This document shows, piece by piece, positions 1 through 64,000 of a stretch of 64,000 nucleotides of DNA (positions are counted from its first letter, which is position 1; every line of letters starts with the position of its first letter). The notes below the pieces were generated by a model, which did not search any database, had not been told where the DNA came from, and worked only from the letters and a program-made list of their open reading frames with translations. The translations under genes and the position numbers were made by a program. Source of the stretch: Ferrimonas kyonanensis DSM 18153 (GTDB taxonomy: Bacteria; Pseudomonadota; Gammaproteobacteria; Enterobacterales; Shewanellaceae); NCBI RefSeq assembly GCF_000425405.1, contig NZ_KE384364.1, positions 110,345 to 174,344 of the forward strand, given 5' to 3'.

Positions 1-1031
1 AAACACCGGTACTGAACATCTCCCAGTGCTGCCATTTTGTACTTGGGGATCGGGTTAACGGCCCGGTGGGCAAGGTCATCGACATTCTGTTTATGATTGG
101 CCTCATTGGTGGCGCCGCCACCTCATTGAGCCTGGGCGCCCCGGTGATTGCCGCCGGCATCAGTGTCCTGACCGGCATTCCCAATGGCCTGCAGCTGGAA
201 GTGCTGGTGCTGTTTTTGGTCACCGCGGTGTTCGGGATGAGTGCCTTTTTTGGCATTAAGCGCGGCCTGCGGGCCATGTCCGACATTAACGTGGTGCTGT
301 CGGTGGCACTGCTGGCGTTTGTGCTGCTGACCGGGCCGACGGTCTTCACCATGGAGATGGGGGTCAGCACCCTGGGGCGGGTACTGTCGAATTTCGTTGC
401 CATGGCCACCAATATGGATCCCATTGAAAACTGCGGCCTGATCTCCAACTGGACCGTGTTTTACTGGGCCTGGTGGGCCTCGTTTGCACCGTTTATGTCT
501 ATTTTTATTGCCAAAATATCCCGCGGCCGCACCGTCAAAGCCACCATACTGGTGACCCTGGTGGCCGCCTCCAGCGGCTGTGCCGCCTTCTACATCATCT
601 TCGGCAACTTTGGATTGCACCTGCAGCTGGCCGGTCAGTTGGACGTGGCCTCCCTGGTTACCCAGTTCAAAGGCGGCGAGGTGATCGTACGAATGGCCGA
701 GTTTCTGCCGTTAACGCCGCTGTTTATTGGCACCTTCTCACTGGTGTGTGGCATCTTCCTGGCCACCACTTATGATGCCGTCAGCTACGCCCTGTCCGCG
801 ACCACCACCGCCCACCTGACTCCGGACCAGGAGCCGGCCCGTTGGAATCGTCTGTTCTGGGCCTTCGTATTAAGCCTGCTGCCGCTGGGCATTATGGTGG
901 TCAACGGCCCGCTTGAGGTACTGCAGACCGCCACCATCATTTCGGGACTGCCGATCATGGGGGTCGTCACCCTGGGAATCGTCTCCTTTGTCAAAGAAGT
1001 GAAGGCCACCGGCTGGGCGCAATCTCGCTGA
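1..1031 (+). CDS. BCCT-family transporter, CaiT-like (5' end outside window)
   Basis: The frame is open from base 3, so the gene begins upstream of the window; about 342 C-terminal residues are visible out of the roughly 500-660 usual for betaine/carnitine/choline transporters. The family signature WTVFYWAWW followed by an ISRGRT loop is present, with many hydrophobic membrane segments. From memory of CaiT, two residues that replace sodium there (Arg262 and Met331) have counterparts: the Arg at codon 270-272 in a KRGLR motif, and the Met at 495-497 in an FMSIF motif. This suggests a sodium-independent carnitine/butyrobetaine-type exchanger in the inner membrane rather than a sodium-coupled betaine importer. 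A caiA homologue 2.2 kb downstream fits. Family confidence is high; substrate is inference. Confidence 0.85.
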   Translation, partial: TPVLNISQCCHFVLGDRVNGPVGKVIDILFMIGLIGGAATSLSLGAPVIAAGISVLTGIPNGLQLEVLVLFLVTAVFGMSAFFGIKRGLRAMSDINVVLSVALLAFVLLTGPTVFTMEMGVSTLGRVLSNFVAMATNMDPIENCGLISNWTVFYWAWWASFAPFMSIFIAKISRGRTVKATILVTLVAASSGCAAFYIIFGNFGLHLQLAGQLDVASLVTQFKGGEVIVRMAEFLPLTPLFIGTFSLVCGIFLATTYDAVSYALSATTTAHLTPDQEPARWNRLFWAFVLSLLPLGIMVVNGPLEVLQTATIISGLPIMGVVTLGIVSFVKEVKATGWAQSR

Positions 1032-1046
1032 TTCCCCCCCCCTTGT

Positions 1047-1081
1047 CGCCGGAATCCGGGCTCTGCTACTGGATTCCGGCG
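1047..1081 (+). terminator. Stem-loop after the BCCT gene
   Basis: Eleven perfect base pairs (CGCCGGAATCC with GGATTCCGGCG) enclose a 13-nt loop, 16 nt after the transporter stop codon. No T-run follows, so it may be a mRNA 3'-end protecting hairpin or a weak terminator rather than a classical intrinsic one. Confidence 0.5.
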
Positions 1082-1200
1082 CACGACCCAGTATCATAGG
1101 CGCCATTCCAATGACGCTCGCCAGCACGCTGGGGAACTCCGGAGTCAACCACCGGAGCCGGCCTGACTGGCACTGATTGATTTTTGATATAGGAAACTCC

Positions 1201-2865
1201 ATGGCACAGTTCATCTATTCCATGCTCAGAGTGGGTAAGGTGGTTCCACCTAAGCGCCACATCCTCAAAGACATCTCACTCTCGTTCTTTCCCGGCGCCA
1301 AGATCGGCGTACTGGGTCTGAACGGTGCCGGTAAGTCCACCCTGCTGCGGATCATGGCCGGCGTCGACACCGAGTTTGAAGGGGAAGCCCGGCCGATGCC
1401 CGGCATCAATGTCGGCTACCTGCCTCAGGAACCGCAGATGGATCTGGAAAAGACCGTCCGCGAAGTGGTCATGGAAGCGGTCAGCGACGTGGCCGGCGCC
1501 ATCGCCCGCCTCAACGAGGTGTACGACGCCTATGCCGCCGAAGACGCCGACTTTGATGCTCTGGCCAAGGAGCAGGGTGAACTGGAAGCGCTGATCGACG
1601 CCAAAGACGGCCACAACCTGGATAACGCCCTGGAGCGCGCCGCCGATGCCATGCGCCTGCCAGAGTGGGACGCCAAAATTAAGGTGCTGTCCGGTGGTGA
1701 ACGCCGCCGGGTGGCCCTGGCCCGTCTGCTGCTGGAAAAGCCGGACATGCTGCTGCTGGACGAACCCACCAACCACCTGGACGCCGAGTCCGTAGCCTGG
1801 CTGGAACGCTTCCTGGAAGAGTACCCGGGTACCGTGGTGGCCATTACCCACGACCGTTACTTCCTCGATAACGCCGCCGGCTGGATTCTGGAACTGGATC
1901 GTGGCGAAGGGATTCCGTGGGAAGGCAACTACTCCTCCTGGCTGGAACAGAAAGAGGCCCGTCTGGAGCAGGAAGCCGCTCAGGAAAAGGCACACATGAA
2001 GTCAATCCAGAAAGAGCTGGAGTGGGTGCGCCAGAACCCCAAAGGCCGTCAAGCCAAGAACAAGGCCCGTCTGAACCGCTTCGAAGAGTTAAACAACACC
2101 GACTATCAGCGCCGTAACGAAACTAACGAGCTGTTCATTCCGCCGGGTGAGCGTCTGGGTGACAAGGTGCTGGAGGTCAATAACCTGACCAAGTCCTACG
2201 ACGGTCGGGTGCTGATCAACGATCTGTCGTTTTCCGTTCCCAAGGGGGCCATCGTCGGCATCATCGGTGCCAACGGTGCCGGTAAATCGACCCTGTTCCG
2301 CATGCTCAACGGCAGCGAAAGTGCCGACAGCGGCAGCATCGAACTGGGCGACACCGTCAAGATCGCCTCCGTGGATCAGTTCCGTGACTCCATGGACGAC
2401 AGCAAAACCGTGTTCCAGGAGCTGTCCGGTGGCCAGGACATTCTCAAGATTGGCAGCTTTGAAATTCCGTCCCGAGCCTACGTCAGCCGCTTTAACTTCA
2501 AAGGCACCGACCAGCAGAAGCGCGTCGGCGAGTTGTCCGGTGGTGAACGCGGCCGTCTGCACCTGGCCAAGCTGCTGCAGGCCGGCGGTAACATGCTGCT
2601 GTTGGATGAGCCCACCAACGACCTGGATATCGAAACCCTGCGGGCACTGGAAAACGCCCTGCTGGAATTCCCTGGCTGTGCCATGGTGATCTCCCACGAC
2701 CGTTGGTTCCTCGATCGCATCGCCACCCACATCCTCGACTACCGGGATGAGGGGCAGGTTAACTTCTACGAAGGCAACTACAGCGAATACCGCGAGTGGA
2801 TGAAGAAGACCCATGGCGCCGACGCCCTGGAGCCGCATCGCATCAAGTACAAGCGCATCGACTGA
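1201..2865 (+). CDS. ettA: Energy-dependent translational throttle protein EttA (ABC-F ATPase)
   Basis: A 554-aa ABC-F protein nearly collinear with E. coli EttA (555 aa), a cytoplasmic ATPase that binds the ribosomal E site and gates the first elongation steps according to ATP/ADP. Two ABC domains are visible: Walker A GLNGAGKST at residues 39-47, signature LSGGERRR, then a charged linker (about 240-310), and a second domain with GANGAGKST and LSGGERGR. The start at MAQFIYSM matches the family and has AGGAA about 6 nt upstream; an in-frame ATG at 1177 is less likely. It lies in the conserved ettA-radA-serB neighbourhood, though nadR is absent between ettA and radA. Confidence 0.96.
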   Translation: MAQFIYSMLRVGKVVPPKRHILKDISLSFFPGAKIGVLGLNGAGKSTLLRIMAGVDTEFEGEARPMPGINVGYLPQEPQMDLEKTVREVVMEAVSDVAGAIARLNEVYDAYAAEDADFDALAKEQGELEALIDAKDGHNLDNALERAADAMRLPEWDAKIKVLSGGERRRVALARLLLEKPDMLLLDEPTNHLDAESVAWLERFLEEYPGTVVAITHDRYFLDNAAGWILELDRGEGIPWEGNYSSWLEQKEARLEQEAAQEKAHMKSIQKELEWVRQNPKGRQAKNKARLNRFEELNNTDYQRRNETNELFIPPGERLGDKVLEVNNLTKSYDGRVLINDLSFSVPKGAIVGIIGANGAGKSTLFRMLNGSESADSGSIELGDTVKIASVDQFRDSMDDSKTVFQELSGGQDILKIGSFEIPSRAYVSRFNFKGTDQQKRVGELSGGERGRLHLAKLLQAGGNMLLLDEPTNDLDIETLRALENALLEFPGCAMVISHDRWFLDRIATHILDYRDEGQVNFYEGNYSEYREWMKKTHGADALEPHRIKYKRID

Positions 2866-2871
2866 TCCCCC

Positions 2872-2893
2872 AAGGGCCGCCACGGCGGCCCTT
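2872..2893 (+). terminator. ettA: Hairpin after ettA
   Basis: A 10-bp GC-rich inverted repeat (AAGGGCCGCC / GGCGGCCCTT) starts 7 nt after the ettA stop. It has a tiny loop and no downstream T-run, so termination strength is uncertain. Confidence 0.55.
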
Positions 2894-3268
2894 GCTCCTC
2901 TCCAATAACCACAAACTAGATTTATCCCATTGTTTTAACTGAACAACTTTCAAATCAGCACTCCCCCTCTCTGACCGAAATATCTTGCCATTAGCAAACA
3001 GAAATCCAATCTGAGTTCACCTGTCACGACCATGAAAGTGTTATGCTAGTGCTCTGAATCGATCACTGCCGTCGTCACGTCGATGACGGTTCCTTACCTC
3101 GTCCGCTTCGTCCAACACCAGACAGGCCGATGCTAACCGCCCGTCTCAGATCGGTACCCGGACGCCGATGTAAGGGGATCAACCTGAATTTGGAAGCCTG
3201 TGACTCCCCGGCACAGCCCCAGGAATGGACACCTCGCTTCCCTCGATTGCTTTAGCGGTGAATGACAT
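2894..3268 (+). promoter_or_regulatory. Intergenic region and long leader of caiA
   Basis: This 375-nt stretch has no credible gene. An extended -10 (TG-T-TATGCT, 3039-3047) without a good -35 would give a leader of about 215 nt. The leader contains CCGAT (3127-3131), ATCGG (3150-3154) and CCGAT (3165-3169), so the middle element can pair with either flank, and GGGGA (3174-3178) can pair with TCCCC (3205-3209). This could be a regulatory leader or chance. A GGTG about 8 nt before the ATG at 3269 may be the ribosome-binding site. I found no convincing CRP or FNR site. Confidence 0.35.
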
Positions 3269-4405
3269 ATGAACTACAGACTGACCCACGAACAAGAGCT
3301 GTTTGTCCAAGGGGTACGCAACCTGATGGAACGGGAAAACTGGGAACCCTATTTTGCGGAATGCGATGACACCAACACCTATCCGGAGCGGTTCGTCAAA
3401 GAGTTGGCGAACATGGGCCTGGACAGTCTGCTGCTGCCCGAGGAACACGATGGTTTTGATGCCGGCTTGCTGACCCTGACCGTGATCTGGGAAGAGCTGG
3501 GCCGCCTTGGCGCCCCCACCTACGTGCTGTATCAGATGGCCGGTTTCTCCACCTTCCTGCGGGAAGGTTCCGAAGAGCAGATCAACAAGCTTCTGGCGCT
3601 CAGGGGCACCGGCAAACAGATGTGGAACTCAGCCATTACCGAGCCGGGGGCCGGCTCTGACGTGCGCAGCCTGCAAACCAGCTATCTGCGTAAGAACGGC
3701 AAGATCTACCTCAACGGCAGCAAGTGCTACATTACCAGTGCCGCCGGCGCCGCCTACCTGGTGGTGATGGCCAAAGACGCCACTTCAATGACGCCGGTGT
3801 TCTCCGAGTTCTTTGTCGACATGAGCAAGCCTGGCATCAGCGTCACGCCACTGCCTAAGCTGGGCCTGAAGATGGACAGTTGCTGCGAGGTGGAGTTTGA
3901 CCAGGTGGAACTGGAGGAGAGCGACCTGTTTGGTACCGAAGGCAACGGCTTCGAACGGGTCAAGGAGGAGTTCGACCTGGAACGCTTCCTGATCGCCTGC
4001 ACCAACTACGGCAGCGCCTACTGCGCCTTTGAAGATGCCGCCCGCTACGCCAATAAGCGAGTCCAGTTTGGCCAGCCCATCGCCCGGACCCAGTTGATTC
4101 AGGACAAATTTGCCCAGATGGCCATCAACCTGAACAACATGAAAAACATGCTGTATCAAACCGCCTGGAAAGCCGACAACGGCATGATGACCGCCGGTGA
4201 TGCCGCCATGTGCAAACTCTACTGCGCCAAAGCCGCCTTCGAGGTGGTGGACGAGGCGATGCAGGTCTTTGGCGGCTCGGCCATTACCGGTGAGCACCGC
4301 ATCAGCCGCTTCTGGCGCGATCTGCGGGTGGACCGGGTCTCTGGAGGTTCGGAAGAGATGCAGCGACTGACACTGGGGCGGGCGGTGCTCAAAGAGTACG
4401 CCTAA
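3269..4405 (+). CDS. caiA: Crotonobetainyl-CoA reductase (acyl-CoA dehydrogenase family, CaiA)
   Basis: The 378-aa protein is collinear with E. coli CaiA (380 aa), an FAD-dependent enzyme that reduces crotonobetainyl-CoA to gamma-butyrobetainyl-CoA in anaerobic carnitine respiration using electrons from FixABCX. Diagnostic stretches include [32 protein letters not shown] and [20 protein letters not shown]; the last is the usual C-terminal acyl-CoA dehydrogenase signature region. Other cai and fix genes are not in the window except the CaiT-like transporter on the other side of ettA, so the pathway here is split or incomplete. A related acyl-CoA dehydrogenase with another substrate is possible, but the match is close throughout. 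Confidence 0.88.
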
Positions 4406-4512
4406 CACCGTGTTCAAAGGGTGACCGGGTTGGCGATTCTGCGGCCTGGTTGCTGTTTCTGCTCTGAAGTTAACCCTATACTCAGGGTATCGACATCAGG
4501 AGCACGAAACCG

Positions 4513-4866
4513 ATGGAAGAACGGCGACACTTTACCCGGGTGCAATTTATGGGGCCGGCATTATTGTGGCAGGGCCAACGGCAGTGGTCGACCCGAGTGC
4601 TGGATCTCAGCCTGCACGGCATTCTGTTGGCCAGACCCGAAGGGATGACCGTAGAACTGAATCAGACCATGACGGTGCATGTGCCGCTCAGCGACACCGT
4701 CACCATCGAGATGCAGGGCGCAATCCAACGGATCAACGCCCAATCGCTGGGGCTGGTGTGGGACAACATCAACGTCGACAGCCTGATCCATCTACGCCGG
4801 CTCATCGAGCTGCACAGCCCCACCTCCATCGACAAGGAGTTGGAAGAGCTGTGGATGGAGATCTGA
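4513..4866 (+). CDS. Small PilZ-domain protein, putative cyclic-di-GMP receptor
   Basis: A 117-aa protein consisting almost entirely of one PilZ domain. Both c-di-GMP binding motifs are intact: RRHFTR at residues 4-9 (RxxxR) and DLSLHG at 31-36 ([D/N]xSxxG). No signal peptide or membrane segment is visible, so it is probably a cytoplasmic adaptor binding the second messenger. The gene is preceded by AGGAG with suitable spacing. It is separated from caiA by about 100 nt and converges on radA, across which lies a much larger PilZ protein. The specific output is unknown. Confidence 0.85.
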   Translation: MEERRHFTRVQFMGPALLWQGQRQWSTRVLDLSLHGILLARPEGMTVELNQTMTVHVPLSDTVTIEMQGAIQRINAQSLGLVWDNINVDSLIHLRRLIELHSPTSIDKELEELWMEI

Positions 4867-4908
4867 ACCCCCTCTGCCGCCGCCAAAACGCTTCGGGCCA
4901 GATCGACG

Positions 4909-6276
4909 TCAAATCGCTTCCAGCGCCTGCTCCAACTTAGTCACCCCGATCACCTCCATGCCGGCGATCGGCTGCCGAGGCACATTGCCTTTCGGCACGA
5001 TGGCGCGGGTAAAGCCATGCTTGGCGGCTTCATTGAGGCGCTCACCGCCGTTGGGTACCGGCCGAATCTCACCGGACAAGCCCACTTCACCAAACACCAC
5101 CAAATCTCTGGGCAAGGCATGATCCCGAAAACTGGAGACCATCGCCAACAACAGGCTGAGATCGGCACCGGTTTCGGTGACCTTGACGCCGCCCACCACA
5201 TTGGCAAACACATCCTGATCGGACATCTGCAGGCCGCCATGACGGTGCAATACCGCCAGCAACATCGCCAGCCGGTTCTGCTCCAGTCCAACGGCAATCC
5301 GTCTGGGATTGCCCAACTGGCTGTGATCCACCAGCGCCTGCAGCTCCACCAGCAGCGGCCGGGTTCCCTCCCAGATCACCAGCACCACCGAGCCCGGTGC
5401 CTGCTCCTCACCGCGAGACAGGAAAATCGCCGACGGGTTGGCCACCTCTTTCAGCCCCTGACCGGTCATGGCAAAGACCCCCAGTTCATTGACGGCACCA
5501 AAGCGGTTTTTGTGACTGCGCATGGTGCGGAAACGGGAATCGCCTTCGCCATCGAGCAGCACCGAGCAGTCGATGCAGTGCTCCAACACCTTAGGCCCGG
5601 CCAAGGAGCCGTCTTTGGTAACGTGGCCCACCAGGAACATGGCAACGTTATTCTGCTTGGCGAAGCGGGTGAGATAGGCGGCGCTCTCCCGCACCTGGGC
5701 CACGCTGCCCGGTGCCGACTGGACGTCGGCCATGTGCATCACCTGAATGGAGTCGATCACCATGATCGCCGGTTTCTCTTTCTCGGCGATGTGGCAGATC
5801 TGCTCCACCGAGGTTTCCGACAGCATTTTCAGCTTATCGGTGGGCAACGCCAGCCGGTTGGCCCGCATCGCCACCTGCTGCAGCGACTCCTCACCGGTCA
5901 CATAAATGGCGTTCATGCCCTGGGACAGCCTGCACATGGTCTGCAGCAGCAGCGTCGACTTACCGGCCCCCGGGCTGCCCCCAATCAGGATGGCCGAGCC
6001 GGGAACGATGCCGCCGCCGAGCACCCGATCCAACTCACTGAAGCCACTACTGAAACGAGGCAACTCTTCCAGGTTGATCTCATTGAGCAACTGCACTCCG
6101 GCTGACGCGGCATCGCCGGCATAGCCGCTGAAACGATCGCTGCGCCCTTTGCTTGTCGCCCCCAGACGCACCTCCGTCAGGGTATTCCAAGCGCCACACG
6201 CGTTGCACTGCCCCTGCCAACGCGGATGATCGGATCCACAGTCGTTGCACACGTATGCCGATTTCGCCTTTGCCAT
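4909..6276 (-). CDS. radA: DNA repair and recombination protein RadA
   Basis: A 455-aa RadA/Sms, a RecA-like hexameric ATPase that promotes branch migration and processing of recombination intermediates. The N-terminal C4 zinc finger (CNDC ... CNAC, residues 10-27), Walker A GGSPGAGKST (about 99-108), the RadA-specific KNRFG motif and the C-terminal Lon-like domain are all present. The start at MAKAKSAYVC follows the family; an upstream in-frame start four codons earlier is disfavoured. It is divergent from the large PilZ gene, with both starts in a 180-nt interval. Confidence 0.97.
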   Translation of the reverse strand: MAKAKSAYVCNDCGSDHPRWQGQCNACGAWNTLTEVRLGATSKGRSDRFSGYAGDAASAGVQLLNEINLEELPRFSSGFSELDRVLGGGIVPGSAILIGGSPGAGKSTLLLQTMCRLSQGMNAIYVTGEESLQQVAMRANRLALPTDKLKMLSETSVEQICHIAEKEKPAIMVIDSIQVMHMADVQSAPGSVAQVRESAAYLTRFAKQNNVAMFLVGHVTKDGSLAGPKVLEHCIDCSVLLDGEGDSRFRTMRSHKNRFGAVNELGVFAMTGQGLKEVANPSAIFLSRGEEQAPGSVVLVIWEGTRPLLVELQALVDHSQLGNPRRIAVGLEQNRLAMLLAVLHRHGGLQMSDQDVFANVVGGVKVTETGADLSLLLAMVSSFRDHALPRDLVVFGEVGLSGEIRPVPNGGERLNEAAKHGFTRAIVPKGNVPRQPIAGMEVIGVTKLEQALEAI

Positions 6277-6457
6277 TATGTCCCTCAAGCGCTGCTCTTA
6301 ACCTTGTCTTCTGGCTGGATTTCGGCCCTCTCTGCTCTTACCACTGCACCAAAGCAGGCAAAAACTGAGAGCCAACCAACCGCTTATGCATCGGATTATA
6401 TACGGCAACCGCCTGAGGGGTTACACTCTAGCGATCAGAAGGTTGAATTTTGTTCCC

Positions 6458-8809
6458 ATGGAAGACCATAACGATCTTATAAATCAGCTCATTCCATTAC
6501 TGCAAGACGCCAGTTTTGACAGCCTGCTCGACCAGGCAACGTCCCACCTCAGCAGCTCCGACCGCTTTCTTGTCCGCATGGAGTTACGGCGGCTGAATCA
6601 GGATTGCCAACGGAAAATCGACCTGAGCGGCCACTGTGCCCAGGAGACCCGCGAGGTGGAGATCTGTGGGGTCAGCCACCGCCTGGATGAAGAGGCCGAG
6701 CAGTTTTTGCAGCAGCAGATCGAGCTGTATGAGGGGCGCTATACCGTCGGGGCATACGAGGCGCTGCTGGAGTCCCTCAAGCCCGACAGCAACGACCCGG
6801 CCCCCCTCGACTCAGACAGCGACCAACCGGCCCGGCCGCCGCGCATGGACCTGTTGCCCATGGGGCATTACATTCGCCGTCGGGAAACCCGCCACACCTT
6901 CTCATCGCCCATCACCCTGTGGCAGCCCAATGGCGCACCGGTTTCCGGACGCACTCAGGATGTATCGATTCGGGGTGCCAAGATTAAAACCCAGCGCCCC
7001 TGGGTACTGGATCCGGCCCAGCCGGTGATTGTCAGCTTCACCGAGATCGCCAGTGAGTTCACGGTGCCGGAACTCAAACACGGCGTCAGCTACCAGGTGA
7101 TCGACACCCAGCCGGCCGACGATCACACCCAGATACGGCTGAGACGGGTGGACAATACCCCCAGCCTGGATCAGACCTTTGAGCGGATTCTCAGTGTCAG
7201 TCGATTGCGAACCCGCCCCGAGCTCAACCATCTGCTGTCTACGGCCAAAAGTCGTGGCTATGAGCGCCAGTACCTGCCACGATTGGCGTCGGTTCCCATA
7301 GCCATGTCACTGAAAAACGGCAAATTGCAGCCGTCCATGGCGCTGCAAACCGAATCCAACCGCAACCACCTGAATTACTGGCTGGATGAACGTGGCCACA
7401 GCCAACTGTGCTCGGCCCTCACCGAGGAGCGTCTGGCCAGGCAACTCAAGCACCCTGGCGAACTGGCTCACCAGTTGTTGTTCAGCTTTGTCCACCACCA
7501 TGACAACCACAAGCTGTTCTTCTCGGCGACCCTGTTTGAACTGGAGCGGCAGCAGATGAGCGCCTGCTTCTTCAAACACGCCAGCCGCAAGAGCGGATTC
7601 CGGGTGCACCGTGTTAACCTGCATGCCATCAGTGAGCGGGATAAAGAGTGGGCCAGTCATTCGCCGGTCAACGGCCGCCCCAGCGACGCCCTGGTACGGC
7701 AGCAGATCAACGGCATGTCGCTGTTGGTGCATCTGAGCAGCCAGGCCCCTGGCGACCACAGCGGCTTTGCCGACTACGACTCCGACTGCCACATCAACCA
7801 GCTGCGCCAGTTTGGCCAGAAGCGAGTGTCAGACATGGATCCTCGCCCCCTGCCCTGCCAACAACAGGAGCTACGGCGAGAGCCTCGTTTCTCGCTGCAA
7901 ACCCGAGTGCTGGTCACCCACAAGCGCGATGAGATGGTGGCCCTGTCGGTGGATGTGTCACCGCGAGGGCTGAGGCTGGATATGGAGCAGACGGTGGACC
8001 TGCCGCTGCATGACACCCTCAAACTGGAGTTTCCCGAGCTGCAGCCACTGGCCGGCAAGCTGAAGTTGAAACAGCTGCCCTATGAGCTGGTGCGCAGCCA
8101 GCAGGACGGCAAGACCCTGCACCTGAAAGCGGTGGAGGACGAACCGCACTCCGGAGTGGTATTCCTGTCTCACCTGCTGAGTCAGAACCGGGATAAGATG
8201 GTGCAGGTCGGCAGCCAGATTCAACATCGTCAGCTGCTGGAAGGGGTCAAGAACTTGGTGCTAAAGCGCTTGTACTCTCTGCCGTTTTTCATTCACAAGC
8301 GCCAAAGCAAGCTGCACGCCAACCTGGCTGGCAACAGCCTGCTGCCCAGCCCGGCGCTGCAGTCGCTGACCGACCTGCACGGCCTCAACCTCGACGCCAT
8401 CCTCAACAATGAGGTGGTGCACACTCAGTACGACCACATGGCCCGCAGCCGCAACGAGGAGCCGGCCTGGCAGTCGACTCTGGTGCTGCACTGGCCACCG
8501 GAGCGGGACCAGCGCCAGGTGTGGGCTTTGTCTGAGATTGGCAACTCTGATCAGGTTCGGCTCAAGCTGGCCCAATTGCATGGCGACGGGCACCTCAAGG
8601 TCGTCAGCCTACAGCTGGACCGGGCACAGAAACCGGATCTGGATTACTTGCAGGCCGAACTGGCCGCCATCAGCACCCACGCCCTGCACCGGGCCAAAGA
8701 GCTGGAAGAGATGCTGTGGCAGATCGCGGTCATCGGTGAACTGCGGGACATCACCCCTGAGTTTCTGCTGCAATATCGCCTGCCCATTGAGGCTGCTGCA
8801 ACCAGCTAA
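6458..8809 (+). CDS. Large tandem PilZ-domain protein
   Basis: A 783-aa soluble protein with two PilZ motifs far apart: RRRETR at residues 140-145 with DVSIRG at 168-173, and RREPRF at 473-478 with DVSPRG at 499-504. The regions between and after the domains, including a helical C-terminus, match nothing I recognise. No transmembrane segment or GGDEF/EAL domain is visible. It is probably a c-di-GMP-responsive regulatory protein. ATG 6458 is chosen; AGAAGG lies 15 nt upstream, which is long, and an in-frame ATG at 6386 would add 24 residues. The 3' end overlaps the convergent hydrolase gene by 59 nt. Confidence 0.85.
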   Translation: MEDHNDLINQLIPLLQDASFDSLLDQATSHLSSSDRFLVRMELRRLNQDCQRKIDLSGHCAQETREVEICGVSHRLDEEAEQFLQQQIELYEGRYTVGAYEALLESLKPDSNDPAPLDSDSDQPARPPRMDLLPMGHYIRRRETRHTFSSPITLWQPNGAPVSGRTQDVSIRGAKIKTQRPWVLDPAQPVIVSFTEIASEFTVPELKHGVSYQVIDTQPADDHTQIRLRRVDNTPSLDQTFERILSVSRLRTRPELNHLLSTAKSRGYERQYLPRLASVPIAMSLKNGKLQPSMALQTESNRNHLNYWLDERGHSQLCSALTEERLARQLKHPGELAHQLLFSFVHHHDNHKLFFSATLFELERQQMSACFFKHASRKSGFRVHRVNLHAISERDKEWASHSPVNGRPSDALVRQQINGMSLLVHLSSQAPGDHSGFADYDSDCHINQLRQFGQKRVSDMDPRPLPCQQQELRREPRFSLQTRVLVTHKRDEMVALSVDVSPRGLRLDMEQTVDLPLHDTLKLEFPELQPLAGKLKLKQLPYELVRSQQDGKTLHLKAVEDEPHSGVVFLSHLLSQNRDKMVQVGSQIQHRQLLEGVKNLVLKRLYSLPFFIHKRQSKLHANLAGNSLLPSPALQSLTDLHGLNLDAILNNEVVHTQYDHMARSRNEEPAWQSTLVLHWPPERDQRQVWALSEIGNSDQVRLKLAQLHGDGHLKVVSLQLDRAQKPDLDYLQAELAAISTHALHRAKELEEMLWQIAVIGELRDITPEFLLQYRLPIEAAATS

Positions 8810-9695
8810 GGACATTAGGAAACAGCTCGGCGGCGGCATCCCTATGGGTCAGCAGCCCCGCATGGTCGTAGTCTCGGCGAAAGCCCTGACTGCGGCCAAA
8901 CACCTGGTACTGAGCCTGTCCTGCCAAGCCGCACTCCTGCATCAGGTCATGCACATCTCTGGGATTGCCCAGGGCACGATCGCCGGCTCCGGCCGCAAAC
9001 CAGGTCACCGGCCAACGCCCCTGGCGTACCAGCGTTCGGGCCGCATCGCCGTAATCGAAGCCATCGCGCTCGTCCAGCCACTGGCGCTGGCTGATCCAGG
9101 GCAGCGAGTCCAGCAGGAACCGGGTTGACTGATCATCCATGCCGACCCGCAACCGTTGCAGCGGCAGGTAACCCAGCTTCTCCCCCAGCCAGGGGAACAA
9201 CCGTTTCCACGCCAGCTCGATCTTCAACAACCGCTCCGAACTCCAGCTGCGCACGGTACGCTTGGAGGCAAACAGCGACAGCGTCTGCACCTGGCGAAGC
9301 AATTGCGGGTAACGGGCCAGCGCGGCAATCATCAAGACCCCGCCCCAGGAGTGGCCCACCCAGTGCACCGCCCCGCCGTGGCGCTGATGCAGCCACTGCT
9401 GAACCAGGGGCAATTGTTCACTGATGATCTCGTACTGGCCATGGCTCTCTTTGTGAGCCAAGGGCGGGTGGGACAGGCCATGACCGTAGCAGTCCAGCAC
9501 GTACACCAGATAGCCCTGATCCGCCAGATAACAGCCCAGCCCCTTGCCTTTATCGCTGTAAAACACTCGGCCGTTGCTCATGGCGCCGTGCACCATCAAC
9601 ACCACCCCTTTGTGTGGCGACTGCGGGTTCAGCACCTTGAGGTGCAGGCGGCCGTTCCGATAGTTCAGATAGTCGGATCCCTGACTGTGTTGCAT
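8751..9695 (-). CDS. Alpha/beta-fold hydrolase
   Basis: A 314-aa protein with the alpha/beta hydrolase fold: an oxyanion HGAMS stretch near residue 36, nucleophile elbow GHSWGG with Ser116, and a late YDHAG segment that could supply the catalytic histidine. No signal peptide is visible. It could be a lipase-like serine esterase or other carboxyl-ester hydrolase; the substrate cannot be read from the sequence. It follows serB on the same strand after 55 nt and may be cotranscribed with it. Its last 59 nt overlap the convergent tandem-PilZ gene antiparallel. Confidence 0.8.
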   Translation of the reverse strand: MQHSQGSDYLNYRNGRLHLKVLNPQSPHKGVVLMVHGAMSNGRVFYSDKGKGLGCYLADQGYLVYVLDCYGHGLSHPPLAHKESHGQYEIISEQLPLVQQWLHQRHGGAVHWVGHSWGGVLMIAALARYPQLLRQVQTLSLFASKRTVRSWSSERLLKIELAWKRLFPWLGEKLGYLPLQRLRVGMDDQSTRFLLDSLPWISQRQWLDERDGFDYGDAARTLVRQGRWPVTWFAAGAGDRALGNPRDVHDLMQECGLAGQAQYQVFGRSQGFRRDYDHAGLLTHRDAAAELFPNVLSWLQQPQWAGDIAAETQG

Positions 9696-9750
9696 GACTC
9701 TCTACTGCTCATTGACTGCGAGGGCACTGATTAGACCAGAAAAACGTGAC

Positions 9751-10620
9751 CTAGATCAACATTGCCAGCACCGCATCCAGCCCAAGTTGGCTCAGATGGG
9801 CATCGGCGCGGGCCGCCACCGCCGGCTTGGCCCGAAAGCCGACGCCCAGTTTGGCGGTCTCCATCATCGGCAGATCGTTGGCCCCGTCCCCCAGTGCCAC
9901 CCACTGGCTCGGTTCGATGCCATACTGCTGCCCCAGTTGTTGCAGAATCAGCGCCTTGGTCTGGGCATCGACGATGGTGCCGGTCACCTCGCCGGTCAGG
10001 CGCCCGTCTTGCTCCTGCAGATCGTTGGCCTGAAAGTAATCCAGTTGCAACTGCGCCGCCAACACCGAGGCGATGCGATTAAAGCCGCCGGAAGCCAGTG
10101 CCACCCGCCAGCCCGCTTGTTGCAGGTGAGTCACCAGCGTCGTCAGCCCCGGGTTCAGCGGCAACTCGGCGGCAATCTCATCCAGTACCGATGCCGGTAT
10201 GCCTGCCAGTTTGGCCACCCGCTGACGCAAGCTCTGCTCAAACCCCAGTTCACCGCGCATGGCCGCTTCGGTGACAGCGCTGACCTCCTCGTAGACGCCA
10301 CCGGCGCGGGCGATCTCATCGATGCATTCGATATCGATAGCGGTGGAGTCCATGTCCATCAGCAACAAGCCGGGCCGGGCCAGCACCGGGCCATCGGTAG
10401 CCAGACACAACAGCTCGCCCTCAGCCACCTCGGGCAAAGAGGTCAATGGCTGTTGCAGCGGCCAGCGGGCGACCTGATAGCCGGCCACCTCACTGCGCCA
10501 GGCGTTCGCCAGCGACACCCCCTGGGGCAGTGAGCTGGCTTCCAGTGCGGCGACGCTGCGACAGATCAGCAGCAACTGCCAGGGGTGGCTGACGGGCGTA
10601 TGGCAATCGGGGCGACTCAT
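9751..10620 (-). CDS. serB: Phosphoserine phosphatase
   Basis: A 289-aa HAD-superfamily phosphatase that dephosphorylates O-phosphoserine, the last step of serine synthesis. The catalytic motif DMDST is at residues 89-93, followed by an SGGF motif and a late GDGANDLPM metal-binding motif. The first 80 residues form the variable N-terminal domain seen in enterobacterial SerB. It is divergent from ytjB, exactly as in E. coli, and is followed by an alpha/beta hydrolase gene. Confidence 0.95.
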   Translation of the reverse strand: MSRPDCHTPVSHPWQLLLICRSVAALEASSLPQGVSLANAWRSEVAGYQVARWPLQQPLTSLPEVAEGELLCLATDGPVLARPGLLLMDMDSTAIDIECIDEIARAGGVYEEVSAVTEAAMRGELGFEQSLRQRVAKLAGIPASVLDEIAAELPLNPGLTTLVTHLQQAGWRVALASGGFNRIASVLAAQLQLDYFQANDLQEQDGRLTGEVTGTIVDAQTKALILQQLGQQYGIEPSQWVALGDGANDLPMMETAKLGVGFRAKPAVAARADAHLSQLGLDAVLAMLI

Positions 10621-10726
10621 TAGACTTCCTTTCGCTTAGATTTTCAGGGAGATAACCTTGTCGGCTGTTATTTTTCAACCAGAGTGGTTAGGATCACAGA
10701 AGGATGAGCCGGTCGCAAGGACAACC

Positions 10727-11371
10727 ATGGCGGGAACGAATACCCACATAAAAATCAGTAATAAACGCCTGGTGGTCTGGCGGGTACTGCAGGTGATACT
10801 GGCGGTAACCCTGATGGTGGTCACCCTCAACCTGTGGCGCCATCATCAGCATCAGGGCCAGCAGCTACTGAACCAGCAGGCCGGTGAGCTGGCCACCCAG
10901 CTGGTGCAATACGCCGCCATCGGCGCCGCCCCGGCACTGGCCAAAGAGGACGACCAACAGCTGGACTGGTTGGTGCAGCAACTGATCAAGGATCCCCGGG
11001 TCCTGTCTGCCAGCATTTTCAGCGATGAAGGCCAGCGACTGGCGCAGGCCCAAAGCCTGTTTCCTGAGTCTCAACTACCGGAAGCGGAGCAGTTGGAAGC
11101 GGCGCTCAAGCGCTATACCCCCTTTGTAGCCACCATAGAGCAACCTACCGGCACCCTGGGGTTTATTCGCATTCGGGTCAACACCCAGCTGTTCTTCCTG
11201 GACAACCGCCGCCTGGACAGGGACCAGCAACGCCAGCAACCGCTGATGTTGTTGATGGCCGGCCTGGTGGGCTATCTGCTGGCCAAGTCGTTGTCGGCCA
11301 AGCGCGCCGCCATGAGCAGACTCAACAGACAAAAAAAAGCGGCCCCCAAAGGGCCGCCTTTATCTCGGTAA
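10727..11371 (+). CDS. ytjB: YtjB/AhpA-family membrane protein
   Basis: A 214-aa protein of the YtjB (Smp)/AhpA family, recognised by its position divergent from serB and its architecture. There is one membrane helix near the N-terminus (LQVILAVTLMVVTL), a periplasmic domain of about 130 residues, and a second hydrophobic segment (PLMLLMAGLVGYLLA) before a basic tail. Function is poorly defined. The ATG at 10727 has AAGGA 5 nt upstream and is preferred over an in-frame start at 10658. Its last codons run through the terminator of the convergent deo operon, giving a Lys/Ala/Pro/Gly-rich tail. Confidence 0.75.
   Translation: MAGTNTHIKISNKRLVVWRVLQVILAVTLMVVTLNLWRHHQHQGQQLLNQQAGELATQLVQYAAIGAAPALAKEDDQQLDWLVQQLIKDPRVLSASIFSDEGQRLAQAQSLFPESQLPEAEQLEAALKRYTPFVATIEQPTGTLGFIRIRVNTQLFFLDNRRLDRDQQRQQPLMLLMAGLVGYLLAKSLSAKRAAMSRLNRQKKAAPKGPPLSR
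11331..11357 (-). terminator. deoD: Intrinsic terminator of the deo operon, inside the ytjB 3' end
   Basis: Read on the minus strand, a 7-bp GC stem (GCGGCCC / GGGCCGC) with a 5-nt loop is followed by eight T residues, 27 nt after the deoD stop. The same DNA encodes the last residues of convergent ytjB. Confidence 0.9.
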
Positions 11372-11383
11372 ACTCAGGCTGAG

Positions 11384-12088
11384 TTACAGCAGAGAGTCCA
11401 GAGTCATCACGATCATGTCGTTGAAGGTGTTCTGACGCTCTTCAGAGGTCGTCGCTTCACCGGTACGGATGTGGTCAGATACGGTCACTACGCACAGAGC
11501 GTTGGCGCCGAATTCAGCCGCAACGCCGTACAGGCCAGCCGCTTCCATCTCTACGCCCAGGACGTTCATCTTTTCCATCACGTCGAACATCTCTGGATCC
11601 GGCGTGTAGAACAGGTCCGCAGAGTAAACATTACCGATCTTAACCGGAATGTTGGACGCTTCGGCAGACTTCACTACGTTGGCCAGCAGGCCGTAGTCCG
11701 CGATGGCGGCGAAATCGTAGCCCTTGAAACGGGTACGGTTTACGCCGGAATCGGTGCAGGCACCCATACCGATGATCACGTCACGAACTTTAACGTCGGT
11801 GCTCACGGCACCACAGCTGCCTACGCGGATGATGTTCTTCACACCGTACTCGGTGATCAGCTCTTTGGCGTAGATGGAGCAAGATGGGATGCCCATGCCG
11901 GAACCCATAACGGACACTTTCTTGCCCTTGTAGGTACCGGTGAAACCCAGCATGTTACGTACGTCAGTCACCTGCTCGACGTTTTCCAGGAAGGTTTCGG
12001 CGATGTACTTAGCGCGCAGAGGATCCCCTGGGAACAGTACGGTTTCGGCGAAAGCGCCGGCTGGTGCATTAATGTGCGGAGTTGCCAT
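11384..12088 (-). CDS. deoD: Purine nucleoside phosphorylase DeoD-type
   Basis: A 234-aa hexameric (low-molecular-weight type) purine nucleoside phosphorylase that cleaves purine (deoxy)ribonucleosides with phosphate to base plus (deoxy)ribose-1-phosphate. The start MATPHINA, the [11 protein letters not shown] phosphate-binding stretch, [10 protein letters not shown] and the [13 protein letters not shown] nucleoside-binding motif match DeoD. It is the last gene of the deoC-deoA-deoB-deoD operon, 28 nt after deoB, and its ribose-1-phosphate product is the DeoB substrate. Confidence 0.97.
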
Positions 12089-12116
12089 TATTATTGACCC
12101 CTTGTTATTTCATCAG

Positions 12117-13334
12117 TTAATTCAGGAAAGACTTACCGTAGTCCATCGGTTCCAGCCCAAGATAGCTGGCAATGGACTGGCCGATATCGGCGAACGATTC
12201 GCGGTGGCCCAGAGAACCGGGCTTCACTGGCTTACCAAACGCCAGCACAGGCACGTGCTCGCGAGTGTGATCGGTGCCGGTCCAGGTTGGATCGCAACCG
12301 TGATCGGCAGTCACCAGTACCACGTCTTCATCGCCCAGTTTTTCAATCAGTTCTGGCAGACGCTTATCGAAATACTCCAGGGCATTGGCGTAACCATTAA
12401 CGTCACGACGATGGCCGTAGGAGGAGTCGAAATCCACAAAGTTGGTGAACACAATGGTGTTATCACCGGCTTCGTCTACCTGCTCGAGGGTGCGATCCCA
12501 AAGCGCTTCCAGGCCAGTGCCCTTCACCTTTTTGGTGATGCCGCAGTTGGCGTAGATGTCGGCAATTTTGCCCACAGACACCACCTGGCCTCCGGCCGCC
12601 TTGTGCTTGTCCAGCACGGTCGGCGCTGGCGGCTCAATGGCGTAGTCGGCCCGGTTACCGGTACGGGCAAAATCAGCGGCGCCAGCTCCCACAAATGGAC
12701 GAGCGATTACTCGACCAATGGTGTAGGGCTCCAACTCCTCGCGGGCGATTTTACACAGCTCGTACAGACGCTCAAGACCAAAGGTCTCTTCGTGGCAGGC
12801 AATTTGGAACACGCTGTCGGCGGAGGTGTAGAAGATCGGCATACCGGTACGCATGTGTTCTTCACCAAGCTGTTCCAGAATGGCGGTGCCCGAGGCGTGA
12901 CAGTTACCCAGGAAACCGTCCAGACCGGCACGTTCCAGGATCTTATCGGTCAGCTCTTTCGGGAAGCTGTTCTCTTTGTCGTGGAAATAGCCCCACTCGT
13001 AAAGAACCGGCACACCGGCCATCTCCCAGTGACCACTGGGAGTGTCTTTTCCCGATGACAGTTCGGAGCAGTAACCGTAAGCGCCGGTGACGGTGGCATC
13101 CAGGTTCATGCCCGCAGGCACTTCACCGGTGCTTTCCTTGGCAGCGTGCACCAGGCCCCAGTTGGCCAGGTTTGGCAATGCCAGTGCGCCGGAACGGCCC
13201 ACTTCGGCCTTGCCATCGGCACACTCTTTGGCGATGTGACCAAAGGTGTCGGCACCGACGTCACCGAACTTGTCGGCATCCCCTGCGGCACCAATGCCGA
13301 AGGAGTCCATCATCAGGATAAATACGCGTTTCAT
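12117..13334 (-). CDS. deoB: Phosphopentomutase
   Basis: A 405-aa alkaline-phosphatase-superfamily enzyme that interconverts (deoxy)ribose-1-phosphate and -5-phosphate, linking DeoD and DeoA to DeoC. Family markers are the N-terminal MDSFGIG metal/phosphate site, [13 protein letters not shown], and the C-terminal [19 protein letters not shown] metal ligands. The length matches E. coli DeoB (407 aa). It lies 13 nt after deoA, consistent with one transcript. Confidence 0.97.
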
Positions 13335-13347
13335 CTACTTTTTCTCC

Positions 13348-14670
13348 TTAGCTGCCGCGAATGGTCTCGTACACATCCGGAGTGGCCTCGTAAGACTCAC
13401 CCAGAGTAACGGACTGGCGCAAGGCGGCCTCCGCTTCCAGGAACTGAGCGTCATCCTGAGCATGAACCATGGCGATAGGCGTGCTGCTATCGAGAGTTTG
13501 ACCCAGAGAGATGATGTTGCTCAGACCCACGGCGTAATCGATGCCATCGGTTGGCAGGCGACGACCGCCTCCCAGACCGACAACGGCCAGACCCATGGCC
13601 CGGGCATCCATCGCAGTGACAATGCCACTGTGTTCAGCATAGACGGGACGGATAATCTGTGCCTGAGGCAGGTGAACATCCATCTTGGTAATGAAGTCGG
13701 TAGGACCACCCAGGCCGGCCACCATCTTACCGAAGATCTCTGCCGCCTTACCGCTGTCCAGCGCCTGCTGCAGCTTGGCACGGGCATCGGTGGTATCGGT
13801 CGCCAGTTTGCCCTGGACCAGCAGCTCAGCCGAGAGCGCCATGGTCACTTCGTGCAAACGTGGGTTGCGATATTCACCGGTGAGGTAACGCACCGCTTCA
13901 CGAACTTCAACCGCATTACCGGCACTGCTGGCCAGAGTTTGGTTCATGTCGGTCAGCAATGCAGAGGTGGCGACACCGGCGCCGTTAGAAACGTCGACGA
14001 TGCTCTTGGCAAGATCCTTAGACGCCTCATAGGTTGGCATAAAGGCGCCGGAACCGACTTTCACGTCCATTACCAGTGCGTCCAGGCCACAGGCCAGCTT
14101 CTTGGAAAGAATGGAAGCGGTAATGGCGGCGATGGACTCCACGGTAGCGGTAACGTCGCGAATGGAGTAGAAGCGCTTGTCGGCGGGTGCCAGGTCACCG
14201 GTCTGACCGATGATGGCGACGCCGGCTTCTTTTACAACCTTGCCGAAGGTGTCGTTGGTCGGAGTGATGTTGTAGCCAGGAATGGACTCCAGTTTATCCA
14301 GAGTACCGCCGGTGTGGCCCAGGCCACGACCAGAAATCATTGGAACATAACCACCACAGGCGGCGATCATGGGGCCAAGCATCAGCGAGACCACGTCACC
14401 CACACCACCGGTGGAGTGCTTATCGATAACCGGGCCATCGAAATTATGGCCGTCCCAATTCAGGACCATACCGGAATCGCGCATCGCCTTGGTCAGCGCA
14501 ATGCGCTCATCCATCGGCATGTCTTTGAAGTAGATTGCCATGGCAAACGCCGCAATCTGACCTTCGCTGATGCTGTTGTCGGTAATCCCCTGGACGAAAA
14601 AACGGATCTCCTGCTCGCTGAGCGGCTCGCCGTTACGTTTTTTACGGATAATCTCTTGAGGTAGAAACAT
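13348..14670 (-). CDS. deoA: Thymidine phosphorylase
   Basis: A 440-aa homologue of E. coli DeoA (440 aa), which phosphorolyses thymidine and deoxyuridine to base and deoxyribose-1-phosphate. The phosphate-binding KHSTGGVGD motif and [16 protein letters not shown] signature are intact. The start [11 protein letters not shown] has GGAGG 6 nt upstream; a frame extension of six codons lacks a better site. A perfect 12-bp hairpin lies just upstream of that ribosome-binding site. Confidence 0.97.
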
Positions 14671-14686
14671 CCTTTGCCTCCGGTGC

Positions 14687-14713
14687 ATGTCGATGCCCGA
14701 GGGGCATCGACAT
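14687..14713 (-). other. Perfect 12-bp hairpin between deoC and deoA
   Basis: ATGTCGATGCCC and GGGCATCGACAT pair perfectly around a 3-nt loop, ending about 5 nt before the deoA Shine-Dalgarno. No U-run follows on the minus strand, so it is more likely an mRNA-processing or stabilising hairpin, or a protein site, than a terminator. Confidence 0.7.
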
Positions 14714-14836
14714 CATCTTATTTTTGAGATGGATTCGAATCGGTTGTGTCGTAAACTTACTAAAGCTGACTCAATAGTAGACAAGCTTTTGGCAAGTTCC
14801 GGCGATCCGGATCACAAATATCAACGCAGATGTAGA

Positions 14837-15607
14837 TTAGTAACCTTTAGAATCGGCAGGTGCGTCGGCCAGTTCCAAGGTGTGCAGCAAGCTGTTCAGC
14901 AGGCTGGAAGCACCGAAGCGGAAGGTACGGGCAGAGGTCCAGTCGTCACCCAGGATGCTGGCAGCCAGATCCAGGTACTCACCGGCTTGCTCGGCGTTGC
15001 GAACACCACCAGCAGGCTTGAAGCCAATCTTGGTGTTCTTCTCTTTGATCACGGTCATCATGATGCGAGCGGCTTCCAGAGTCGCGTTCACAGGCACTTT
15101 ACCGGTAGAGGTCTTGATGAAGTCGGCACCGGCATCGATGGAGATCTCAGATGCCTTACGGATCAGGGCTTCCTCTTCCAGTACACCGGTTTCGATGATC
15201 ACTTTCAGCAGCACATCGCCACAGGCTTCTTTACAGGCTTTCACCAGATCGAAGCCGACCTGCTCGTTGCCATCCATCAGGGCACGGTATGGGAATACCA
15301 CGTCCACTTCATCGGCGCCATAGGCGACGGCCGCTTTGGTTTCAGCTACCGCGATGGCGATGTCATCGTTGCCGTGAGGGAAGTTGGTTACCGTGGCAAT
15401 CTGGACGCCTTCGGCACCGATTTCACGCAGGGTCTTACGGGCAATGGGGATGAAGCGGGGGTAGATGCAGATGGCAGCGGTATTGCCAGCCGCGGTCTTG
15501 GCGTTGTGACACAGATCGATCACTTTCTGATCGGTGTCATCATCGTTCAAGGTGGTCAGGTCCATCAGTTGAAGTGCACGTTGTGCAATCGCTTTAATAT
15601 CACTCAT
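14837..15607 (-). CDS. deoC: Deoxyribose-phosphate aldolase
   Basis: A 256-aa class I aldolase that splits deoxyribose-5-phosphate to acetaldehyde and glyceraldehyde-3-phosphate, the exit of deoxynucleoside catabolism into glycolysis. The Schiff-base lysine lies in the [10 protein letters not shown] motif, and the second active-site lysine lies in the [11 protein letters not shown] motif. The length is the same as in E. coli DeoC (259 aa) within a few residues. It is the first gene of the deo operon, separated from deoA by 166 nt that includes a strong hairpin. Confidence 0.97.
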
Positions 15608-15979
15608 GGTGAGTCTCCCAGATCTAAATTTAACTAAAAGCAGTATAGAAAAAGATTGGTCACTCGCACGTGGCTAAAGATGATCATAAAACCTATTAAT
15701 GGCAGGCAGAGATACATGAGGTATCTTAGCGCAGGAGGTTACCGCTCACATGCCGTGACGCGGACTTGGTTCCCTGAAGAATCGAAAGAGCGACCTTGGT
15801 CGACCCTTGGGCGAAAAATCCATTTTCCCGCAGTAACAAATTCAACAACGGCAGCATCATGGCAGCAGTGGATGCAGATTACAACCGCCTTCGGCAGGAA
15901 ATGTTGATTTATTACTAACAAAATCGTGACTGAACGCCAACGCCAGCCGAGGGACGGTGACTGACGGCGAAATTCAGAC
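15608..15979 (-). promoter_or_regulatory. deoC: deo operon upstream region
   Basis: This 370-nt interval between deoC and tsx holds a -10-like TATACT (15642-15647, minus) with no good -35, suggesting activator dependence. It also holds a perfect AGATAC-N5-GTATCT inverted repeat (15710-15726) that could be an operator. I found no clear CytR, DeoR or CRP site and no credible gene; an 80-codon open frame on the minus strand has no family resemblance or ribosome-binding site. Confidence 0.35.
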
Positions 15980-16012
15980 AAAAAAAAGCCCCGAGTTCGA
16001 AGACTCGAGGCT
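15980..16012 (-). terminator. tsx: Intrinsic terminator of tsx
   Basis: Minus-strand stem AGCCTCGAGT / ACTCGGGGCT (one G-T pair, 6-nt loop) followed by seven or eight T residues, 16 nt after the tsx stop. Confidence 0.9.
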
Positions 16013-16027
16013 CATTTTCAGCGTAAC

Positions 16028-16858
16028 TTAGAACTTGTAAGTTATCGCGAAGTAGTGACCGAAGCCAGTGGTGTCTTGCAGTACACCGTTTGGACGGTCA
16101 CCGTCTTCAACAAGCGCCATGTTGATGAAGTACTTCAGGCCATAACCGGCAGCAAAACGGTCAGAGTGCCAGTAGATGCCGTGGAAAGATTCCAGAGAGT
16201 GGTTAGCGTAACCTTCTTGATCATCAATTTCGTCAGCGCCGAATTTGAAGTCGTTGTAACCCTGGTAGGAGATGAAGCTACCGTTGTCGAAGAAGTAGAA
16301 AGGCTTGAACCAGTTGAAGGAGACCATGTAGCCGTCCCAAGAACTTTCGTTGTCAGCGCCGTAGTTCTCATCAACGTAGCGAGCGTAGAAGTTCAGGCCA
16401 ACTTTACCGAACCATGGAACCATGATATCGGAACCCACACCCCAGTAGGTATCAACCAGAGCGCTGTCACCAACGTTCAGTACGTTCGCCAGGTAAACCT
16501 CTTGAACTGGACCAAAAGACAGGTCTTTACCGGTCAGGGCGTCCAGAGACATACGAGGGGCCAGCTTCATGAACATGTTATCGCTGTTGTCACGATCATC
16601 GCCGTCAATACCCAGTACGTCGAAGTAATCAACGTAGCCGTACAAATCGAAGATGCCGGAACGACCGCCGAATTCGAATTCCAGGTAAGTGGTGTCTTGA
16701 GCACCGTATGGGATGCGAGCATCCACAGACTGCATCAGGTTAAACTGCATCCACTTGTAGTCGTTCTTGTGGATATCGCCGTCAGAGTAATCGGCAGCGA
16801 AAGCGTTCAGTGAGAGGGCAGCCAGAGCCGCACCAGCCAATACTTTTTTCATCATCAA
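16028..16858 (-). CDS. tsx: Nucleoside-specific outer-membrane channel, Tsx family
   Basis: A 276-aa precursor with a signal peptide (MMMKKVLAGAALAALSLNAFA, cleaved before ADYSD) and a beta-barrel pattern ending in the aromatic C-terminus YKF. The sequence follows the Tsx/OmpK channel family: an early DIHKNDYKWMQFN stretch, EFEFGGRSGIFDLYGYVD, and a C-terminal GFGHYFAITYKF. It would admit nucleosides into the periplasm for NupC. It lies next to deoC and has its own terminator and promoter. The start could be any of three consecutive Met codons. The symbol is by family resemblance. Confidence 0.85.
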   Translation of the reverse strand: MMMKKVLAGAALAALSLNAFAADYSDGDIHKNDYKWMQFNLMQSVDARIPYGAQDTTYLEFEFGGRSGIFDLYGYVDYFDVLGIDGDDRDNSDNMFMKLAPRMSLDALTGKDLSFGPVQEVYLANVLNVGDSALVDTYWGVGSDIMVPWFGKVGLNFYARYVDENYGADNESSWDGYMVSFNWFKPFYFFDNGSFISYQGYNDFKFGADEIDDQEGYANHSLESFHGIYWHSDRFAAGYGLKYFINMALVEDGDRPNGVLQDTTGFGHYFAITYKF

Positions 16859-16861
16859 CCC

Positions 16862-16875
16862 CTGTATTAATACAG
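16862..16875. other. 14-bp perfect palindrome at the tsx ribosome-binding site
   Basis: CTGTATTAATACAG abuts the AGGGG Shine-Dalgarno of tsx. It resembles a LexA box but has 6 rather than 8 bases between CTGT and ACAG. It may be an operator or a small hairpin affecting translation. Confidence 0.6.
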
Positions 16876-16916
16876 ATTATTAAATATTGTTTTCCAACAT
16901 CCTTGGAACAGGGCGC

Positions 16917-16944
16917 ATTTTATCCGACCCACCCACAGGCACAA
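16917..16944 (-). promoter_or_regulatory. tsx: Candidate sigma-70 promoter of tsx
   Basis: On the minus strand, TTGTGC (16939-16944), a 16-nt spacer and TAAAAT (16917-16922). The predicted transcript start near 16910 gives a leader of about 50 nt. Confidence 0.45.
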
Positions 16945-16993
16945 TCACTAGCTACACGTTTCCGGTTAAAAGAAAGTAGAAATATCAAAAAGC

Positions 16994-17009
16994 GTGATCC
17001 AGATAACAC
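16994..17009 (-). promoter_or_regulatory. Candidate CRP site upstream of tsx
   Basis: CGTGA-N6-TAACA matches 8 of 10 positions of TGTGA-N6-TCACA. Its centre lies about 91 nt upstream of the predicted tsx start point, a helical phase used by class I CRP activation. Nucleoside uptake genes are commonly CRP-controlled. Confidence 0.4.
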
Positions 17010-17436
17010 TTCGACGGCAACTTAATAGACTTTTTGACATACTGTCGTAACGAACCCCCGCATTTCATCAATATTCCAGTTTAGTTGTAAAATTACATAA
17101 TGAATTGTGATTAGATTACTTATTGAACGATTTATGATCTAATGTCACTAAAAAGCCGATCAAAATGAAAACAATCAACACACGAAGATAATTCGGAAGA
17201 AAAACCCGGTTTCCAATCCGAAGGATGATAAGTTGAAAATTAGATACCAATTTGTGGCTATTTTTTAGTCTCAGCCATCGTCCTCAGCGCTCAATTGATC
17301 CCGTCACCGAAGGCCGCGGCGGCAATTAACTCTGGCACTCTCGCCTCTAACCAGCTCAACAGCTCCGACCACCAAGCCCATTTCCCACCCAGTCAGTAGT
17401 AAAATGTCTACAAATTGTTCAGCCGCGGAAACGGCC
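17010..17436. other. AT-rich intergenic stretch between tsx and the OmpK-like gene
   Basis: No credible gene, tRNA or repeat was found. Positions 17030-17270 are conspicuously AT-rich compared with the flanks, and a weak CRP-like TGTGA half-site occurs at 17106-17110. The remainder up to the terminator shows nothing I can interpret. Confidence 0.5.
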
Positions 17437-17462
17437 ATAAAAAAACGCCCTCAACGGGGCGT
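17437..17462 (-). terminator. Intrinsic terminator of the OmpK-like gene
   Basis: On the minus strand, CGCCCC and GGGCG pair around a short loop and are followed by at least seven T residues, 20 nt after the stop codon. Confidence 0.9.
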
Positions 17463-17481
17463 GTTCAACTGTGCCATCACC

Positions 17482-18291
17482 TCAGAAGTTGTACCGCAAG
17501 CTGTAGATAATGGCGTCGTGGTAGGCGGCGGTACCGAGCTTATTGTCGGCGTAGCGATACTGCAGGCCACCGGTCAGGTTGTTGGGCAGGTGCCACCACA
17601 GGGCCACGGCCCCGTTCCAGCCTACCGACGCCAACTGGTACTGGGTGCCGTTGCTGCGGAACTGATCATCGCGGGCAAACTCAGTTTCATGCCAGTTGGT
17701 GACCGAAAACTTCTGCTCGCCGATGGCAAAGTCGTAGCCGAGCACCCACCCCAGCATACCGCCATTCCAGCCTGAGCCGGCAAACGACTGCTGCTCATAG
17801 TGGCCGCCAATAAATGGCTTAAACCACAGGCCGAAGTCGGTGAACACGTCGTAACTGACCCCCAGCACCAGGTTCTGGTCAAAGAAGCCACTGGAGGACT
17901 CGGTGAAGCTGTAGAGGTGGCCGTAGGCATTCCAGTTACTGCTGCCCAGGTTGTAGGCCAGGGTGCCTTTGGCAGCGATACGAAAGCCATCGGTGGCAAA
18001 GGCCTCATCGGAGAACTGGCCATCGTTGGAGTTGGTGGGATTTTCGAAATCGATAAAGCCGTAGACGTCACCCCAGTCAAACCCGGCGCCGCCCTCCAGC
18101 TCGATGTAGAAGAAGTCCTCTTTGGGCCCACCGCGCCCGCCAATGTCGGGATTGGTGCGGTCCTCGGCCTTATCGGTCCAGTCCAGATAGTTGATGGACA
18201 GATCCATAAAACCATAAAACTGCTCTGCCGCCACCGGCAGAGTCATCAGCCCCGCTGACAACACCGTCGTTGCTATTGCTACTTTCATCAT
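17482..18291 (-). CDS. OmpK/Tsx-family outer-membrane channel
   Basis: A 269-aa precursor with a cleavable signal peptide (MMKVAIATTVLSAGLMTLPVAA) and a beta-barrel ending in Phe (YSLRYNF). Stretches such as FYGFMDLSINYLDW, GDVYGFIDFENPT and GVSYDVFTDFGLWFKPFIG follow the OmpK/Tsx nucleoside-channel superfamily more than classical porins. It is divergent in sequence from the neighbouring Tsx-like protein, so it is an old paralogue rather than a recent duplication. It is monocistronic, with its own terminator. The substrate is inferred to be nucleosides from family and location. Confidence 0.8.
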   Translation of the reverse strand: MMKVAIATTVLSAGLMTLPVAAEQFYGFMDLSINYLDWTDKAEDRTNPDIGGRGGPKEDFFYIELEGGAGFDWGDVYGFIDFENPTNSNDGQFSDEAFATDGFRIAAKGTLAYNLGSSNWNAYGHLYSFTESSSGFFDQNLVLGVSYDVFTDFGLWFKPFIGGHYEQQSFAGSGWNGGMLGWVLGYDFAIGEQKFSVTNWHETEFARDDQFRSNGTQYQLASVGWNGAVALWWHLPNNLTGGLQYRYADNKLGTAAYHDAIIYSLRYNF

Positions 18292-18445
18292 CCACTCCCA
18301 TTTCCTTAGAGTATTTACCAGTTACCCTGGTACCGATGATGCCCGGCCAAAACAGCAAAACCGACTGCCAGGAGCCGGGATATTTGGTTTATTACCCACC
18401 GCTTAACGAGTAAATGGGAACCGTCGGTTGCCATACTGCAGATAA

Positions 18446-18474
18446 ACAAAAGGCCGGACACTAGGTCCGGCCTT
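18446..18474 (-). terminator. nupC: Intrinsic terminator of nupC
   Basis: Minus-strand 10-bp perfect stem (AAGGCCGGAC / GTCCGGCCTT, 5-nt loop) followed by a short T-run, 28 nt after the nupC stop. Confidence 0.85.
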
Positions 18475-18501
18475 CCTGAAGCACACTAGTGCGTAGCGCG
18501 A

Positions 18502-19743
18502 TTACAGGGCCAGGAACAAACCAGCCAGAGTCGCACTCATCAGGTTGGACAGAGAACCGGCCAGTACCGCACGCAGACCCAGGCGAGCCAGATCGTGGCG
18601 ACGGTTTGGAGCCATGGCACCCAGACCACCCAAAAGGATAGCAATGGAGGACAGGTTCGCAAATCCACACAGAGCGAAGGACAGGATAGCCTGAGTACGG
18701 TCGCTCATAACAACGCCGTTGATCAGGGTTTCGCCGCTCAGGTACGGTGCCAGGTTGATGTAGGCAACGAATTCGTTCACTACGATCTTCTGACCGATGA
18801 AGGAACCGGCAACAGTGGCTTCACTCCAAGGCACACCAATCATGAAGGCCAGTGGGGAGAAAGCGTAACCCAGGATGATTTCCAGAGTCAGGTCAGGCAT
18901 GCCGAACCAACCACCGATACCACCGATGATGCCGTTGATCATGGCGATCAGACCGATGAAGGCCAACAGCATGGCACCTACGTTCAGAGCCAGTTGCATA
19001 CCGGAAGAGGCACCGGCCGCGGCAGCGTCCAGAACGTTAGCAGGCTTGTCGTCGGCTTCGCCGATGTCATCCATGTCCTGCTTGGCTTCTTCGGTTTCAG
19101 GCACAATCAGTTTGGCCATCAACAGACCACCAGGGGCAGCCATGAAGGAAGCGGCAATCAGGTACTCAAGTTTCACACCCAGACCTGCGTAACCCGCCAG
19201 AACAGAACCGGCTACCGACGCCAGACCACCGGTCATGATGGCGAACAGCTCAGACTGAGTCATGGAGGCAATGAACGGACGAACAACCAGAGGCGCTTCG
19301 GTTTGACCCACGAAGATGTTTGCAGTCGCAGACATGGACTCAGGACGAGAGGTACCCAGAGCCTTCTGCAAGCCACCACCCAGAATACGGATGATCCACT
19401 GCATCACACCCAGGTAGTACAGCACTGCAATCAGGGAGGAGAAGAACACGATGATTGGCAGAACGTTGATGGCAAAAATGAAGCCAACTTTGAACTTGGC
19501 CAAATCACCAAACAGGAAACCAATACCGTCGTTCGCGTAAGAGATTACGTTGGAAACGGCGCTGGAGATATCACCCAGTACGTCCTTACCGAAAGGAACG
19601 TACAGTACAAACGCACCCAGGGCAGCCTGGATGGCCAGAGCACCACCAACGGTGCGCAGGTTGATCGCTTTGCGATTTGTCGAAAACGCAATGGCGATCG
19701 CGATTAGGGTAGCCACCCCTACTAAGCTCATCAGTATACCCAT
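18502..19743 (-). CDS. nupC: NupC-type concentrative nucleoside transporter
   Basis: A 413-aa polytopic inner-membrane protein of the CNT family that imports nucleosides with H+ or Na+. The family motif GQTEAP is present in [16 protein letters not shown], together with [16 protein letters not shown] and the C-terminal [18 protein letters not shown] region. The start MGILMSLVG resembles Vibrio NupC proteins and is preceded by an AGAGGA. With the two Tsx-type channels and the deo enzymes it forms a complete nucleoside uptake and catabolism block. Confidence 0.95.
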
Positions 19744-19808
19744 GAACCCATCATCCTCTTGTTAAATTTTATAAATTATGTCGTAAAACAACTTATCATC
19801 CGGTCGGA

Positions 19809-19837
19809 ATTATACTGTTCCAAAAAACAAAAATCGC
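19809..19837 (-). promoter_or_regulatory. nupC: Candidate nupC promoter
   Basis: A consensus TATAAT (19809-19814, minus) lies 66 nt before the nupC start, but the -35 position (GCGATT) is poor, which suggests that an activator is needed. Confidence 0.4.
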
Positions 19838-19998
19838 TGTCCAGATCAAATTTTTCGACCATAAAACAGGCAAACGACATATTTATCTTACATATCAGTA
19901 ATTCAGATACACACTTTGATAGCCACATTACAGTCGAACAGGAATTACGGCTGCCAGTTCGTAAAGTGGGACAAAAGCCAAGGCTGCTCGGTGAAAAT

Positions 19999-20766
19999 TT
20001 ACACCAAACGGTTGAAAAAGCGCGAGTTGTTGCGAGCTAACTGCTCAGCGAGCGCATCTGAAGGTAAGTCTAGAAGCTGTGACAGGGCTTGCAACACCGA
20101 TTGCACCGAGGCGGGTTCATTGCGCTTTCCCTGCTGTCCGCACAGCGGCATATCCGGTGAATCGGTTTCCAATAACAAAGCGTCAACAGGTACGCTGGCG
20201 ATGGCCGCACGGGTTTTTGCGGCTCTGGCGTAGGTAATGACGCCGCCAACCCCGAGCCGATAGCCCCGGCGAACGTATTCCATCGCCAGTTCACGGCTGC
20301 CACTGAAACCGTGAATCACCCCGCGGCCGGGCAGCGAATGCCGGTCCAGCAGCGGCAATAACAGGTGATGGGCTTTGCGGACATGGAGCAGCAGCGGCAG
20401 CTGAGCCTCGCTGGCCACCACCAGATGCCGTTCCAGCAACCGCTGTTGTTCAGTCAGATTCAGTGGCGAGTTGACCGCGTCCAGGCCACACTCGCCGATG
20501 GCCACACAGCCAGGCTGCTGCAACCCTTGCGGCAACCTCTCCAGCTCCGTCAGGCTGCGTTCGCTGGCAAAGCAAGGGTGAATGCCAAGGCCATAGCTCA
20601 CATTGGGGTAGCGCCCCGCGAGCGCCGCAACTCTGGGCCAGTGCTCGGCGGCCACCGCCGGCACCACGATGTGTTCCACCCCGGCCGCCGCCGCCCGCTG
20701 CAGCACCGCCTCTCTATCGGCATCGAAACACTCGAAATCGAGATGACAGTGACTGTCAGTCAGCAT
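19999..20766 (-). CDS. TatD-family metal-dependent hydrolase (YjjV-like)
   Basis: A 255-aa TIM-barrel amidohydrolase of the TatD DNase family. Metal ligands are visible as DSHCHLD at the N-terminus, GECGLD, HVRKAH, HGFSG and LLETDSPDMP. The position beside deo and prfC matches E. coli yjjV. The family includes DNases and D-aminoacyl-tRNA deacylases; the activity of this subgroup is not certain. ATG 20766 follows a GTG at 20769. The start overlaps a 43-aa gene by about 11 nt, implying translational coupling. Confidence 0.88.
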   Translation of the reverse strand: MLTDSHCHLDFECFDADREAVLQRAAAAGVEHIVVPAVAAEHWPRVAALAGRYPNVSYGLGIHPCFASERSLTELERLPQGLQQPGCVAIGECGLDAVNSPLNLTEQQRLLERHLVVASEAQLPLLLHVRKAHHLLLPLLDRHSLPGRGVIHGFSGSRELAMEYVRRGYRLGVGGVITYARAAKTRAAIASVPVDALLLETDSPDMPLCGQQGKRNEPASVQSVLQALSQLLDLPSDALAEQLARNNSRFFNRLV

Positions 20767-20887
20767 CACGACCGGAGTCCGGTGGCTCCGCCATGGTCAC
20801 CACACAGCTGCGCTTATGCTTGGGGTTGAGGCCATTGGCATCACACCAGTTGCAATAGGCCTGCCACCACCGCCGAATCCATCCCAT
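20756..20887 (-). CDS. Small Trp/Cys-rich protein, DUF5363-like, 43 aa
   Basis: A 43-codon gene starts MGWIRRWWQAYCNWCDANGL and continues NPKHKRSCV to the stop TGA at 20756-20758. A strong GGAGAGAG lies 6-7 nt before the ATG, and the end overlaps the tatD start, so it is almost certainly translated with tatD. The pattern of an amphipathic basic/Trp N-terminus, a WC-x-x-x-GL-P motif and an RxxCV motif resembles the small DUF5363 family of Vibrio and Pasteurella as I remember it. Function is unknown. It is too short for many gene finders. Confidence 0.75.
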   Translation of the reverse strand: MGWIRRWWQAYCNWCDANGLNPKHKRSCVVTMAEPPDSGRDAD

Positions 20888-20900
20888 CTGCTCTCTCCAT

Positions 20901-20924
20901 AAAAAAGGACAGCCGAAGCTGCCC
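20901..20924 (-). terminator. prfC: Intrinsic terminator of prfC
   Basis: Minus-strand GGGCAGC-TTCG-GCTGTCC (one G-U pair, stable TTCG loop) followed by six T residues, 34 nt after the prfC stop. Confidence 0.92.
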
Positions 20925-20957
20925 TTAGTATACCCTAAGCCTTGTCAAAGCCGAGGC

Positions 20958-22541
20958 TTAGTGCTCGCGGGTCTTGTGGAAACGGATGTCCGGGTAGCGT
21001 TCCGCGGTCAGATTCAGGTTCACCATGGTCGGGGCGATGTAGGTGAGGTTATCGCCCCCATCCAGCGCCAGGTTGGCCGAAGCCTTACGACGGAATTCAT
21101 CCACCTTGCGAGCATCCTCGCCGGACACCCAGCGCGCCGTAGCCACGTTGACCGCCTCGTAGATCGCTTCCACCTTATATTCGGCTTTCAGTCGGGCCAC
21201 CACCACATCAAACTGCAGCACCCCGACCGCGCCCACGATCAGATCATTGCTGTCGATGGGCCGGAAAACCTGTACCGCGCCCTCTTCAGACAGCTGAACC
21301 AGGCCTTTGAGCAGCTGCTTCTGCTTGAGAGGATCCTTGAGACGAATGCGACGGAACATCTCAGGAGCGAAGTTCGGAATGCCGGTGAATTTCATCACTT
21401 CGCCCTGACTGAAGGTATCACCGATCTGAATGGTTCCGTGGTTGTGCAGGCCGATGATGTCACCGGGGTAGGCCTCATCCGCGTGGCTGCGGTCGCCGGC
21501 CATAAAGGTCACCGCATCGGAGATGGATACATCTTTACCGATGCGGACGTGGCGCATCTTCATGCCCTTGCTGTATTTACCGGAACAGATGCGCATAAAG
21601 GCGATGCGGTCCCGGTGCTTAGGATCCATATTGGCCTGAATCTTAAACACGAACCCGGAGAACTTCTCCTCGCCGGCTTCGATGGTGCGTACGTCGGTCT
21701 CGCGCGGCTGTGGCGTCGGTGCCCAGGCAGTAAGGCCGTCCAGCATATGATCCACGCCGAAGTTCCCCAGGGCGGTACCGAAGAACACCGGGGTCAGATC
21801 GCCGTTATCGAACATCTCCTGATCAAACTCGTTGGACGCCCCCAGCACCAGCTCCAGCTCGTCACGAAGCACCTCAGCCAGTTCGGTGCCGATTTTCTGC
21901 TCCAGTTCCGGGTTATTCAGGCCCTTAACCACATCCAGGTTCTGAATGGTATGGCCCTGACCGCTCTGGTACAAAATCGCCTCATCACGGTGGATGTGGT
22001 ACACCCCTTTAAACTCCTTACCACAGCCAATGGGCCAGGTAACCGGAGCGCACAGGATGTTGAGCTCGTTCTCCACCTCATCCATCAGCTCCATGGGATC
22101 ACGAATGTCGCGATCCAATTTGTTCATGAAGGTGACAATCGGCGTATCACGCAGGCGGGTCACTTCCATCAGCTTACGGGTCCGGTCTTCCACACCCTTG
22201 GCGGCATCGATCACCATCAGGCAGGAGTCCACTGCCGTCAGGGTACGGTAGGTGTCCTCGGAGAAGTCTTCGTGTCCCGGCGTATCCAGCAGGTTAACCA
22301 GGCTGTCACCATAGGGGAACTGCATCACCGAGGTGGTTACCGAGATGCCCCGCTCTTTCTCCATCTCCATCCAGTCAGACTTGGCGTGCTGACCCGACCC
22401 ACGGCCTTTTACGGTACCCGCCTTCTGAATCAGGTTGCCGTACAGCATCACTTTTTCGGTGATGGTGGTTTTACCCGCATCCGGGTGGGAGATGATGGCG
22501 AAAGTGCGCCGTTTGGCCACTTCCTGCTGGTGCGTAGACAT
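20958..22541 (-). CDS. prfC: Peptide chain release factor 3
   Basis: A 527-aa translational GTPase (E. coli RF3 529 aa) that recycles RF1/RF2 from the ribosome after termination. GTPase motifs are visible: G1 [21 protein letters not shown] (G3) and NKLDRD (G4). The start at [12 protein letters not shown] fits the family; an in-frame ATG eight codons upstream lies within the promoter hairpin. The gene is monocistronic with a promoter just upstream and a terminator just downstream. Its place beside yjjV and deo is as in E. coli. Confidence 0.97.
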
Positions 22542-22547
22542 GAAAAA

Positions 22548-22602
22548 CCCGCCGCTGAAAATCAAAGGCGGGCATTATATCAAAAGCCGTAGCTCAGTGT
22601 AA
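22548..22602 (-). promoter_or_regulatory. prfC: prfC promoter overlapped by a GC-rich hairpin with T-run
   Basis: On the minus strand a perfect -10 TATAAT (22574-22579) lies 17 nt from a poor -35 TTACAC (22597-22602). Immediately after it, CCCGCC (22567-22572) and GGCGGG (22548-22553) form an inverted repeat followed by TTTTTC and the ATG. The hairpin resembles a terminator for transcripts coming from upstream, while initiation at the -10 would start within its first arm. Confidence 0.55.
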
Positions 22603-22630
22603 TCAAGGATCACCGCCAGGCTGCGGCCAT

Positions 22631-22660
22631 AAAAAAGCCCGCTCACAAAGGAGCGGGCTT
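22631..22660 (-). terminator. nlpI: Intrinsic terminator of nlpI
   Basis: Minus-strand 9-bp stem AGCCCGCTC / GAGCGGGCT with a 6-nt loop, followed by six T residues, 20 nt after the nlpI stop. Confidence 0.92.
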
Positions 22661-22679
22661 CGAAATGACGAGGGCTGGC

Positions 22680-23576
22680 TCAGTGGGCCTGCTCCTGCTC
22701 TTCCATCAGTTGTTCGGCGATCTGGCGCATCTCCATGATGGAGTAGCGGTGCTCCACAAACTCGTAGACGTTGGTGGCCAGAGACAGCTTAAACAGGTTC
22801 AGTGCCGCGCGTGGCTGGCCTTCCATGCGGGCCTGCTTGCCCATGTAGAAGTAAGCCTCACACAGACGCTCGGCCAACTGCTTCTGGTGATTCAGGTCCT
22901 GGCGCGACGCGGCCAGCAACTGACCGCCGTCGATGTCCCCCAGGTAGTACGCCACCAGTGCCGCTCCCCAGCCATCACCAATCTGGCTGCTGTGGGCGCG
23001 CAGTTGCGCCTTAGCCTGAACCGGATCCTGCTGGTACTCGGCCAGGTACAGCCACAGTGCCCGGTAGGCATCGGACTGGTCGCGCTGGTAGAACTCGTTT
23101 AAATCGTCCACAGCCAGCATAGGGCGGCTGCCATAGTAGAGGGCAATGCCTCGATTCAGGTAAGCGAAGTCGTAGCCGGGATCGAGCTCCAGTACCGCGT
23201 CAAAGGCTTCATAAGCCTGATCAAACTCCATCGCCTGAGTCAGGTAGATGCCCATGAAGTTGTAGGCATCAGGCAGATCAGGGCGTAACTGCAACGCTCG
23301 AGAGAAATCGATTCGAGCCAGAGTTCTCAGGCCAACGCTGTCGTAGAGCACGCCGCGATCGTACAGAAACCGTGCCCGCTGCTCCTCGGTCAACTCGGCA
23401 GAGATCAGCACTTCGCTGATCTTCGCCAGCGCCACTTCCAGGTTAGCGTCAGGCTGCAACGGCGTCACCAGCATCATCTGGCCATTACCGGACTCGGTCT
23501 CACTGTTGGTGGAGGCACACCCGGCCAACCCCAGGCTGACGAGGGCCAAAACCAACCAACGTTTACTCAAACTCAT
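22680..23576 (-). CDS. nlpI: Lipoprotein NlpI (TPR adaptor)
   Basis: A 298-aa lipoprotein with lipobox LAGC (Cys20) and several TPR repeats (for example AYNFMGIYLTQAMEFDQAYE and FAYLNRGIALYYGSRPMLA). In E. coli NlpI is an outer-membrane scaffold for peptidoglycan hydrolases and directs the protease Prc to MepS. The start at MSLSKRWLVLAL has AAGGA 8 nt upstream and gives a normal signal peptide; the longer open frame does not. It lies downstream of pnp as in E. coli, but pnp has its own terminator between them. Confidence 0.93.
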   Translation of the reverse strand: MSLSKRWLVLALVSLGLAGCASTNSETESGNGQMMLVTPLQPDANLEVALAKISEVLISAELTEEQRARFLYDRGVLYDSVGLRTLARIDFSRALQLRPDLPDAYNFMGIYLTQAMEFDQAYEAFDAVLELDPGYDFAYLNRGIALYYGSRPMLAVDDLNEFYQRDQSDAYRALWLYLAEYQQDPVQAKAQLRAHSSQIGDGWGAALVAYYLGDIDGGQLLAASRQDLNHQKQLAERLCEAYFYMGKQARMEGQPRAALNLFKLSLATNVYEFVEHRYSIMEMRQIAEQLMEEQEQAH

Positions 23577-23723
23577 AGAACCGTCCTTAGGACCCTTTGC
23601 CTTAGGCAAGGGGTGAAACATGCATTTTCCCATTGTAGTGGGGCACTGTCGCAAACGCATTAAATATTTGTCTGCGCAAGAAAACTGTTCAGATTAGAGC
23701 AACGAACGGCCGCCAAGTTCCAT

Positions 23724-23752
23724 AAAAAAAGGGGAAGCCTGTTGGCTTCCCC
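23724..23752 (-). terminator. pnp: Intrinsic terminator of pnp
   Basis: Minus-strand 9-bp stem GGGGAAGCC / GGCTTCCCC with a 4-nt loop and seven T residues, 25 nt after the pnp stop. Confidence 0.93.
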
Positions 23753-23776
23753 CTCTCTAGTCGCGGCGACTAGTGA

Positions 23777-25885
23777 TTATTCACCTTTCGCTTCGCCACC
23801 TTTGTCAGCCTGAGCTTCCTTGATGGACAGACGAATACGGCCCTGACGGTCCACTTCGACAACCTTCACGTCCACTTCCTGACCCAGAGACAGATGATCG
23901 GAAACGTTGTTCACGCGCTCAGCAGTAATCTGAGAGATGTGAACCAGACCGTCTTTACCCGGCAGGATGTTTACGAAGGCACCGAAGTCAACGATGCGGA
24001 CAACCTTACCCTGGTAGATACGACCCTCTTCCACGTCGGCGGTGATCGCTTCGATGCGACGAACGGCTTCGGCAGAAGCGGCGCCGTCGGTAGAGGCGAT
24101 TTTCACAGTACCGTCATCTTCGATCTCGATGGTGGTGCCGGTCTCTTCGGTCAGCGCACGGATGTTGGCGCCACCTTTACCGATCACGTCACGGATCTTG
24201 TCCGGATGAATCTTGATGGTGGTGATGCGAGGCGCGTGCTCAGACAGCTCGGTACGGGCCGTCGGCAGTGACTCGTCCATCACGTTCAGGATGTGGATAC
24301 GGGCTTCGTACGCCTGCTTCAGGGCAGTCTGCATGATCTCCTGGGTGATACCGGAGATCTTGATGTCCATCTGCAGGGCGGTGATGCCGTCACGGCTACC
24401 GGCCACTTTGAAGTCCATGTCACCCAGGTGATCTTCATCACCCAGAATGTCAGACAGAACCACGTAGTTGTCGCCTTCTTTCACCAGACCCATGGCGATA
24501 CCCGCCACAGAAGCCTTAATCGGCACACCGGCGTCCATCAGGGCCAGAGAGGTACCACAAACGGAGGCCATGGAGGAGGAGCCGTTGGACTCGGTGATCT
24601 CACTCACTACACGTACGGAGTACGGGAACTCCTCGGCGGTTGGCATCACGGCCATCACACCACGCTTAGCCAGCTTACCGTGGCCGATTTCGCGGCGCTT
24701 TGGAGAACCGATCATGCCGGTTTCACCCACACAGTATGGAGGGAAGTTGTAGTGCAGCATGAAGCGGTCAGTACGCAGGCCGCTCAGCTCGTCGATCATC
24801 TGAGCGTCACGCTCGGTACCCAGAGTGGCAGTTACCAGGGCCTGAGTCTCACCACGGGTGAACAGGGCGGAACCGTGAGTACGCGGCAGAACACCAGGCG
24901 CCACAGACAGGGCACGAATCATCTTGGTGTTACGACCATCGATACGAGGCTCGCCGGCCAGAACGCGGCCACGAACCACGGTCTTCTCCAGGCTGCCCAG
25001 TACGCCACCGATCTCCTGAGAGTCCAGGCTCTCATCCGCAGCCAGCAGTGCTTCGACTGTCTTGGACTTCACCGCATCAACAGCGTCTTTACGCTCCATC
25101 TTGTCGGTAATGCGGTAGGCGGCACCCATGTCGGCTTCCGCCAGTTCGGCAACCTTGGCAACCAGATCTTCGTTCTTCGCAGGCGCGGTCCAATCCCATA
25201 CTGGCTTGCCGGCTTCGGCCTTCAGCTCGTTGATGGCATTGATCACTTTCTGCTGTTCCTGGTGACCAAAGACCACGGCGCCCAGCATCACGGATTCGGA
25301 CAGCATGTTGGCTTCGGATTCCACCATCAGAACCGCTTCGGAAGTACCGGCAACCACCAGATCCAGGTCGCTTTCAACCAGTTCGGTAACGGAAGGGTTC
25401 AACAGGTATTCGCCGTTCTGGTAACCCACGCGGGCACAGCCGATAGGGCCATCGAACGGAATGCCGGAGATGGACAGTGCGGCGGAGGCACCGATCATGG
25501 CAACTACGTCAGGAGAGATCTCAGGATCAACGGAGACAACGGTGGCAACCACCTGGACTTCGTTCTTGAAACCGTTAGGGAACAGAGGACGAATAGGACG
25601 GTCGATCAGACGCGCGGTCAGGGTCTCGCCTTCAGAAGGGCGACCTTCGCGCTTAAAGAAACCACCTGGAATCTTACCCGCTGCGTAAGTTTTTTCCTGG
25701 TAATTCACCGTCAGAGGAAAGAAATCGCGGCCTGGATCGGCTTGCTTTTTACCAACCACGCTAACCAATACGGTGGTATCACCCATGCTTGCCAGAACGG
25801 CGGCATCTGCCTGACGGGCGATAACGCCAGTCTCCAGAGTGACCGTGTGACGGCCATACTCAAAACTCTTAATGACGGGATTCAC
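23777..25885 (-). CDS. pnp: Polyribonucleotide nucleotidyltransferase (PNPase)
   Basis: A 702-aa trimeric phosphorolytic 3'-5' exoribonuclease and degradosome partner. Two RNase PH-like domains, then KH ([18 protein letters not shown]) and S1 ([20 protein letters not shown]) domains are in order. Translation starts at a GTG (GTG AAT CCC) with AAGGA about 10 nt upstream. It follows rpsO after 225 nt containing the rpsO terminator and a probable second promoter, the same arrangement as the RNase III-autoregulated rpsO-pnp operon of E. coli. Confidence 0.97.
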
Positions 25886-25931
25886 TTTATGTGTTCCTTA
25901 ACTGTGTTTTTAACCTTAAATTTCGTCGCTT

Positions 25932-25959
25932 AGTATACTGCAACCAAGCAGGAATGACA
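25932..25959 (-). promoter_or_regulatory. pnp: Candidate pnp promoter
   Basis: TATACT (25932-25937, minus) lies 16 nt from TGTCAT; a perfect TTGACA lies at 25962-25967 but at non-standard spacing (24 nt). The interval between rpsO and pnp also holds a small GGTTC/GAACC hairpin (26039-26054). Confidence 0.4.
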
Positions 25960-26064
25960 GGTGTCAAGGAGCAAAAGCAGAAAAAAGACCACTGGCTCTG
26001 AATCCGTGGCTAAAGCGAGGTTTTATTGAGGTTGTTAGCGGTTCCCGATCGAACCAGAAAAACG

Positions 26065-26094
26065 AAAAAGGGGACCCGAACGGGTCCCCTTTTT
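26065..26094. terminator. rpsO: Intrinsic terminator of rpsO
   Basis: A symmetrical AAAAAGGGGACCC-GAAC-GGGTCCCCTTTTT hairpin 17 nt after the rpsO stop. Readthrough is presumably needed for part of pnp expression. Confidence 0.95.
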
Positions 26095-26110
26095 ACCGGA
26101 ATTGCATCTA

Positions 26111-26380
26111 TTAGCGACGCAGGCCCAGCTTAGCAATCAGCTCAACGTAAGAAGCTTGGTTCTTACGCTTCAGGTAATCAAGCAGTTTACGACGCTGAGA
26201 AACCATGCGCAGCAGGCCGCGACGGCTGTGGTGATCGTGGATGTGCTTCTTGAAGTGGCCTTGCAGATGGTTAATCTGGAAGGTCAGCAGCGCAACCTGT
26301 ACTTCTGGAGAACCAGAATCGTTTTCACCACGGCCGAAATCAGCCAGAATCTTTGCTTTCGCTTCAGTGCTTAGTGACAT
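26111..26380 (-). CDS. rpsO: 30S ribosomal protein S15
   Basis: An 89-aa S15, which binds the central domain of 16S rRNA early in 30S assembly. The start [12 protein letters not shown] and the core [21 protein letters not shown] and [20 protein letters not shown] are family-typical, and the length equals E. coli S15. A 13-codon upstream frame extension is not used. It sits between truB and pnp as in E. coli. Confidence 0.98.
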
Positions 26381-26468
26381 AACTATCTCCGATAAACAAA
26401 TAATGCCGGAGCCAATCACTAATTCAGCTCCAGCGGGACGGGCATTCTAGCGACCTGAGCCGCTAAAC

Positions 26469-27413
26469 TCAACCCTGCCTGACGTTAATCAGGCGTTTTG
26501 GTGCCACCAGGCCGTCGGCATCGATCTCACCGATGCCGACGAACACCCGCTGGCTGCCGACGGTCAGGCGAACATGGCCTTCGTCCGGAGCCTTGGGCAC
26601 CTGAACCGGCTGGCCCTGCATAATGTAGCTGGCCACCACCTCGTTCATGTTCACTTCCGGCAAGGTCATTACCGCGGTGTCCATGGGCAACAGCAGTGGG
26701 TCAAGCAGTTCGCTGGGCTTACGGCCCTGATCCAGTGCCTGCTGCAGCAGGTTTTCCAACTGCTCCAGGGTCACCATCCGCTCATAGGGGTAACCGGCCA
26801 CCTGGGTACGACGCAGCACTTTTACGTGCGCTCCGCACCCCAGCAGCTCACCCATATCATCGACGATGGTACGGATGTAGGTGCCCTTAGACACGTGCAG
26901 GTCCATCTCCACTTCATCGCCTTCAAACCGGATCAGCTCCGCTTCGTAGACGTTGATGGGACGTGCCTCACGCGGCACTTCGATGCCCTGACGAGCGTAC
27001 TTATACAATGGCTCACCCTTGTACTTCAGAGCGGAAAACATGCTGGGAACCTGCATGGATTCGCCGCGGAAGTGCTCGATGGCCTTGTTGATCTCACCCA
27101 GGCTGGTGGTAACCGGCCGTTCTTTGACCACTTCACCGTCCGCATCGGAGGTGGTGGTGCGAACACCCAGCTTGGCGACCACGCGATAACGCTTGTCCGC
27201 CTCCAGCAGGTACTGAGAAAATTTTGTGCCTTCACCAAAGCACAGCGGCAACATGCCGGTCGCCAGGGGATCCAGGGCGCCGGTATGGCCAGCTTTGGCG
27301 GCATTGTAGATGCGTTTTACCCGCTGCAACGCATCGTTGGAGGTGATGCCCGCTGGTTTGTCCAGCAGCACAATCCCATCCACCATGCGGCCGCGCATGC
27401 GACGTCTGCCCAT
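26469..27413 (-). CDS. truB: tRNA pseudouridine-55 synthase
   Basis: A 314-aa TruB that makes pseudouridine 55 in the T-loop of tRNAs. The catalytic Asp lies in [15 protein letters not shown], and the [19 protein letters not shown] and [14 protein letters not shown] motifs are typical. The N-terminal [13 protein letters not shown] aligns with E. coli MSRPRRRGRDING, supporting the first ATG, which overlaps the rbfA stop by 1 nt (TAATG), so translation is probably coupled. Confidence 0.97.
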
Positions 27414-27823
27414 TACTGCTGTTCCTCGTCCGAGTCGTTGCTGCCGTGTTTATCGGCCTTGGCCTGATCCTCGGCGATGACCTTGGTCACCACGTTGGTC
27501 ATGCGAATGCCTTCCACCAGCGACTTGTCGTAGGCGAAGCGCAGCTCCGGAATCGCGCGCATGTTGCGCAGCGACGACGCCAGCAGGGAACGGATGTAGG
27601 GCGCCAGCTCAAGCAAGGCATCCATTTGCGCCTTAACCTGCTCAGGTTCGCTGTCCAGGAAGGTTACGAACACCTTGGCGTAGTTAAGGTCACGGGAGGT
27701 CTCAACTTCGTTGATGGTCACCATGCCCAGACGAGCATCTCTGACTTCACGCATCATGATCGTTGCCAGCTCTCGCTGAATCTGTTGATTGACGCGTCGA
27801 GTTCGACTGAATTCTCTAGCCAT
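27413..27823 (-). CDS. rbfA: 30S ribosome-binding factor A
   Basis: A 136-aa single KH-like-fold protein needed for late 30S maturation and cold growth. The N-terminus [20 protein letters not shown] and the [13 protein letters not shown] core are characteristic, with an acidic tail (NDSDEEQQ). It lies 42 nt after infB and overlaps truB by 1 nt in the nusA operon. Confidence 0.97.
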
Positions 27824-27865
27824 AACACCTTAATCCGGGGAGGGTTACCCCTCCCCTCGTTGTCA

Positions 27866-30514
27866 TTACAGGGTGCGTTGCACTTCAACGACTTCGAAGA
27901 CTTCGATCTGATCGCCGACCTTCACGTCATTGTAGTTCTTCACACCGATACCACATTCCATGCCGTTACGAACTTCCTGTACGTCATCCTTGAAGCGACG
28001 CAGGGATTCCAGCTCGCCTTCGTAGATAACCACGTTGTCACGCAGTACACGGATAGGGGCGCTGCGCTTCACGATGCCTTCGGTCACCATACAACCGGCC
28101 ACGGAGCCAATCTTAGGCGACTTGAACACGTCACGCACTTCGGCCAGACCGATGATCTGCTGCTTGAATTCCGGAGCCAGCATGCCGCTCATGGCAGACT
28201 TCACTTCGTCAATCAGGTCATAGATCACGCTGTAGTAGCGCAGGTCCAGGTTCTCGGTATCCACAACCCGGCGGGCAACGGCATCGGCACGGACGTTAAA
28301 GCCGACCATGATGGCGTTGGACGCCGCCGCCAGAGAGGCGTCGGTTTCGGTCAAACCACCCACACCGCGACCAATGATGTTCACCTTCACCTCGTCGGTG
28401 GACAGCTTCATCAGAGAGTCGGCAATGGCTTCCAGGGAACCCTGTACGTCGGCCTTCAGGACCACGTTCAGCTCGGACACATCGCCTTCCTGCATGTTGG
28501 CGAACATGTTCTCCAGCTTGGCCTTCTGCTGGCGTGCCAGCTTCACTTCGCGGAACTTGCCCTGACGGTGCAGCGCCACTTCGCGGGCTTTCTTCTCGTC
28601 ACGAACCACGGTGGCTTCGTCACCGGCTGCCGGAACACCGGACAGACCCAGAATCTCAACCGGAATGGAAGGACCGGCAGTCTTGATCTCTTTTCCGTTC
28701 TCATCGCGCATGGCACGTACACGGCCATACTCCAGACCACACAGAACGATGTCGCCCTGGTTCAGAGTACCTTCCTGTACCAGTACCGAAGCGATTGGAC
28801 CACGGCCCTTATCCAGACGGGACTCGATCACCACGCCGCGGGCCATGCCCTCTTTGCGTGCGTTCAGTTCCAGAACTTCGGACTGCAGCAGGATGCCTTC
28901 CAGCAGTTCGTCAACGCCCATGCCGCTCTTAGCAGACACGTGAACGAACATGTGCTCACCGCCCCAATCTTCTGGAATCACTTCGTGCTGAGACAGCTCA
29001 GTCTTAACGCGATCCGGATCGGCACTCTCTTTGTCCATCTTGTTGACGGCAATCACCAGAGGCACACCGGCCGCTTTGGCGTGTTGAATCGCTTCAACCG
29101 TCTGAGGCATTACGCCGTCATCGGCCGCCACCACCAGAACAACCAGGTCAGTGGCTTGGGCACCACGGGCACGCATGGAGGTAAACGCCGCGTGTCCAGG
29201 AGTATCCAGGAAGGTGATCATGCCGTTACCGGTTTCTACGTGGTAGGCACCGATATGCTGGGTAATACCACCGGCTTCACCATCGGCCACTTTGGCACGA
29301 CGGATGTAATCCAGCAGGGAGGTCTTACCGTGGTCAACGTGACCCATGATGGTCACAACCGGCGCGCGAGGCTCGGTGGTGGCATCGGTGTCACGATCGG
29401 ACAGGATGGCATCTTCCAGCTCATTTTCGTTGCGCAGGATGATCTTGTGACCCATCTCTTCACACACCAGAGCGGCGGTTTCCTGATCGATCACCTGGTT
29501 GATGGTGGCCATGGCGCCCATCTTCATCATCACCTTGATGACTTCGGTGGCTTTAACCGCCATCTTGTTGGCCAGTTCGCCAACGGTCACGGTCTCGCCG
29601 ATCTCCACGTCGCGGGTCACTTTCTCGACCGGCTTCTGGAAGCCCTGCTGCATGGAAGACGGCGTCTTGCCACGACCACGGCCACGACCGCGTGGGCCAC
29701 GGGCGTTACGGTCCTGAGTATCGGCCGCTTTCTTCTTCTTACGACGACGACCGCGCTCGGCCTGAGCGTCAGACGCATCTTCGGCAGCACGGGCGGCAGT
29801 GGAGGTGGTGACATGGTAGTCAGCCTGCTCGCGGGCTTTACGCTCCGCTTCTTCAGTTTCCCAGCGTTTGGCGTTTTCTTCCGCCAGTCGCTTGGCCTCT
29901 TCCGCTTTCGCCTTGGCTTCCTCTTCCACCTTACGGGCGGCTTCGGCTTCCTGGGCGGCCTTCAGCTTGTCAGCTTCTTGGCGAGCGATGTCATCTTGGG
30001 CCTTCTCTTTCGTGGTCAACTTCTCTTGCTCCTCGCGTTGGGCTTTTTCTGCAGCCTGACGCTTTGCTTTTTCTTCGGCATCACGCTTGGCTTTCTCTTC
30101 CGCTTCACGCTTGGCTTGTTCTTTGGCTTCACGCTTAGCCCGTTCCTCTGCCTCAAGGCGTGCCGCTTCTTCTGCGGCCTGACGGGCTTCCTCTTCCTGG
30201 CGCTGCTGCTCATCAACGGCACTGCGTTTCACGTAGGTGCGCTTCTTGCGCACCTCAACTTGCACATCCTTGGACTTACCACCGCCGGCGTTAACGCTCA
30301 GAGTCGAACGTTTCTTACGCTGCAGGGTCATACGGGTCGGCTCGTTACTGCCGCCGTGTTGATCGGCCAGGTGGCTCAGCAGGGTCTGTTTCTCCTGCTC
30401 AGTCACGCTGTCATTGGCACTCTTTTTAATCCCGGCTTCGGCGAACTGGGCAACCAGACGATCAACCGGTTTTCCTACTTCACTGGCCAGTTTTTCAACA
30501 GTCAAATCTGCCAT
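27866..30514 (-). CDS. infB: Translation initiation factor IF-2
   Basis: An 882-aa IF-2, the GTPase that delivers initiator tRNA to the 30S subunit. The N-terminus is an IF2_N domain, followed by a long Ala/Glu/Lys/Arg-rich coiled region with near-repeats such as [18 protein letters not shown] (DNA about 30020-30190). The G domain carries [18 protein letters not shown] and NKMDKE, then domains II-IV follow. The length is similar to E. coli IF2-alpha (890 aa). It lies 26 nt after nusA. Confidence 0.98.
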
Positions 30515-30540
30515 ATTTTCTGAATCCTCCGTTGATCGGC

Positions 30541-32043
30541 TTACGCCTCGTCGCTGAACCAGCAGATGTTGCGGGCAGCCATGATCAGCTCGCCGGCCTG
30601 CTCTTCGCTCAGCTCTTCAATGTCGCTCAGGTCATCGATGCCCTGCTCTGCCAGATCTTCCAGGGTGATGACACCACGGGAAGCCAGAACAAAGGCCAGA
30701 TGGCGCTCCAGGCCTTCCAGGTTCAGAAGGTCTTGTGCCGGCTCGGCGCCGTCCAGGGCTTCCTCGTCGGCCAGCGCTTTGGTGGTCAGTGCCGCTTTGG
30801 CACGCTCACGCAACTCTTCAACCGCCTCTTCGTCCAGGCCGTCGATCTCCAACAGCTCCTGGATTGGCACGTAGGCGATCTCTTCCAGGCTGGTGAAGCC
30901 CTCTTCGGCCAGCACTTCGGCGAACTCGTCGTCGATGTCCAGGTTGTCCACGAACAGGGTGATCAGCCGGTCGGATTCTTCCTGATGCTTGGCCGCCATC
31001 TCATCGGTGGTCATCACATTCAGTTCCCACTCGGTCAGCTGCGACGCCAGGCGAACGTTCTGACCATTACGGCCAATGGCCTGGGCCAGGCTGTCCGGCT
31101 CAACGGCAACGTCCATGCTGTGGGCGTCTTCGTCAACCACGATGGAACCCACATCCGCAGGCGCCATGGCCTTGATCACGTACTGGGCCACGTTGTCGTC
31201 CCACAGTACGATGTCGATGCGCTCGCCACCCAGCTCACCGGATACCGCTTGAACACGGGCACCACGCATGCCGACACAGGCGCCGACCGGGTCGATGCGC
31301 TTGTCGTTGCTCTTAACGGCGATCTTGGCGCGAGAGCCTGGATCACGGGCGGCGCCCATAATCTCAATCATCTCTTCGCCGATTTCCGGCACCTCAATGC
31401 GGAACAGCTCGATCAGCATCTCTGGCTTGGTGCGGCTCAGGAACAGCTGAGCACCACGGGACTCAGGACGCACGGCGAACAGCAGCGCACGCACCCGGTC
31501 ACCGGGACGGAAGTTCTCCCGAGGCAGCATCTCTTCACGATACAGGATCGCGTCGGCGTTGCCGCCCAGATCCAGAATCACTGAGTCACGGTTGACCTTC
31601 TTGACCACACCGGTAACCAGCTGGCCTTCTTTGTCACGGAACTGCTCGATGATCAAACCGCGCTCGGCTTCCCGTACTTTCTGTACGATAACCTGCTTGG
31701 CAGTCTGGGTGGTGATGCGGTCAAACTTCACCGATTCGATCTGCTCTTCGACGTAATCGCCGGCGACAATGCTGTCGTCTTCGTACATGGCACGCGCCGC
31801 GGACAGAGACAACTCTCGGGTTGGCTCTTCCATCTCGGCATCGTCTTCCAGCACCAACCAACGACGGAAGGTATCGAACTCACCGGTCTTCTGATCGATC
31901 TCGACACGAACTTCGATCTCGATTTCATATTTTTTCTTAGTAGCGGTCGCCAAGGCCGTTTCCAGGGCCTCAAAAATCTTTTCACGCGGCAGTGCTTTTT
32001 CGTTAGATACCGCTTCGGCGACAAGTAAAATCTCTTTGCTCAT
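30541..32043 (-). CDS. nusA: Transcription termination/antitermination factor NusA
   Basis: A 500-aa NusA that binds RNA polymerase, modulating pausing, termination and antitermination. An N-terminal RNAP-binding domain ([20 protein letters not shown]), an S1 domain, two KH domains ([19 protein letters not shown]) and two C-terminal acidic repeats (from about residue 360) are present, as in E. coli. It lies between rimP and infB. NusA may control this operon through the two terminators upstream of rimP. Confidence 0.98.
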
Positions 32044-32071
32044 GGGTCAGCCTCGTTTCACCCTGAAACTA

Positions 32072-32527
32072 TCAGAACTTAGCTACCAGGTGGGCTTGGC
32101 GCACGTTTGCTAAAGCCACTTCCTGATCCGTACCTTTCACTGACAAGGTGATCATCTCGCCCTCAACGGCGGTGATCAGTCCCTGCAGCTTGCGTTTTCC
32201 TTCAACCGGCATATTCAGAAGCACGAAGGCCTCCTCACCGATGAATTTTTCATAATGTGCCGGCGTAAACAGCGGCCGTTCGATCCCAGGAGAAGACACC
32301 TCGAGGTTGTATTCGGTGCTGATGGGATCTTCCACATCCAGCACCGCTCCGATCTGGCGGCTGACTTCGGCACAGTTGTCCACTGTGATGCCATTTTCGT
32401 GGTCGATAAACACTCGCAATGTGGAGTGCGAACCGGCACGAACGTATTGAATCCCTACCAACTCAAAACCCAGGGCTTGAACCGGTTCTTGCAACATCTC
32501 GGTTAAGCGTTGCTCTAGCGTAGCCAT
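32072..32527 (-). CDS. rimP: Ribosome maturation factor RimP
   Basis: A 151-aa RimP, which acts in early 30S assembly. The order [14 protein letters not shown], then a C-terminal SH3-like domain ([18 protein letters not shown]), is typical. A very strong GGGGGAGG lies about 4 nt before the ATG. It is the first gene of the rimP-nusA-infB-rbfA-truB-rpsO-pnp set. Two terminators and a structured RNA lie between it and the nearest good promoter. Confidence 0.96.
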
Positions 32528-32546
32528 CGCGCCTCCCCCTACAAAC

Positions 32547-32567
32547 GAAAAAAGGGCATAAAGCCCT
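32547..32567 (-). terminator. rimP: Second terminator (attenuator) just before rimP
   Basis: Minus-strand AGGGC-N5-GCCCT followed by six T residues, ending about 10 nt before the rimP ribosome-binding site. It terminates transcripts entering from the upstream leader, so it can only act as an attenuator of the rimP operon. Confidence 0.8.
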
Positions 32568-32675
32568 GTTATCTAAATAGCCATACCAATAGAGGTAATT
32601 AGATGGTTTATCCAGGATACCACCATGTAATTGCCCCATCGGTGTGCTCTTAGCCAATCCCAGAGGACAGATAAC

Positions 32676-32700
32676 AAAAAGCCCCGAGCTCAAACGGGGC
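32676..32700 (-). terminator. First terminator, end of the structured RNA
   Basis: Minus-strand GCCCCG / CGGGGC stem with an 8-nt loop followed by five T residues. No coding gene lies upstream of it before the tRNA-Leu terminator, so it ends a non-coding transcript starting near 32919. Confidence 0.88.
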
Positions 32701-32919
32701 TAAAGTGCGCTGTACCCTGTTTAGGATGACTGATGTCATCGAACTGCCCACAGGGGAACAATCCACCGCCTCCGTCGCGGCCTTCTCGGTATCAATACCC
32801 ATCAAGAAACTTGATCACGGAGAGAGCTGTTGTGCGTTTCCGCACTGGCCAAAACAGGAGTGAAACCTCAACCATTTTAGCCCATGAACACCAAACGCGT
32901 CGGTCCCCATGAATCAGCG
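32676..32919 (-). ncRNA. Structured non-coding RNA or leader upstream of rimP, about 240 nt
   Basis: A strong promoter upstream and a terminator at the end bound a non-coding transcript. Perfect or near-perfect helices read directly from the sequence are: closing CGCUG (32915-32919) with CAGCG (32708-32712); GGCUAAAA (32875-32882) with UUUUGGCC (32847-32854); a GUGCG-GAAA-CGCAC hairpin (32832-32845); CUCCGU (32817-32822) with ACGGAG (32770-32775), enclosing AUCAAG-UUU-CUUGAU (32801-32815) and a GGUA-UUGA-UACC hairpin (32788-32799); and CCCUGU (32750-32755) with ACAGGG (32715-32720), enclosing GAUGAC-AUCA-GUCAUC (32725-32740). I do not recognise a known class. The site is where E. coli has metY, and a rimP leader RNA class is known elsewhere. 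No credible peptide is encoded. Confidence 0.7.
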
Positions 32920-32925
32920 GCACTT

Positions 32926-32954
32926 ATTATACTGTTGCGCCTTTATACACGCAA
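32926..32954 (-). promoter_or_regulatory. Strong sigma-70 promoter of the structured RNA / rimP operon
   Basis: Minus strand: -35 TTGCGT (32949-32954), a 17-nt spacer, consensus -10 TATAAT (32926-32931). The predicted start near 32919 coincides with the 5' arm of the RNA's closing helix. Confidence 0.75.
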
Positions 32955-32978
32955 CCCAAATGCCGGGCTGTAAACGTG

Positions 32979-33003
32979 AAAAAGGCCGATTTAATAATCG
33001 ACC
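32979..33003 (-). terminator. Intrinsic terminator of tRNA-Leu / secG transcript
   Basis: Minus-strand GGTCGATT / AATCGGCC stem with a 4-nt loop followed by five T residues, 9 nt after the tRNA CCA end. Confidence 0.9.
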
Positions 33004-33011
33004 TTTTTAAT

Positions 33012-33097
33012 TGGTGCCGAGAGCGGGACTTGAACCCGCACGTCCATAGGACACTACCCCCTCAAGATAGCGTGTCTACCAATTCCACCACCTCGGC
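33012..33097 (-). tRNA. leuU: tRNA-Leu (anticodon GAG)
   Basis: An 86-nt tRNA with encoded CCA. The acceptor pairs GCCGAGG with the 3' CTCGGC region, the D-loop GGTGGAATTGGTAGACACG and T-loop GGTTCAAGTCC are class II leucine-type, and the anticodon loop TTGAGGG gives GAG, reading CUC/CUU codons. The long variable arm is present. It lies between secG and rimP, the location of leuU in E. coli. The initiator tRNA metY that follows leuU there is absent here. Confidence 0.97.
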
Positions 33098-33105
33098 TAA
33101 ATCTG

Positions 33106-33408
33106 TTACTGCGGCAGGTTGTCCTGCACTGGCTGCTCCACTTCGATGGTTTCGAAGTCGCTGGTCACCTTGCCTTTATGGGAAGACATGTTACCGATAG
33201 TCAGACTCAGTACAAAGAACAACACGGCACAGACTGAGGTTGCGCGGGTCAGGAAATTGCCTGAACCGGTAGAACCAAACAGGGTTCCACTCGCGCCGGC
33301 ACCAAAAGAGGCACCCATGTCCGCACCTTTACCCTGTTGAATCAGCACCAGGCCGATAATTGCTGCTGCAACCAACAGGTAAGCTACCATCAAAACCGTA
33401 TAAAGCAT
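33106..33408 (-). CDS. secG: Protein translocase subunit SecG
   Basis: A 100-aa SecG, the accessory subunit of SecYEG in the inner membrane. Two transmembrane segments (YTVLMVAYLLVAAAIIGLVL and the segment around SVCAVLFFVLSLTIG) flank the conserved GKGADMGASFGAGASGTLFG loop. It follows tpiA by 6 nt and precedes tRNA-Leu by 8 nt, so all three probably share one transcript that is processed to release the tRNA. Confidence 0.96.
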   Translation of the reverse strand: MLYTVLMVAYLLVAAAIIGLVLIQQGKGADMGASFGAGASGTLFGSTGSGNFLTRATSVCAVLFFVLSLTIGNMSSHKGKVTSDFETIEVEQPVQDNLPQ

Positions 33409-33414
33409 CGTCGC

Positions 33415-34197
33415 TTATTCCGCATTCATTGCAATGCTGCACAGTGCCAGAAACTCGCTGGCATTGAGGCTCACACCGCCAATCAAACCACCGTCCACAT
33501 CAGGCTGAGAGAACAGATCCGCCGCGTTACTGGGTTTCACGCTGCCTCCGTAGAGGATTCGAATCTTCTCGCCGATGAAGGGCGACACTTCAGATAATCT
33601 CTGTCGAATGAAAGCATGCACTTCTTGTGCTTGCTCGGGAGTGGCACTCTTGCCGGTTCCCACCGCCCAAAGCGGCTCGTAGGCGATAATGGCATTATCA
33701 AAGGCCATTGTCCCGACTTTTTCGATGACCGCGTCCAATTCGCCGGCAATCACTTCAAAAGTTCGGCGGGCTTCGCGGGCCGCCAGGGATTCACCCACAC
33801 ACAAAATCGGCGTCAAACCCATTTTCTGTGCCGTGGCAAACTTATTTGCCACAATATCGCTGGTCTCACCGTACATACGACGTCGTTCGGAGTGACCAAC
33901 AATAACGTAATTACAACCGAATTCCCGCAGCATAGAGGCCGACACTTCGCCGGTGTATGCGCCGAATTCATGATGGCTGACGTTCTGAGCGCCCAAGCGC
34001 ACCAGACGGCCATCCAAGCTTTGCTTACTCTGTTCGAGCAGCTTGCTTGCGCTTTCCAGGTACACTGTCGGAGGGCATATCACCACTTCAGCAGAGTCGT
34101 CTTTTAAGCGGCCAAATTTTTTAACCAGCTCTTCAGCCAACTGACGAGAACCATTCATCTTCCAGTTGCCTGCGACCATAGGGCGTCGTAGTGCCAT
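33415..34197 (-). CDS. tpiA: Triosephosphate isomerase
   Basis: A 260-aa TIM-barrel enzyme interconverting dihydroxyacetone phosphate and glyceraldehyde-3-phosphate. Active-site residues are present: Lys in the NWKMNGS motif, His in VGHSERR, and Glu in YEPLWAVGTG, plus the phosphate-binding YGGSVKPSN. The start at MALRRPMVAGNWK has AGGAGA 6 nt upstream. It lies directly downstream of folP, where glmM would be expected. Confidence 0.97.
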   Translation of the reverse strand: MALRRPMVAGNWKMNGSRQLAEELVKKFGRLKDDSAEVVICPPTVYLESASKLLEQSKQSLDGRLVRLGAQNVSHHEFGAYTGEVSASMLREFGCNYVIVGHSERRRMYGETSDIVANKFATAQKMGLTPILCVGESLAAREARRTFEVIAGELDAVIEKVGTMAFDNAIIAYEPLWAVGTGKSATPEQAQEVHAFIRQRLSEVSPFIGEKIRILYGGSVKPSNAADLFSQPDVDGGLIGGVSLNASEFLALCSIAMNAE

Positions 34198-34294
34198 ACT
34201 TCTCTCCTGTGAAAGCGGGCGAGATAATAACGAACCCATATTTAAGTTACAAGTCCTCGCCCGGCAAAATCTGGCTTAAGCCGTTTAACTGCTT

Positions 34295-35125
34295 TTATTT
34301 TATTCGTTGAGTCGCTGCCAAGACCTGCAGCACGTCCCAGGTTTCCCGTACGTCATGAACCCGTACGATGCTGGCGCCGCCCTGGGCACAGAGCATGGCC
34401 CCGGCCAAACTGGCGGCCAGACGCTCATTGACGTTGCGATCCAGCAGGCCACCGAACATCGACTTGCGGCTGAGGCCGGTCAGCAGCGGCAACCCCAGAG
34501 ACTGGAACTGTGCCAGTTGCGCCAGCAACTGAAAGTTGTGCTCCTGAGTCTTGCCGAAACCAAATCCGGGATCAAGCAGCAACCGCTCCTTGGCCAGACC
34601 GGCTTGCTCACAGGCCCGAATACGCTGGGCGAAAAACGCCATGATATCAGCAACCAAATCCTGATAGCTAGGCGCACTCTGCATTGTTCTCGGTTGCCCC
34701 TGCATGTGCATCAGGCACACCGGCACCTGCAGATCCGCCGCGGCGGCCAGGGCGCCCGGCTCCTGCAGCGCGCGCACGTCATTGATGAGACCGGCACCGG
34801 AAGCCACCGCCTCCCGCATCACCTGCGGCTTGCTGGTGTCGATGGAGATCACCACATCCAACTCGGAGCCGATGGCTTCGATGGCGGGAATCACCCGGTT
34901 CAGCTCCTCTTCGACGCTCACGTCCGGTGCGCCGGGGCGGGTGGACTCACCGCCGATGTCGAGAATGCTGGCGCCGTCATTGACCATCTTGCGGGCCTGC
35001 GCCAAAGCGGCGTCTACGCCATGAAAGCGGCCGCCATCGGAAAATGAGTCCGGGGTGACGTTGATGATCCCCATCACCTGCACCTGGCTCAGATCCAGTG
35101 TGCGACCGGCACAATCGAGTGTCAT
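34295..35125 (-). CDS. folP: Dihydropteroate synthase
   Basis: A 276-aa TIM-barrel enzyme that joins p-aminobenzoate to dihydropterin pyrophosphate in folate synthesis and is the sulfonamide target. The signatures MGIINVTPDSFSDGG and DIGGESTRPGA are intact. It follows ftsH after 61 nt that include a terminator. The usual downstream partner glmM is missing; tpiA follows instead after 97 nt. Confidence 0.97.
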   Translation of the reverse strand: MTLDCAGRTLDLSQVQVMGIINVTPDSFSDGGRFHGVDAALAQARKMVNDGASILDIGGESTRPGAPDVSVEEELNRVIPAIEAIGSELDVVISIDTSKPQVMREAVASGAGLINDVRALQEPGALAAAADLQVPVCLMHMQGQPRTMQSAPSYQDLVADIMAFFAQRIRACEQAGLAKERLLLDPGFGFGKTQEHNFQLLAQLAQFQSLGLPLLTGLSRKSMFGGLLDRNVNERLAASLAGAMLCAQGGASIVRVHDVRETWDVLQVLAATQRIK

Positions 35126-35138
35126 TATCGCTCTCCAT

Positions 35139-35165
35139 AAAAAAGTCCCGCCAGAGGCGGGACTT
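35139..35165 (-). terminator. ftsH: Intrinsic terminator between ftsH and folP
   Basis: Minus-strand 10-bp stem AAGTCCCGCC / GGCGGGACTT with a 3-nt loop, followed by a T-run, 22 nt after the ftsH stop and only 14 nt before the folP start. FolP therefore depends on readthrough or an overlapping promoter. Confidence 0.9.
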
Positions 35166-35186
35166 GATTGTAACCTAAAAGACGAA

Positions 35187-37124
35187 CTATTTCGCCGGTG
35201 CTTCGGTGCCGTCGATGTCGGTGGCCGGCTTGTCGTCGGCAGCGCTGTCGTTGGCTTCCACCTTGGAACCTCCAGACGGGGTATCGTCAGAGCTGTCGCC
35301 CTTGCCCCACTCCGCCGGCTCGCGCACTTCCCGTCGGGCCATCAAGTCGTCAATCTGACGGGCATCAATGGTCTCGTACTTCATCAAGGCGTCGGTCATG
35401 GCGTGCAGAATGTCCATGTTGTCTTCCAGGATGCTCAGGGAGCGCTGGTAGTTACGGTCGATGATGTCCTTGATCTCCTGATCGATCATCATCGCCGTTT
35501 CATCGGACATGTGGCTGGCCTTGGCCATAGAGCGACCCAGGAATACCTCACCATCTTCTTCGGCGTAGTTCATCGGCCCCATGCGAGTCGACAGGCCCCA
35601 CTGGGTCACCATCTTACGGGCAATGTCGGTGGCCCGCTCGATGTCATTACTGGCCCCGGTGGTCACCTTATCGGCGCCGTAGATGATCTCCTCGGCGATA
35701 CGGCCACCGTAGAGGCTGGACACCATGGACTCCAGGTGCTGCTTGGAGTGACTCCAGCGATCCTGCTCTGGCAGGTACATGGTCACACCCAAGGCTCGAC
35801 CACGGGGAATGATGGACACCTTATAGACCGGATCGTGCTCAGGCACCATGCGGCCGACGATGGCATGACCGGCTTCGTGGTAGGCGGTCATCTTCTTCTC
35901 GTCCTCGGTCATCACCATGGAACGGCGCTCGGCCCCCATCATGATCTTGTCCTTGGCCTTCTCAAACTCCTCCATGGACACCAGACGGCGATCGCCACGG
36001 GCAGCAAACAGCGCCGCTTCGTTCACCAGGTTGGCCAGGTCGGCACCGGAGAAGCCAGGGGTACCACGGGCAATCAGGTCAGCTTTGACGTCTTCCGCCA
36101 GCGGTACCTTGCGCATGTGCACCTTGAGGATCTGCTCACGACCACGGACGTCCGGCAAACCAACGGTAACCTGACGGTCGAATCGACCGGGACGCAGCAA
36201 GGCCGGATCCAGTACGTCTGGACGGTTGGTGGCGGCGATGACGATGATGCCCTCGTTGCCCTCAAAGCCATCCATCTCTACCAGCATCTGGTTCAAGGTC
36301 TGTTCACGTTCATCGTGACCACCACCCAGGCCGGCGCCACGCTGACGACCGACGGCGTCGATCTCATCGATGAAGATGATGCATGGCGCGGATTTCTTAG
36401 CCTGATCGAACATGTCACGGACACGGGACGCACCCACACCCACAAACATCTCAACAAAGTCAGAACCGGAGATGGTAAAGAACGGCACCTTGGCTTCACC
36501 GGCGATCGCTTTCGCCAGCAAAGTCTTACCGGTACCCGGAGGTCCCACCATCAGCACACCGGTAGGAATCTTACCGCCCAGTTTCTGGAACTTGGTGGGA
36601 TCACGCAGGTAATCCACCAGTTCGCCCACCTCTTCTTTGGCCTCGTCGCAACCGGCCACGTCGACGAAGGTGGTTTTAATCTGGTCTTCGCCCATCAGGC
36701 GGGCCTTGCTCTTACCAAACGACATGGCGCCTTTGCCACCGCCGCCCTGCATCTGACGCATGAAGAAGATCCATACCCCCACCAGCAACAGCATCGGGAA
36801 CCAGGAGATGAAGATCTGCGCCAACACGCTGGGTTGCTCCGGTGGCAAGCGGGTGATGTCGACCTTGTGCTTGATCAGGTCGTCGATCAACTTGTCATCG
36901 TAAGCCGGCATGTAGGTGACAAACTGCTCACCATTGCGAGTCTTACCAGTGATGGTGATGCCATCTTCCTGGAACTCCACCGCGGGTACCTGGCTATTGC
37001 TGTACGCTTCAACGAAATCGGTATAGCTCAAAGCGTTCCCAGCCCCATTAGTGGGGTTGTAACCCTTAAATACCGACATCAATACGACAGCGATAACCAG
37101 CCATAAAATCAGATTTTTCGCCAT
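35187..37124 (-). CDS. ftsH: ATP-dependent zinc metalloprotease FtsH
   Basis: A 645-aa membrane-anchored AAA+ protease that degrades unassembled membrane proteins and regulators such as sigma-32 and LpxC in E. coli. Two N-terminal transmembrane segments, Walker A GPPGTGKT, the SRH region and the zinc motif HEAGH (near residue 415) are present, with an acidic Ser/Asp-rich tail. ATG 37124 is chosen over a TTG three codons upstream. It follows rlmE by 50 nt and shares its sigma-32 promoter. Confidence 0.97.
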
Positions 37125-37174
37125 ATCACTCAAGGTAGGGAACCTCGCAAATTCCTTTGATTATCTTAGCAAGC

Positions 37175-37807
37175 TTACAACTTGTAGCCGCTTGCCACAA
37201 TGTAGACCTCGCGGGAGCGCGCCCGGGAGGAGTCTGGTTTACGAATTTTTACAACTTTAAAGGCTTTACGTACTTCAGCCAGGTATTGATCAAAGCCTTC
37301 GCCCTGGAACACCTTAACGATGAAACTGCCGTTGGCCGCCAGCACCTGATGGCACATGTCGAAAGCCAGCTCTACCAGGTACATGGCGCTGGGTTGGTCT
37401 ACCGACTGGGCTCCGGAGAAGTTGGGCGCCATATCCGACATCACCACATCCACCTTGCCATCACCGACCCGTTTCAACAACGCATTGAGCACCGCTTCCT
37501 CGCGGAAATCCCCCTGCAGGAAATCGACTCCGGCGATTGGGTCCATCGATAAAATGTCACAGGCAATGACCTGTCCTTCGCTGCCAATCTCCTTTACGGC
37601 GTACTGAGACCAACCGCCGGGAGCCGCACCGAGATCCACCACGGACATGCCGGGTTTCAACAACTTATCTTTACCCTGAATCTCTTCAAGTTTAAACACA
37701 GCTCGGGAACGAAGGCCTTTTTTTTGCGCCTCTTTCACGTACTGGTCATCAAAATGCTCTTTCATCCAGCGCGTCGAGCTGGCACTGCGCTTCTTTTTAC
37801 CGGCCAT
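37175..37807 (-). CDS. rlmE: 23S rRNA 2'-O-methyltransferase RlmE (RrmJ/FtsJ)
   Basis: A 210-aa heat-shock methyltransferase that modifies U2552 in the A-loop of 23S rRNA. The basic N-terminus ([19 protein letters not shown]) and SAM-binding [15 protein letters not shown] are diagnostic, with catalytic Lys/Asp positions in [12 protein letters not shown] and [12 protein letters not shown]. It heads the rlmE-ftsH pair, as in E. coli, and is divergent from yhbY. Confidence 0.97.
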
Positions 37808-37858
37808 AATTCTCCAGACCGTAGTAGTGAGGATTTAATTACCAGGAAGTTTATCATC

Positions 37859-37886
37859 TTGGTAAGAATTAGTATTACGCTATAGA
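37859..37886 (+). promoter_or_regulatory. yhbY: yhbY sigma-70 promoter
   Basis: TTGGTA (37859-37864), a 16-nt spacer and TATAGA (37881-37886) on the plus strand. The -10 overlaps the sigma-32 -10 of the divergent rlmE-ftsH promoter. Confidence 0.6.
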
Positions 37887-37912
37887 TGGCGTTAGAATAC
37901 GCGCTTTTCAAG
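37883..37912 (-). promoter_or_regulatory. rlmE: Sigma-32 promoter of rlmE-ftsH
   Basis: Minus strand: CTTGAAA (37906-37912), a 14-nt spacer, CGCCATCTA (37883-37891), an 8/9 match to the heat-shock -10 CCCCATNTA. The rlmE-ftsH operon is a known sigma-32 target in E. coli. Confidence 0.8.
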
Positions 37913-37937
37913 TCCCCAAACCAAAATGAGTGGCCCA

Positions 37938-38240
37938 ATGAGTCAATTAACTACCAAGCAGAAGCAGTATCTTAAAGGCTTGGCCCATAGCCTGAAGCCG
38001 GTAGTCCTGCTGGGCGGCAACGGTCTGACCGAAGGCGTAATGGCCGAAATTGAACTGGCTCTGGCACACCATGAGCTGATCAAGGTCAAGGTGGCCAGTG
38101 AAGACCGTGATGCCAAGCGCGCCATCATGGACGCCATCCTGCGCGAATCCGGCGCGGCTCAGGTTCAGGTTATCGGCCATATTCTGGTGCTGTACCGCGA
38201 ATCTGAAAAGTGCAAAATTGAGTTGCCGAAAGCCCGTTAA
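37938..38240 (+). CDS. yhbY: RNA-binding protein YhbY (CRM domain)
   Basis: A 100-aa CRM-domain protein associated with pre-50S ribosomal particles. It aligns along its length with E. coli YhbY (97 aa), including KQKQYLKGLAHSLKPVVLLG, NGLTEGVMAEIELALAHHEL and the GxxG-type loop region. MSQLTTKQ at 37938 is preferred over an ATG four codons earlier. It is divergent from rlmE and convergent with greA, sharing a bidirectional terminator. Confidence 0.95.
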   Translation: MSQLTTKQKQYLKGLAHSLKPVVLLGGNGLTEGVMAEIELALAHHELIKVKVASEDRDAKRAIMDAILRESGAAQVQVIGHILVLYRESEKCKIELPKAR

Positions 38241-38264
38241 TCCGGTCTGTCAGCCAGTCTCAAT

Positions 38265-38294
38265 AAAAAAGCCGCGAAGTCGCGGCTTTTTTTA
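38265..38294. terminator. Bidirectional terminator between yhbY and greA
   Basis: GCCGCGA-AG-TCGCGGC flanked by six A and seven T residues serves the convergent yhbY (+) and greA (-) genes. Confidence 0.93.
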
Positions 38295-38339
38295 TGCGGG
38301 GTCAGTGTACACCTAAACCCCACGGGCGAGTCCTCGAGA

Positions 38340-38816
38340 TTACTTGTATTGGACCTCGATGATCTCATACTCCACTTCGCCACCCGGGGCTTTCACCACC
38401 ACCAGGTCGTCCAGCTCTTTGCCCACCAGGGCGCGGGCAATGGGGGAGTTCACGGAGATCATTCCGCCTTTCAGATCCGCTTCATCATCACCAACAATGC
38501 GGTACGTCACCTCTTCGTCACTGTCGACATTCAAAATGGTCACAGTGGCGCCGAAAATCACCCGGCCATTGTTAGGGATCTTGGTCACGTCGATGATCTG
38601 CGCGGTGGACAGCTTGCTTTCGATGTCGCGAACCCGAGCTTCACACAGTCCCTGCTCTTCGCGGGCCGCATGGTACTCGGCGTTCTCTTTCAAATCACCC
38701 AGCTCTCGTGCTTCTGCGATGGCTTCGGAGATCGCTGGACGCTTGGTGTGCTTCAGATGCTCCAGCTCTTCTCGTAGCTGCTGGGCACCGACAACGGTCA
38801 TTGGAACCTGGGTCAT
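38340..38816 (-). CDS. greA: Transcription elongation factor GreA
   Basis: A 158-aa cleavage factor that rescues backtracked RNA polymerase through its secondary channel. The N-terminal coiled coil ([42 protein letters not shown] region, with the conserved acidic tip Asp-Leu-Lys-Glu-Asn) and C-terminal FKBP-like domain are present. The start [14 protein letters not shown] matches the family; the long upstream open frame is spurious. It follows carB after a hairpin. Confidence 0.97.
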
Positions 38817-38936
38817 AATCTGCTTCCGTCTTATCCGGCCAAACCGGGCCCCAGCCAATGCACGCATTGACCTGCCAAGTTGAATTCCGGGTATTGTAAA
38901 TAGGGTGTTTTGGTTCTGGAATAGACCGATTGTAAT

Positions 38937-38969
38937 AAGAAAACGCCGGCAGGTCATCCCTGCCGACGT
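38937..38969 (-). terminator. carB: Terminator-like hairpin after carB
   Basis: Minus-strand CGGCAGG / CCTGCCG stem with flanking partial pairs followed by TTTTC, 29 nt after the carB stop. Confidence 0.75.
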
Positions 38970-38993
38970 CTCAGTATCGCCAAAAAAGCGGGG

Positions 38994-41900
38994 TTACTTC
39001 AAACTGCGCTGATGCAGCTCCTGCACCGAACTGACCTTACCACGGTCATCGGCGGTATGGGCCAGGCAAGTGGCAAAGCCGGCATTCATGGTGGTGGTGT
39101 AGTTCACCTTGTGCTGCAACGCCCCTCGACGAAGGTGTTTGGAATCCTCGATGGCCTGACGGCCTTCGGTGGTATTCACGATGTAGGTGTACTCGTCGTT
39201 TTTGATCCGGTCCAGGATGTGGGGACGCCCTTCATGGATCTTATTGACCAGTCTAGGGTTAATGCCCGCCTCTCCCAGCGCAACGGCGGTGCCGTGGGTG
39301 GCATCCAGCTCATAGCCCAGCTCTATCAGCTGGGTGGCCAGATCCGCCACTCGGGACTTATCGCCCTGACGAACCGACAACAGGGCTCGGCCGGATTTCG
39401 GCACGTCCTTGATCGCCCCCAGTTGCGCCTTGGCGTAAGCCTCGGCAAAGGTGTCACCCACGCCCATCACCTCACCAGTGGAGCGCATCTCCGGCCCCAG
39501 CAGCGGATCCACGCCGGGGAACTTGTTGAATGGCAGCACCACCTCTTTCACCGAGTAGTAAGGTGGAATCACCTCCTGGGTGAAGTTCTGCGCCTTGAGG
39601 GAGGTGCCCGCCATGACCCGGGCAGCCACTTTCGCCAGCTGCACCCCGGTGGCCTTGGACACGAACGGCACGGTTCGAGCGGCGCGAGGGTTGACCTCAA
39701 TCAGGTAGATGGCGTTGTCCTTGACCGCAAACTGCACGTTCATCAGACCCACCACACCCAATTCCAGCGCCAGCTTACGCACCTGCAGCCGCATCTGGTC
39801 CTGAATCGACTGGCTCAGGGTGTAGGGAGGCAGAGAGCAACCGGAGTCGCCACTGTGAACTCCCGCCTGCTCAATGTGCTCCATGATGCCGCCGATGACC
39901 ACGTCGACACCGTCACACACCGCGTCCACATCCACTTCGATGGCGTCATCAAGGAAGCGATCCAGCAGTACCGGTGACTCGTTGGACACGCTCACCGCTT
40001 CATTGAAGTAGCGGCGCAGATCCTGCTCGTCGTAGACGATCTCCATGGCACGACCACCCAGCACGTAGGAAGGGCGAACCACCAGCGGGTACCCGATGCG
40101 CTTGGCGTCAATCACCGCCTGCTCCATGTTGGTGACGGTGCTGTTTTCCGGCTGCAGCAACCCCAGGCGTTCTACTGCCTGCTGGAAGCGTTCCCGGTCT
40201 TCGGAGCGGTCGATGGCGTCCGGGCTGGTGCCTATGATCGGCACGCCGGCAGCTTCCAGATCCCGGGCCAGTTTCAGTGGCGTCTGGCCGCCGTACTGAA
40301 CAATCACACCTTTCGGCTGTTCAACCCGCACAATCTCCAGCACATCTTCCAGGGTCACCGGCTCGAAGTAGAGACGGTCGGAGGTGTCGTAATCGGTGGA
40401 CACGGTTTCCGGGTTACAGTTGACCATGATGGTCTCGTAACCGTCTTCCCGCATTGCCAGTGCCGCGTGCACGCAGCAGTAATCGAACTCAATGCCCTGA
40501 CCGATGCGGTTGGGGCCACCACCAATCACCATGATCTTGTCATTGGTGGATGGCTGCGCTTCGCACTCCTCCTCGTAGGTGGAGTACATGTAAGCGGTGT
40601 CGGTGGAGAACTCGGCGGCGCAGGTATCGACCCGCTTATACACCGGCAGCACCTCAAGGCGCTGGCGCAGCTTGCGAATCTCGCCATCACTGATCCCCAA
40701 CAACTTCGCCAGGCGGGCATCGGCAAAGCCTTTGCGTTTCAGCTTGCGCATGAAGCCAGCGTCCAGACCGGCAAAACCCCGTTCCTTGACCTGCTCTTCC
40801 AGTTGCAACAGCTCTTCAATCTGAACCAGGAACCACTTATCGATGCCCGTCAGCCGATGGATGGCCTCCATGGACAAGCCGGCGCGGAAGGCGTCGGCCA
40901 GGTACCAGATGCGATCGCAACCGGCCTCCTGAAGCTGGTAGCGAATCTTGGACAACGAGTCGTTGTCGTCCAGATTGACGATGGGGTCCAGACCGGTCAT
41001 GCCGGTCTCCAGGCCGCGCAGCGCCTTGTGCAGCGATTCCTGGAAGGTACGGCCAATGGCCATGACCTCGCCCACCGACTTCATCTGAGTGGTCAGGCGG
41101 TCATTGGCGCCGGCAAACTTTTCGAAGTTAAAGCGTGGCACCTTAGTCACCACGTAATCGATGGACGGCTCAAACGACGCCGGGGTGGTGCCACCGGTGA
41201 TGTCATTTTGCAGCTCATCCAGGGTGTAGCCCACGGCCAACTTGGCCGCCACCTTGGCGATGGGGAAGCCGGTGGCCTTAGACGCCAGCGCCGAGGAACG
41301 GGACACCCGAGGATTCATCTCGATGATCACCAGACGGCCGTCTTTCGGATTCACCGCCCACTGAACGTTGGAGCCGCCGGTTTCGACACCGATCTCTCTC
41401 AGTACGTTCATGGAGGCGGTTCGCATCAGCTGATACTCTTTGTCGGTCAGCGTTTGCGCCGGCGCCACGGTGATCGAGTCACCAGTATGGATGCCCATGG
41501 GGTCGAAGTTTTCGATGGAGCAGACGATGATGCAGTTGTCGGCGCGATCGCGGACCACCTCCATCTCGTACTCTTTCCAGCCAATCAGGCTTTCATCAAT
41601 CAACAACTCGTTGGTCGGGGACAGATCCAGACCATTGGTGCAGATCTCTTCAAACTCTTCACGGTTGTAGGCGATGCCGCCACCACTGCCGCCCATGGTG
41701 AACGACGGGCGGATGATGCAGGGGAAGCCCACCTGCTCCTGAACCGCATTGGCCTCCTCCATGCTGTGGGCGATGCCCGAGCGTGGGGTTTCCAGGCCAA
41801 TGGATTTCATCGCCACATCGAAGCGGGCACGATCTTCGGCCTTATCGATGGCATCGGCAGTGGCGCCAATCATCTGGACGCCGAACTCTTCCAGGACGCC

Positions 41901-42215
41901 GTGTTTCTCCAGCTCCAGGGCGCAGTTCAGTGCGGTCTGGCCACCCATGGTTGGCAACACCGCACACGGGCGCTCCTTCTCAATGATTTTGCGCACCACT
42001 TCCCAGTGGATGGGTTCGATGTAGGTGGCGTCGGCCATCTCCGGATCGGTCATGATGGTGGCCGGGTTGGAGTTCACCAGAATGACCCGGTAGCCCTCTT
42101 CACGCAGAGCCTTACAGGCCTGGGCGCCGGAGTAGTCAAACTCACACGCCTGGCCAATGACGATGGGGCCCGCGCCCAGAATCAGAATGCTTTTTAAGTC
42201 GGTACGTTTTGGCAT
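38994..42215 (-). CDS. carB: Carbamoyl-phosphate synthase large subunit
   Basis: A 1073-aa synthetase with two homologous ATP-grasp halves, an allosteric region and an MGS-like C-terminal domain. It makes carbamoyl phosphate from bicarbonate, ATP and the ammonia channelled from CarA, feeding arginine and pyrimidine synthesis. [21 protein letters not shown] at the start and [21 protein letters not shown] are diagnostic; the length equals E. coli CarB (1073 aa). It lies 22 nt after carA. Confidence 0.98.
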
Positions 42216-42237
42216 TGTTCTATCTCTTCACGCTCTG

Positions 42238-43383
42238 TTATTGGGCCGCGTTGCGGAGTTGCATCAGTTCGATGAAATGATCGAACAACGGTGCCGCATC
42301 GTGGGGACCCGGGCTGGCTTCAGGGTGGCCCTGGAACGAGAAAGCCGGCTTGTCGGTTCGGTGAATCCCCTGCAGGGAACCATCGAACAAGCTCTTATGG
42401 GTGGCTTTCAGGTTGGTCGGCAAACTGGCTTCATCGACGGCAAAACCGTGGTTCTGGGCGGTGATCATCACCTTGCCGCTGTCCAGGTCCTTGACCGGGT
42501 GGTTACCGCCATGGTGGCCAAACTTCATCTTCAGGGTCTGAGCGCCGGAGGCCAAGGCCAACAGTTGATGCCCCAGGCAGATGCCGAACAGAGGCGTATC
42601 GGTTTCCAGCAGCGACTGAATGGCACGGATGGCGTAATCACAGGGCTCCGGATCACCGGGGCCATTGGACAGGAACACCCCATCCGGATTCATCGCCAAT
42701 ACCTCGGCCGCCGGCGTCTGGGCCGGAACCACGGTCACGTCACAGCCACGATCCACCAGCATCCGCAGAATGTTCTGCTTCACGCCGTAGTCGTAGGCCA
42801 CCACCTTGTACTTCAGTGCGTCTGCCGGCGTATCGCTGGGCAGTCCGCCCACCAGTTTCCAGCTGCCATTGCGCCAGTGGTAAGGGGCGCTGACGGTGAC
42901 TTCCTTGGCCAGGTCCATGCCTTTGAGGCCAGGGAAGCCCTGGGCCTGTTGCAGCGCCTGGGCGGCGTCGGCCGCTACTCCGGTCATGATGCAGCCGGCC
43001 TGAGCGCCCTTCTCCCGCAGAATGCGAGTCAGTTTGCGGGTATCGATATCCGCAATGCCAACCACATTGTGCTGTTTCAGGTACTCAGACAGGGACTGTT
43101 CATTACGGAAGTTGGATGCCAGCGCAGGCAGGTCACGAATGATCAGGCCGGTGGCGTGGATTGCAGAGGATTCAACGTCTTCGGAATTGGTTCCGGTGTT
43201 ACCGATGTGAGGGTAGGTAAGAGTAACTATCTGACGTGAATAGGAAGGATCGGTCAGGATTTCTTGATAACCAGTCATAGAAGTGTTAAAAACGACTTCT
43301 CCGACAGCAGATCCGTCGGCACCTATGGAAGTACCGGTGAAAACTGTGCCATCCTGGAGCATTAATAGGGCAGTTTTGTTCAA
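42238..43383 (-). CDS. carA: Carbamoyl-phosphate synthase small subunit (glutaminase)
   Basis: A 381-aa class I glutamine amidotransferase subunit that supplies ammonia to CarB. The nucleophile cysteine is in [11 protein letters not shown], with the catalytic His/Glu in the [13 protein letters not shown] segment. The first ATG ([17 protein letters not shown]) fits the family, with GGGAGG about 8 nt upstream. It is the first gene of carAB, with two TATAAT boxes and an inverted repeat upstream. Confidence 0.98.
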
Positions 43384-43403
43384 CTTGACCTCCCACCAGA
43401 AGA

Positions 43404-43518
43404 ATTATAAGTTATTGTTTTACAATGATTTAGGGTAAACCTCTTCAACTCGCCAAACTCAAAAAGTGAATTTTTGACAAATTCCGGCGATTATAGCGAC
43501 CAAAGTCACATTTGTATA
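43404..43518 (-). promoter_or_regulatory. carA: carAB promoter region with inverted-repeat operator candidate
   Basis: Upstream promoter on the minus strand: TATACA (43513-43518), 17 nt, TATAAT (43490-43495), start near 43483. The start lies in a perfect GAATTT-N5-AAATTC repeat (43468-43484), which contains one ArgR-like TGAAT half-site. A second TATAAT (43404-43409) close to the gene lacks a good -35. Tandem pyrimidine- and arginine-controlled promoters are known for E. coli carAB; the assignment here is inference. Confidence 0.45.
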
Positions 43519-43530
43519 TAGCCAATCAAT

Positions 43531-43550
43531 AAAAAAGGGCTAAAAAGCCC
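43531..43550 (-). terminator. dapB: Intrinsic terminator of dapB
   Basis: Minus-strand GGGCT-TTTT-AGCCC followed by six T residues, just after the dapB stop. Confidence 0.9.
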
Positions 43551-43555
43551 TAATT

Positions 43556-44365
43556 TTATTTTAAATCCAATACTTGGTGCATGTCGTACAGGCCATTGGG
43601 CCTCTGAAACAGCCATTGTGCCGCCCGCATGGCGCCATTGGCAAAGGTCATTCGGCTCGAAGCTTTGTGGGTGATCTCCAGCCGTTCACCGATGTCGGCA
43701 AACAGCGCCGTATGCTCACCGACGATGTCGCCGGCCCGAATGGTGGAGAAGGCGATGGTGTCGCGGTCACGCTCGCCGCTAATGCCTTCACGACCGTAGA
43801 TGGCACACTGCTCCAGATCCCGATTCAGGGTCTCGGCAATGACCTCACCCATCCGCAACGCCGTGCCCGACGGGGCGTCCTTCTTGTAGCGGTGGTGGCC
43901 TTCGATGATCTCAATGTCGGTGTAGTCGCCCATCACCTTGGCCGCCGTTTCCAGCAACTTAAACAGCAGGGTCACCCCCACTGACATATTCGGTGCCAGT
44001 ACAATAGGCAGATCCTGCGCCAGCTCGGCGATGCGCTCTTTCTGATGGCTGCTGAAGCCGGTGGTGCCGATGGCAATGGGTTTACCATGCTGGGCACACC
44101 AGGCGGCCATCTCCAGGCTGGTTTCCGGGTTGGTAAAATCGATAAGCACATCGAAGTCATCCACCACCAGTTCCAGTTTATCCACCAGGGTCACGCCGAT
44201 GGCACCGTGGCCAATCAACTCACCGGCATCCACCCCCAGCAAACTGGCACCACTGCGCTCTATGGCCGCACCAAGACGGATCTGAGGGTGCGCCAGGGCG
44301 GCTTCAATCAATGTGCGCCCCATACGGCCGCTGGCCCCGACAATGGCTACTCGGATCTGTTCCAT
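43556..44365 (-). CDS. dapB: 4-hydroxy-tetrahydrodipicolinate reductase
   Basis: A 269-aa NAD(P)H-dependent reductase of the diaminopimelate/lysine pathway. The N-terminal nucleotide-binding [16 protein letters not shown] motif and the catalytic/substrate segment [15 protein letters not shown] are intact. The length is close to E. coli DapB (273 aa). It lies upstream of carAB as in E. coli and Shewanella but has its own terminator. Confidence 0.97.
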
Positions 44366-44399
44366 CTGTTACTGCTCCCAATCGGCTCTATGCATCTGG

Positions 44400-44415
44400 A
44401 TAATCATATGATTAT
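44400..44415. other. 16-bp perfect palindrome upstream of dapB
   Basis: ATAATCATATGATTAT lies 35 nt before the dapB start and overlaps a possible -10 (TATGAT on the minus strand). It could be an operator; its GATAAT-like half resembles Fur sites, but the half-site orientation is not canonical. Confidence 0.6.
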
Positions 44416-44455
44416 TGACCGCCGACATAAAGATCTCTGTCCCAATTCGCAGCCC

Positions 44456-44482
44456 AAAAAAAAGGGAAGCAACCGCTTCCCC
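44456..44482 (-). terminator. Intrinsic terminator of the FKBP gene
   Basis: Minus-strand GGGAAGC-GGTT-GCTTCCC followed by eight T residues, 9 nt after the stop codon. Confidence 0.92.
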
Positions 44483-44490
44483 TTATGACA

Positions 44491-45102
44491 TTATTTAATG
44501 TCCAGCAACTCGACTTCGAACACCAGCGCCGAGAACGGTGGAATGGCACCACCTGCACCGCGCTCGCCGTAGGCCAGCTGGTGAGGGATGTACAGTTTCC
44601 ACTTGGCACCCTTGTTCATCATCTGCAGCGCTTCGGTCCAGCCTGCAATCACGCCGCTGACCGGGAACTCAACCGGCTCACCGCGATCCACGGAGCTGTC
44701 GAACACGCCACCATGGGTGAAGGTACCGTGGTAGTGACAGCTCACAGTGCTGTTCAGACCCGGCTTGTCACCTTCGCCTTCGGCGATGATTTCGTACTGC
44801 AGGCCAGATTCGGTGGTGATCACGCCATCACGCTTGGCGTTGTCAGCCAGGAAGGCTTCGCCTTCGCCGGCGGCTTCGGCAGCCTTGGCTTCGCGGGCTT
44901 CAGCCAGACGCTGAGAGATAACCGCAAACGCCTGCTGCAGCTCGGCCATTTCAACCAGGCTGTCTTTGCCTTCGAAGGCATCGGCCAGGCCCTGCTGAAC
45001 CGCAGAGATCTCAATACCTTCAAAGCTGTTGGCGGCCAGTTGCTCACCCAGCTGACGGCCTACGCCGTAGCTTGCTTGCTGTTCTACTGTGTCGAACTTC
45101 AT
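44491..45102 (-). CDS. fklB: FKBP-type peptidyl-prolyl isomerase (FKBP22/FklB)
   Basis: A 203-aa dimeric FKBP with an N-terminal helical dimerisation domain (FDTVEQQASYGVGRQLGEQL) and a C-terminal FKBP domain (VSCHYHGTFTHGGVFDSS ... FPVSGVIAGWTEALQMM ... LAYGERGAGGAIPPFSALVFEVELL). It resembles E. coli FklB and the SIB1 FKBP22 of Shewanella. It is cytoplasmic, with no signal peptide. The start MKFDTVEQQ is preceded by a usable AT-rich leader; the long upstream extension is spurious. Confidence 0.93.
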   Translation of the reverse strand: MKFDTVEQQASYGVGRQLGEQLAANSFEGIEISAVQQGLADAFEGKDSLVEMAELQQAFAVISQRLAEAREAKAAEAAGEGEAFLADNAKRDGVITTESGLQYEIIAEGEGDKPGLNSTVSCHYHGTFTHGGVFDSSVDRGEPVEFPVSGVIAGWTEALQMMNKGAKWKLYIPHQLAYGERGAGGAIPPFSALVFEVELLDIK

Positions 45103-45217
45103 GATGTATGTTCCAGTATGGAAAAAACTGCTGCGGAGTGTACCACTTGTGGGGCAATTAATACCAACGCAATTGAGTCTCTTTTGAGCGCCCGGAACCA
45201 GGCCGGGCGGTTCCATC

Positions 45218-46009
45218 TCAGCGACGGCAACGAGGCTGAATTCCGGCGCTTTTCGCCTGACGATACAGCGGCTGCACCTGCCCCTGCAGTCGCTCCAGAT
45301 CCGAGATGCGGGTACTGTGTGACGGGTGGGTCGACATCAGTTCCGGTGGCGCATTGCCACCACTGGCTTCGGCCATGTTGTGCCACAGTGCCACCGACTG
45401 CTGCGGATCGAAGCCGGCTCTGGCCATCAGATCCGCCCCCATCACGTCGGCCTCACTCTCCTGGGTGCGGCCATAAGGCAGGGTGATGCCCACCTGTACG
45501 CCCAGCCCCAGGCCGGCCATGTACAGGTCGCGGTTGGCGGTGCCCTGCAAAAATACGTCGGCGATCTGCAACCCGGCATTGCTGAGCTGGGAGCGGGACA
45601 CCCGCTCGTTGCTGTGGCGCGCCAGCACGTGCGCCACCTCGTGGCCCATGACCGCGGCCAGCTGATCCTGGTTTTCCGCCACCTCCAGCAAGCCGGTGTA
45701 TACGCCGATGTGCTTGCCCGGCAGGGCAAAGGCATTCACCTGCTCGGAGTCAAACACCACCACCTCCCACTCGGATGGCGTGTCGCCCAGGGCGGTGATG
45801 ATGCCATCGGCCACACACTGCACGTAGGCGATGGTGGCTTTATCGGTAGCACGGGTTTCTTTTTCCTTGATCTGGGCAAAGGACTGGTCCCCCATCTGCG
45901 CCATCTCCGAGCCGGAAAACAGCAGCATCTGATCCCGCCCGGTCGGCGACTGATGAGTGGCACAAGACGAAAGCAGCCCCAACAGGACCACAGCGCCAAG
46001 CTTTCGCAT
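45218..46009 (-). CDS. M48-family metalloprotease lipoprotein (LoiP/YcaL-like)
   Basis: A 263-aa protein with a lipobox LSSC (Cys16) and a zinc-protease motif HEVAH (residues 123-127), with a downstream ESEAD segment supplying the third ligand. The domain matches the short periplasmic M48 peptidases (LoiP/YggG, YcaL) that take part in outer-membrane protein quality control. It is likely anchored in the outer or inner membrane facing the periplasm. It starts close to the S9 peptidase terminator and ends 115 nt before the FKBP start. Confidence 0.88.
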   Translation of the reverse strand: MRKLGAVVLLGLLSSCATHQSPTGRDQMLLFSGSEMAQMGDQSFAQIKEKETRATDKATIAYVQCVADGIITALGDTPSEWEVVVFDSEQVNAFALPGKHIGVYTGLLEVAENQDQLAAVMGHEVAHVLARHSNERVSRSQLSNAGLQIADVFLQGTANRDLYMAGLGLGVQVGITLPYGRTQESEADVMGADLMARAGFDPQQSVALWHNMAEASGGNAPPELMSTHPSHSTRISDLERLQGQVQPLYRQAKSAGIQPRCRR

Positions 46010-46022
46010 AATCTACTCCATT

Positions 46023-46048
46023 AAAAAAGGGATGCGTGTGCATCCCTT
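46023..46048 (-). terminator. Intrinsic terminator of the S9 peptidase gene
   Basis: Minus-strand AAGGGATGC-ACAC-GCATCCC followed by six T residues, 33 nt after the stop. Confidence 0.92.
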
Positions 46049-46080
46049 AATGTTACCCCATTCGCTGGCGGGTTATAAAC

Positions 46081-48024
46081 TCACAGCGCCAGATGCTGAT
46101 CCAAGAAGCTGAGCATGGTTTTGTAGGTGCTGATCCGATTCTCCTCATTGAACAGGCCGTGACCCTCTTTATCCAGCTCCAGCCACTGGTAAGCACGATG
46201 GCGCTTGTCCAAAGCCTCTCGCAACTCCTCGGCATGCTCGATGGGCACCCGCTCATCCTCGCCACCATGAATCAGCAGCAACGGCACTTTCAGCTTATCG
46301 ACATTGTACACCGGCGAGAACGCCTTCATGTTATCGCTATCCTCACCGATCACCTCCCGCAGGTAGTTCACCCCAGATTGGTAATCCGGAATGTCTCCGA
46401 CCTCGTACATCAACTCCAGATCATAAACCCCGGCAAAGCCGATGGCGCACTGAAACAGATCCGGCGCCAGAATCGGCGCCTGCAGGGCCGAGTAGCCGCC
46501 GAACGAGCCGCCATAGATGCAGACGTTGTCTTTGTTAGCCACCCCGGTGTCGATCAGGTGTTGAGTGGCATCGATGATGTCGTACTGAATCTTGCTGCCC
46601 CAGTTGCGGTAGCCAGCCATCTGGTAATCCAGGCCATAGCCGCCGGAGCCGCGAAAGTTGACCTGCAACACCGCCATGCCGCGACTGGCGAACAGTTGCG
46701 ACTCCCAGTTGTAACTCCAGTAGTCCCGTGGTCCATGGGGGCCGCCATGGGGATTGACCAGCAGCGGCAGATTCTTGGCCTTTGTGCCCGCCGGCACCGT
46801 CAGGTAACCGTGAATGGTCATGCCGTCACGGGCGGTAAAGCTGATGGCCTGCACCGTGGCAGACTGCTTGGGGTCCACCCAGCCGCGGCTGTTCAGCAGC
46901 AAGCTGACGCTGTTTTTCTCGGTATCAAACAGGTAGTAGCTAACCGGATGGGTGTCGCTATAAGCAGCAACGATGGCCAGTTTGCCGTCCAGGGTCTGGC
47001 TGGTCAGCGACACCTGCTGGCCGGGAAAGGCCGCCAGCAGGCCTTTGAGGCGCCGGCTCTCCGGCCGCTGTTTATCGATAAACACGTAGCTGGGGTAACC
47101 GGACTCCAGCTCCAGGGCGTACAGGGCCCGGTCTGCCACCGACAGCCAGGTCTGCGAAGGGTCCACGGTGTCATCGCGATAGATGAGCGAGCTGGTGCCC
47201 TTAGTCAAATCCAGTTTCTTCAGCCCCTGAATGCTGGCATCGGTGTTATCCAGCACATAGACTTCGTGATCGCTGGCAAAGGCCACCGGCTGTACACTGC
47301 CCTGCCTGTGATCGCTGGAACCAAACAATGTCCACGGCTCGCCGCGTTTGTTGCGGTAGTAGATCTGGCCCTCTCCGTTCTTGTCGGTGCCGGTAACAAA
47401 CCGCACCTCGCCCCTGGCGTCGGTGAGGAACTGGGCAAAAGACACCGGGGCGTAGGCAATCTTCTTGCGCTTACCGTTGTGAATGTTGACCCGGAACACG
47501 GTGGCCTTCTTGTCTTGCTTGACGCCCATGGGTACCGAGTTGATCAGCACGTGATCCTCGTCCTCCGGCAGCGGGTCAATCATGAAACCCCAGGCACGAA
47601 TGGCACTCGCACCACTGCTGAGGCGACTACCTGTGGTGTTCTTGGTCTGCTTATAGCCAAACAGATACTCCGGCTTGTCGCCGTCGTAATCCACCGCCAT
47701 CATCTCACCATAATACTGCGGCTCCTCGGTCCAGCCTTTGAGGTACTGCTTGGTGACCACGATGCGGTCGTTGCTGGCCCAGTAGTAGCTGCCCACTTCG
47801 GCCCGCATCGGAAAGTGGATAGAATGCAGCAGTTTGCGGGATTGGGTCTCCAGAATCACCACCCTTTGCTTGCCGTCGACCTTGGTCATCAGCGCCAGGC
47901 GATCGCCCTTGGGGGATAGCTTGACGGAGTACGCCTGGCTGGACTTGGCAAAATCTTCAACCGGGATCTGAGCCGCCAGTGGCAGGCTCAGCGTCAGCAG
48001 CAGGGTAAGTATCATCCTTGACAT
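46081..48024 (-). CDS. S9-family prolyl oligopeptidase, secreted
   Basis: A 647-aa peptidase with a signal peptide (MSRMILTLLLTLSLPLAA), an N-terminal beta-propeller-like region of about 370 residues and a C-terminal alpha/beta hydrolase catalytic domain. The triad is visible: Ser507 in YGGSFGGYSAL, Asp590 in HGGEDERV and His622 in KEGHG. It resembles the acylaminoacyl-peptidase/DPP-like S9C group common in Shewanella-type bacteria. It is probably periplasmic. The start at MSRMILT gives the signal peptide; an in-frame upstream ATG would add 21 residues. Confidence 0.9.
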   Translation of the reverse strand: MSRMILTLLLTLSLPLAAQIPVEDFAKSSQAYSVKLSPKGDRLALMTKVDGKQRVVILETQSRKLLHSIHFPMRAEVGSYYWASNDRIVVTKQYLKGWTEEPQYYGEMMAVDYDGDKPEYLFGYKQTKNTTGSRLSSGASAIRAWGFMIDPLPEDEDHVLINSVPMGVKQDKKATVFRVNIHNGKRKKIAYAPVSFAQFLTDARGEVRFVTGTDKNGEGQIYYRNKRGEPWTLFGSSDHRQGSVQPVAFASDHEVYVLDNTDASIQGLKKLDLTKGTSSLIYRDDTVDPSQTWLSVADRALYALELESGYPSYVFIDKQRPESRRLKGLLAAFPGQQVSLTSQTLDGKLAIVAAYSDTHPVSYYLFDTEKNSVSLLLNSRGWVDPKQSATVQAISFTARDGMTIHGYLTVPAGTKAKNLPLLVNPHGGPHGPRDYWSYNWESQLFASRGMAVLQVNFRGSGGYGLDYQMAGYRNWGSKIQYDIIDATQHLIDTGVANKDNVCIYGGSFGGYSALQAPILAPDLFQCAIGFAGVYDLELMYEVGDIPDYQSGVNYLREVIGEDSDNMKAFSPVYNVDKLKVPLLLIHGGEDERVPIEHAEELREALDKRHRAYQWLELDKEGHGLFNEENRISTYKTMLSFLDQHLAL

Positions 48025-48198
48025 CGAACAGCTCCAAAATGGGAATGATTTAAACGGTAACGTTAGTGCAATGTTAAGCGCGGCCAAAAAAATAACAAGC
48101 CTAACCTGACTGCCATCGAATTTAAATCACAATAAAATGAATAAGTTCCAAGGCATCGGCTCGGCCGTTCGAGCCGTTTCTCAGGCCATAAACGCAAC

Positions 48199-48222
48199 AA
48201 GGCCGCTGTAAACAGCGGCCTT
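48199..48222 (-). terminator. dnaJ: Hairpin after dnaJ
   Basis: A 10-bp stem (AAGGCCGCTG / CAGCGGCCTT, 4-nt loop) 30 nt after the dnaJ stop; only a short T-run follows on the minus strand. Confidence 0.7.
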
Positions 48223-48252
48223 GGAAATGGCACTCGATGTGCGACGACAGCG

Positions 48253-49389
48253 TTAGCTGGTCAGGTCATCGAAGAACTTCTTCACCCCATCGAAGAACCC
48301 TTCCGCCTTGGGGCTGTGCTTCTTGGAGGAGCCCTCCAGGGTCTGATCGAACTCCCGCAGCAACTCCTTCTGACGCTCGGTCAGGTTCACCGGCGTTTCG
48401 ATGATCACCTTGCAGATCAGGTCGCCGACGGCATGGCTGCGCACCGATTTCACGCCCTTGCCACGCAGGCGGAACATGCGCCCGGTCTGAGTCTCGGCGG
48501 ACACCTTCAGGTTCACCCGGCCATCCAGAGTCGGCACTTCGATGTCGCCGCCCACCGCGGCGGTGGAGAAACCGATTGGCACTTCGCAGTACAGGTTGTT
48601 GCCGTCACGCTGGAAGATGGGGTGATCCTTGACGTGCACCTGTACATACAGGTCGCCTGCCGGCGCCCCCATTTCACCCGCTTCGCCTTCGCCAGACAAG
48701 CGAATGCGGTCTCCGGTGTCGACACCGGCCGGAATCTTCACCGACAGGGTCTTGGTCTTCTCGACCCGGCCCTGACCATGACACTTGTTGCACGGATCCT
48801 TGATTACCTTGCCCTTACCATGACAGGTCGGACAGGTTTGGTTCACCGCAAAGAAACCCTGGCGCATCTGCACCTGGCCCTGACCGTGACAGGTGCCACA
48901 GGTCTGAGCGCTGGAGCCCTTCTTGGCGCCGCTGCCATGACAGCTGTCGCAGGCGGTCAGCACCGGAATGCGAATCTCCTTGGTGATGCCCTTAACGGCC
49001 TCCTCCAGGGACAGCTCCATGTTGTAGCGCAGATCATTGCCCCGGCTCGGGCCGGAGCGGCCACCACCACGACGACCGCCGCCAAAGATATCGCCAAACA
49101 CGTCGCCGAAGATGTCGCCGAAGTCGCCACCACCGCCACCGAAACCACCGCCGCCGCGGTTAGGATCGACACCGGCGTGACCAAATTGATCATAGGCGGC
49201 GCGTTTTTCAGAGTCGGTCAGGATCTCGTAGGCTTCCTTAACCTCTTTGAAAGATTCTTCGGCTTGGGTGTCGCCCGGATTGCGGTCCGGGTGGAACTTC
49301 ATAGCCAGGCGCTTGTAGGCCTTTTTGATGTCTCGCTCGCTGGCATCTCTCGCCACACCAAGCACTTCGTAGAAATCGCGTTTGGACAT
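48253..49389 (-). CDS. dnaJ: Chaperone protein DnaJ (Hsp40)
   Basis: A 378-aa type A J-protein co-chaperone of DnaK. It has an N-terminal J domain with HPD (KFHPDRNPG), a Gly/Phe region with an [15 protein letters not shown] repeat, four zinc-binding CxxCxGxG repeats ([32 protein letters not shown]) and a C-terminal substrate domain. The start [12 protein letters not shown] follows the family. A terminator separates it from dnaK. Confidence 0.98.
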
Positions 49390-49412
49390 ATCTCTAGCCA
49401 ATAGTTGTTTCG

Positions 49413-49447
49413 CAAAAAACGGGCGATCGGTGGTACCGAACGCCCGT
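49413..49447 (-). terminator. dnaK: Terminator between dnaK and dnaJ
   Basis: Minus-strand AACGGGCGTTCGGT / ACCGATCGCCCGTT stem (one mismatch) followed by six T residues, 30 nt after dnaK and 24 nt before dnaJ. Partial readthrough would keep DnaJ below DnaK. Confidence 0.9.
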
Positions 49448-49477
49448 TGCTTTCATTCAGGTCAAAGGACGTCAGAC

Positions 49478-51394
49478 TTATTTCTTGTCGTCTTTCACTT
49501 CTTCGAACTCAGCGTCAACCACGTCGTCTGCTGGCTGAGCCTGCTGTTCACCGGCTTCTGCACCACCCTGAGCTTGCTGGGCCTTGGCCTGAGCAATCTC
49601 CATCAGCTTAGCAGAGGCTTGAACCAGCTCCTGGGTCTTGGCTTCGATGGCTTCCTTGTCGGAACCCTTAGTCGCTTCCTCAACCTCTTTGATGGCTGCT
49701 TCAATCTTCTCTTTCTCGTCAGCAGGCAGAGCCTCACCGGCTTCTTCGATCTGCTTACGGGTCGCGTGAGCCAGACCATCCGCCTGGTTACGGGCCTGAA
49801 CCAGCTCTTCGAACTTCTGGTCCTCTTCCGCGTGGGCTTCGGCTTCGTTCACCATTTTGTTGATCTCGTCCTCGGACAGACCGGAAGACGCCTGGATGGT
49901 GATCTTCTGCTCTTTGCCAGTGCCCTTGTCCTTAGCGGACACGTGCAGGATGCCGTCGGCATCGATGTCGAAGGTCACTTCAATCTGTGGCAGACCACGA
50001 GGTGCCGCCTGGATGCCTTCCAGGTTGAAGTTACCCAGAGACTTGTTGGCGCCGGCTTGCTTACGCTCACCCTGCAGCACGTGGATGGTTACCGCAGACT
50101 GGTTGTCTTCGGCGGTAGAGAACACCTGCGACTTCTTAGTCGGAATGGTGGTGTTCTTCTCGATCAGTGCGGTCATGACACCGCCCATGGTTTCGATACC
50201 CAGAGACAGAGGGGTTACGTCCAGCAGCAGTACGTCTTTCACGTCACCGGCCAGTACACCACCCTGAACCGCGGCACCCATGGCAACGGCTTCATCCGGG
50301 TTCACGTCTTTACGAGGCTCTTTACCGAAGAAGTCAGCCACCGCCGCCTGAACTTTAGGCATACGGGTCTGACCACCCACCAGAATCACGTCCTGTACAT
50401 CGGACACGTTCAGGTCGGCGTCACGCAGAGCCACTTTCAACGGCTCCAGGGAGCGAACAATCAGGTCTTCAACCAGGGCTTCCAGCTTGGCGCGGGTCAC
50501 CTTGATGTTCATGTGCTTAGGACCGGTGGCGTCTGCGGTTACGTACGGCAGGTTCACTTCGGTCTGCTGAGTGGAAGACAGCTCAATCTTAGCTTTTTCA
50601 GCGGCTTCTTTCAGGCGCTGCATCGCCAGGGGATCGTTCTTCAGGTCGATGCCCTGCTCTTTCTTGAACTCTTCAACCAGGTAGTTGATCAGACGGTTGT
50701 CGAAGTCTTCGCCGCCCAGGTGAGTGTCACCGTTGGTGGCCAGTACTTCAAAGGTCTTTTCACCTTCTACGTCGTCAATCTCGATGATGGAGATATCAAA
50801 GGTACCACCACCCAGGTCGTATACCGCGATGATGTTGTCACCGGTGTTTTTGTCCAGACCGTAGGCCAGGGCAGCAGCGGTCGGCTCGTTGATGATGCGC
50901 TTCACATCCAGACCGGCGATGCGGCCGGCGTCTTTGGTCGCCTGACGCTGAGAGTCGTTGAAGTAAGCCGGTACGGTAATTACCGCTTCAGTCACTTCCT
51001 CACCCAGGTAGTCTTCGGCGGTTTTCTTCATCTTCTTCAGAACTTCCGCAGACACCTGAGGTGCAGCCATCTTCTTGCCTTGGGCTTCTACCCAGGCATC
51101 ACCGTTGTCGGCTTCAACAATTTTGAACGGCATGATGTCGATGTCACGCTGAACCACTTCGTCTTTGAACCGGCGACCGATCAGTCGCTTAATGGCAAAC
51201 ACGGTGTTGTGCGGGTTGGTAACGGCCTGACGCTTGGCGGGTTGACCTACTAAGGTTTCATCATCGGTGTAAGCAATGATAGAAGGAGTAGTACGGTCGC
51301 CTTCCGCGTTCTCAATTACTTTTGGCTTGTCGCCATCCAGGATAGCCAAACAGGAGTTAGTGGTACCCAGGTCGATGCCGATGATCTTGCCCAT
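49478..51394 (-). CDS. dnaK: Chaperone protein DnaK (Hsp70)
   Basis: A 638-aa Hsp70 (E. coli 638 aa). The ATPase domain starts [18 protein letters not shown], with the phosphate motifs [13 protein letters not shown] and [13 protein letters not shown]. The substrate-binding domain and an acidic, Gln/Ala-rich tail ending in EEVKDDKK follow. It precedes dnaJ; grpE is separate at 55.1 kb. A sigma-32 promoter lies about 110 nt upstream of the start. Confidence 0.98.
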
Positions 51395-51511
51395 CGAAAG
51401 CCTCCAAATGCGTTTAAATCTAATGCGAAAATTTGCGATAACACCTATTTGGGGTTGCCGCCTCAGCCTTTCAAGGGCGACGGCTAAAAAAATTCCCCGC
51501 TGATGTCAGGG

Positions 51512-51538
51512 ATATGGGGGCAGGGTCTGAGATTCCAA
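51512..51538 (-). promoter_or_regulatory. dnaK: Sigma-32 promoter of dnaK
   Basis: Minus strand: TTGGAA (51533-51538), a 13-nt spacer, CCCCATAT (51512-51519), matching the heat-shock -10 CCCCATNT. Confidence 0.75.
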
Positions 51539-51569
51539 TGGTCATCGGCAAATAATTTGATCTGACGCT

Positions 51570-51599
51570 TTGCAACTCAAGGATTGTATACAATATAAT
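51570..51599 (+). promoter_or_regulatory. Promoter with GntR-like palindrome before the EamA gene
   Basis: TTGCAA (51570-51575), an 18-nt spacer and TATAAT (51594-51599). The spacer contains the perfect palindrome ATTGTATACAAT (51583-51594), which abuts the -10 and has the TTGTATACAA core of gluconate-type GntR operators. No GntR gene is in the window. Confidence 0.55.
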
Positions 51600-51641
51600 A
51601 ATTGCCATTCCTGTGGTTTCGTTAATCAAGTCGTGTTTCGA

Positions 51642-52577
51642 ATGGTCAAAAATCAGCGTCGTGCGGTTCAGTATGGAGCCGCAGCGGTATTCGCCTGGTC
51701 CACGGTGGCCACCGCCTTTAAGTTGTCGCTGGGCTACATGAGCCCGAGCCAGTTACTGCTGTACGCGGCACTGTTCTCCTGCATCGCCCTCAGCCTGATC
51801 GTGATACTGCAGAAAAAGACCCACCTGCTGCGGGCGCAGTTGCAAGCCGCGCCCGGGCGCTACCTCCAAAGCGGGCTGCTCAACCCCTTCCTGTACTATC
51901 TGGTGTTGTTCGGTTGCTACGACCTGCTGCCGGCGCAACAGGCCCAGCCACTGAACTACACCTGGGCGATACTGTTCAGCCTATTGGCCGTGCCGATGCT
52001 GGGACAGAAACTGCGCCGCTGGGATTTGATGGCCGCCCTCATCGCCTACGGCGGGGTGGTGGTGATCGCCACGGGTGGCGACTTGCGCGGTTTTCAGGTC
52101 GAGAGCTACCTGGGCTACGGCCTGGCCCTGCTGTCGACCCTGTTATGGTCGCTGTACTGGATCGTCAACACCAAGGACAAAGGCGACCCGGTGGTCAGCC
52201 TGCTGCTCAGCTTCATGGTGGCACTGCCGTTCATCATCGCCACCAGTTGGTATCGCGACGGCTGGGCAATGCCACAATGGCAGGGGATCGCCGGCGCGGC
52301 TTACGTCGGCCTGTTTGAGATGGGGTTTACCTTCGTATTGTGGTTGATGGCCCTGAAAAGCGCCGAGCGCACCGCTCCCATCACCAACATGGTGTTCCTG
52401 TCACCGTTTCTGTCGCTGTTTTTTATCGCCACTTTTGTCGGTGAAACCATTGCTCCGGCGACCTTCGTCGGCCTGGCGTTAATCGTCTCCGGGTTAGCCA
52501 CCCAGCAACTGGGGCCGCGACTGGCGCAAAAACCCGCCGCCAACGCACCCAAGCCGGAGATCGACAGTAGTCGCTAA
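51642..52577 (+). CDS. EamA/DMT-family transporter
   Basis: A 311-aa inner-membrane protein with about ten hydrophobic segments in two EamA repeats, the drug/metabolite transporter superfamily. Recognisable stretches are FAWSTVATAFKLSLGYMSPSQL in repeat 1 and LFEMGFTFVLWLMALKSAER then PFLSLFFIATFVGETIAPATFVGLALIVSG in repeat 2. The substrate is unknown. ATG 51642 is preferred because it starts just before the first membrane segment. It is divergent from dnaK; its stop overlaps the convergent lysR gene by 4 nt. Confidence 0.85.
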   Translation: MVKNQRRAVQYGAAAVFAWSTVATAFKLSLGYMSPSQLLLYAALFSCIALSLIVILQKKTHLLRAQLQAAPGRYLQSGLLNPFLYYLVLFGCYDLLPAQQAQPLNYTWAILFSLLAVPMLGQKLRRWDLMAALIAYGGVVVIATGGDLRGFQVESYLGYGLALLSTLLWSLYWIVNTKDKGDPVVSLLLSFMVALPFIIATSWYRDGWAMPQWQGIAGAAYVGLFEMGFTFVLWLMALKSAERTAPITNMVFLSPFLSLFFIATFVGETIAPATFVGLALIVSGLATQQLGPRLAQKPAANAPKPEIDSSR

Positions 52578-53413
52578 TCGCACCACTGCTGACACGCCGC
52601 CAGCAGGGCTGCCAATGCCGGCTTAGTACTGGCGCTGGCCGGCAATGTCAGGCCGATGCGGCGGAACATGCGTGGCGCCTGAAGCCGCACCTGGGTCAGA
52701 TCGGCGGCGGTCTCCAGCACCCCGGTGGGCAGAAACGAGATGCCAATGCCGGCACTCACCAGATGGCGCACCTGAGTTTTGTGCTGCGCCTTGGCCACCA
52801 GGTTAACCGCAAAGCCCTCGCTGGCCAGCAGGCTCAGGGTTTGCTGATGGGCCTCGCACACCACGCATTCGATAAAATTAAAATCATTGAGATCGGCGAT
52901 GCCCACCGCCTGTTGCTGCGCCAGTGGGTGATGGTTAGGCACGCACAGTACGTAGTCCTCCTCCCACAACGGCACAAACAGCTCATCCTCTTTCTTGAAC
53001 ACGTCCAGGGTGATGCGCGCCTGTGCCGCATCGTCGTCGTGATCCAGCAATTCGAAGCTCAACTGCGGCGATGCCTGGCTGCAATGGCTCAGGAAGCGAG
53101 CATAGGTGGCCGGACTGATGTCATGAAAATTGCCCAGTGCCAGCGGCAGAGTGGCCTGCTGGCTGGCAAACAGCCGACTCATCTTTTCCATCTGCCCCAG
53201 AGACTGCAGCGCCAGCGGGTACAACTGATGGGCCTCGTCGGTCAGATCCACTCCACGCTTGTGACGCACAAACAGCGCCACCCCCAACTCCGACTCCAGT
53301 TGCTTGATGGCCGATGACAAACTGGGCTGAGACACAAACAGCCGCTGCGATGCCGACGTTATGGAGCGCTCCTCGAACACCGCCACAAAACTGCGCAACA
53401 ATCGTACATCCAT
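52574..53413 (-). CDS. LysR-family transcriptional regulator
   Basis: A 279-aa LTTR with an N-terminal winged helix-turn-helix (LRSFVAVFEERSITSASQRLFVSQPSLSSAIKQLE) and a co-inducer-binding domain. It is divergent from a short-chain dehydrogenase gene with a 247-nt gap holding a T-N11-A type site, the classical arrangement for autoregulation and control of the divergent gene. The effector is unknown. The 3' end overlaps the EamA transporter stop by 4 nt. Confidence 0.92.
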   Translation of the reverse strand: MDVRLLRSFVAVFEERSITSASQRLFVSQPSLSSAIKQLESELGVALFVRHKRGVDLTDEAHQLYPLALQSLGQMEKMSRLFASQQATLPLALGNFHDISPATYARFLSHCSQASPQLSFELLDHDDDAAQARITLDVFKKEDELFVPLWEEDYVLCVPNHHPLAQQQAVGIADLNDFNFIECVVCEAHQQTLSLLASEGFAVNLVAKAQHKTQVRHLVSAGIGISFLPTGVLETAADLTQVRLQAPRMFRRIGLTLPASASTKPALAALLAACQQWCD

Positions 53414-53531
53414 ACAAAATTCCTATGTTAACCCTCAGTGATCAAGGACGAGTTTCGCCGCCGCAGCTGAACATCGCCCAGAATCAGGCCCCCCCGCGGC
53501 AAATCGGCTTGTCACCGATGATCGTCTTGCC

Positions 53532-53546
53532 ATAAGTTTACCCTAT
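53532..53546. promoter_or_regulatory. Candidate LysR binding site
   Basis: ATAAGTTTACCCTAT has the T-N11-A form (T53533 to A53545) with ATA/TAT ends, roughly mid-way between the divergent lysR and SDR starts. Confidence 0.4.
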
Positions 53547-53660
53547 GTCAGGCAGAGAAAATTAATATTTTAAGACTATGAATAGCCTCTCTATAGTAAT
53601 CGCCATCGCAACGGCCATCGCCTTGCTACCCTTAGACACAGCTTTTATTGGAGAACCCCT

Positions 53661-54383
53661 ATGTCTCAACCTCTGATCGTGATTACCGGCGCCAGCTCCG
53701 GCATCGGTGAAGCCACTGCCCGCACCCTGTCCGCCCAAGGCCATCCGCTGTTGCTGATCGCCCGCCGGGTCGACAAGCTGGAAGCCCTGAACCTGCCCAA
53801 CACCCTGTGCCGCAAGGTGGACGTCACCGACCGTGACAGCTTTGCCGCCGCCATCGCCGACGCCGAAGCCCAGTACGGCCCGGTAGACTGCCTGGTCAAC
53901 AACGCCGGCGTGATGCTGCTGGGCGACGCCGACTCCCAGGATCCGGCCGAGTGGCAGAAGATGCTGGACGTCAACGTGATGGGCCTGCTCAACGGCATTC
54001 ACCTGGTGTTGGCCAAGATGCGTGAACGCAAGTGCGGCACCATCGTCAACATCAGCTCGGTGGCCGGTCGCAAGACCTTCCCCAACCACGTGGCCTACTG
54101 CGGCACCAAGTTTGCCGTTCACGGCCTGTCGGAAACCCTGCGCGAAGAGGTGTGTGGCGACGACGTACGGGTGATCACCATCGCCCCAGGCGCGGTGGAA
54201 ACCGAACTGCTGGGTCACACCACCCGCCAGGACATCAAAGACGGTTACGGGGAGTGGAAAGACAGCATGGGCGGCGTGCTGGCCGCTCAGGACGTGGCCA
54301 ACGCCATTGAATACGCCTATCGTCAGCCACAGAATGTGCACATTCGTGAAATCGTACTCACCACCACCCGCCAGCCGGCGTAA
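53661..54383 (+). CDS. Short-chain dehydrogenase/reductase
   Basis: A 240-aa classical SDR: cofactor motif TGASSGIG near the N-terminus, NNAG, catalytic Ser in NISSVAGRK and Tyr/Lys in AYCGTK. The overall pattern (VNVMGLLNGIHLVLAKM, APGAVETEL) is like YdfG-type NADP-dependent oxidoreductases. AGG/GGAG precedes the ATG (TTGGAGAACCCCTATG). It is probably under the divergent LysR regulator. Its last 50 nt overlap the start region of the L,D-transpeptidase gene. Confidence 0.9.
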   Translation: MSQPLIVITGASSGIGEATARTLSAQGHPLLLIARRVDKLEALNLPNTLCRKVDVTDRDSFAAAIADAEAQYGPVDCLVNNAGVMLLGDADSQDPAEWQKMLDVNVMGLLNGIHLVLAKMRERKCGTIVNISSVAGRKTFPNHVAYCGTKFAVHGLSETLREEVCGDDVRVITIAPGAVETELLGHTTRQDIKDGYGEWKDSMGGVLAAQDVANAIEYAYRQPQNVHIREIVLTTTRQPA

Positions 54384-55053
54384 CGTCCGCTCGCATTGGC
54401 GCCGCCGGCTGTTGGCGGCGCTGTTGCTGCTGTCACCGGGGTTGGCCTGCGCCGCCGGGGATCTGGACGCGGCTCGCCAACGCCTGACCCCGGCCCTGCA
54501 GCGCATGCCCGGCGGCCAGTTGCCACAACAACTGCTGCTGCTGGCGATTAAGCAGAGTTACCGACTGGAGCTGTGGGGCAGTGACGCCGACGGTCACTGG
54601 ACCCGGCTGCGTACCTACCCGATCATGGCCTTCAGCGGCGGGCCTGGTCCCAAGCTACTCGAGGGTGACCTGCAGGTGCCCGAGGGCGTCTATCGGCCGG
54701 TGGCCTTCAACCCCAACAGCCGCTACCACCTGTCGCTGAAACTCAACTACCCCAACGCCTTCGACCGGCGCATGGCCCTGAACGATGGCCGCCGGGACCC
54801 CGGCAGCAACATCTTTATCCACGGCCAGGAGGCGTCCAGCGGCTGCCTGGCCATGGGCAATACCGTCATCGAAGAGCTGTACTGGCTGGTGTCGGTGGTG
54901 GGCCTTCGCGACACCCGAGTGGTGATCACCCCGGTGGATCCTCGCCGTACCCCACTGCGACGCTGGCCCTCCAGTCCGAGCTGGACCGACGACAAATACC
55001 GGCGCATCGAAGCGGCAGTGGCCGAACTGCAGCCACAAAAAAAGCAGCCATAG
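54334..55053 (+). CDS. L,D-transpeptidase-like protein (YkuD/YafK type), exported
   Basis: A protein of about 239 aa with a hydrophobic export signal (RRRLLAALLLLSPGLACA) and the L,D-transpeptidase catalytic signature IHGQEASSGCLAMG with nucleophile Cys. The small YafK-type catalytic domain is recognisable from the GPKLLEGDLQVPEGVY stretch. It probably acts on peptidoglycan cross-bridges or lipoprotein attachment in the periplasm. The start is uncertain: ATG 54334, GTG 54346 or ATG 54307, all inside the SDR gene, implying translational coupling. The 3' end forms part of the grpE terminator. Confidence 0.8.
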   Translation: MCTFVKSYSPPPASRRNVRSHWRRRLLAALLLLSPGLACAAGDLDAARQRLTPALQRMPGGQLPQQLLLLAIKQSYRLELWGSDADGHWTRLRTYPIMAFSGGPGPKLLEGDLQVPEGVYRPVAFNPNSRYHLSLKLNYPNAFDRRMALNDGRRDPGSNIFIHGQEASSGCLAMGNTVIEELYWLVSVVGLRDTRVVITPVDPRRTPLRRWPSSPSWTDDKYRRIEAAVAELQPQKKQP

Positions 55054-55061
55054 AGGCTGCT
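55035..55061 (-). terminator. grpE: Intrinsic terminator of grpE, overlapping the L,D-transpeptidase stop
   Basis: Minus-strand AGCAGCC / GGCTGCT stem with a 5-nt loop and at least seven T residues, 20 nt after the grpE stop. Confidence 0.88.
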
Positions 55062-55081
55062 TCATTCCGCGGCAAGGCCGA

Positions 55082-55672
55082 TCAGGCGGTGGTATCGACG
55101 CTGGGCTGCTCACTGCCTTTAGAGATCATCACCATCGCCGGGCGCAGCAGGCGGCCATTGAGTTCGTAGCCTTTCTGCATGACTGCCATCACGGTATTGG
55201 CGGCAAACTCTTCCGACGGTTGCATCGCCATCGCCTGGTGCTGATCTGGATTAAACGGCTGACCCAGTGGATCAATCTCTTTAATACCAAACTTATCCAC
55301 GCTGCTCAGGAAACTCTTGCGAGTCAGTTCAACCCCTTCGATCAGAGGCTTAACCGCCTCATTGTCGCTATCGGCGGTCTGCAAGGCTCGCTCCAGGTTA
55401 TCAATAACCGGCAGCAGTTCACCGGCAAACTTCTCCAGGGCAAATTTACGGGCTTTTTCCACATCCTGTGCACTGCGACGGCGAATGTTCTCCATTTCGG
55501 CATGGGCACGTACTACGCTGTCTTTCTGGCCATCGATGGTGGCTTTGGCGGCCGCCAGCTGTGATTCCAGTTCCTCAATGCGGGCGGCGTGTGGATCCTG
55601 CTCGGTTTCAACTTGCTCTTGTTCCAGTTCAACCTGTTCTGGCTGCTCCACTTTTTGCTGCTCGTCGCTCAT
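55082..55672 (-). CDS. grpE: Nucleotide exchange factor GrpE
   Basis: A 196-aa dimeric nucleotide exchange factor for DnaK. It has an acidic Glu/Gln-rich N-terminus, a long coiled coil ([21 protein letters not shown]) and the conserved [20 protein letters not shown] and C-terminal [17 protein letters not shown]. It is unlinked to dnaK (3.7 kb away), divergent from nadK, and has its own sigma-32 promoter and terminator. Confidence 0.97.
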
Positions 55673-55717
55673 TTCAACTCCGGCTAAAATACTCTGTTAC
55701 CATTGGCTCTGAGCCTA

Positions 55718-55745
55718 TTATGGGGACTGATTTTGTGACTTCAAG
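55718..55745 (-). promoter_or_regulatory. grpE: Sigma-32 promoter of grpE
   Basis: Minus strand: CTTGAA (55740-55745), a 14-nt spacer, CCCCATAA (55718-55725), an excellent heat-shock promoter match about 39 nt upstream of the start codon. Confidence 0.85.
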
Positions 55746-55907
55746 GGCTAACGGAGCAATATCCCGGTCGCGAAGGACAATCTGTGCCTGAGCGGCGGCC
55801 TCGGCAGTCCTGAGGTGACAAACCGGCAATCCCCGTATATCGTTGACCTAAGTAGAGTAACCCGTCCATGGGGCGCACCTGACCGCCCAATCCGACACGA
55901 GACCAAC

Positions 55908-56792
55908 ATGCAAACAGCATTTAAAACCATCGGCCTTATTGGCAAACCTCGCCACCAGGGCGCCAACCAGACTCTGGCGCAACTGTTTTACTGGCTAAAT
56001 AAGCAAGGCTATGAAGTGCTGATCGAATCCGACATCTCCAGAGAGTTGGGCTGCGACAAGGCCGAAGCCGTGGAGATGACCGAGATTGGCGAGCGCTGCG
56101 ATCTGGCCATCGTGGTCGGCGGTGACGGCAACATGCTGGGGGCGGCACGGGTACTGGCCCGCTATGACGTGGCGGTACTCGGGGTCAACCGCGGCAACCT
56201 GGGGTTTCTGACCGACGTCGACCCGGACCAGTTTAAAGAAACCCTGACCAAGGTCCTTGGCGGCGAGTTTGAGACCGAGCAGCGCTTTCTGCTGCACACC
56301 GAAGTCCATCGCCACGGCGAACAGAAGAGCCACAATGTGGCGGTCAACGAAGCGGTTCTGCACGCCGGTAAGGTGGCGCACATGATCGATTTCGAGGTCT
56401 ACATCGACGGTCGTTTCATGTACAGCCAGCGCGCCGACGGCATGATTGTCGCCACCCCCACCGGTTCCACCGCCTACTCGCTGTCGGCGGGCGGCGCCAT
56501 CCTGACCCCGAACCTCAACGCCAACATTCTGGTGCCGATGTTTCCCCACACCCTCTCCTGCCGCCCCATTGTGGTAGACGGCGACAGCGAGATTACCCTG
56601 CGCGCCTCCTGCAGCTCCAGCTCACCGGAGCTGGAGATCAGCTGCGACAGCCAGGTTACTCTGGCCTGCCTGCCCGGCGATGAGATTCGCATTCGCAAGT
56701 CCCCTTACGCCCTCAGGCTGATCCACCCCAAGGGCTATAACTACTTCGAAGTGCTGCGCAGCAAACTGGACTGGGGCAGCAAACTGTTCTGA
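55908..56792 (+). CDS. nadK: NAD kinase
   Basis: A 294-aa NAD kinase (E. coli NadK 292 aa) that makes NADP from NAD and ATP. The GGDGN motif is at residues 71-75, with [16 protein letters not shown] and the substrate motif NEAVLHAGK, plus [23 protein letters not shown] 55908 fits the family start ([16 protein letters not shown]). It is divergent from grpE and precedes a minus-strand SDR gene, the order seen around nadK-recN in related bacteria. Confidence 0.97.
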
Positions 56793-56802
56793 TCCCTCAA
56801 GC

Positions 56803-57495
56803 TCAAAACTCGATGGGCTGACCATCACGCAGGAAGGCGCCACTGGGGCCATGATCGTCCAGTGTCGCCGCCCAGGTGATCCAGCGGGCCGCGTCCGCCG
56901 GATCCCGGCTGGCCTGAGGCCCGCCCATGTCGGTACGGGCCCAGCCCGGACACACGGCATTGACCTTGATGCCGTCATCGGCGGTCTCTGCCGCCACCAC
57001 CCGGGTCAAGGCATTCAAACCGGCCTTGGATACCCGGTAGGCGGCCTGATGCTGCCCCATCTCCGCCAGCGAGCCGTAACCGGAAGAGACATTGACGATG
57101 CGGCCATATTGGCTGGCTCGCATCAGCGGCAAAATCATCTGGCACATCAGCATCGCTCCGGTCAGGTTGGTGTCCAGAGTCCGCTGCCACTGTGACAAGG
57201 TAATGGCCGGCAATGGCAGCCCCTGATCCAGCATAATGCCGGCGTTATTGACCAGCACCTCGACCCCTCCGTACAGCTCGGTCAACCAGGCCGCCAACTC
57301 CTGCACCTGCTGTGGCCGGGTAACGTCGAGGGCAAACGGACTGGCCTCACCGCCCTGACCTCGAATCGACGCCGCCACCGCCATGGCGTCCTCATGCCGT
57401 CGGGCACAGGCCACCACATGGAACTCCTGATCGGCCAACTGATGGGCCACGTGCCAACCCAACCCCCGGTTACTGCCTGTCACCACCGCAATCAT
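56803..57495 (-). CDS. Short-chain dehydrogenase/reductase
   Basis: A 230-aa classical SDR, with cofactor motif TGSNRGLG, NNAG, catalytic Ser in VNVSSGYGS, and Tyr/Lys in AYRVSKAG. The RGLG motif with a carbonyl-reductase-like layout suggests an NADPH-dependent carbonyl reductase; the substrate is unknown. ATG 57495 has GGGAGAG 5 nt upstream and is preferred over a GTG seven codons earlier. It converges on nadK, with 10 nt between stops, and is divergent from recN. Confidence 0.88.
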   Translation of the reverse strand: MIAVVTGSNRGLGWHVAHQLADQEFHVVACARRHEDAMAVAASIRGQGGEASPFALDVTRPQQVQELAAWLTELYGGVEVLVNNAGIMLDQGLPLPAITLSQWQRTLDTNLTGAMLMCQMILPLMRASQYGRIVNVSSGYGSLAEMGQHQAAYRVSKAGLNALTRVVAAETADDGIKVNAVCPGWARTDMGGPQASRDPADAARWITWAATLDDHGPSGAFLRDGQPIEF

Positions 57496-57588
57496 ACGGA
57501 CTCTCCCGTCAGTCACCGCCAGTGCGGCCCTTTGAAAACATAGGAAGAGTTACGGCGCTGTACAACTTTTTGCCATTGGTGCTTTACT

Positions 57589-57641
57589 GAACAGGGAAAA
57601 TACATATACTGTTATTCCATACAGTATGTCTATTCATACAG
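57589..57641 (+). promoter_or_regulatory. recN: SOS promoter of recN with tandem LexA sites
   Basis: TATACT (57605-57610) with a weak upstream TTTACT forms the promoter. CTGT-N8-ACAG (57607-57626 with flanking TA) is a consensus LexA box covering the -10, and ATGT-N8-ACAG (57626-57641) is a degenerate second box directly abutting it. E. coli recN likewise has multiple LexA sites. Confidence 0.85.
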
Positions 57642-57650
57642 GGCAGAGAG

Positions 57651-59327
57651 ATGCTGACTCAACTTACGGTTTCCAATTTCGCCATCGTTAAATTCCTGGA
57701 GCTGGATTTTCGCCAGGGCATGACCACCATTACCGGGGAAACCGGTGCCGGTAAATCCATCGCCATCGATGCCCTGGGCCTGTGCCTGGGTGCGCGAGCC
57801 GAGGCGGCCATGGTTCGCCCCGGCGCCGGCAAAACCGAGATCAGCGCCTGCTTCGATGTTCGGCGCATCGATGCGGCCCGCCGCTGGCTGGCAGACAACG
57901 ACCTCGATGACAACGACGAGTGCATTCTGCGTCGTAGCATCAGCAGCGAAGGCCGCTCCAAAGCCTGGATCAATGGCCAACCGGTCCCTCTGGCGCAGCT
58001 CAAAGCCCTGGGACAACGGCTGATCACCATCCACGGCCAGCACGCCCATCAGGGGCTGCTGCAGAGCCACACCCAGCTGTCACTGCTGGATCAATACGCT
58101 GGCCATCAGGCCTTGCTGCATAAGTGCAGCGACGGCTACCGGCGCTGGAAACACCTGGATAACGAGTTAGCTCGGCTGCAACAGGAGCAGCAGCAGCGCC
58201 AGGCCCGCCAACAGTTGCTGGAATATCAGGTACAGGAACTGGACGAGTTTGCCCTCGAACCCGGCGAGTTCGAAGCCATCGAATCTGAGCACCGTCGCCT
58301 GGCCAACTGCACCACGCTGATGGAACAAAGCCAGCGGGCGGTGTACCTGCTCAGCGAAGGCGAAGAGGTCAGTGCCGTCAGCTTGTTGCAGCAGGCCATT
58401 GCCGAGGTGGAAACCCTGGCCAGTGACGATAAGGCCCTGGAACCGGGGCTGGCGTTGTTGCACGAAGGCTTGATCCAGTTGCAGGAGGGCGCCAACGAAC
58501 TGGCCCACTACCATCAATCGCTGGAGCTGGACCCACAACGTTTTGACGAACTGGAGCAGCGCCTGTCCAAAGCCATGACTCTGGCCCGCAAACATCAGGT
58601 CAAGGCCAGCGAACTGGCACAGCTGCATCAGACCCTGGCGGAAGAGCTGCAAAGCCTCAGCGCCAGCGAACAGCGGCTGGATGAACTCGACGGAGAGCGG
58701 CAACTGGCCATGGACGCCTATCTGCAGGCGGCCCAGCGCCTGAGCAAAAGCCGGCAACGCTACGCCAAAGAGCTGAACAAGTTGGTGACCGCCAACTTGC
58801 GTGAACTGGCCCTGCCCCACGCCAAATTCCAAATCGAGGTTCAGTTCGACGACGGCAGTGTGTCTCCTGCCGGTGGGGATCGCATTCAGTTTCAGGTCTC
58901 CACCAACCCGGGCCAACCACTGCAGCCTCTGGGTAAAGTGGCCTCCGGTGGTGAGCTGTCACGAATCAGCTTGGCGATTCAGGTGATCACCGCCAAGAAG
59001 GTCTCAACCCCGACCCTGATCTTTGACGAAGTGGACGTGGGGATCTCCGGCCCCACCGCCGCCGTGGTCGGTCGAATGCTGCGCACCCTGGGAGACGCCA
59101 CTCAGGTGTTTTGCGTCACCCACCTGCCTCAGGTTGCGGGCAACGGCCATAATCACATGTTTGTCAGTAAGTCCACCAAGGGCCAGGTGACCGAAACTCA
59201 GATGGCGGCACTGTCGAACGACGATCGCCTCGACGAATTGGCACGCCTGCTGGGTGGGGACAGCATTACCGAAAATACCCTGGCCAATGCCCGCGAATTA
59301 TTGATGGAACCTCAACCCCGGGCCTGA
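57651..59327 (+). CDS. recN: DNA repair protein RecN
   Basis: A 558-aa SMC-like ATPase for double-strand break repair. Walker A GETGAGKS near residue 30, a long coiled-coil middle, the signature KVASGGELSRISLAIQ and Walker B TLIFDEVDVGISG are present. The start MLTQLTVSNFAIVKFLELDF matches the family. It is SOS-controlled through the LexA sites upstream. In relatives bamE follows directly; here an alcohol dehydrogenase gene lies between. Confidence 0.97.
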   Translation: MLTQLTVSNFAIVKFLELDFRQGMTTITGETGAGKSIAIDALGLCLGARAEAAMVRPGAGKTEISACFDVRRIDAARRWLADNDLDDNDECILRRSISSEGRSKAWINGQPVPLAQLKALGQRLITIHGQHAHQGLLQSHTQLSLLDQYAGHQALLHKCSDGYRRWKHLDNELARLQQEQQQRQARQQLLEYQVQELDEFALEPGEFEAIESEHRRLANCTTLMEQSQRAVYLLSEGEEVSAVSLLQQAIAEVETLASDDKALEPGLALLHEGLIQLQEGANELAHYHQSLELDPQRFDELEQRLSKAMTLARKHQVKASELAQLHQTLAEELQSLSASEQRLDELDGERQLAMDAYLQAAQRLSKSRQRYAKELNKLVTANLRELALPHAKFQIEVQFDDGSVSPAGGDRIQFQVSTNPGQPLQPLGKVASGGELSRISLAIQVITAKKVSTPTLIFDEVDVGISGPTAAVVGRMLRTLGDATQVFCVTHLPQVAGNGHNHMFVSKSTKGQVTETQMAALSNDDRLDELARLLGGDSITENTLANARELLMEPQPRA

Positions 59328-59388
59328 ATGCCACTCGGCGCAACATCGTGCTGATCGAGCACTCACCCCGATCACACCCCATCCCGAA

Positions 59389-59408
59389 ACCGCGATCCAG
59401 ATCGCGGT
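59389..59408. other. Inverted repeat after recN
   Basis: ACCGCGATC-CA-GATCGCGGT is a perfect 9-bp repeat 62 nt after the recN stop, without a T-run. It may be a recN mRNA end hairpin or an operator for the adh gene 190 nt downstream. Confidence 0.5.
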
Positions 59409-59598
59409 ATTTCCGCACGTTATTCTGAATTTTGCCACTCAAGTCGCCGATTTTGCTTCTTTTTTTACATAAGTAGTATTCTCGCCATTTTCTGTAATTT
59501 TCACACAAAAATAGGTGCCATATCACACAAAGCCTACCTATTTAGCGTTATTTTGGCCCCAGATAGAGATTTTATTTCACTTTGATAGGAGACTGGCC

Positions 59599-60750
59599 AT
59601 GTCAGTTGCAAAGTTCTTCATCCCATCAGTTAACACTCTGGGCACCGGCGCGGTAGACTCCGCCGCCGACGATATCGCCGCACTGGGTTTTAAACGCGCT
59701 TTGGTCGTAACCGATAAGGTTCTGGTTGAAGTGGGCCTGGTTGCCAAGGTGACCGCCAAGTTGACTGCCAAAGGGGTGGAAACCGTAATTTTTGACGGTA
59801 CTCAACCTAACCCAACCGTGGGCAACGTTAACGCCGGTCTGGCGCTGCTGAAAGAGCACGACTGTGATTTCGTTATCTCCCTGGGTGGCGGTTCCCCACA
59901 CGACTGCGCCAAGGGCATCGCCCTGGTCGCCGCCAACGGTGGCAGCATTGCCGACTACGAAGGCGTGGATAAGTCTCCCAAGCCACAGATGCCTCTGGTA
60001 GCCATCAACACCACCGCCGGTACCGCCTCTGAAATGACTCGCTTCTGCATCATTACTGATGAAGAGCGTCACATTAAGATGGCCATCGTCGACAAGAACA
60101 CCACTCCTCTGCTGTCGGTGAACGATCCTGAGCTGATGCTGGACAAGCCTAAGGCGCTGACCGCGGCAACCGGTATGGATGCACTGACTCACGCTGTGGA
60201 AGCCTACGTGTCCATCGCCGCCAACCCCATCACCGATGCCTGCGCGGAAAAAGCCTTTACCCTGATTTCCGACAACCTGCGTAATGCGGTTAATAACGGT
60301 CAGGACATCGCTGCCCGTGACCAGATGGCCTACGCCCAGTTCCTGGCCGGCATGGCCTTCAACAACGCCAGCCTGGGTTACGTGCACGCCATGGCGCACC
60401 AGTTGGGTGGATTCTACGACCTGCCACACGGTGTGTGTAACGCCATCCTGCTGCCTCACGTACAGGCATACAACGCTCAGGTTGTACCAGAGCGTCTGGC
60501 CAAAGTGGCTCAATTTATGGGTGTCGACATCAGCGGCATGACCGACGAGCAAGGCGCCGAAGCGGCCCTGGAAGCGATTCGCGCTCTGTCCAAGGACATC
60601 GGCATTCCAGCCAACCTGACCGAGCTGGGCGTGAAAGAGGAAGACATTCCGACTCTGGCAACCAACGCCCTGAACGACGCCTGTGGCCTGACTAACCCTA
60701 AGCAAGCCACCCACGAAGAGATTTCTGCCCTGTTTAAAGGCGCACTGTAA
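59599..60750 (+). CDS. Iron-containing alcohol dehydrogenase
   Basis: A 383-aa group III (iron-dependent) alcohol dehydrogenase like YiaY and Zymomonas AdhB. NAD binding [14 protein letters not shown], and metal ligands within [47 protein letters not shown], are clear. It probably interconverts ethanol or other primary alcohols with the aldehyde. The start [11 protein letters not shown] has AGGAG 7 nt upstream. It is flanked by terminator and promoter signals, so it is monocistronic and appears inserted between recN and bamE. Confidence 0.93.
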
Positions 60751-60777
60751 TCCCACTCCCTCCTCATGAGTGAACCC

Positions 60778-60803
60778 AAGGGCCGGCATTGCCGGCCTTT
60801 TTT
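60778..60803 (+). terminator. Intrinsic terminator of the alcohol dehydrogenase gene
   Basis: GGCCGGC-ATT-GCCGGCC followed by six T residues, 27 nt after the stop. Confidence 0.94.
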
Positions 60804-60835
60804 ATATCTGTCTGCCGGCAACCAACGAACGGCAG

Positions 60836-60910
60836 GGAACCATAGCGACCTTTACGAGTCTCAGTTTGGTAACATTTTCCCTTTGTGCCACTTCAAGGCT
60901 GGGGTATCAT
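60836..60910 (+). promoter_or_regulatory. bamE: bamE promoters: candidate sigma-E and sigma-70
   Basis: A sigma-E-like GGAACC (60836-60841) lies 17 nt from TCTCAG (60859-60864). Downstream, TTGTGC (60883-60888), 16 nt and TATCAT (60905-60910) form a sigma-70 promoter about 35 nt before the ATG. BamE is a sigma-E target in E. coli; the sigma-E call is tentative. Confidence 0.45.
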
Positions 60911-60944
60911 CGGGGCTCACGTTTAGGGGACAAAAACAAACAGC

Positions 60945-61340
60945 ATGAAGCAGTTCAAACACTTGTTACTGGCGGCAGTGGCCGCAGTAACCCTCAGCGG
61001 ATGTTCGGTTTTCGACTGGATGGTGTACAAGATTGACATCCCGCAAGGCAACTTCATCGAAGACAATCAGGTTGAAAAACTGCGCATCGAAATGACCCGG
61101 GAGCAGGTTGAGTTCATTCTTGGCCGTCCGGTACTGCGCGACAGCTTTGCCGATGACACCTGGTACTATGTGTACCAATACAAAAATGGCCGCACCAACG
61201 AACTGACCCGCAAAGAGCTTGTGGTCAGCTTCCGCGACGACAAGGTGACCCAGATTACCGGTGACTACACCCTGTCGGAGCAATTCAATACGCCATTGAG
61301 CGACTCGGCGCTGACCACCCCAGAGGTCACCACGCCTTAA
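60945..61340 (+). CDS. bamE: Outer-membrane protein assembly factor BamE (SmpA)
   Basis: A 131-aa lipoprotein of the BAM complex. The signal peptide ends in lipobox LSGC (Cys20). The SmpA/OmlA domain includes a DIPQGNFIEDNQVEKLRIEM stretch, the MTREQVEFILGRPVLRDSF loop, and WYYVYQYKNG. It sits near recN and the rnfH-ratA-smpB cluster, as in E. coli. Confidence 0.96.
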   Translation: MKQFKHLLLAAVAAVTLSGCSVFDWMVYKIDIPQGNFIEDNQVEKLRIEMTREQVEFILGRPVLRDSFADDTWYYVYQYKNGRTNELTRKELVVSFRDDKVTQITGDYTLSEQFNTPLSDSALTTPEVTTP

Positions 61341-61342
61341 CG

Positions 61343-61368
61343 AAAAAGCCGGCATCGCCGGCTTTTTT
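61343..61368. terminator. bamE: Intrinsic terminator of bamE
   Basis: AAAAAGCCGGC-ATC-GCCGGCTTTTTT, immediately after the bamE stop codon. Confidence 0.94.
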
Positions 61369-61393
61369 GATCCCGGTCTTTGCAATCCTTCGC

Positions 61394-61431
61394 CCAATTA
61401 ATGAGAATAGTTCTCATGCTCAATTAATTGG
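61394..61431 (+). promoter_or_regulatory. Fur-like palindrome nested in a larger inverted repeat
   Basis: TGAGAATAGTTCTCA (61402-61416) is a perfect 7-1-7 palindrome of the Fur-box type (compare TGATAAT-N-ATTATCA). It is flanked by CCAATTAA (61394-61401) and TTAATTGG (61424-61431). It lies just before the YeeZ-like gene, so iron repression is likely. Confidence 0.65.
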
Positions 61432-61439
61432 ACGCGATC

Positions 61440-62255
61440 ATGACCCCCATCACCATCATTGGCTGCGGCTGGCTCGGCCTGCCTCTGGCCCGACATTTTG
61501 CCGATCTCGGCCACCCGGTGCTTGGCAGTACCACCCGCAGTGAAAAATTGCCCCTGCTGCGCCAGGCCGGCATCACTCCGCATCAACTGCAACTGACTCC
61601 AAGCAGCGACCTGGACGGGCACCCACTGCTCAATGCCCGAGTGGCGGTGATCACCATTCCCCCTTCCAAAGGGGATGGTAAACCTCAATTCTACCTGCGT
61701 CAGATGGCCCACCTGGCGGCCGCCATCGAGGCGTCGGCCATCGATAAGCTGGTGTTCATCAGTGCCACCTCGGTGTACCCGCAAAACAACAGCGAAGTCA
61801 CCGAGGCGGATGCGGAGCGGATTGAGTCCCCCTTTAGCGACTGCCCCTGGCTGGACATCGAGGCCTGCTTTACCTCCCTTAAGCACGTCAGCACTACCGT
61901 GGTGCGGTTCTCGGGCCTGATTGGCGGCGAATACCAACCGGGGCGTTACTTTTCCGGGCGCGAACTCGGGGGGGCCGACGATCCGGTCAACATGATTCAC
62001 CGCGATGACTGCATCGGCATCATCAGCGCCATCGTCGAACAGGGAGCCTGGGGCGAGGTGTTTAACGCCAGTGCCTGTGAACACCCCAGTCGCCGCGAGC
62101 TGTACAGCCGCTCCTGCGAACTGGCCGGACTGGCACCGCCAATCTTTATCGCCGATCCCCGCCCCTACCGGCTGGTGAACTGCGATAAGGTCAAGCGTCA
62201 ACTCGGCTATCTGTTTCGCCACCCCAACCCGGTGGATGCCCTGGGACTGGACTGA
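61440..62255 (+). CDS. NAD(P)-binding epimerase-like protein (YeeZ-like)
   Basis: A 271-aa protein with an N-terminal Rossmann fold (ITIIGCGWLGLPLARHFADLGHPV) and an SDR-epimerase layout resembling E. coli YeeZ, including the segment VFISATSVYPQNN and a C-terminal PFR-like QLGYLFRHPNPVDAL. The YxxxK pair of active epimerases is not evident (SVYPQN lacks the downstream Lys), so activity is unclear. ATG 61440 is chosen; a TTG at 61428 is also in frame. A Fur-like operator lies upstream, and a bidirectional terminator separates it from rnfH. Confidence 0.85.
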   Translation: MTPITIIGCGWLGLPLARHFADLGHPVLGSTTRSEKLPLLRQAGITPHQLQLTPSSDLDGHPLLNARVAVITIPPSKGDGKPQFYLRQMAHLAAAIEASAIDKLVFISATSVYPQNNSEVTEADAERIESPFSDCPWLDIEACFTSLKHVSTTVVRFSGLIGGEYQPGRYFSGRELGGADDPVNMIHRDDCIGIISAIVEQGAWGEVFNASACEHPSRRELYSRSCELAGLAPPIFIADPRPYRLVNCDKVKRQLGYLFRHPNPVDALGLD

Positions 62256-62266
62256 GTCCCAAACAC

Positions 62267-62294
62267 AAACAGGCTCCCGAGGGAGCCTGTTTTC
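62267..62294. terminator. Bidirectional terminator between the YeeZ-like gene and rnfH
   Basis: AAACAGGCTCCC-GA-GGGAGCCTGTTTT serves the two convergent transcripts. Confidence 0.9.
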
Positions 62295-62311
62295 ATGCCA
62301 TCGCAGCCAAC

Positions 62312-62611
62312 CTAGCTGGCCTTGGGAGCTTTCGCCTGTTCGGCGCGACGTTTGCGCACCTCTTTAGGATCGGCAATCAGTGGCCGATAGATCTCGATGC
62401 GCTCACCGGGTTGTACCTGGTAATCGGCCTTAACCTGACGGCTGAACACCCCAAGCTTGTTCTTGGTTAAGTCGATTTCCGGATGACGAGCCAGCATGCC
62501 ACTGTCACGCACTAATTGCTCGGCGCTGTTGTCCGCATGCGCCTGCACCGAAATCACCGTAGCCCCGTCCGGCAAGGCGTACACCACATCCACAGAAAAC
62601 CCTTCAGCCAC
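62312..62611 (-). CDS. rnfH: RnfH-family protein (UPF0125)
   Basis: A 99-aa ubiquitin-fold-like small protein of the RnfH family, starting (GTG)AEGFSVDVVYALPDG. The pattern ending in GERIEIYRPLIADPKEVRKRRAEQ is diagnostic. The GTG start at 62611 has AAGGAGG 6 nt upstream, lying inside the ratA end (8-nt overlap), so translation is coupled to ratA; an ATG at 62629 is less likely. Function in the cell is unclear despite the name. Confidence 0.92.
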   Translation of the reverse strand: MAEGFSVDVVYALPDGATVISVQAHADNSAEQLVRDSGMLARHPEIDLTKNKLGVFSRQVKADYQVQPGERIEIYRPLIADPKEVRKRRAEQAKAPKAS

Positions 62612-63038
62612 GGTAAACCTCCTTGGCACGTTCGGAAAACGCCATCACCATATTTTGAGCCAGGTCGTTAAAGATCTTACCAAAGGCTTTCTGCGCCACC
62701 GGATTGGCAAATTCAAACGACAGGCTCAACTCCACTTTGCAGGCGCTGTCGGTCAGCGCCTTAAAGCTCCAGTCGCCCTGCAGACTGCTGAACGGCCCCT
62801 CTTTTAACTTCATCGACACCTTTTCATTCAGGGTCAGGCTGTTAATGGTGGTAAAGCTCTGAGCGATGCCCGCTTTTTTCACCGCAACCGTGGCAACCAT
62901 CTGCTCGGCTTCGTGGCTGTGTACCTCGCCCCCCACGCAACCGGGAAGAAACTGCGGGTAAGACGCCACGTCGTTGACCAGGTCGTACATCTGCTGCGCA
63001 CTGAATCGAACCAGTGCGCTGCGGTTTATCTGCGGCAT
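62604..63038 (-). CDS. ratA: Ribosome association toxin RatA (START-like domain)
   Basis: A 144-aa START/polyketide-cyclase-fold protein starting MPQINRSALVRFSAQQMYDLV, with YPQFLPGCVGGEV and the C-terminal FGKIFNDLAQNMVMAFSERA. E. coli RatA blocks 30S-50S association when overproduced, and homologues (COQ10-like) bind ubiquinone. It forms an operon with rnfH and is divergent from smpB. Confidence 0.93.
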   Translation of the reverse strand: MPQINRSALVRFSAQQMYDLVNDVASYPQFLPGCVGGEVHSHEAEQMVATVAVKKAGIAQSFTTINSLTLNEKVSMKLKEGPFSSLQGDWSFKALTDSACKVELSLSFEFANPVAQKAFGKIFNDLAQNMVMAFSERAKEVYRG

Positions 63039-63118
63039 TCACTCAATCTCCCATCAATAATCTGCCGCCATTGTACCAATCCAACGTCTAAGGTCATACC
63101 AAATCTGTCTAAGACGGG

Positions 63119-63124
63119 TATAAT
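63119..63124 (+). promoter_or_regulatory. smpB: -10 element of smpB
   Basis: A consensus TATAAT ends 9 nt before the smpB ATG, so the expected transcript start is about 3 nt from the start codon. The -35 region is poor. Confidence 0.6.
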
Positions 63125-63133
63125 GGTGCGCCT

Positions 63134-63622
63134 ATGGCTAAGAAAAATTCAAAGAAATCCAAGCCCACCTCCTCAACCATCGCCCTGAACAAAAAGGCGC
63201 GACACGAGTACCACATTGAGGAGAAGATTGAGGCGGGTCTGTCCCTGCAGGGATGGGAAGTTAAGTCCCTTCGGATGGGCAAGGTAAACCTGACCGAAGG
63301 CTTCATTCAAATTAAAGATGGCGAGGCTTACCTTCACGCCTGCACCATCACGCCGCTGAACACCGCATCCACCCACGTGGTGGCGGATCCACTGCGCCTG
63401 CGCAAGCTGTTGCTCAAGCGCCGGGAACTGGATCGCCTCATGGGTCTGGTGGAACGTAAAGGCTACAGCATGATCCCGACCGCCATGTACTGGAAGAAGG
63501 CCTGGGTGAAGCTGGAGTTTGGTCTGGGCTTCGGTAAGAAGCAGCACGACAAGCGTGATGACGCCAAACAACGTGACTGGGACCGTGAAAAAGCCCGGGT
63601 CATGAAGGGTTCCAACCGCTAA
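63134..63622 (+). CDS. smpB: SsrA-binding protein SmpB
   Basis: A 162-aa tmRNA partner for trans-translation. The core [37 protein letters not shown] and the basic C-terminal tail ([20 protein letters not shown]) match E. coli SmpB (160 aa). The start [10 protein letters not shown] is fixed by alignment. No Shine-Dalgarno is visible and a -10 lies very close, so the mRNA may be nearly leaderless. ssrA follows 67 nt downstream. Confidence 0.97.
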
Positions 63623-63648
63623 CCGCTTAAACCTTGCCCAGCCTGGGC

Positions 63649-63678
63649 TTGGAGCCAGCGCGCTTTCGGTGGTATACT
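63649..63678 (+). promoter_or_regulatory. ssrA: ssrA promoter
   Basis: TTGGAG (63649-63654), an 18-nt spacer and TATACT (63673-63678), 10 nt before the mature tmRNA 5' end. Confidence 0.7.
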
Positions 63679-63688
63679 GCAGTTTCCT

Positions 63689-64000
63689 GGGGTCGATTTT
63701 GGATTCGACGGGATTCTTGAAACCCAAGGTGCATGCCGAGGTGCGGTTGGCCTCGTAAAAAAGCCGCATTTAAATAGTCGCAAACGACGAAAACTACGCA
63801 ATCGCCGCCTAAATAGCGGTTAGATCGCCTACCTCCAACCCCCCGCCTATTGGGTGAGGAATCAGGTAGTCAAGCCATATAGGATCGCGTGGCGTCTTCT
63901 CCAGTAGACAAAGCGTTAAAACTAATCTGGATCGCCCTAGCAAAGCCTGCCGCTCGGCGCTGCGAAGGGTTAACTAAAAGAGTCGGCTAAGCATGTAGTA
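63689..64000 (+). ncRNA. ssrA: tmRNA (3' end outside window)
   Basis: The mature 5' end GGGGTCGATTTTGGATTCGAC and the conserved GGTGCATGCCGAG and CTAAGCATGTAGTA segments align with E. coli tmRNA. The tag frame resumes at GCA 63780 and ends at TAA 63810-63812, encoding ANDENYAIAA after the charged Ala. About 312 nt are visible; the last roughly 50 nt, including the CCA arm, lie beyond the window. Confidence 0.98.

Follow-up and report, generated by a model that had tools for sequence, protein, structure and literature searches.

The leader of the rimP-nusA-infB operon (Rfam RF01770) was described by Naville and Gautheret in 2010 as an attenuator with tandem terminators and a potential antiterminator, and NusA was named as the best candidate factor (PMC2965389). 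NusA represses its own operon and was proposed there to act on the rimP leader. The same paper calls this leader the most ubiquitous predicted attenuator, without larger conserved elements. In E. coli, the terminators t1 and t2 are positioned upstream of rimP, and mutants in which NusA-dependent termination is reduced have higher levels of the operon transcripts (PMC6511841). In the metY-rpsO operon, CspA-type proteins act as antiterminators (PMC11648934).

We analysed a stretch of 64,000 nucleotides from Ferrimonas kyonanensis DSM 18153 (the window) and compared its rimP leader with those of other genomes; 14 Ferrimonas genomes, the window genome (G000) included, form the core of the comparison. 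All features lie on the minus strand unless stated otherwise. The leader is followed by rimP (32072-32527, Pfam RimP_N and RimP C-terminal domain), nusA (30541-32043, NusA_N and KH_5) and infB (27866-30514, IF-2 domains), and then by rbfA, truB and rpsO. Its upstream neighbour is a tRNA-Leu(GAG) found by ARAGORN (33012-33097), and secG and a triosephosphate isomerase gene lie on the 5' side of the leader region. RimP shares 99% identity with the Ferrimonas sediminum protein, and the leader is 97% identical to the leader of another Ferrimonas genome (G005). At the end of the window a tmRNA recognised by Rfam (63689-64000, plus strand) is cut by the border.

The 3' part of the leader (32736-32547) matched the rimP leader family with 47.9 bits against a gathering score of 47, which is a marginal pass. 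As expected of the family, it lies directly upstream of rimP-nusA-infB, and rimP follows in 14 of the 14 genomes. The tandem terminators have the opposite G/C polarity expected of the family, AGCCCCG/CGGGGCU with a U tract in terminator 1 (32701-32673; 32701-32680 in the terminator scan) and AGGGC/GCCCU with a U tract in terminator 2 (32568-32548, terminator scan). RF01770 was called in 13 of the 14 Ferrimonas leaders, with G009 below the threshold. The rimP leader of Shewanella inventionis (L053) also falls below the gathering score despite a similar layout, so the Rfam model misses at least one rimP leader.

The upstream part, 32919-32737, reached no Rfam 15 family cut-off in either the gathering or the permissive E-value searches. 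Near the element just the tRNA and the rimP leader reach the cut-offs, the seven other permissive matches being far below, and the Rfam riboswitch models gave no match at the leader. A preliminary description of this DNA had recognised no known class and had proposed an Rfam search that included the rimP leader. This was right for the upstream part; it was wrong for the distal part, which belongs to a known attenuator family. Its suggestion of a sensing role for the RNA within the rimP-nusA-infB leader fits, given the place upstream of rimP in all 14 genomes, the rimP-leader terminator at the end and the RF01770 calls. We consider it likely that the element is the 5' leader of rimP-nusA-infB, a transcription attenuator in which a Ferrimonas-specific pseudoknot domain precedes the known rimP-leader terminator.

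Every helix named in the preliminary description was found in its place on the minus strand, by sequence and fold, as were the terminator and the -10 box. The 244-nt RNA folded with a z of -2.81, and just one of 200 dinucleotide shuffles folded as well, which upholds the proposed multi-helix structure. When the terminator was left out, z lay between -1.5 and -6.1 across the 14 Ferrimonas leaders, each set against 100 shuffles, and was modest in some of those that lack metY, such as G005 (-1.5) and G012 (-1.8). A coding reading of 32700-32919 was rejected: there is no ORF of at least 60 aa on either strand, and the 5' domain diverges freely among relatives.

The structured domain (32919-32708) is closed by CGCUG (32919-32915) and CAGCG (32712-32708). 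This closing helix, also proposed before, is present and is kept in five of the six Ferrimonas genomes that have no metY at this site; by eye, G002 has no CGCUG there, and in the other eight genomes metY occupies the position. Inside the domain we followed hairpin I (CAUGGG/UUCAUG, 32911-32883), hairpin II (GGCUAAAA/UUUUGGCC, 32882-32847), hairpin III (GUGCG-GAAA-CGCAC, 32845-32832, with one mismatch in G008, G011 and G012), hairpin X (AUCAAG/CUUGAU, 32815-32801), which lies within the long loop of the pseudoknot, and hairpin Y (GAUGAC-AUCA-GUCAUC, 32740-32725, GAUGAU/AUCAUC in G002). They recur with altered sequences in the six genomes without metY, which is a description based on hand-picked pairs, with no test. 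A hairpin stands at the position of hairpin I in all six, with just 3-4 bp listed in G008 and G011. The strongly conserved parts of these leaders are the pseudoknot region, a GGUUCGAUGA-like segment (GUUCGAUGA in all six) and AAACAGGGU-CAGCGCACUUUA preceding terminator 1.

The core of the upstream domain is a pseudoknot, in which stem A (CUCCGU/ACGGAG, 32822-32817 and 32775-32770) crosses stem B (GCCGC/GCGGU, 32781-32777 and 32769-32765). The 3' strand of stem A fills the loop of stem B, and the spacing is constant in 14 of 14 genomes: the 5' strand of B, one nucleotide, the 3' strand of A, no nucleotide, the 3' strand of B. Compensatory changes occur in both stems. Relatives have CUCCGU/GCGGAG, CCUCGC/GCGAGG or CCUCGU/GCGAGG in stem A, and ACCGU/ACGGU, ACCAC/GUGGU and others in stem B. 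Judged by its sequences, the element is an H-type pseudoknot, since two crossing helices with compensatory changes are present. The preliminary description had missed stem B, and with it the pseudoknot.

Pairing was measured on a MAFFT alignment that was built without fitting to the structure. In the 14 Ferrimonas leaders, 100% of the cells of stem A and 97.1% of those of stem B were paired; the exceptions are in G001 and G010, at the outer pair of stem B. Both stems contain two pairs each that changed on both sides. The structure tested for covariation consisted of the pseudoknot stems and seven pairs of terminator 1. It had five doubly changed pairs against 2.3 in shuffles, where 3 of 500 reached five, and its score was 0.300 against 0.187 in shuffles (reached by 0 of 500) and 0.04-0.12 when the structure was slid along the alignment, although related sequences may exceed all shuffles without any structure. 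The number of further pair types, 10 against 11.5, was below that of every shuffle. Inspecting a tree built from rimP and part of nusA, we counted about five double changes that are independent of each other: two stem A pairs swapped jointly, at least two changes of the last stem B pair and one of the fourth. The support from these few changes is modest, but it goes one way. RNAalifold, unaided, predicted stem A and terminator 1. Stem B was absent from its prediction for the Ferrimonas leaders; the method cannot show crossing helices and so cannot add it to stem A. Covariation in relatives, which the preliminary description had named beforehand as its refutation test, is present in the pseudoknot.

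The domain appears to be specific to Ferrimonas. Each of the 14 genomes has one copy of it, in front of rimP and without an intervening gene. All 14 Ferrimonas leaders show the geometry, against none of 73 rimP leaders of other genera (a set without E. coli), where 1.7 were expected by chance; the scan was designed after the Ferrimonas pattern was known, and single shuffled Ferrimonas leaders match it by chance in 1-26% of cases. In a family sample of 116 genomes, a covariance model of the domain gave a single hit in each of the 14 Ferrimonas genomes and no hit in the 102 others; in an order sample of 394 it hit four Ferrimonas genomes and no other genus, and in a class sample of 369 the window's own genome only. 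These samples overlap and the screens are of limited sensitivity: with only 13-46 candidate stretches scored per genome, they could miss distant relatives. The search of 75 other loci gave four weak matches (E 0.32 to 8.2), none of them in a rimP leader. In the open-licence literature, no earlier account of the pseudoknot domain was among the matches listed, no paper combining Ferrimonas and rimP was found, and the single paper that combines Ferrimonas and riboswitch is listed as one on MetJ. The main text of the 104-motif paper (PMC2864571) names neither rimP, nusA nor Ferrimonas.

A pseudoknot core that is conserved and followed by a terminator would also suit a metabolite-binding riboswitch, but with one gene context, one genus in the samples searched, translation and transcription factors encoded downstream and no riboswitch match in Rfam, we regard this as very improbable.

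Next to the leader, the genomes differ in metY. For the other genera, ARAGORN found a tRNA-Met gene in front of rimP at each of 73 loci, and metY lies between the tRNA-Leu and the leader in 8 of the 14 Ferrimonas genomes. The six without it (the window genome, G005, G002, G008, G011 and G012) form one clade with a support of 100/100 in the tree of rimP and part of nusA. A disrupted metY at the window site was considered and rejected: ARAGORN finds no tRNA-Met and there is no tRNA likeness by eye. Two initiator-type tRNA matches lie elsewhere in the window genome, and metY of E. coli is described as non-essential (PMC6511841). In two metY-bearing genomes, G001 and G009 (L028, L029), we saw by eye, between metY and the leader, remnants resembling decayed additional tRNA copies, with a T arm and a CCA-like end. 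G001 also has nine initiator-type tRNA matches in series, with a spacing of about 250 bases (G001:C1:1089827-1091888).

The promoter TTGCGT-17-TATAAT (32954-32926) was read in the sequence and is kept in relatives. TTGCGT/C-17-TATAAT/TATACT is present in 10 of the 14 Ferrimonas genomes, and in four of these, which bear metY, the promoter precedes metY as TTGCGT-17-TATACT. The window promoter is apparently orthologous to the metY promoter of the F. balearica-type genomes. It had been called strong, which overstates it: the -35 TTGCGT agrees with the consensus at only 3 of 6 positions, and a promoter scan of 32400-33200 reported neither this promoter nor a separate one for rimP. Since metY is missing in the six genomes, their RNA would start at the old metY promoter. 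The simplest reading of the sequences is that metY was lost once and that its promoter then came to drive the leader directly.

Such a promoter, the intrinsic terminator and the compact multi-helix fold could also suit a free-standing gene for a trans-acting sRNA, with an efficient stop at terminator 1 and rimP transcribed from another promoter. One paper names the rimP leader among the ProQ-associated sRNAs derived from attenuators (PMC5391140). We nevertheless find an sRNA gene quite unlikely. The single copy per genome always lies upstream of rimP, the region of terminator 1 bears the rimP-leader signature, the domain comes after metY in 8 of the 14 genomes, and the promoter scan gave no separate rimP promoter, though it missed the upstream one too. 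The fixed linkage to rimP and the position after metY in related genomes speak primarily for a role in cis, with a free sRNA as a possible by-product of the leader.

The candidate antiterminator strand is the motif ACAGGGU (32720-32714), which is invariant in 14 of 14 Ferrimonas leaders. In all of them it has a possible partner in the 5' arm of terminator 1 (32700-32694, GCCCCGU; ACCCCGU in G009), and this agrees with the potential antiterminator mentioned in PMC2965389. The pairing is weak, at -5.7 kcal/mol against -13.2 for the terminator 1 stem, and an A-C mismatch lies at its centre. Among 86 leaders compared, 76 fit the motif pattern (ACAGGUU, as in the Shewanella leaders shown, included) and 10 do not. 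The outer pair fits in 57 of the 76: it is A-U in 27, made up of the 14 Ferrimonas leaders and those with ACAGGUU, while another 30 have U-A, and those shown are from Vibrio and Aeromonadaceae. It fails in 19, and those shown are from Photobacterium.

In the six genomes without metY, ACAGGGU has a candidate partner of its own in the putative anti-antiterminator CCCUGU (32755-32750), with CCCUG(U)/(A)CAGGG pairing in six of six. The pairing is invariant among them. CCCUG was not found in the eight metY-bearing Ferrimonas leaders: four have the weaker CCUUG, one has ACCCU and three have no 5-nt partner. Of 50 leaders from other genera, 10 offer a 5-nt partner of some kind. The mask may therefore be due to chance, and it is at best specific to the clade. 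The eight metY-bearing leaders (L022-L029) have an extra hairpin, P0, just upstream of stem A. Its loop is GCCCGGU in six of them, GCCCAGC and GCCCGGA in the other two; GCCCGGU, which is similar to the 5' arm of terminator 1, may be able to pair with ACAGGGU. In the predicted folds P0 masks ACAGGGU clearly in G013 only and partially in G003.

We also folded partial transcripts that end inside terminator 1. In the genomes without metY, the 5' arm of terminator 1 was predicted to pair with CGGAGGC (32774-32768), where stems A and B meet, in six of six. In the metY-bearing genomes it pairs with CAGGGU in seven of eight (partly in G004; elsewhere in G013). The pseudoknot cannot form while CGGAGGC is paired with the terminator arm, and the knot could therefore favour termination.

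Comparison of the sequences established the position of the leader, the covarying pseudoknot, the conserved terminator 1 and the absence of metY from one clade; the steps of the switch we infer from thermodynamics alone. Pairing of ACAGGGU with the 5' arm of terminator 1 would allow read-through into rimP-nusA-infB. When CCCUGU masks ACAGGGU, terminator 1 would form and transcription would stop at about 240 nt. The pseudoknot probably sets the balance, either as a binding site or via the junction, since an open knot would let CGGAGGC pair with GCCCCG. The direction of control at terminator 1 is a guess. From the literature, our guess for the effector is most likely NusA, through autoregulation, with cold-shock proteins second.

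A bolder reading, tentative and on the whole doubtful, makes the pseudoknot a new, Ferrimonas-born receptor that switches the ancient rimP attenuator. Its ligand would probably be NusA or another product of the operon. The closed knot would hide CGGAGGC and terminator 1 would form; once opened, the knot would free CGGAGGC to pair with the 5' arm of this terminator, allowing read-through of the operon. With metY lost, what had been a tRNA-mRNA transcript would have become a dedicated leader RNA that has a start of its own.

The domain could instead serve processing or stability only, as an RNase III site or as end-protecting helices for the operon mRNA (and for the release of metY in relatives), with no regulated attenuation. 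RNase III cuts the metY-rimP interval in E. coli (PMC5371410, PMC6511841), and long hairpins are present, such as the one predicted between terminators 1 and 2 (32653-32573), a possible RNase III site. Still, a simple RNase III site needs no strongly conserved pseudoknot of fixed geometry, and the tandem terminators with the conserved candidate antiterminator strand point to attenuation, which makes this explanation unlikely. Similarly long folds with differing sequence stand in the place of this hairpin in the window genome, G002, G008 and G012. By eye, UUGUUAUCU downstream of terminator 1 is able to pair with AGAUAACA upstream of terminator 2.

Under the attenuator reading that we prefer, the covarying pseudoknot of fixed geometry is a concrete RNA to probe for an effector, be it NusA, a cold-shock protein or another, and the locus is a case of a leader that changed after the loss of the preceding tRNA gene. 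It can be set beside three known systems. The S15 leader (RF00114) contains a pseudoknot. Like the element described here, it is a cis-acting structured leader in a translation-related operon; unlike it, it is recognised by a model that does not match our element, and rimP encodes an assembly factor and not a ribosomal protein. The window has an ordinary S15 leader near the start of rpsO (26435-26324, 84.5 bits).

Closer is the E. coli metY-nusA-infB leader, which precedes the same operon and has t1 and t2 upstream of rimP. It is described as controlled by NusA, induced by cold and positioned downstream of metY (PMC6511841, PMC5371410), whereas the window has no metY at the site. With RF01770 as described by Naville and Gautheret (PMC2965389), the window shares the gene context, the CCCCG...CGGGG and then GGGC...GCCC terminators and the CAGGGU motif. 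It differs in about 180 nt of structure, with the conserved pseudoknot, upstream of the start of the Rfam match at 32736. Judged by these comparisons, the part for which Rfam 15 has no model, the covarying pseudoknot extension, is new, and it is built onto the attenuator family of rimP leaders, which is known.
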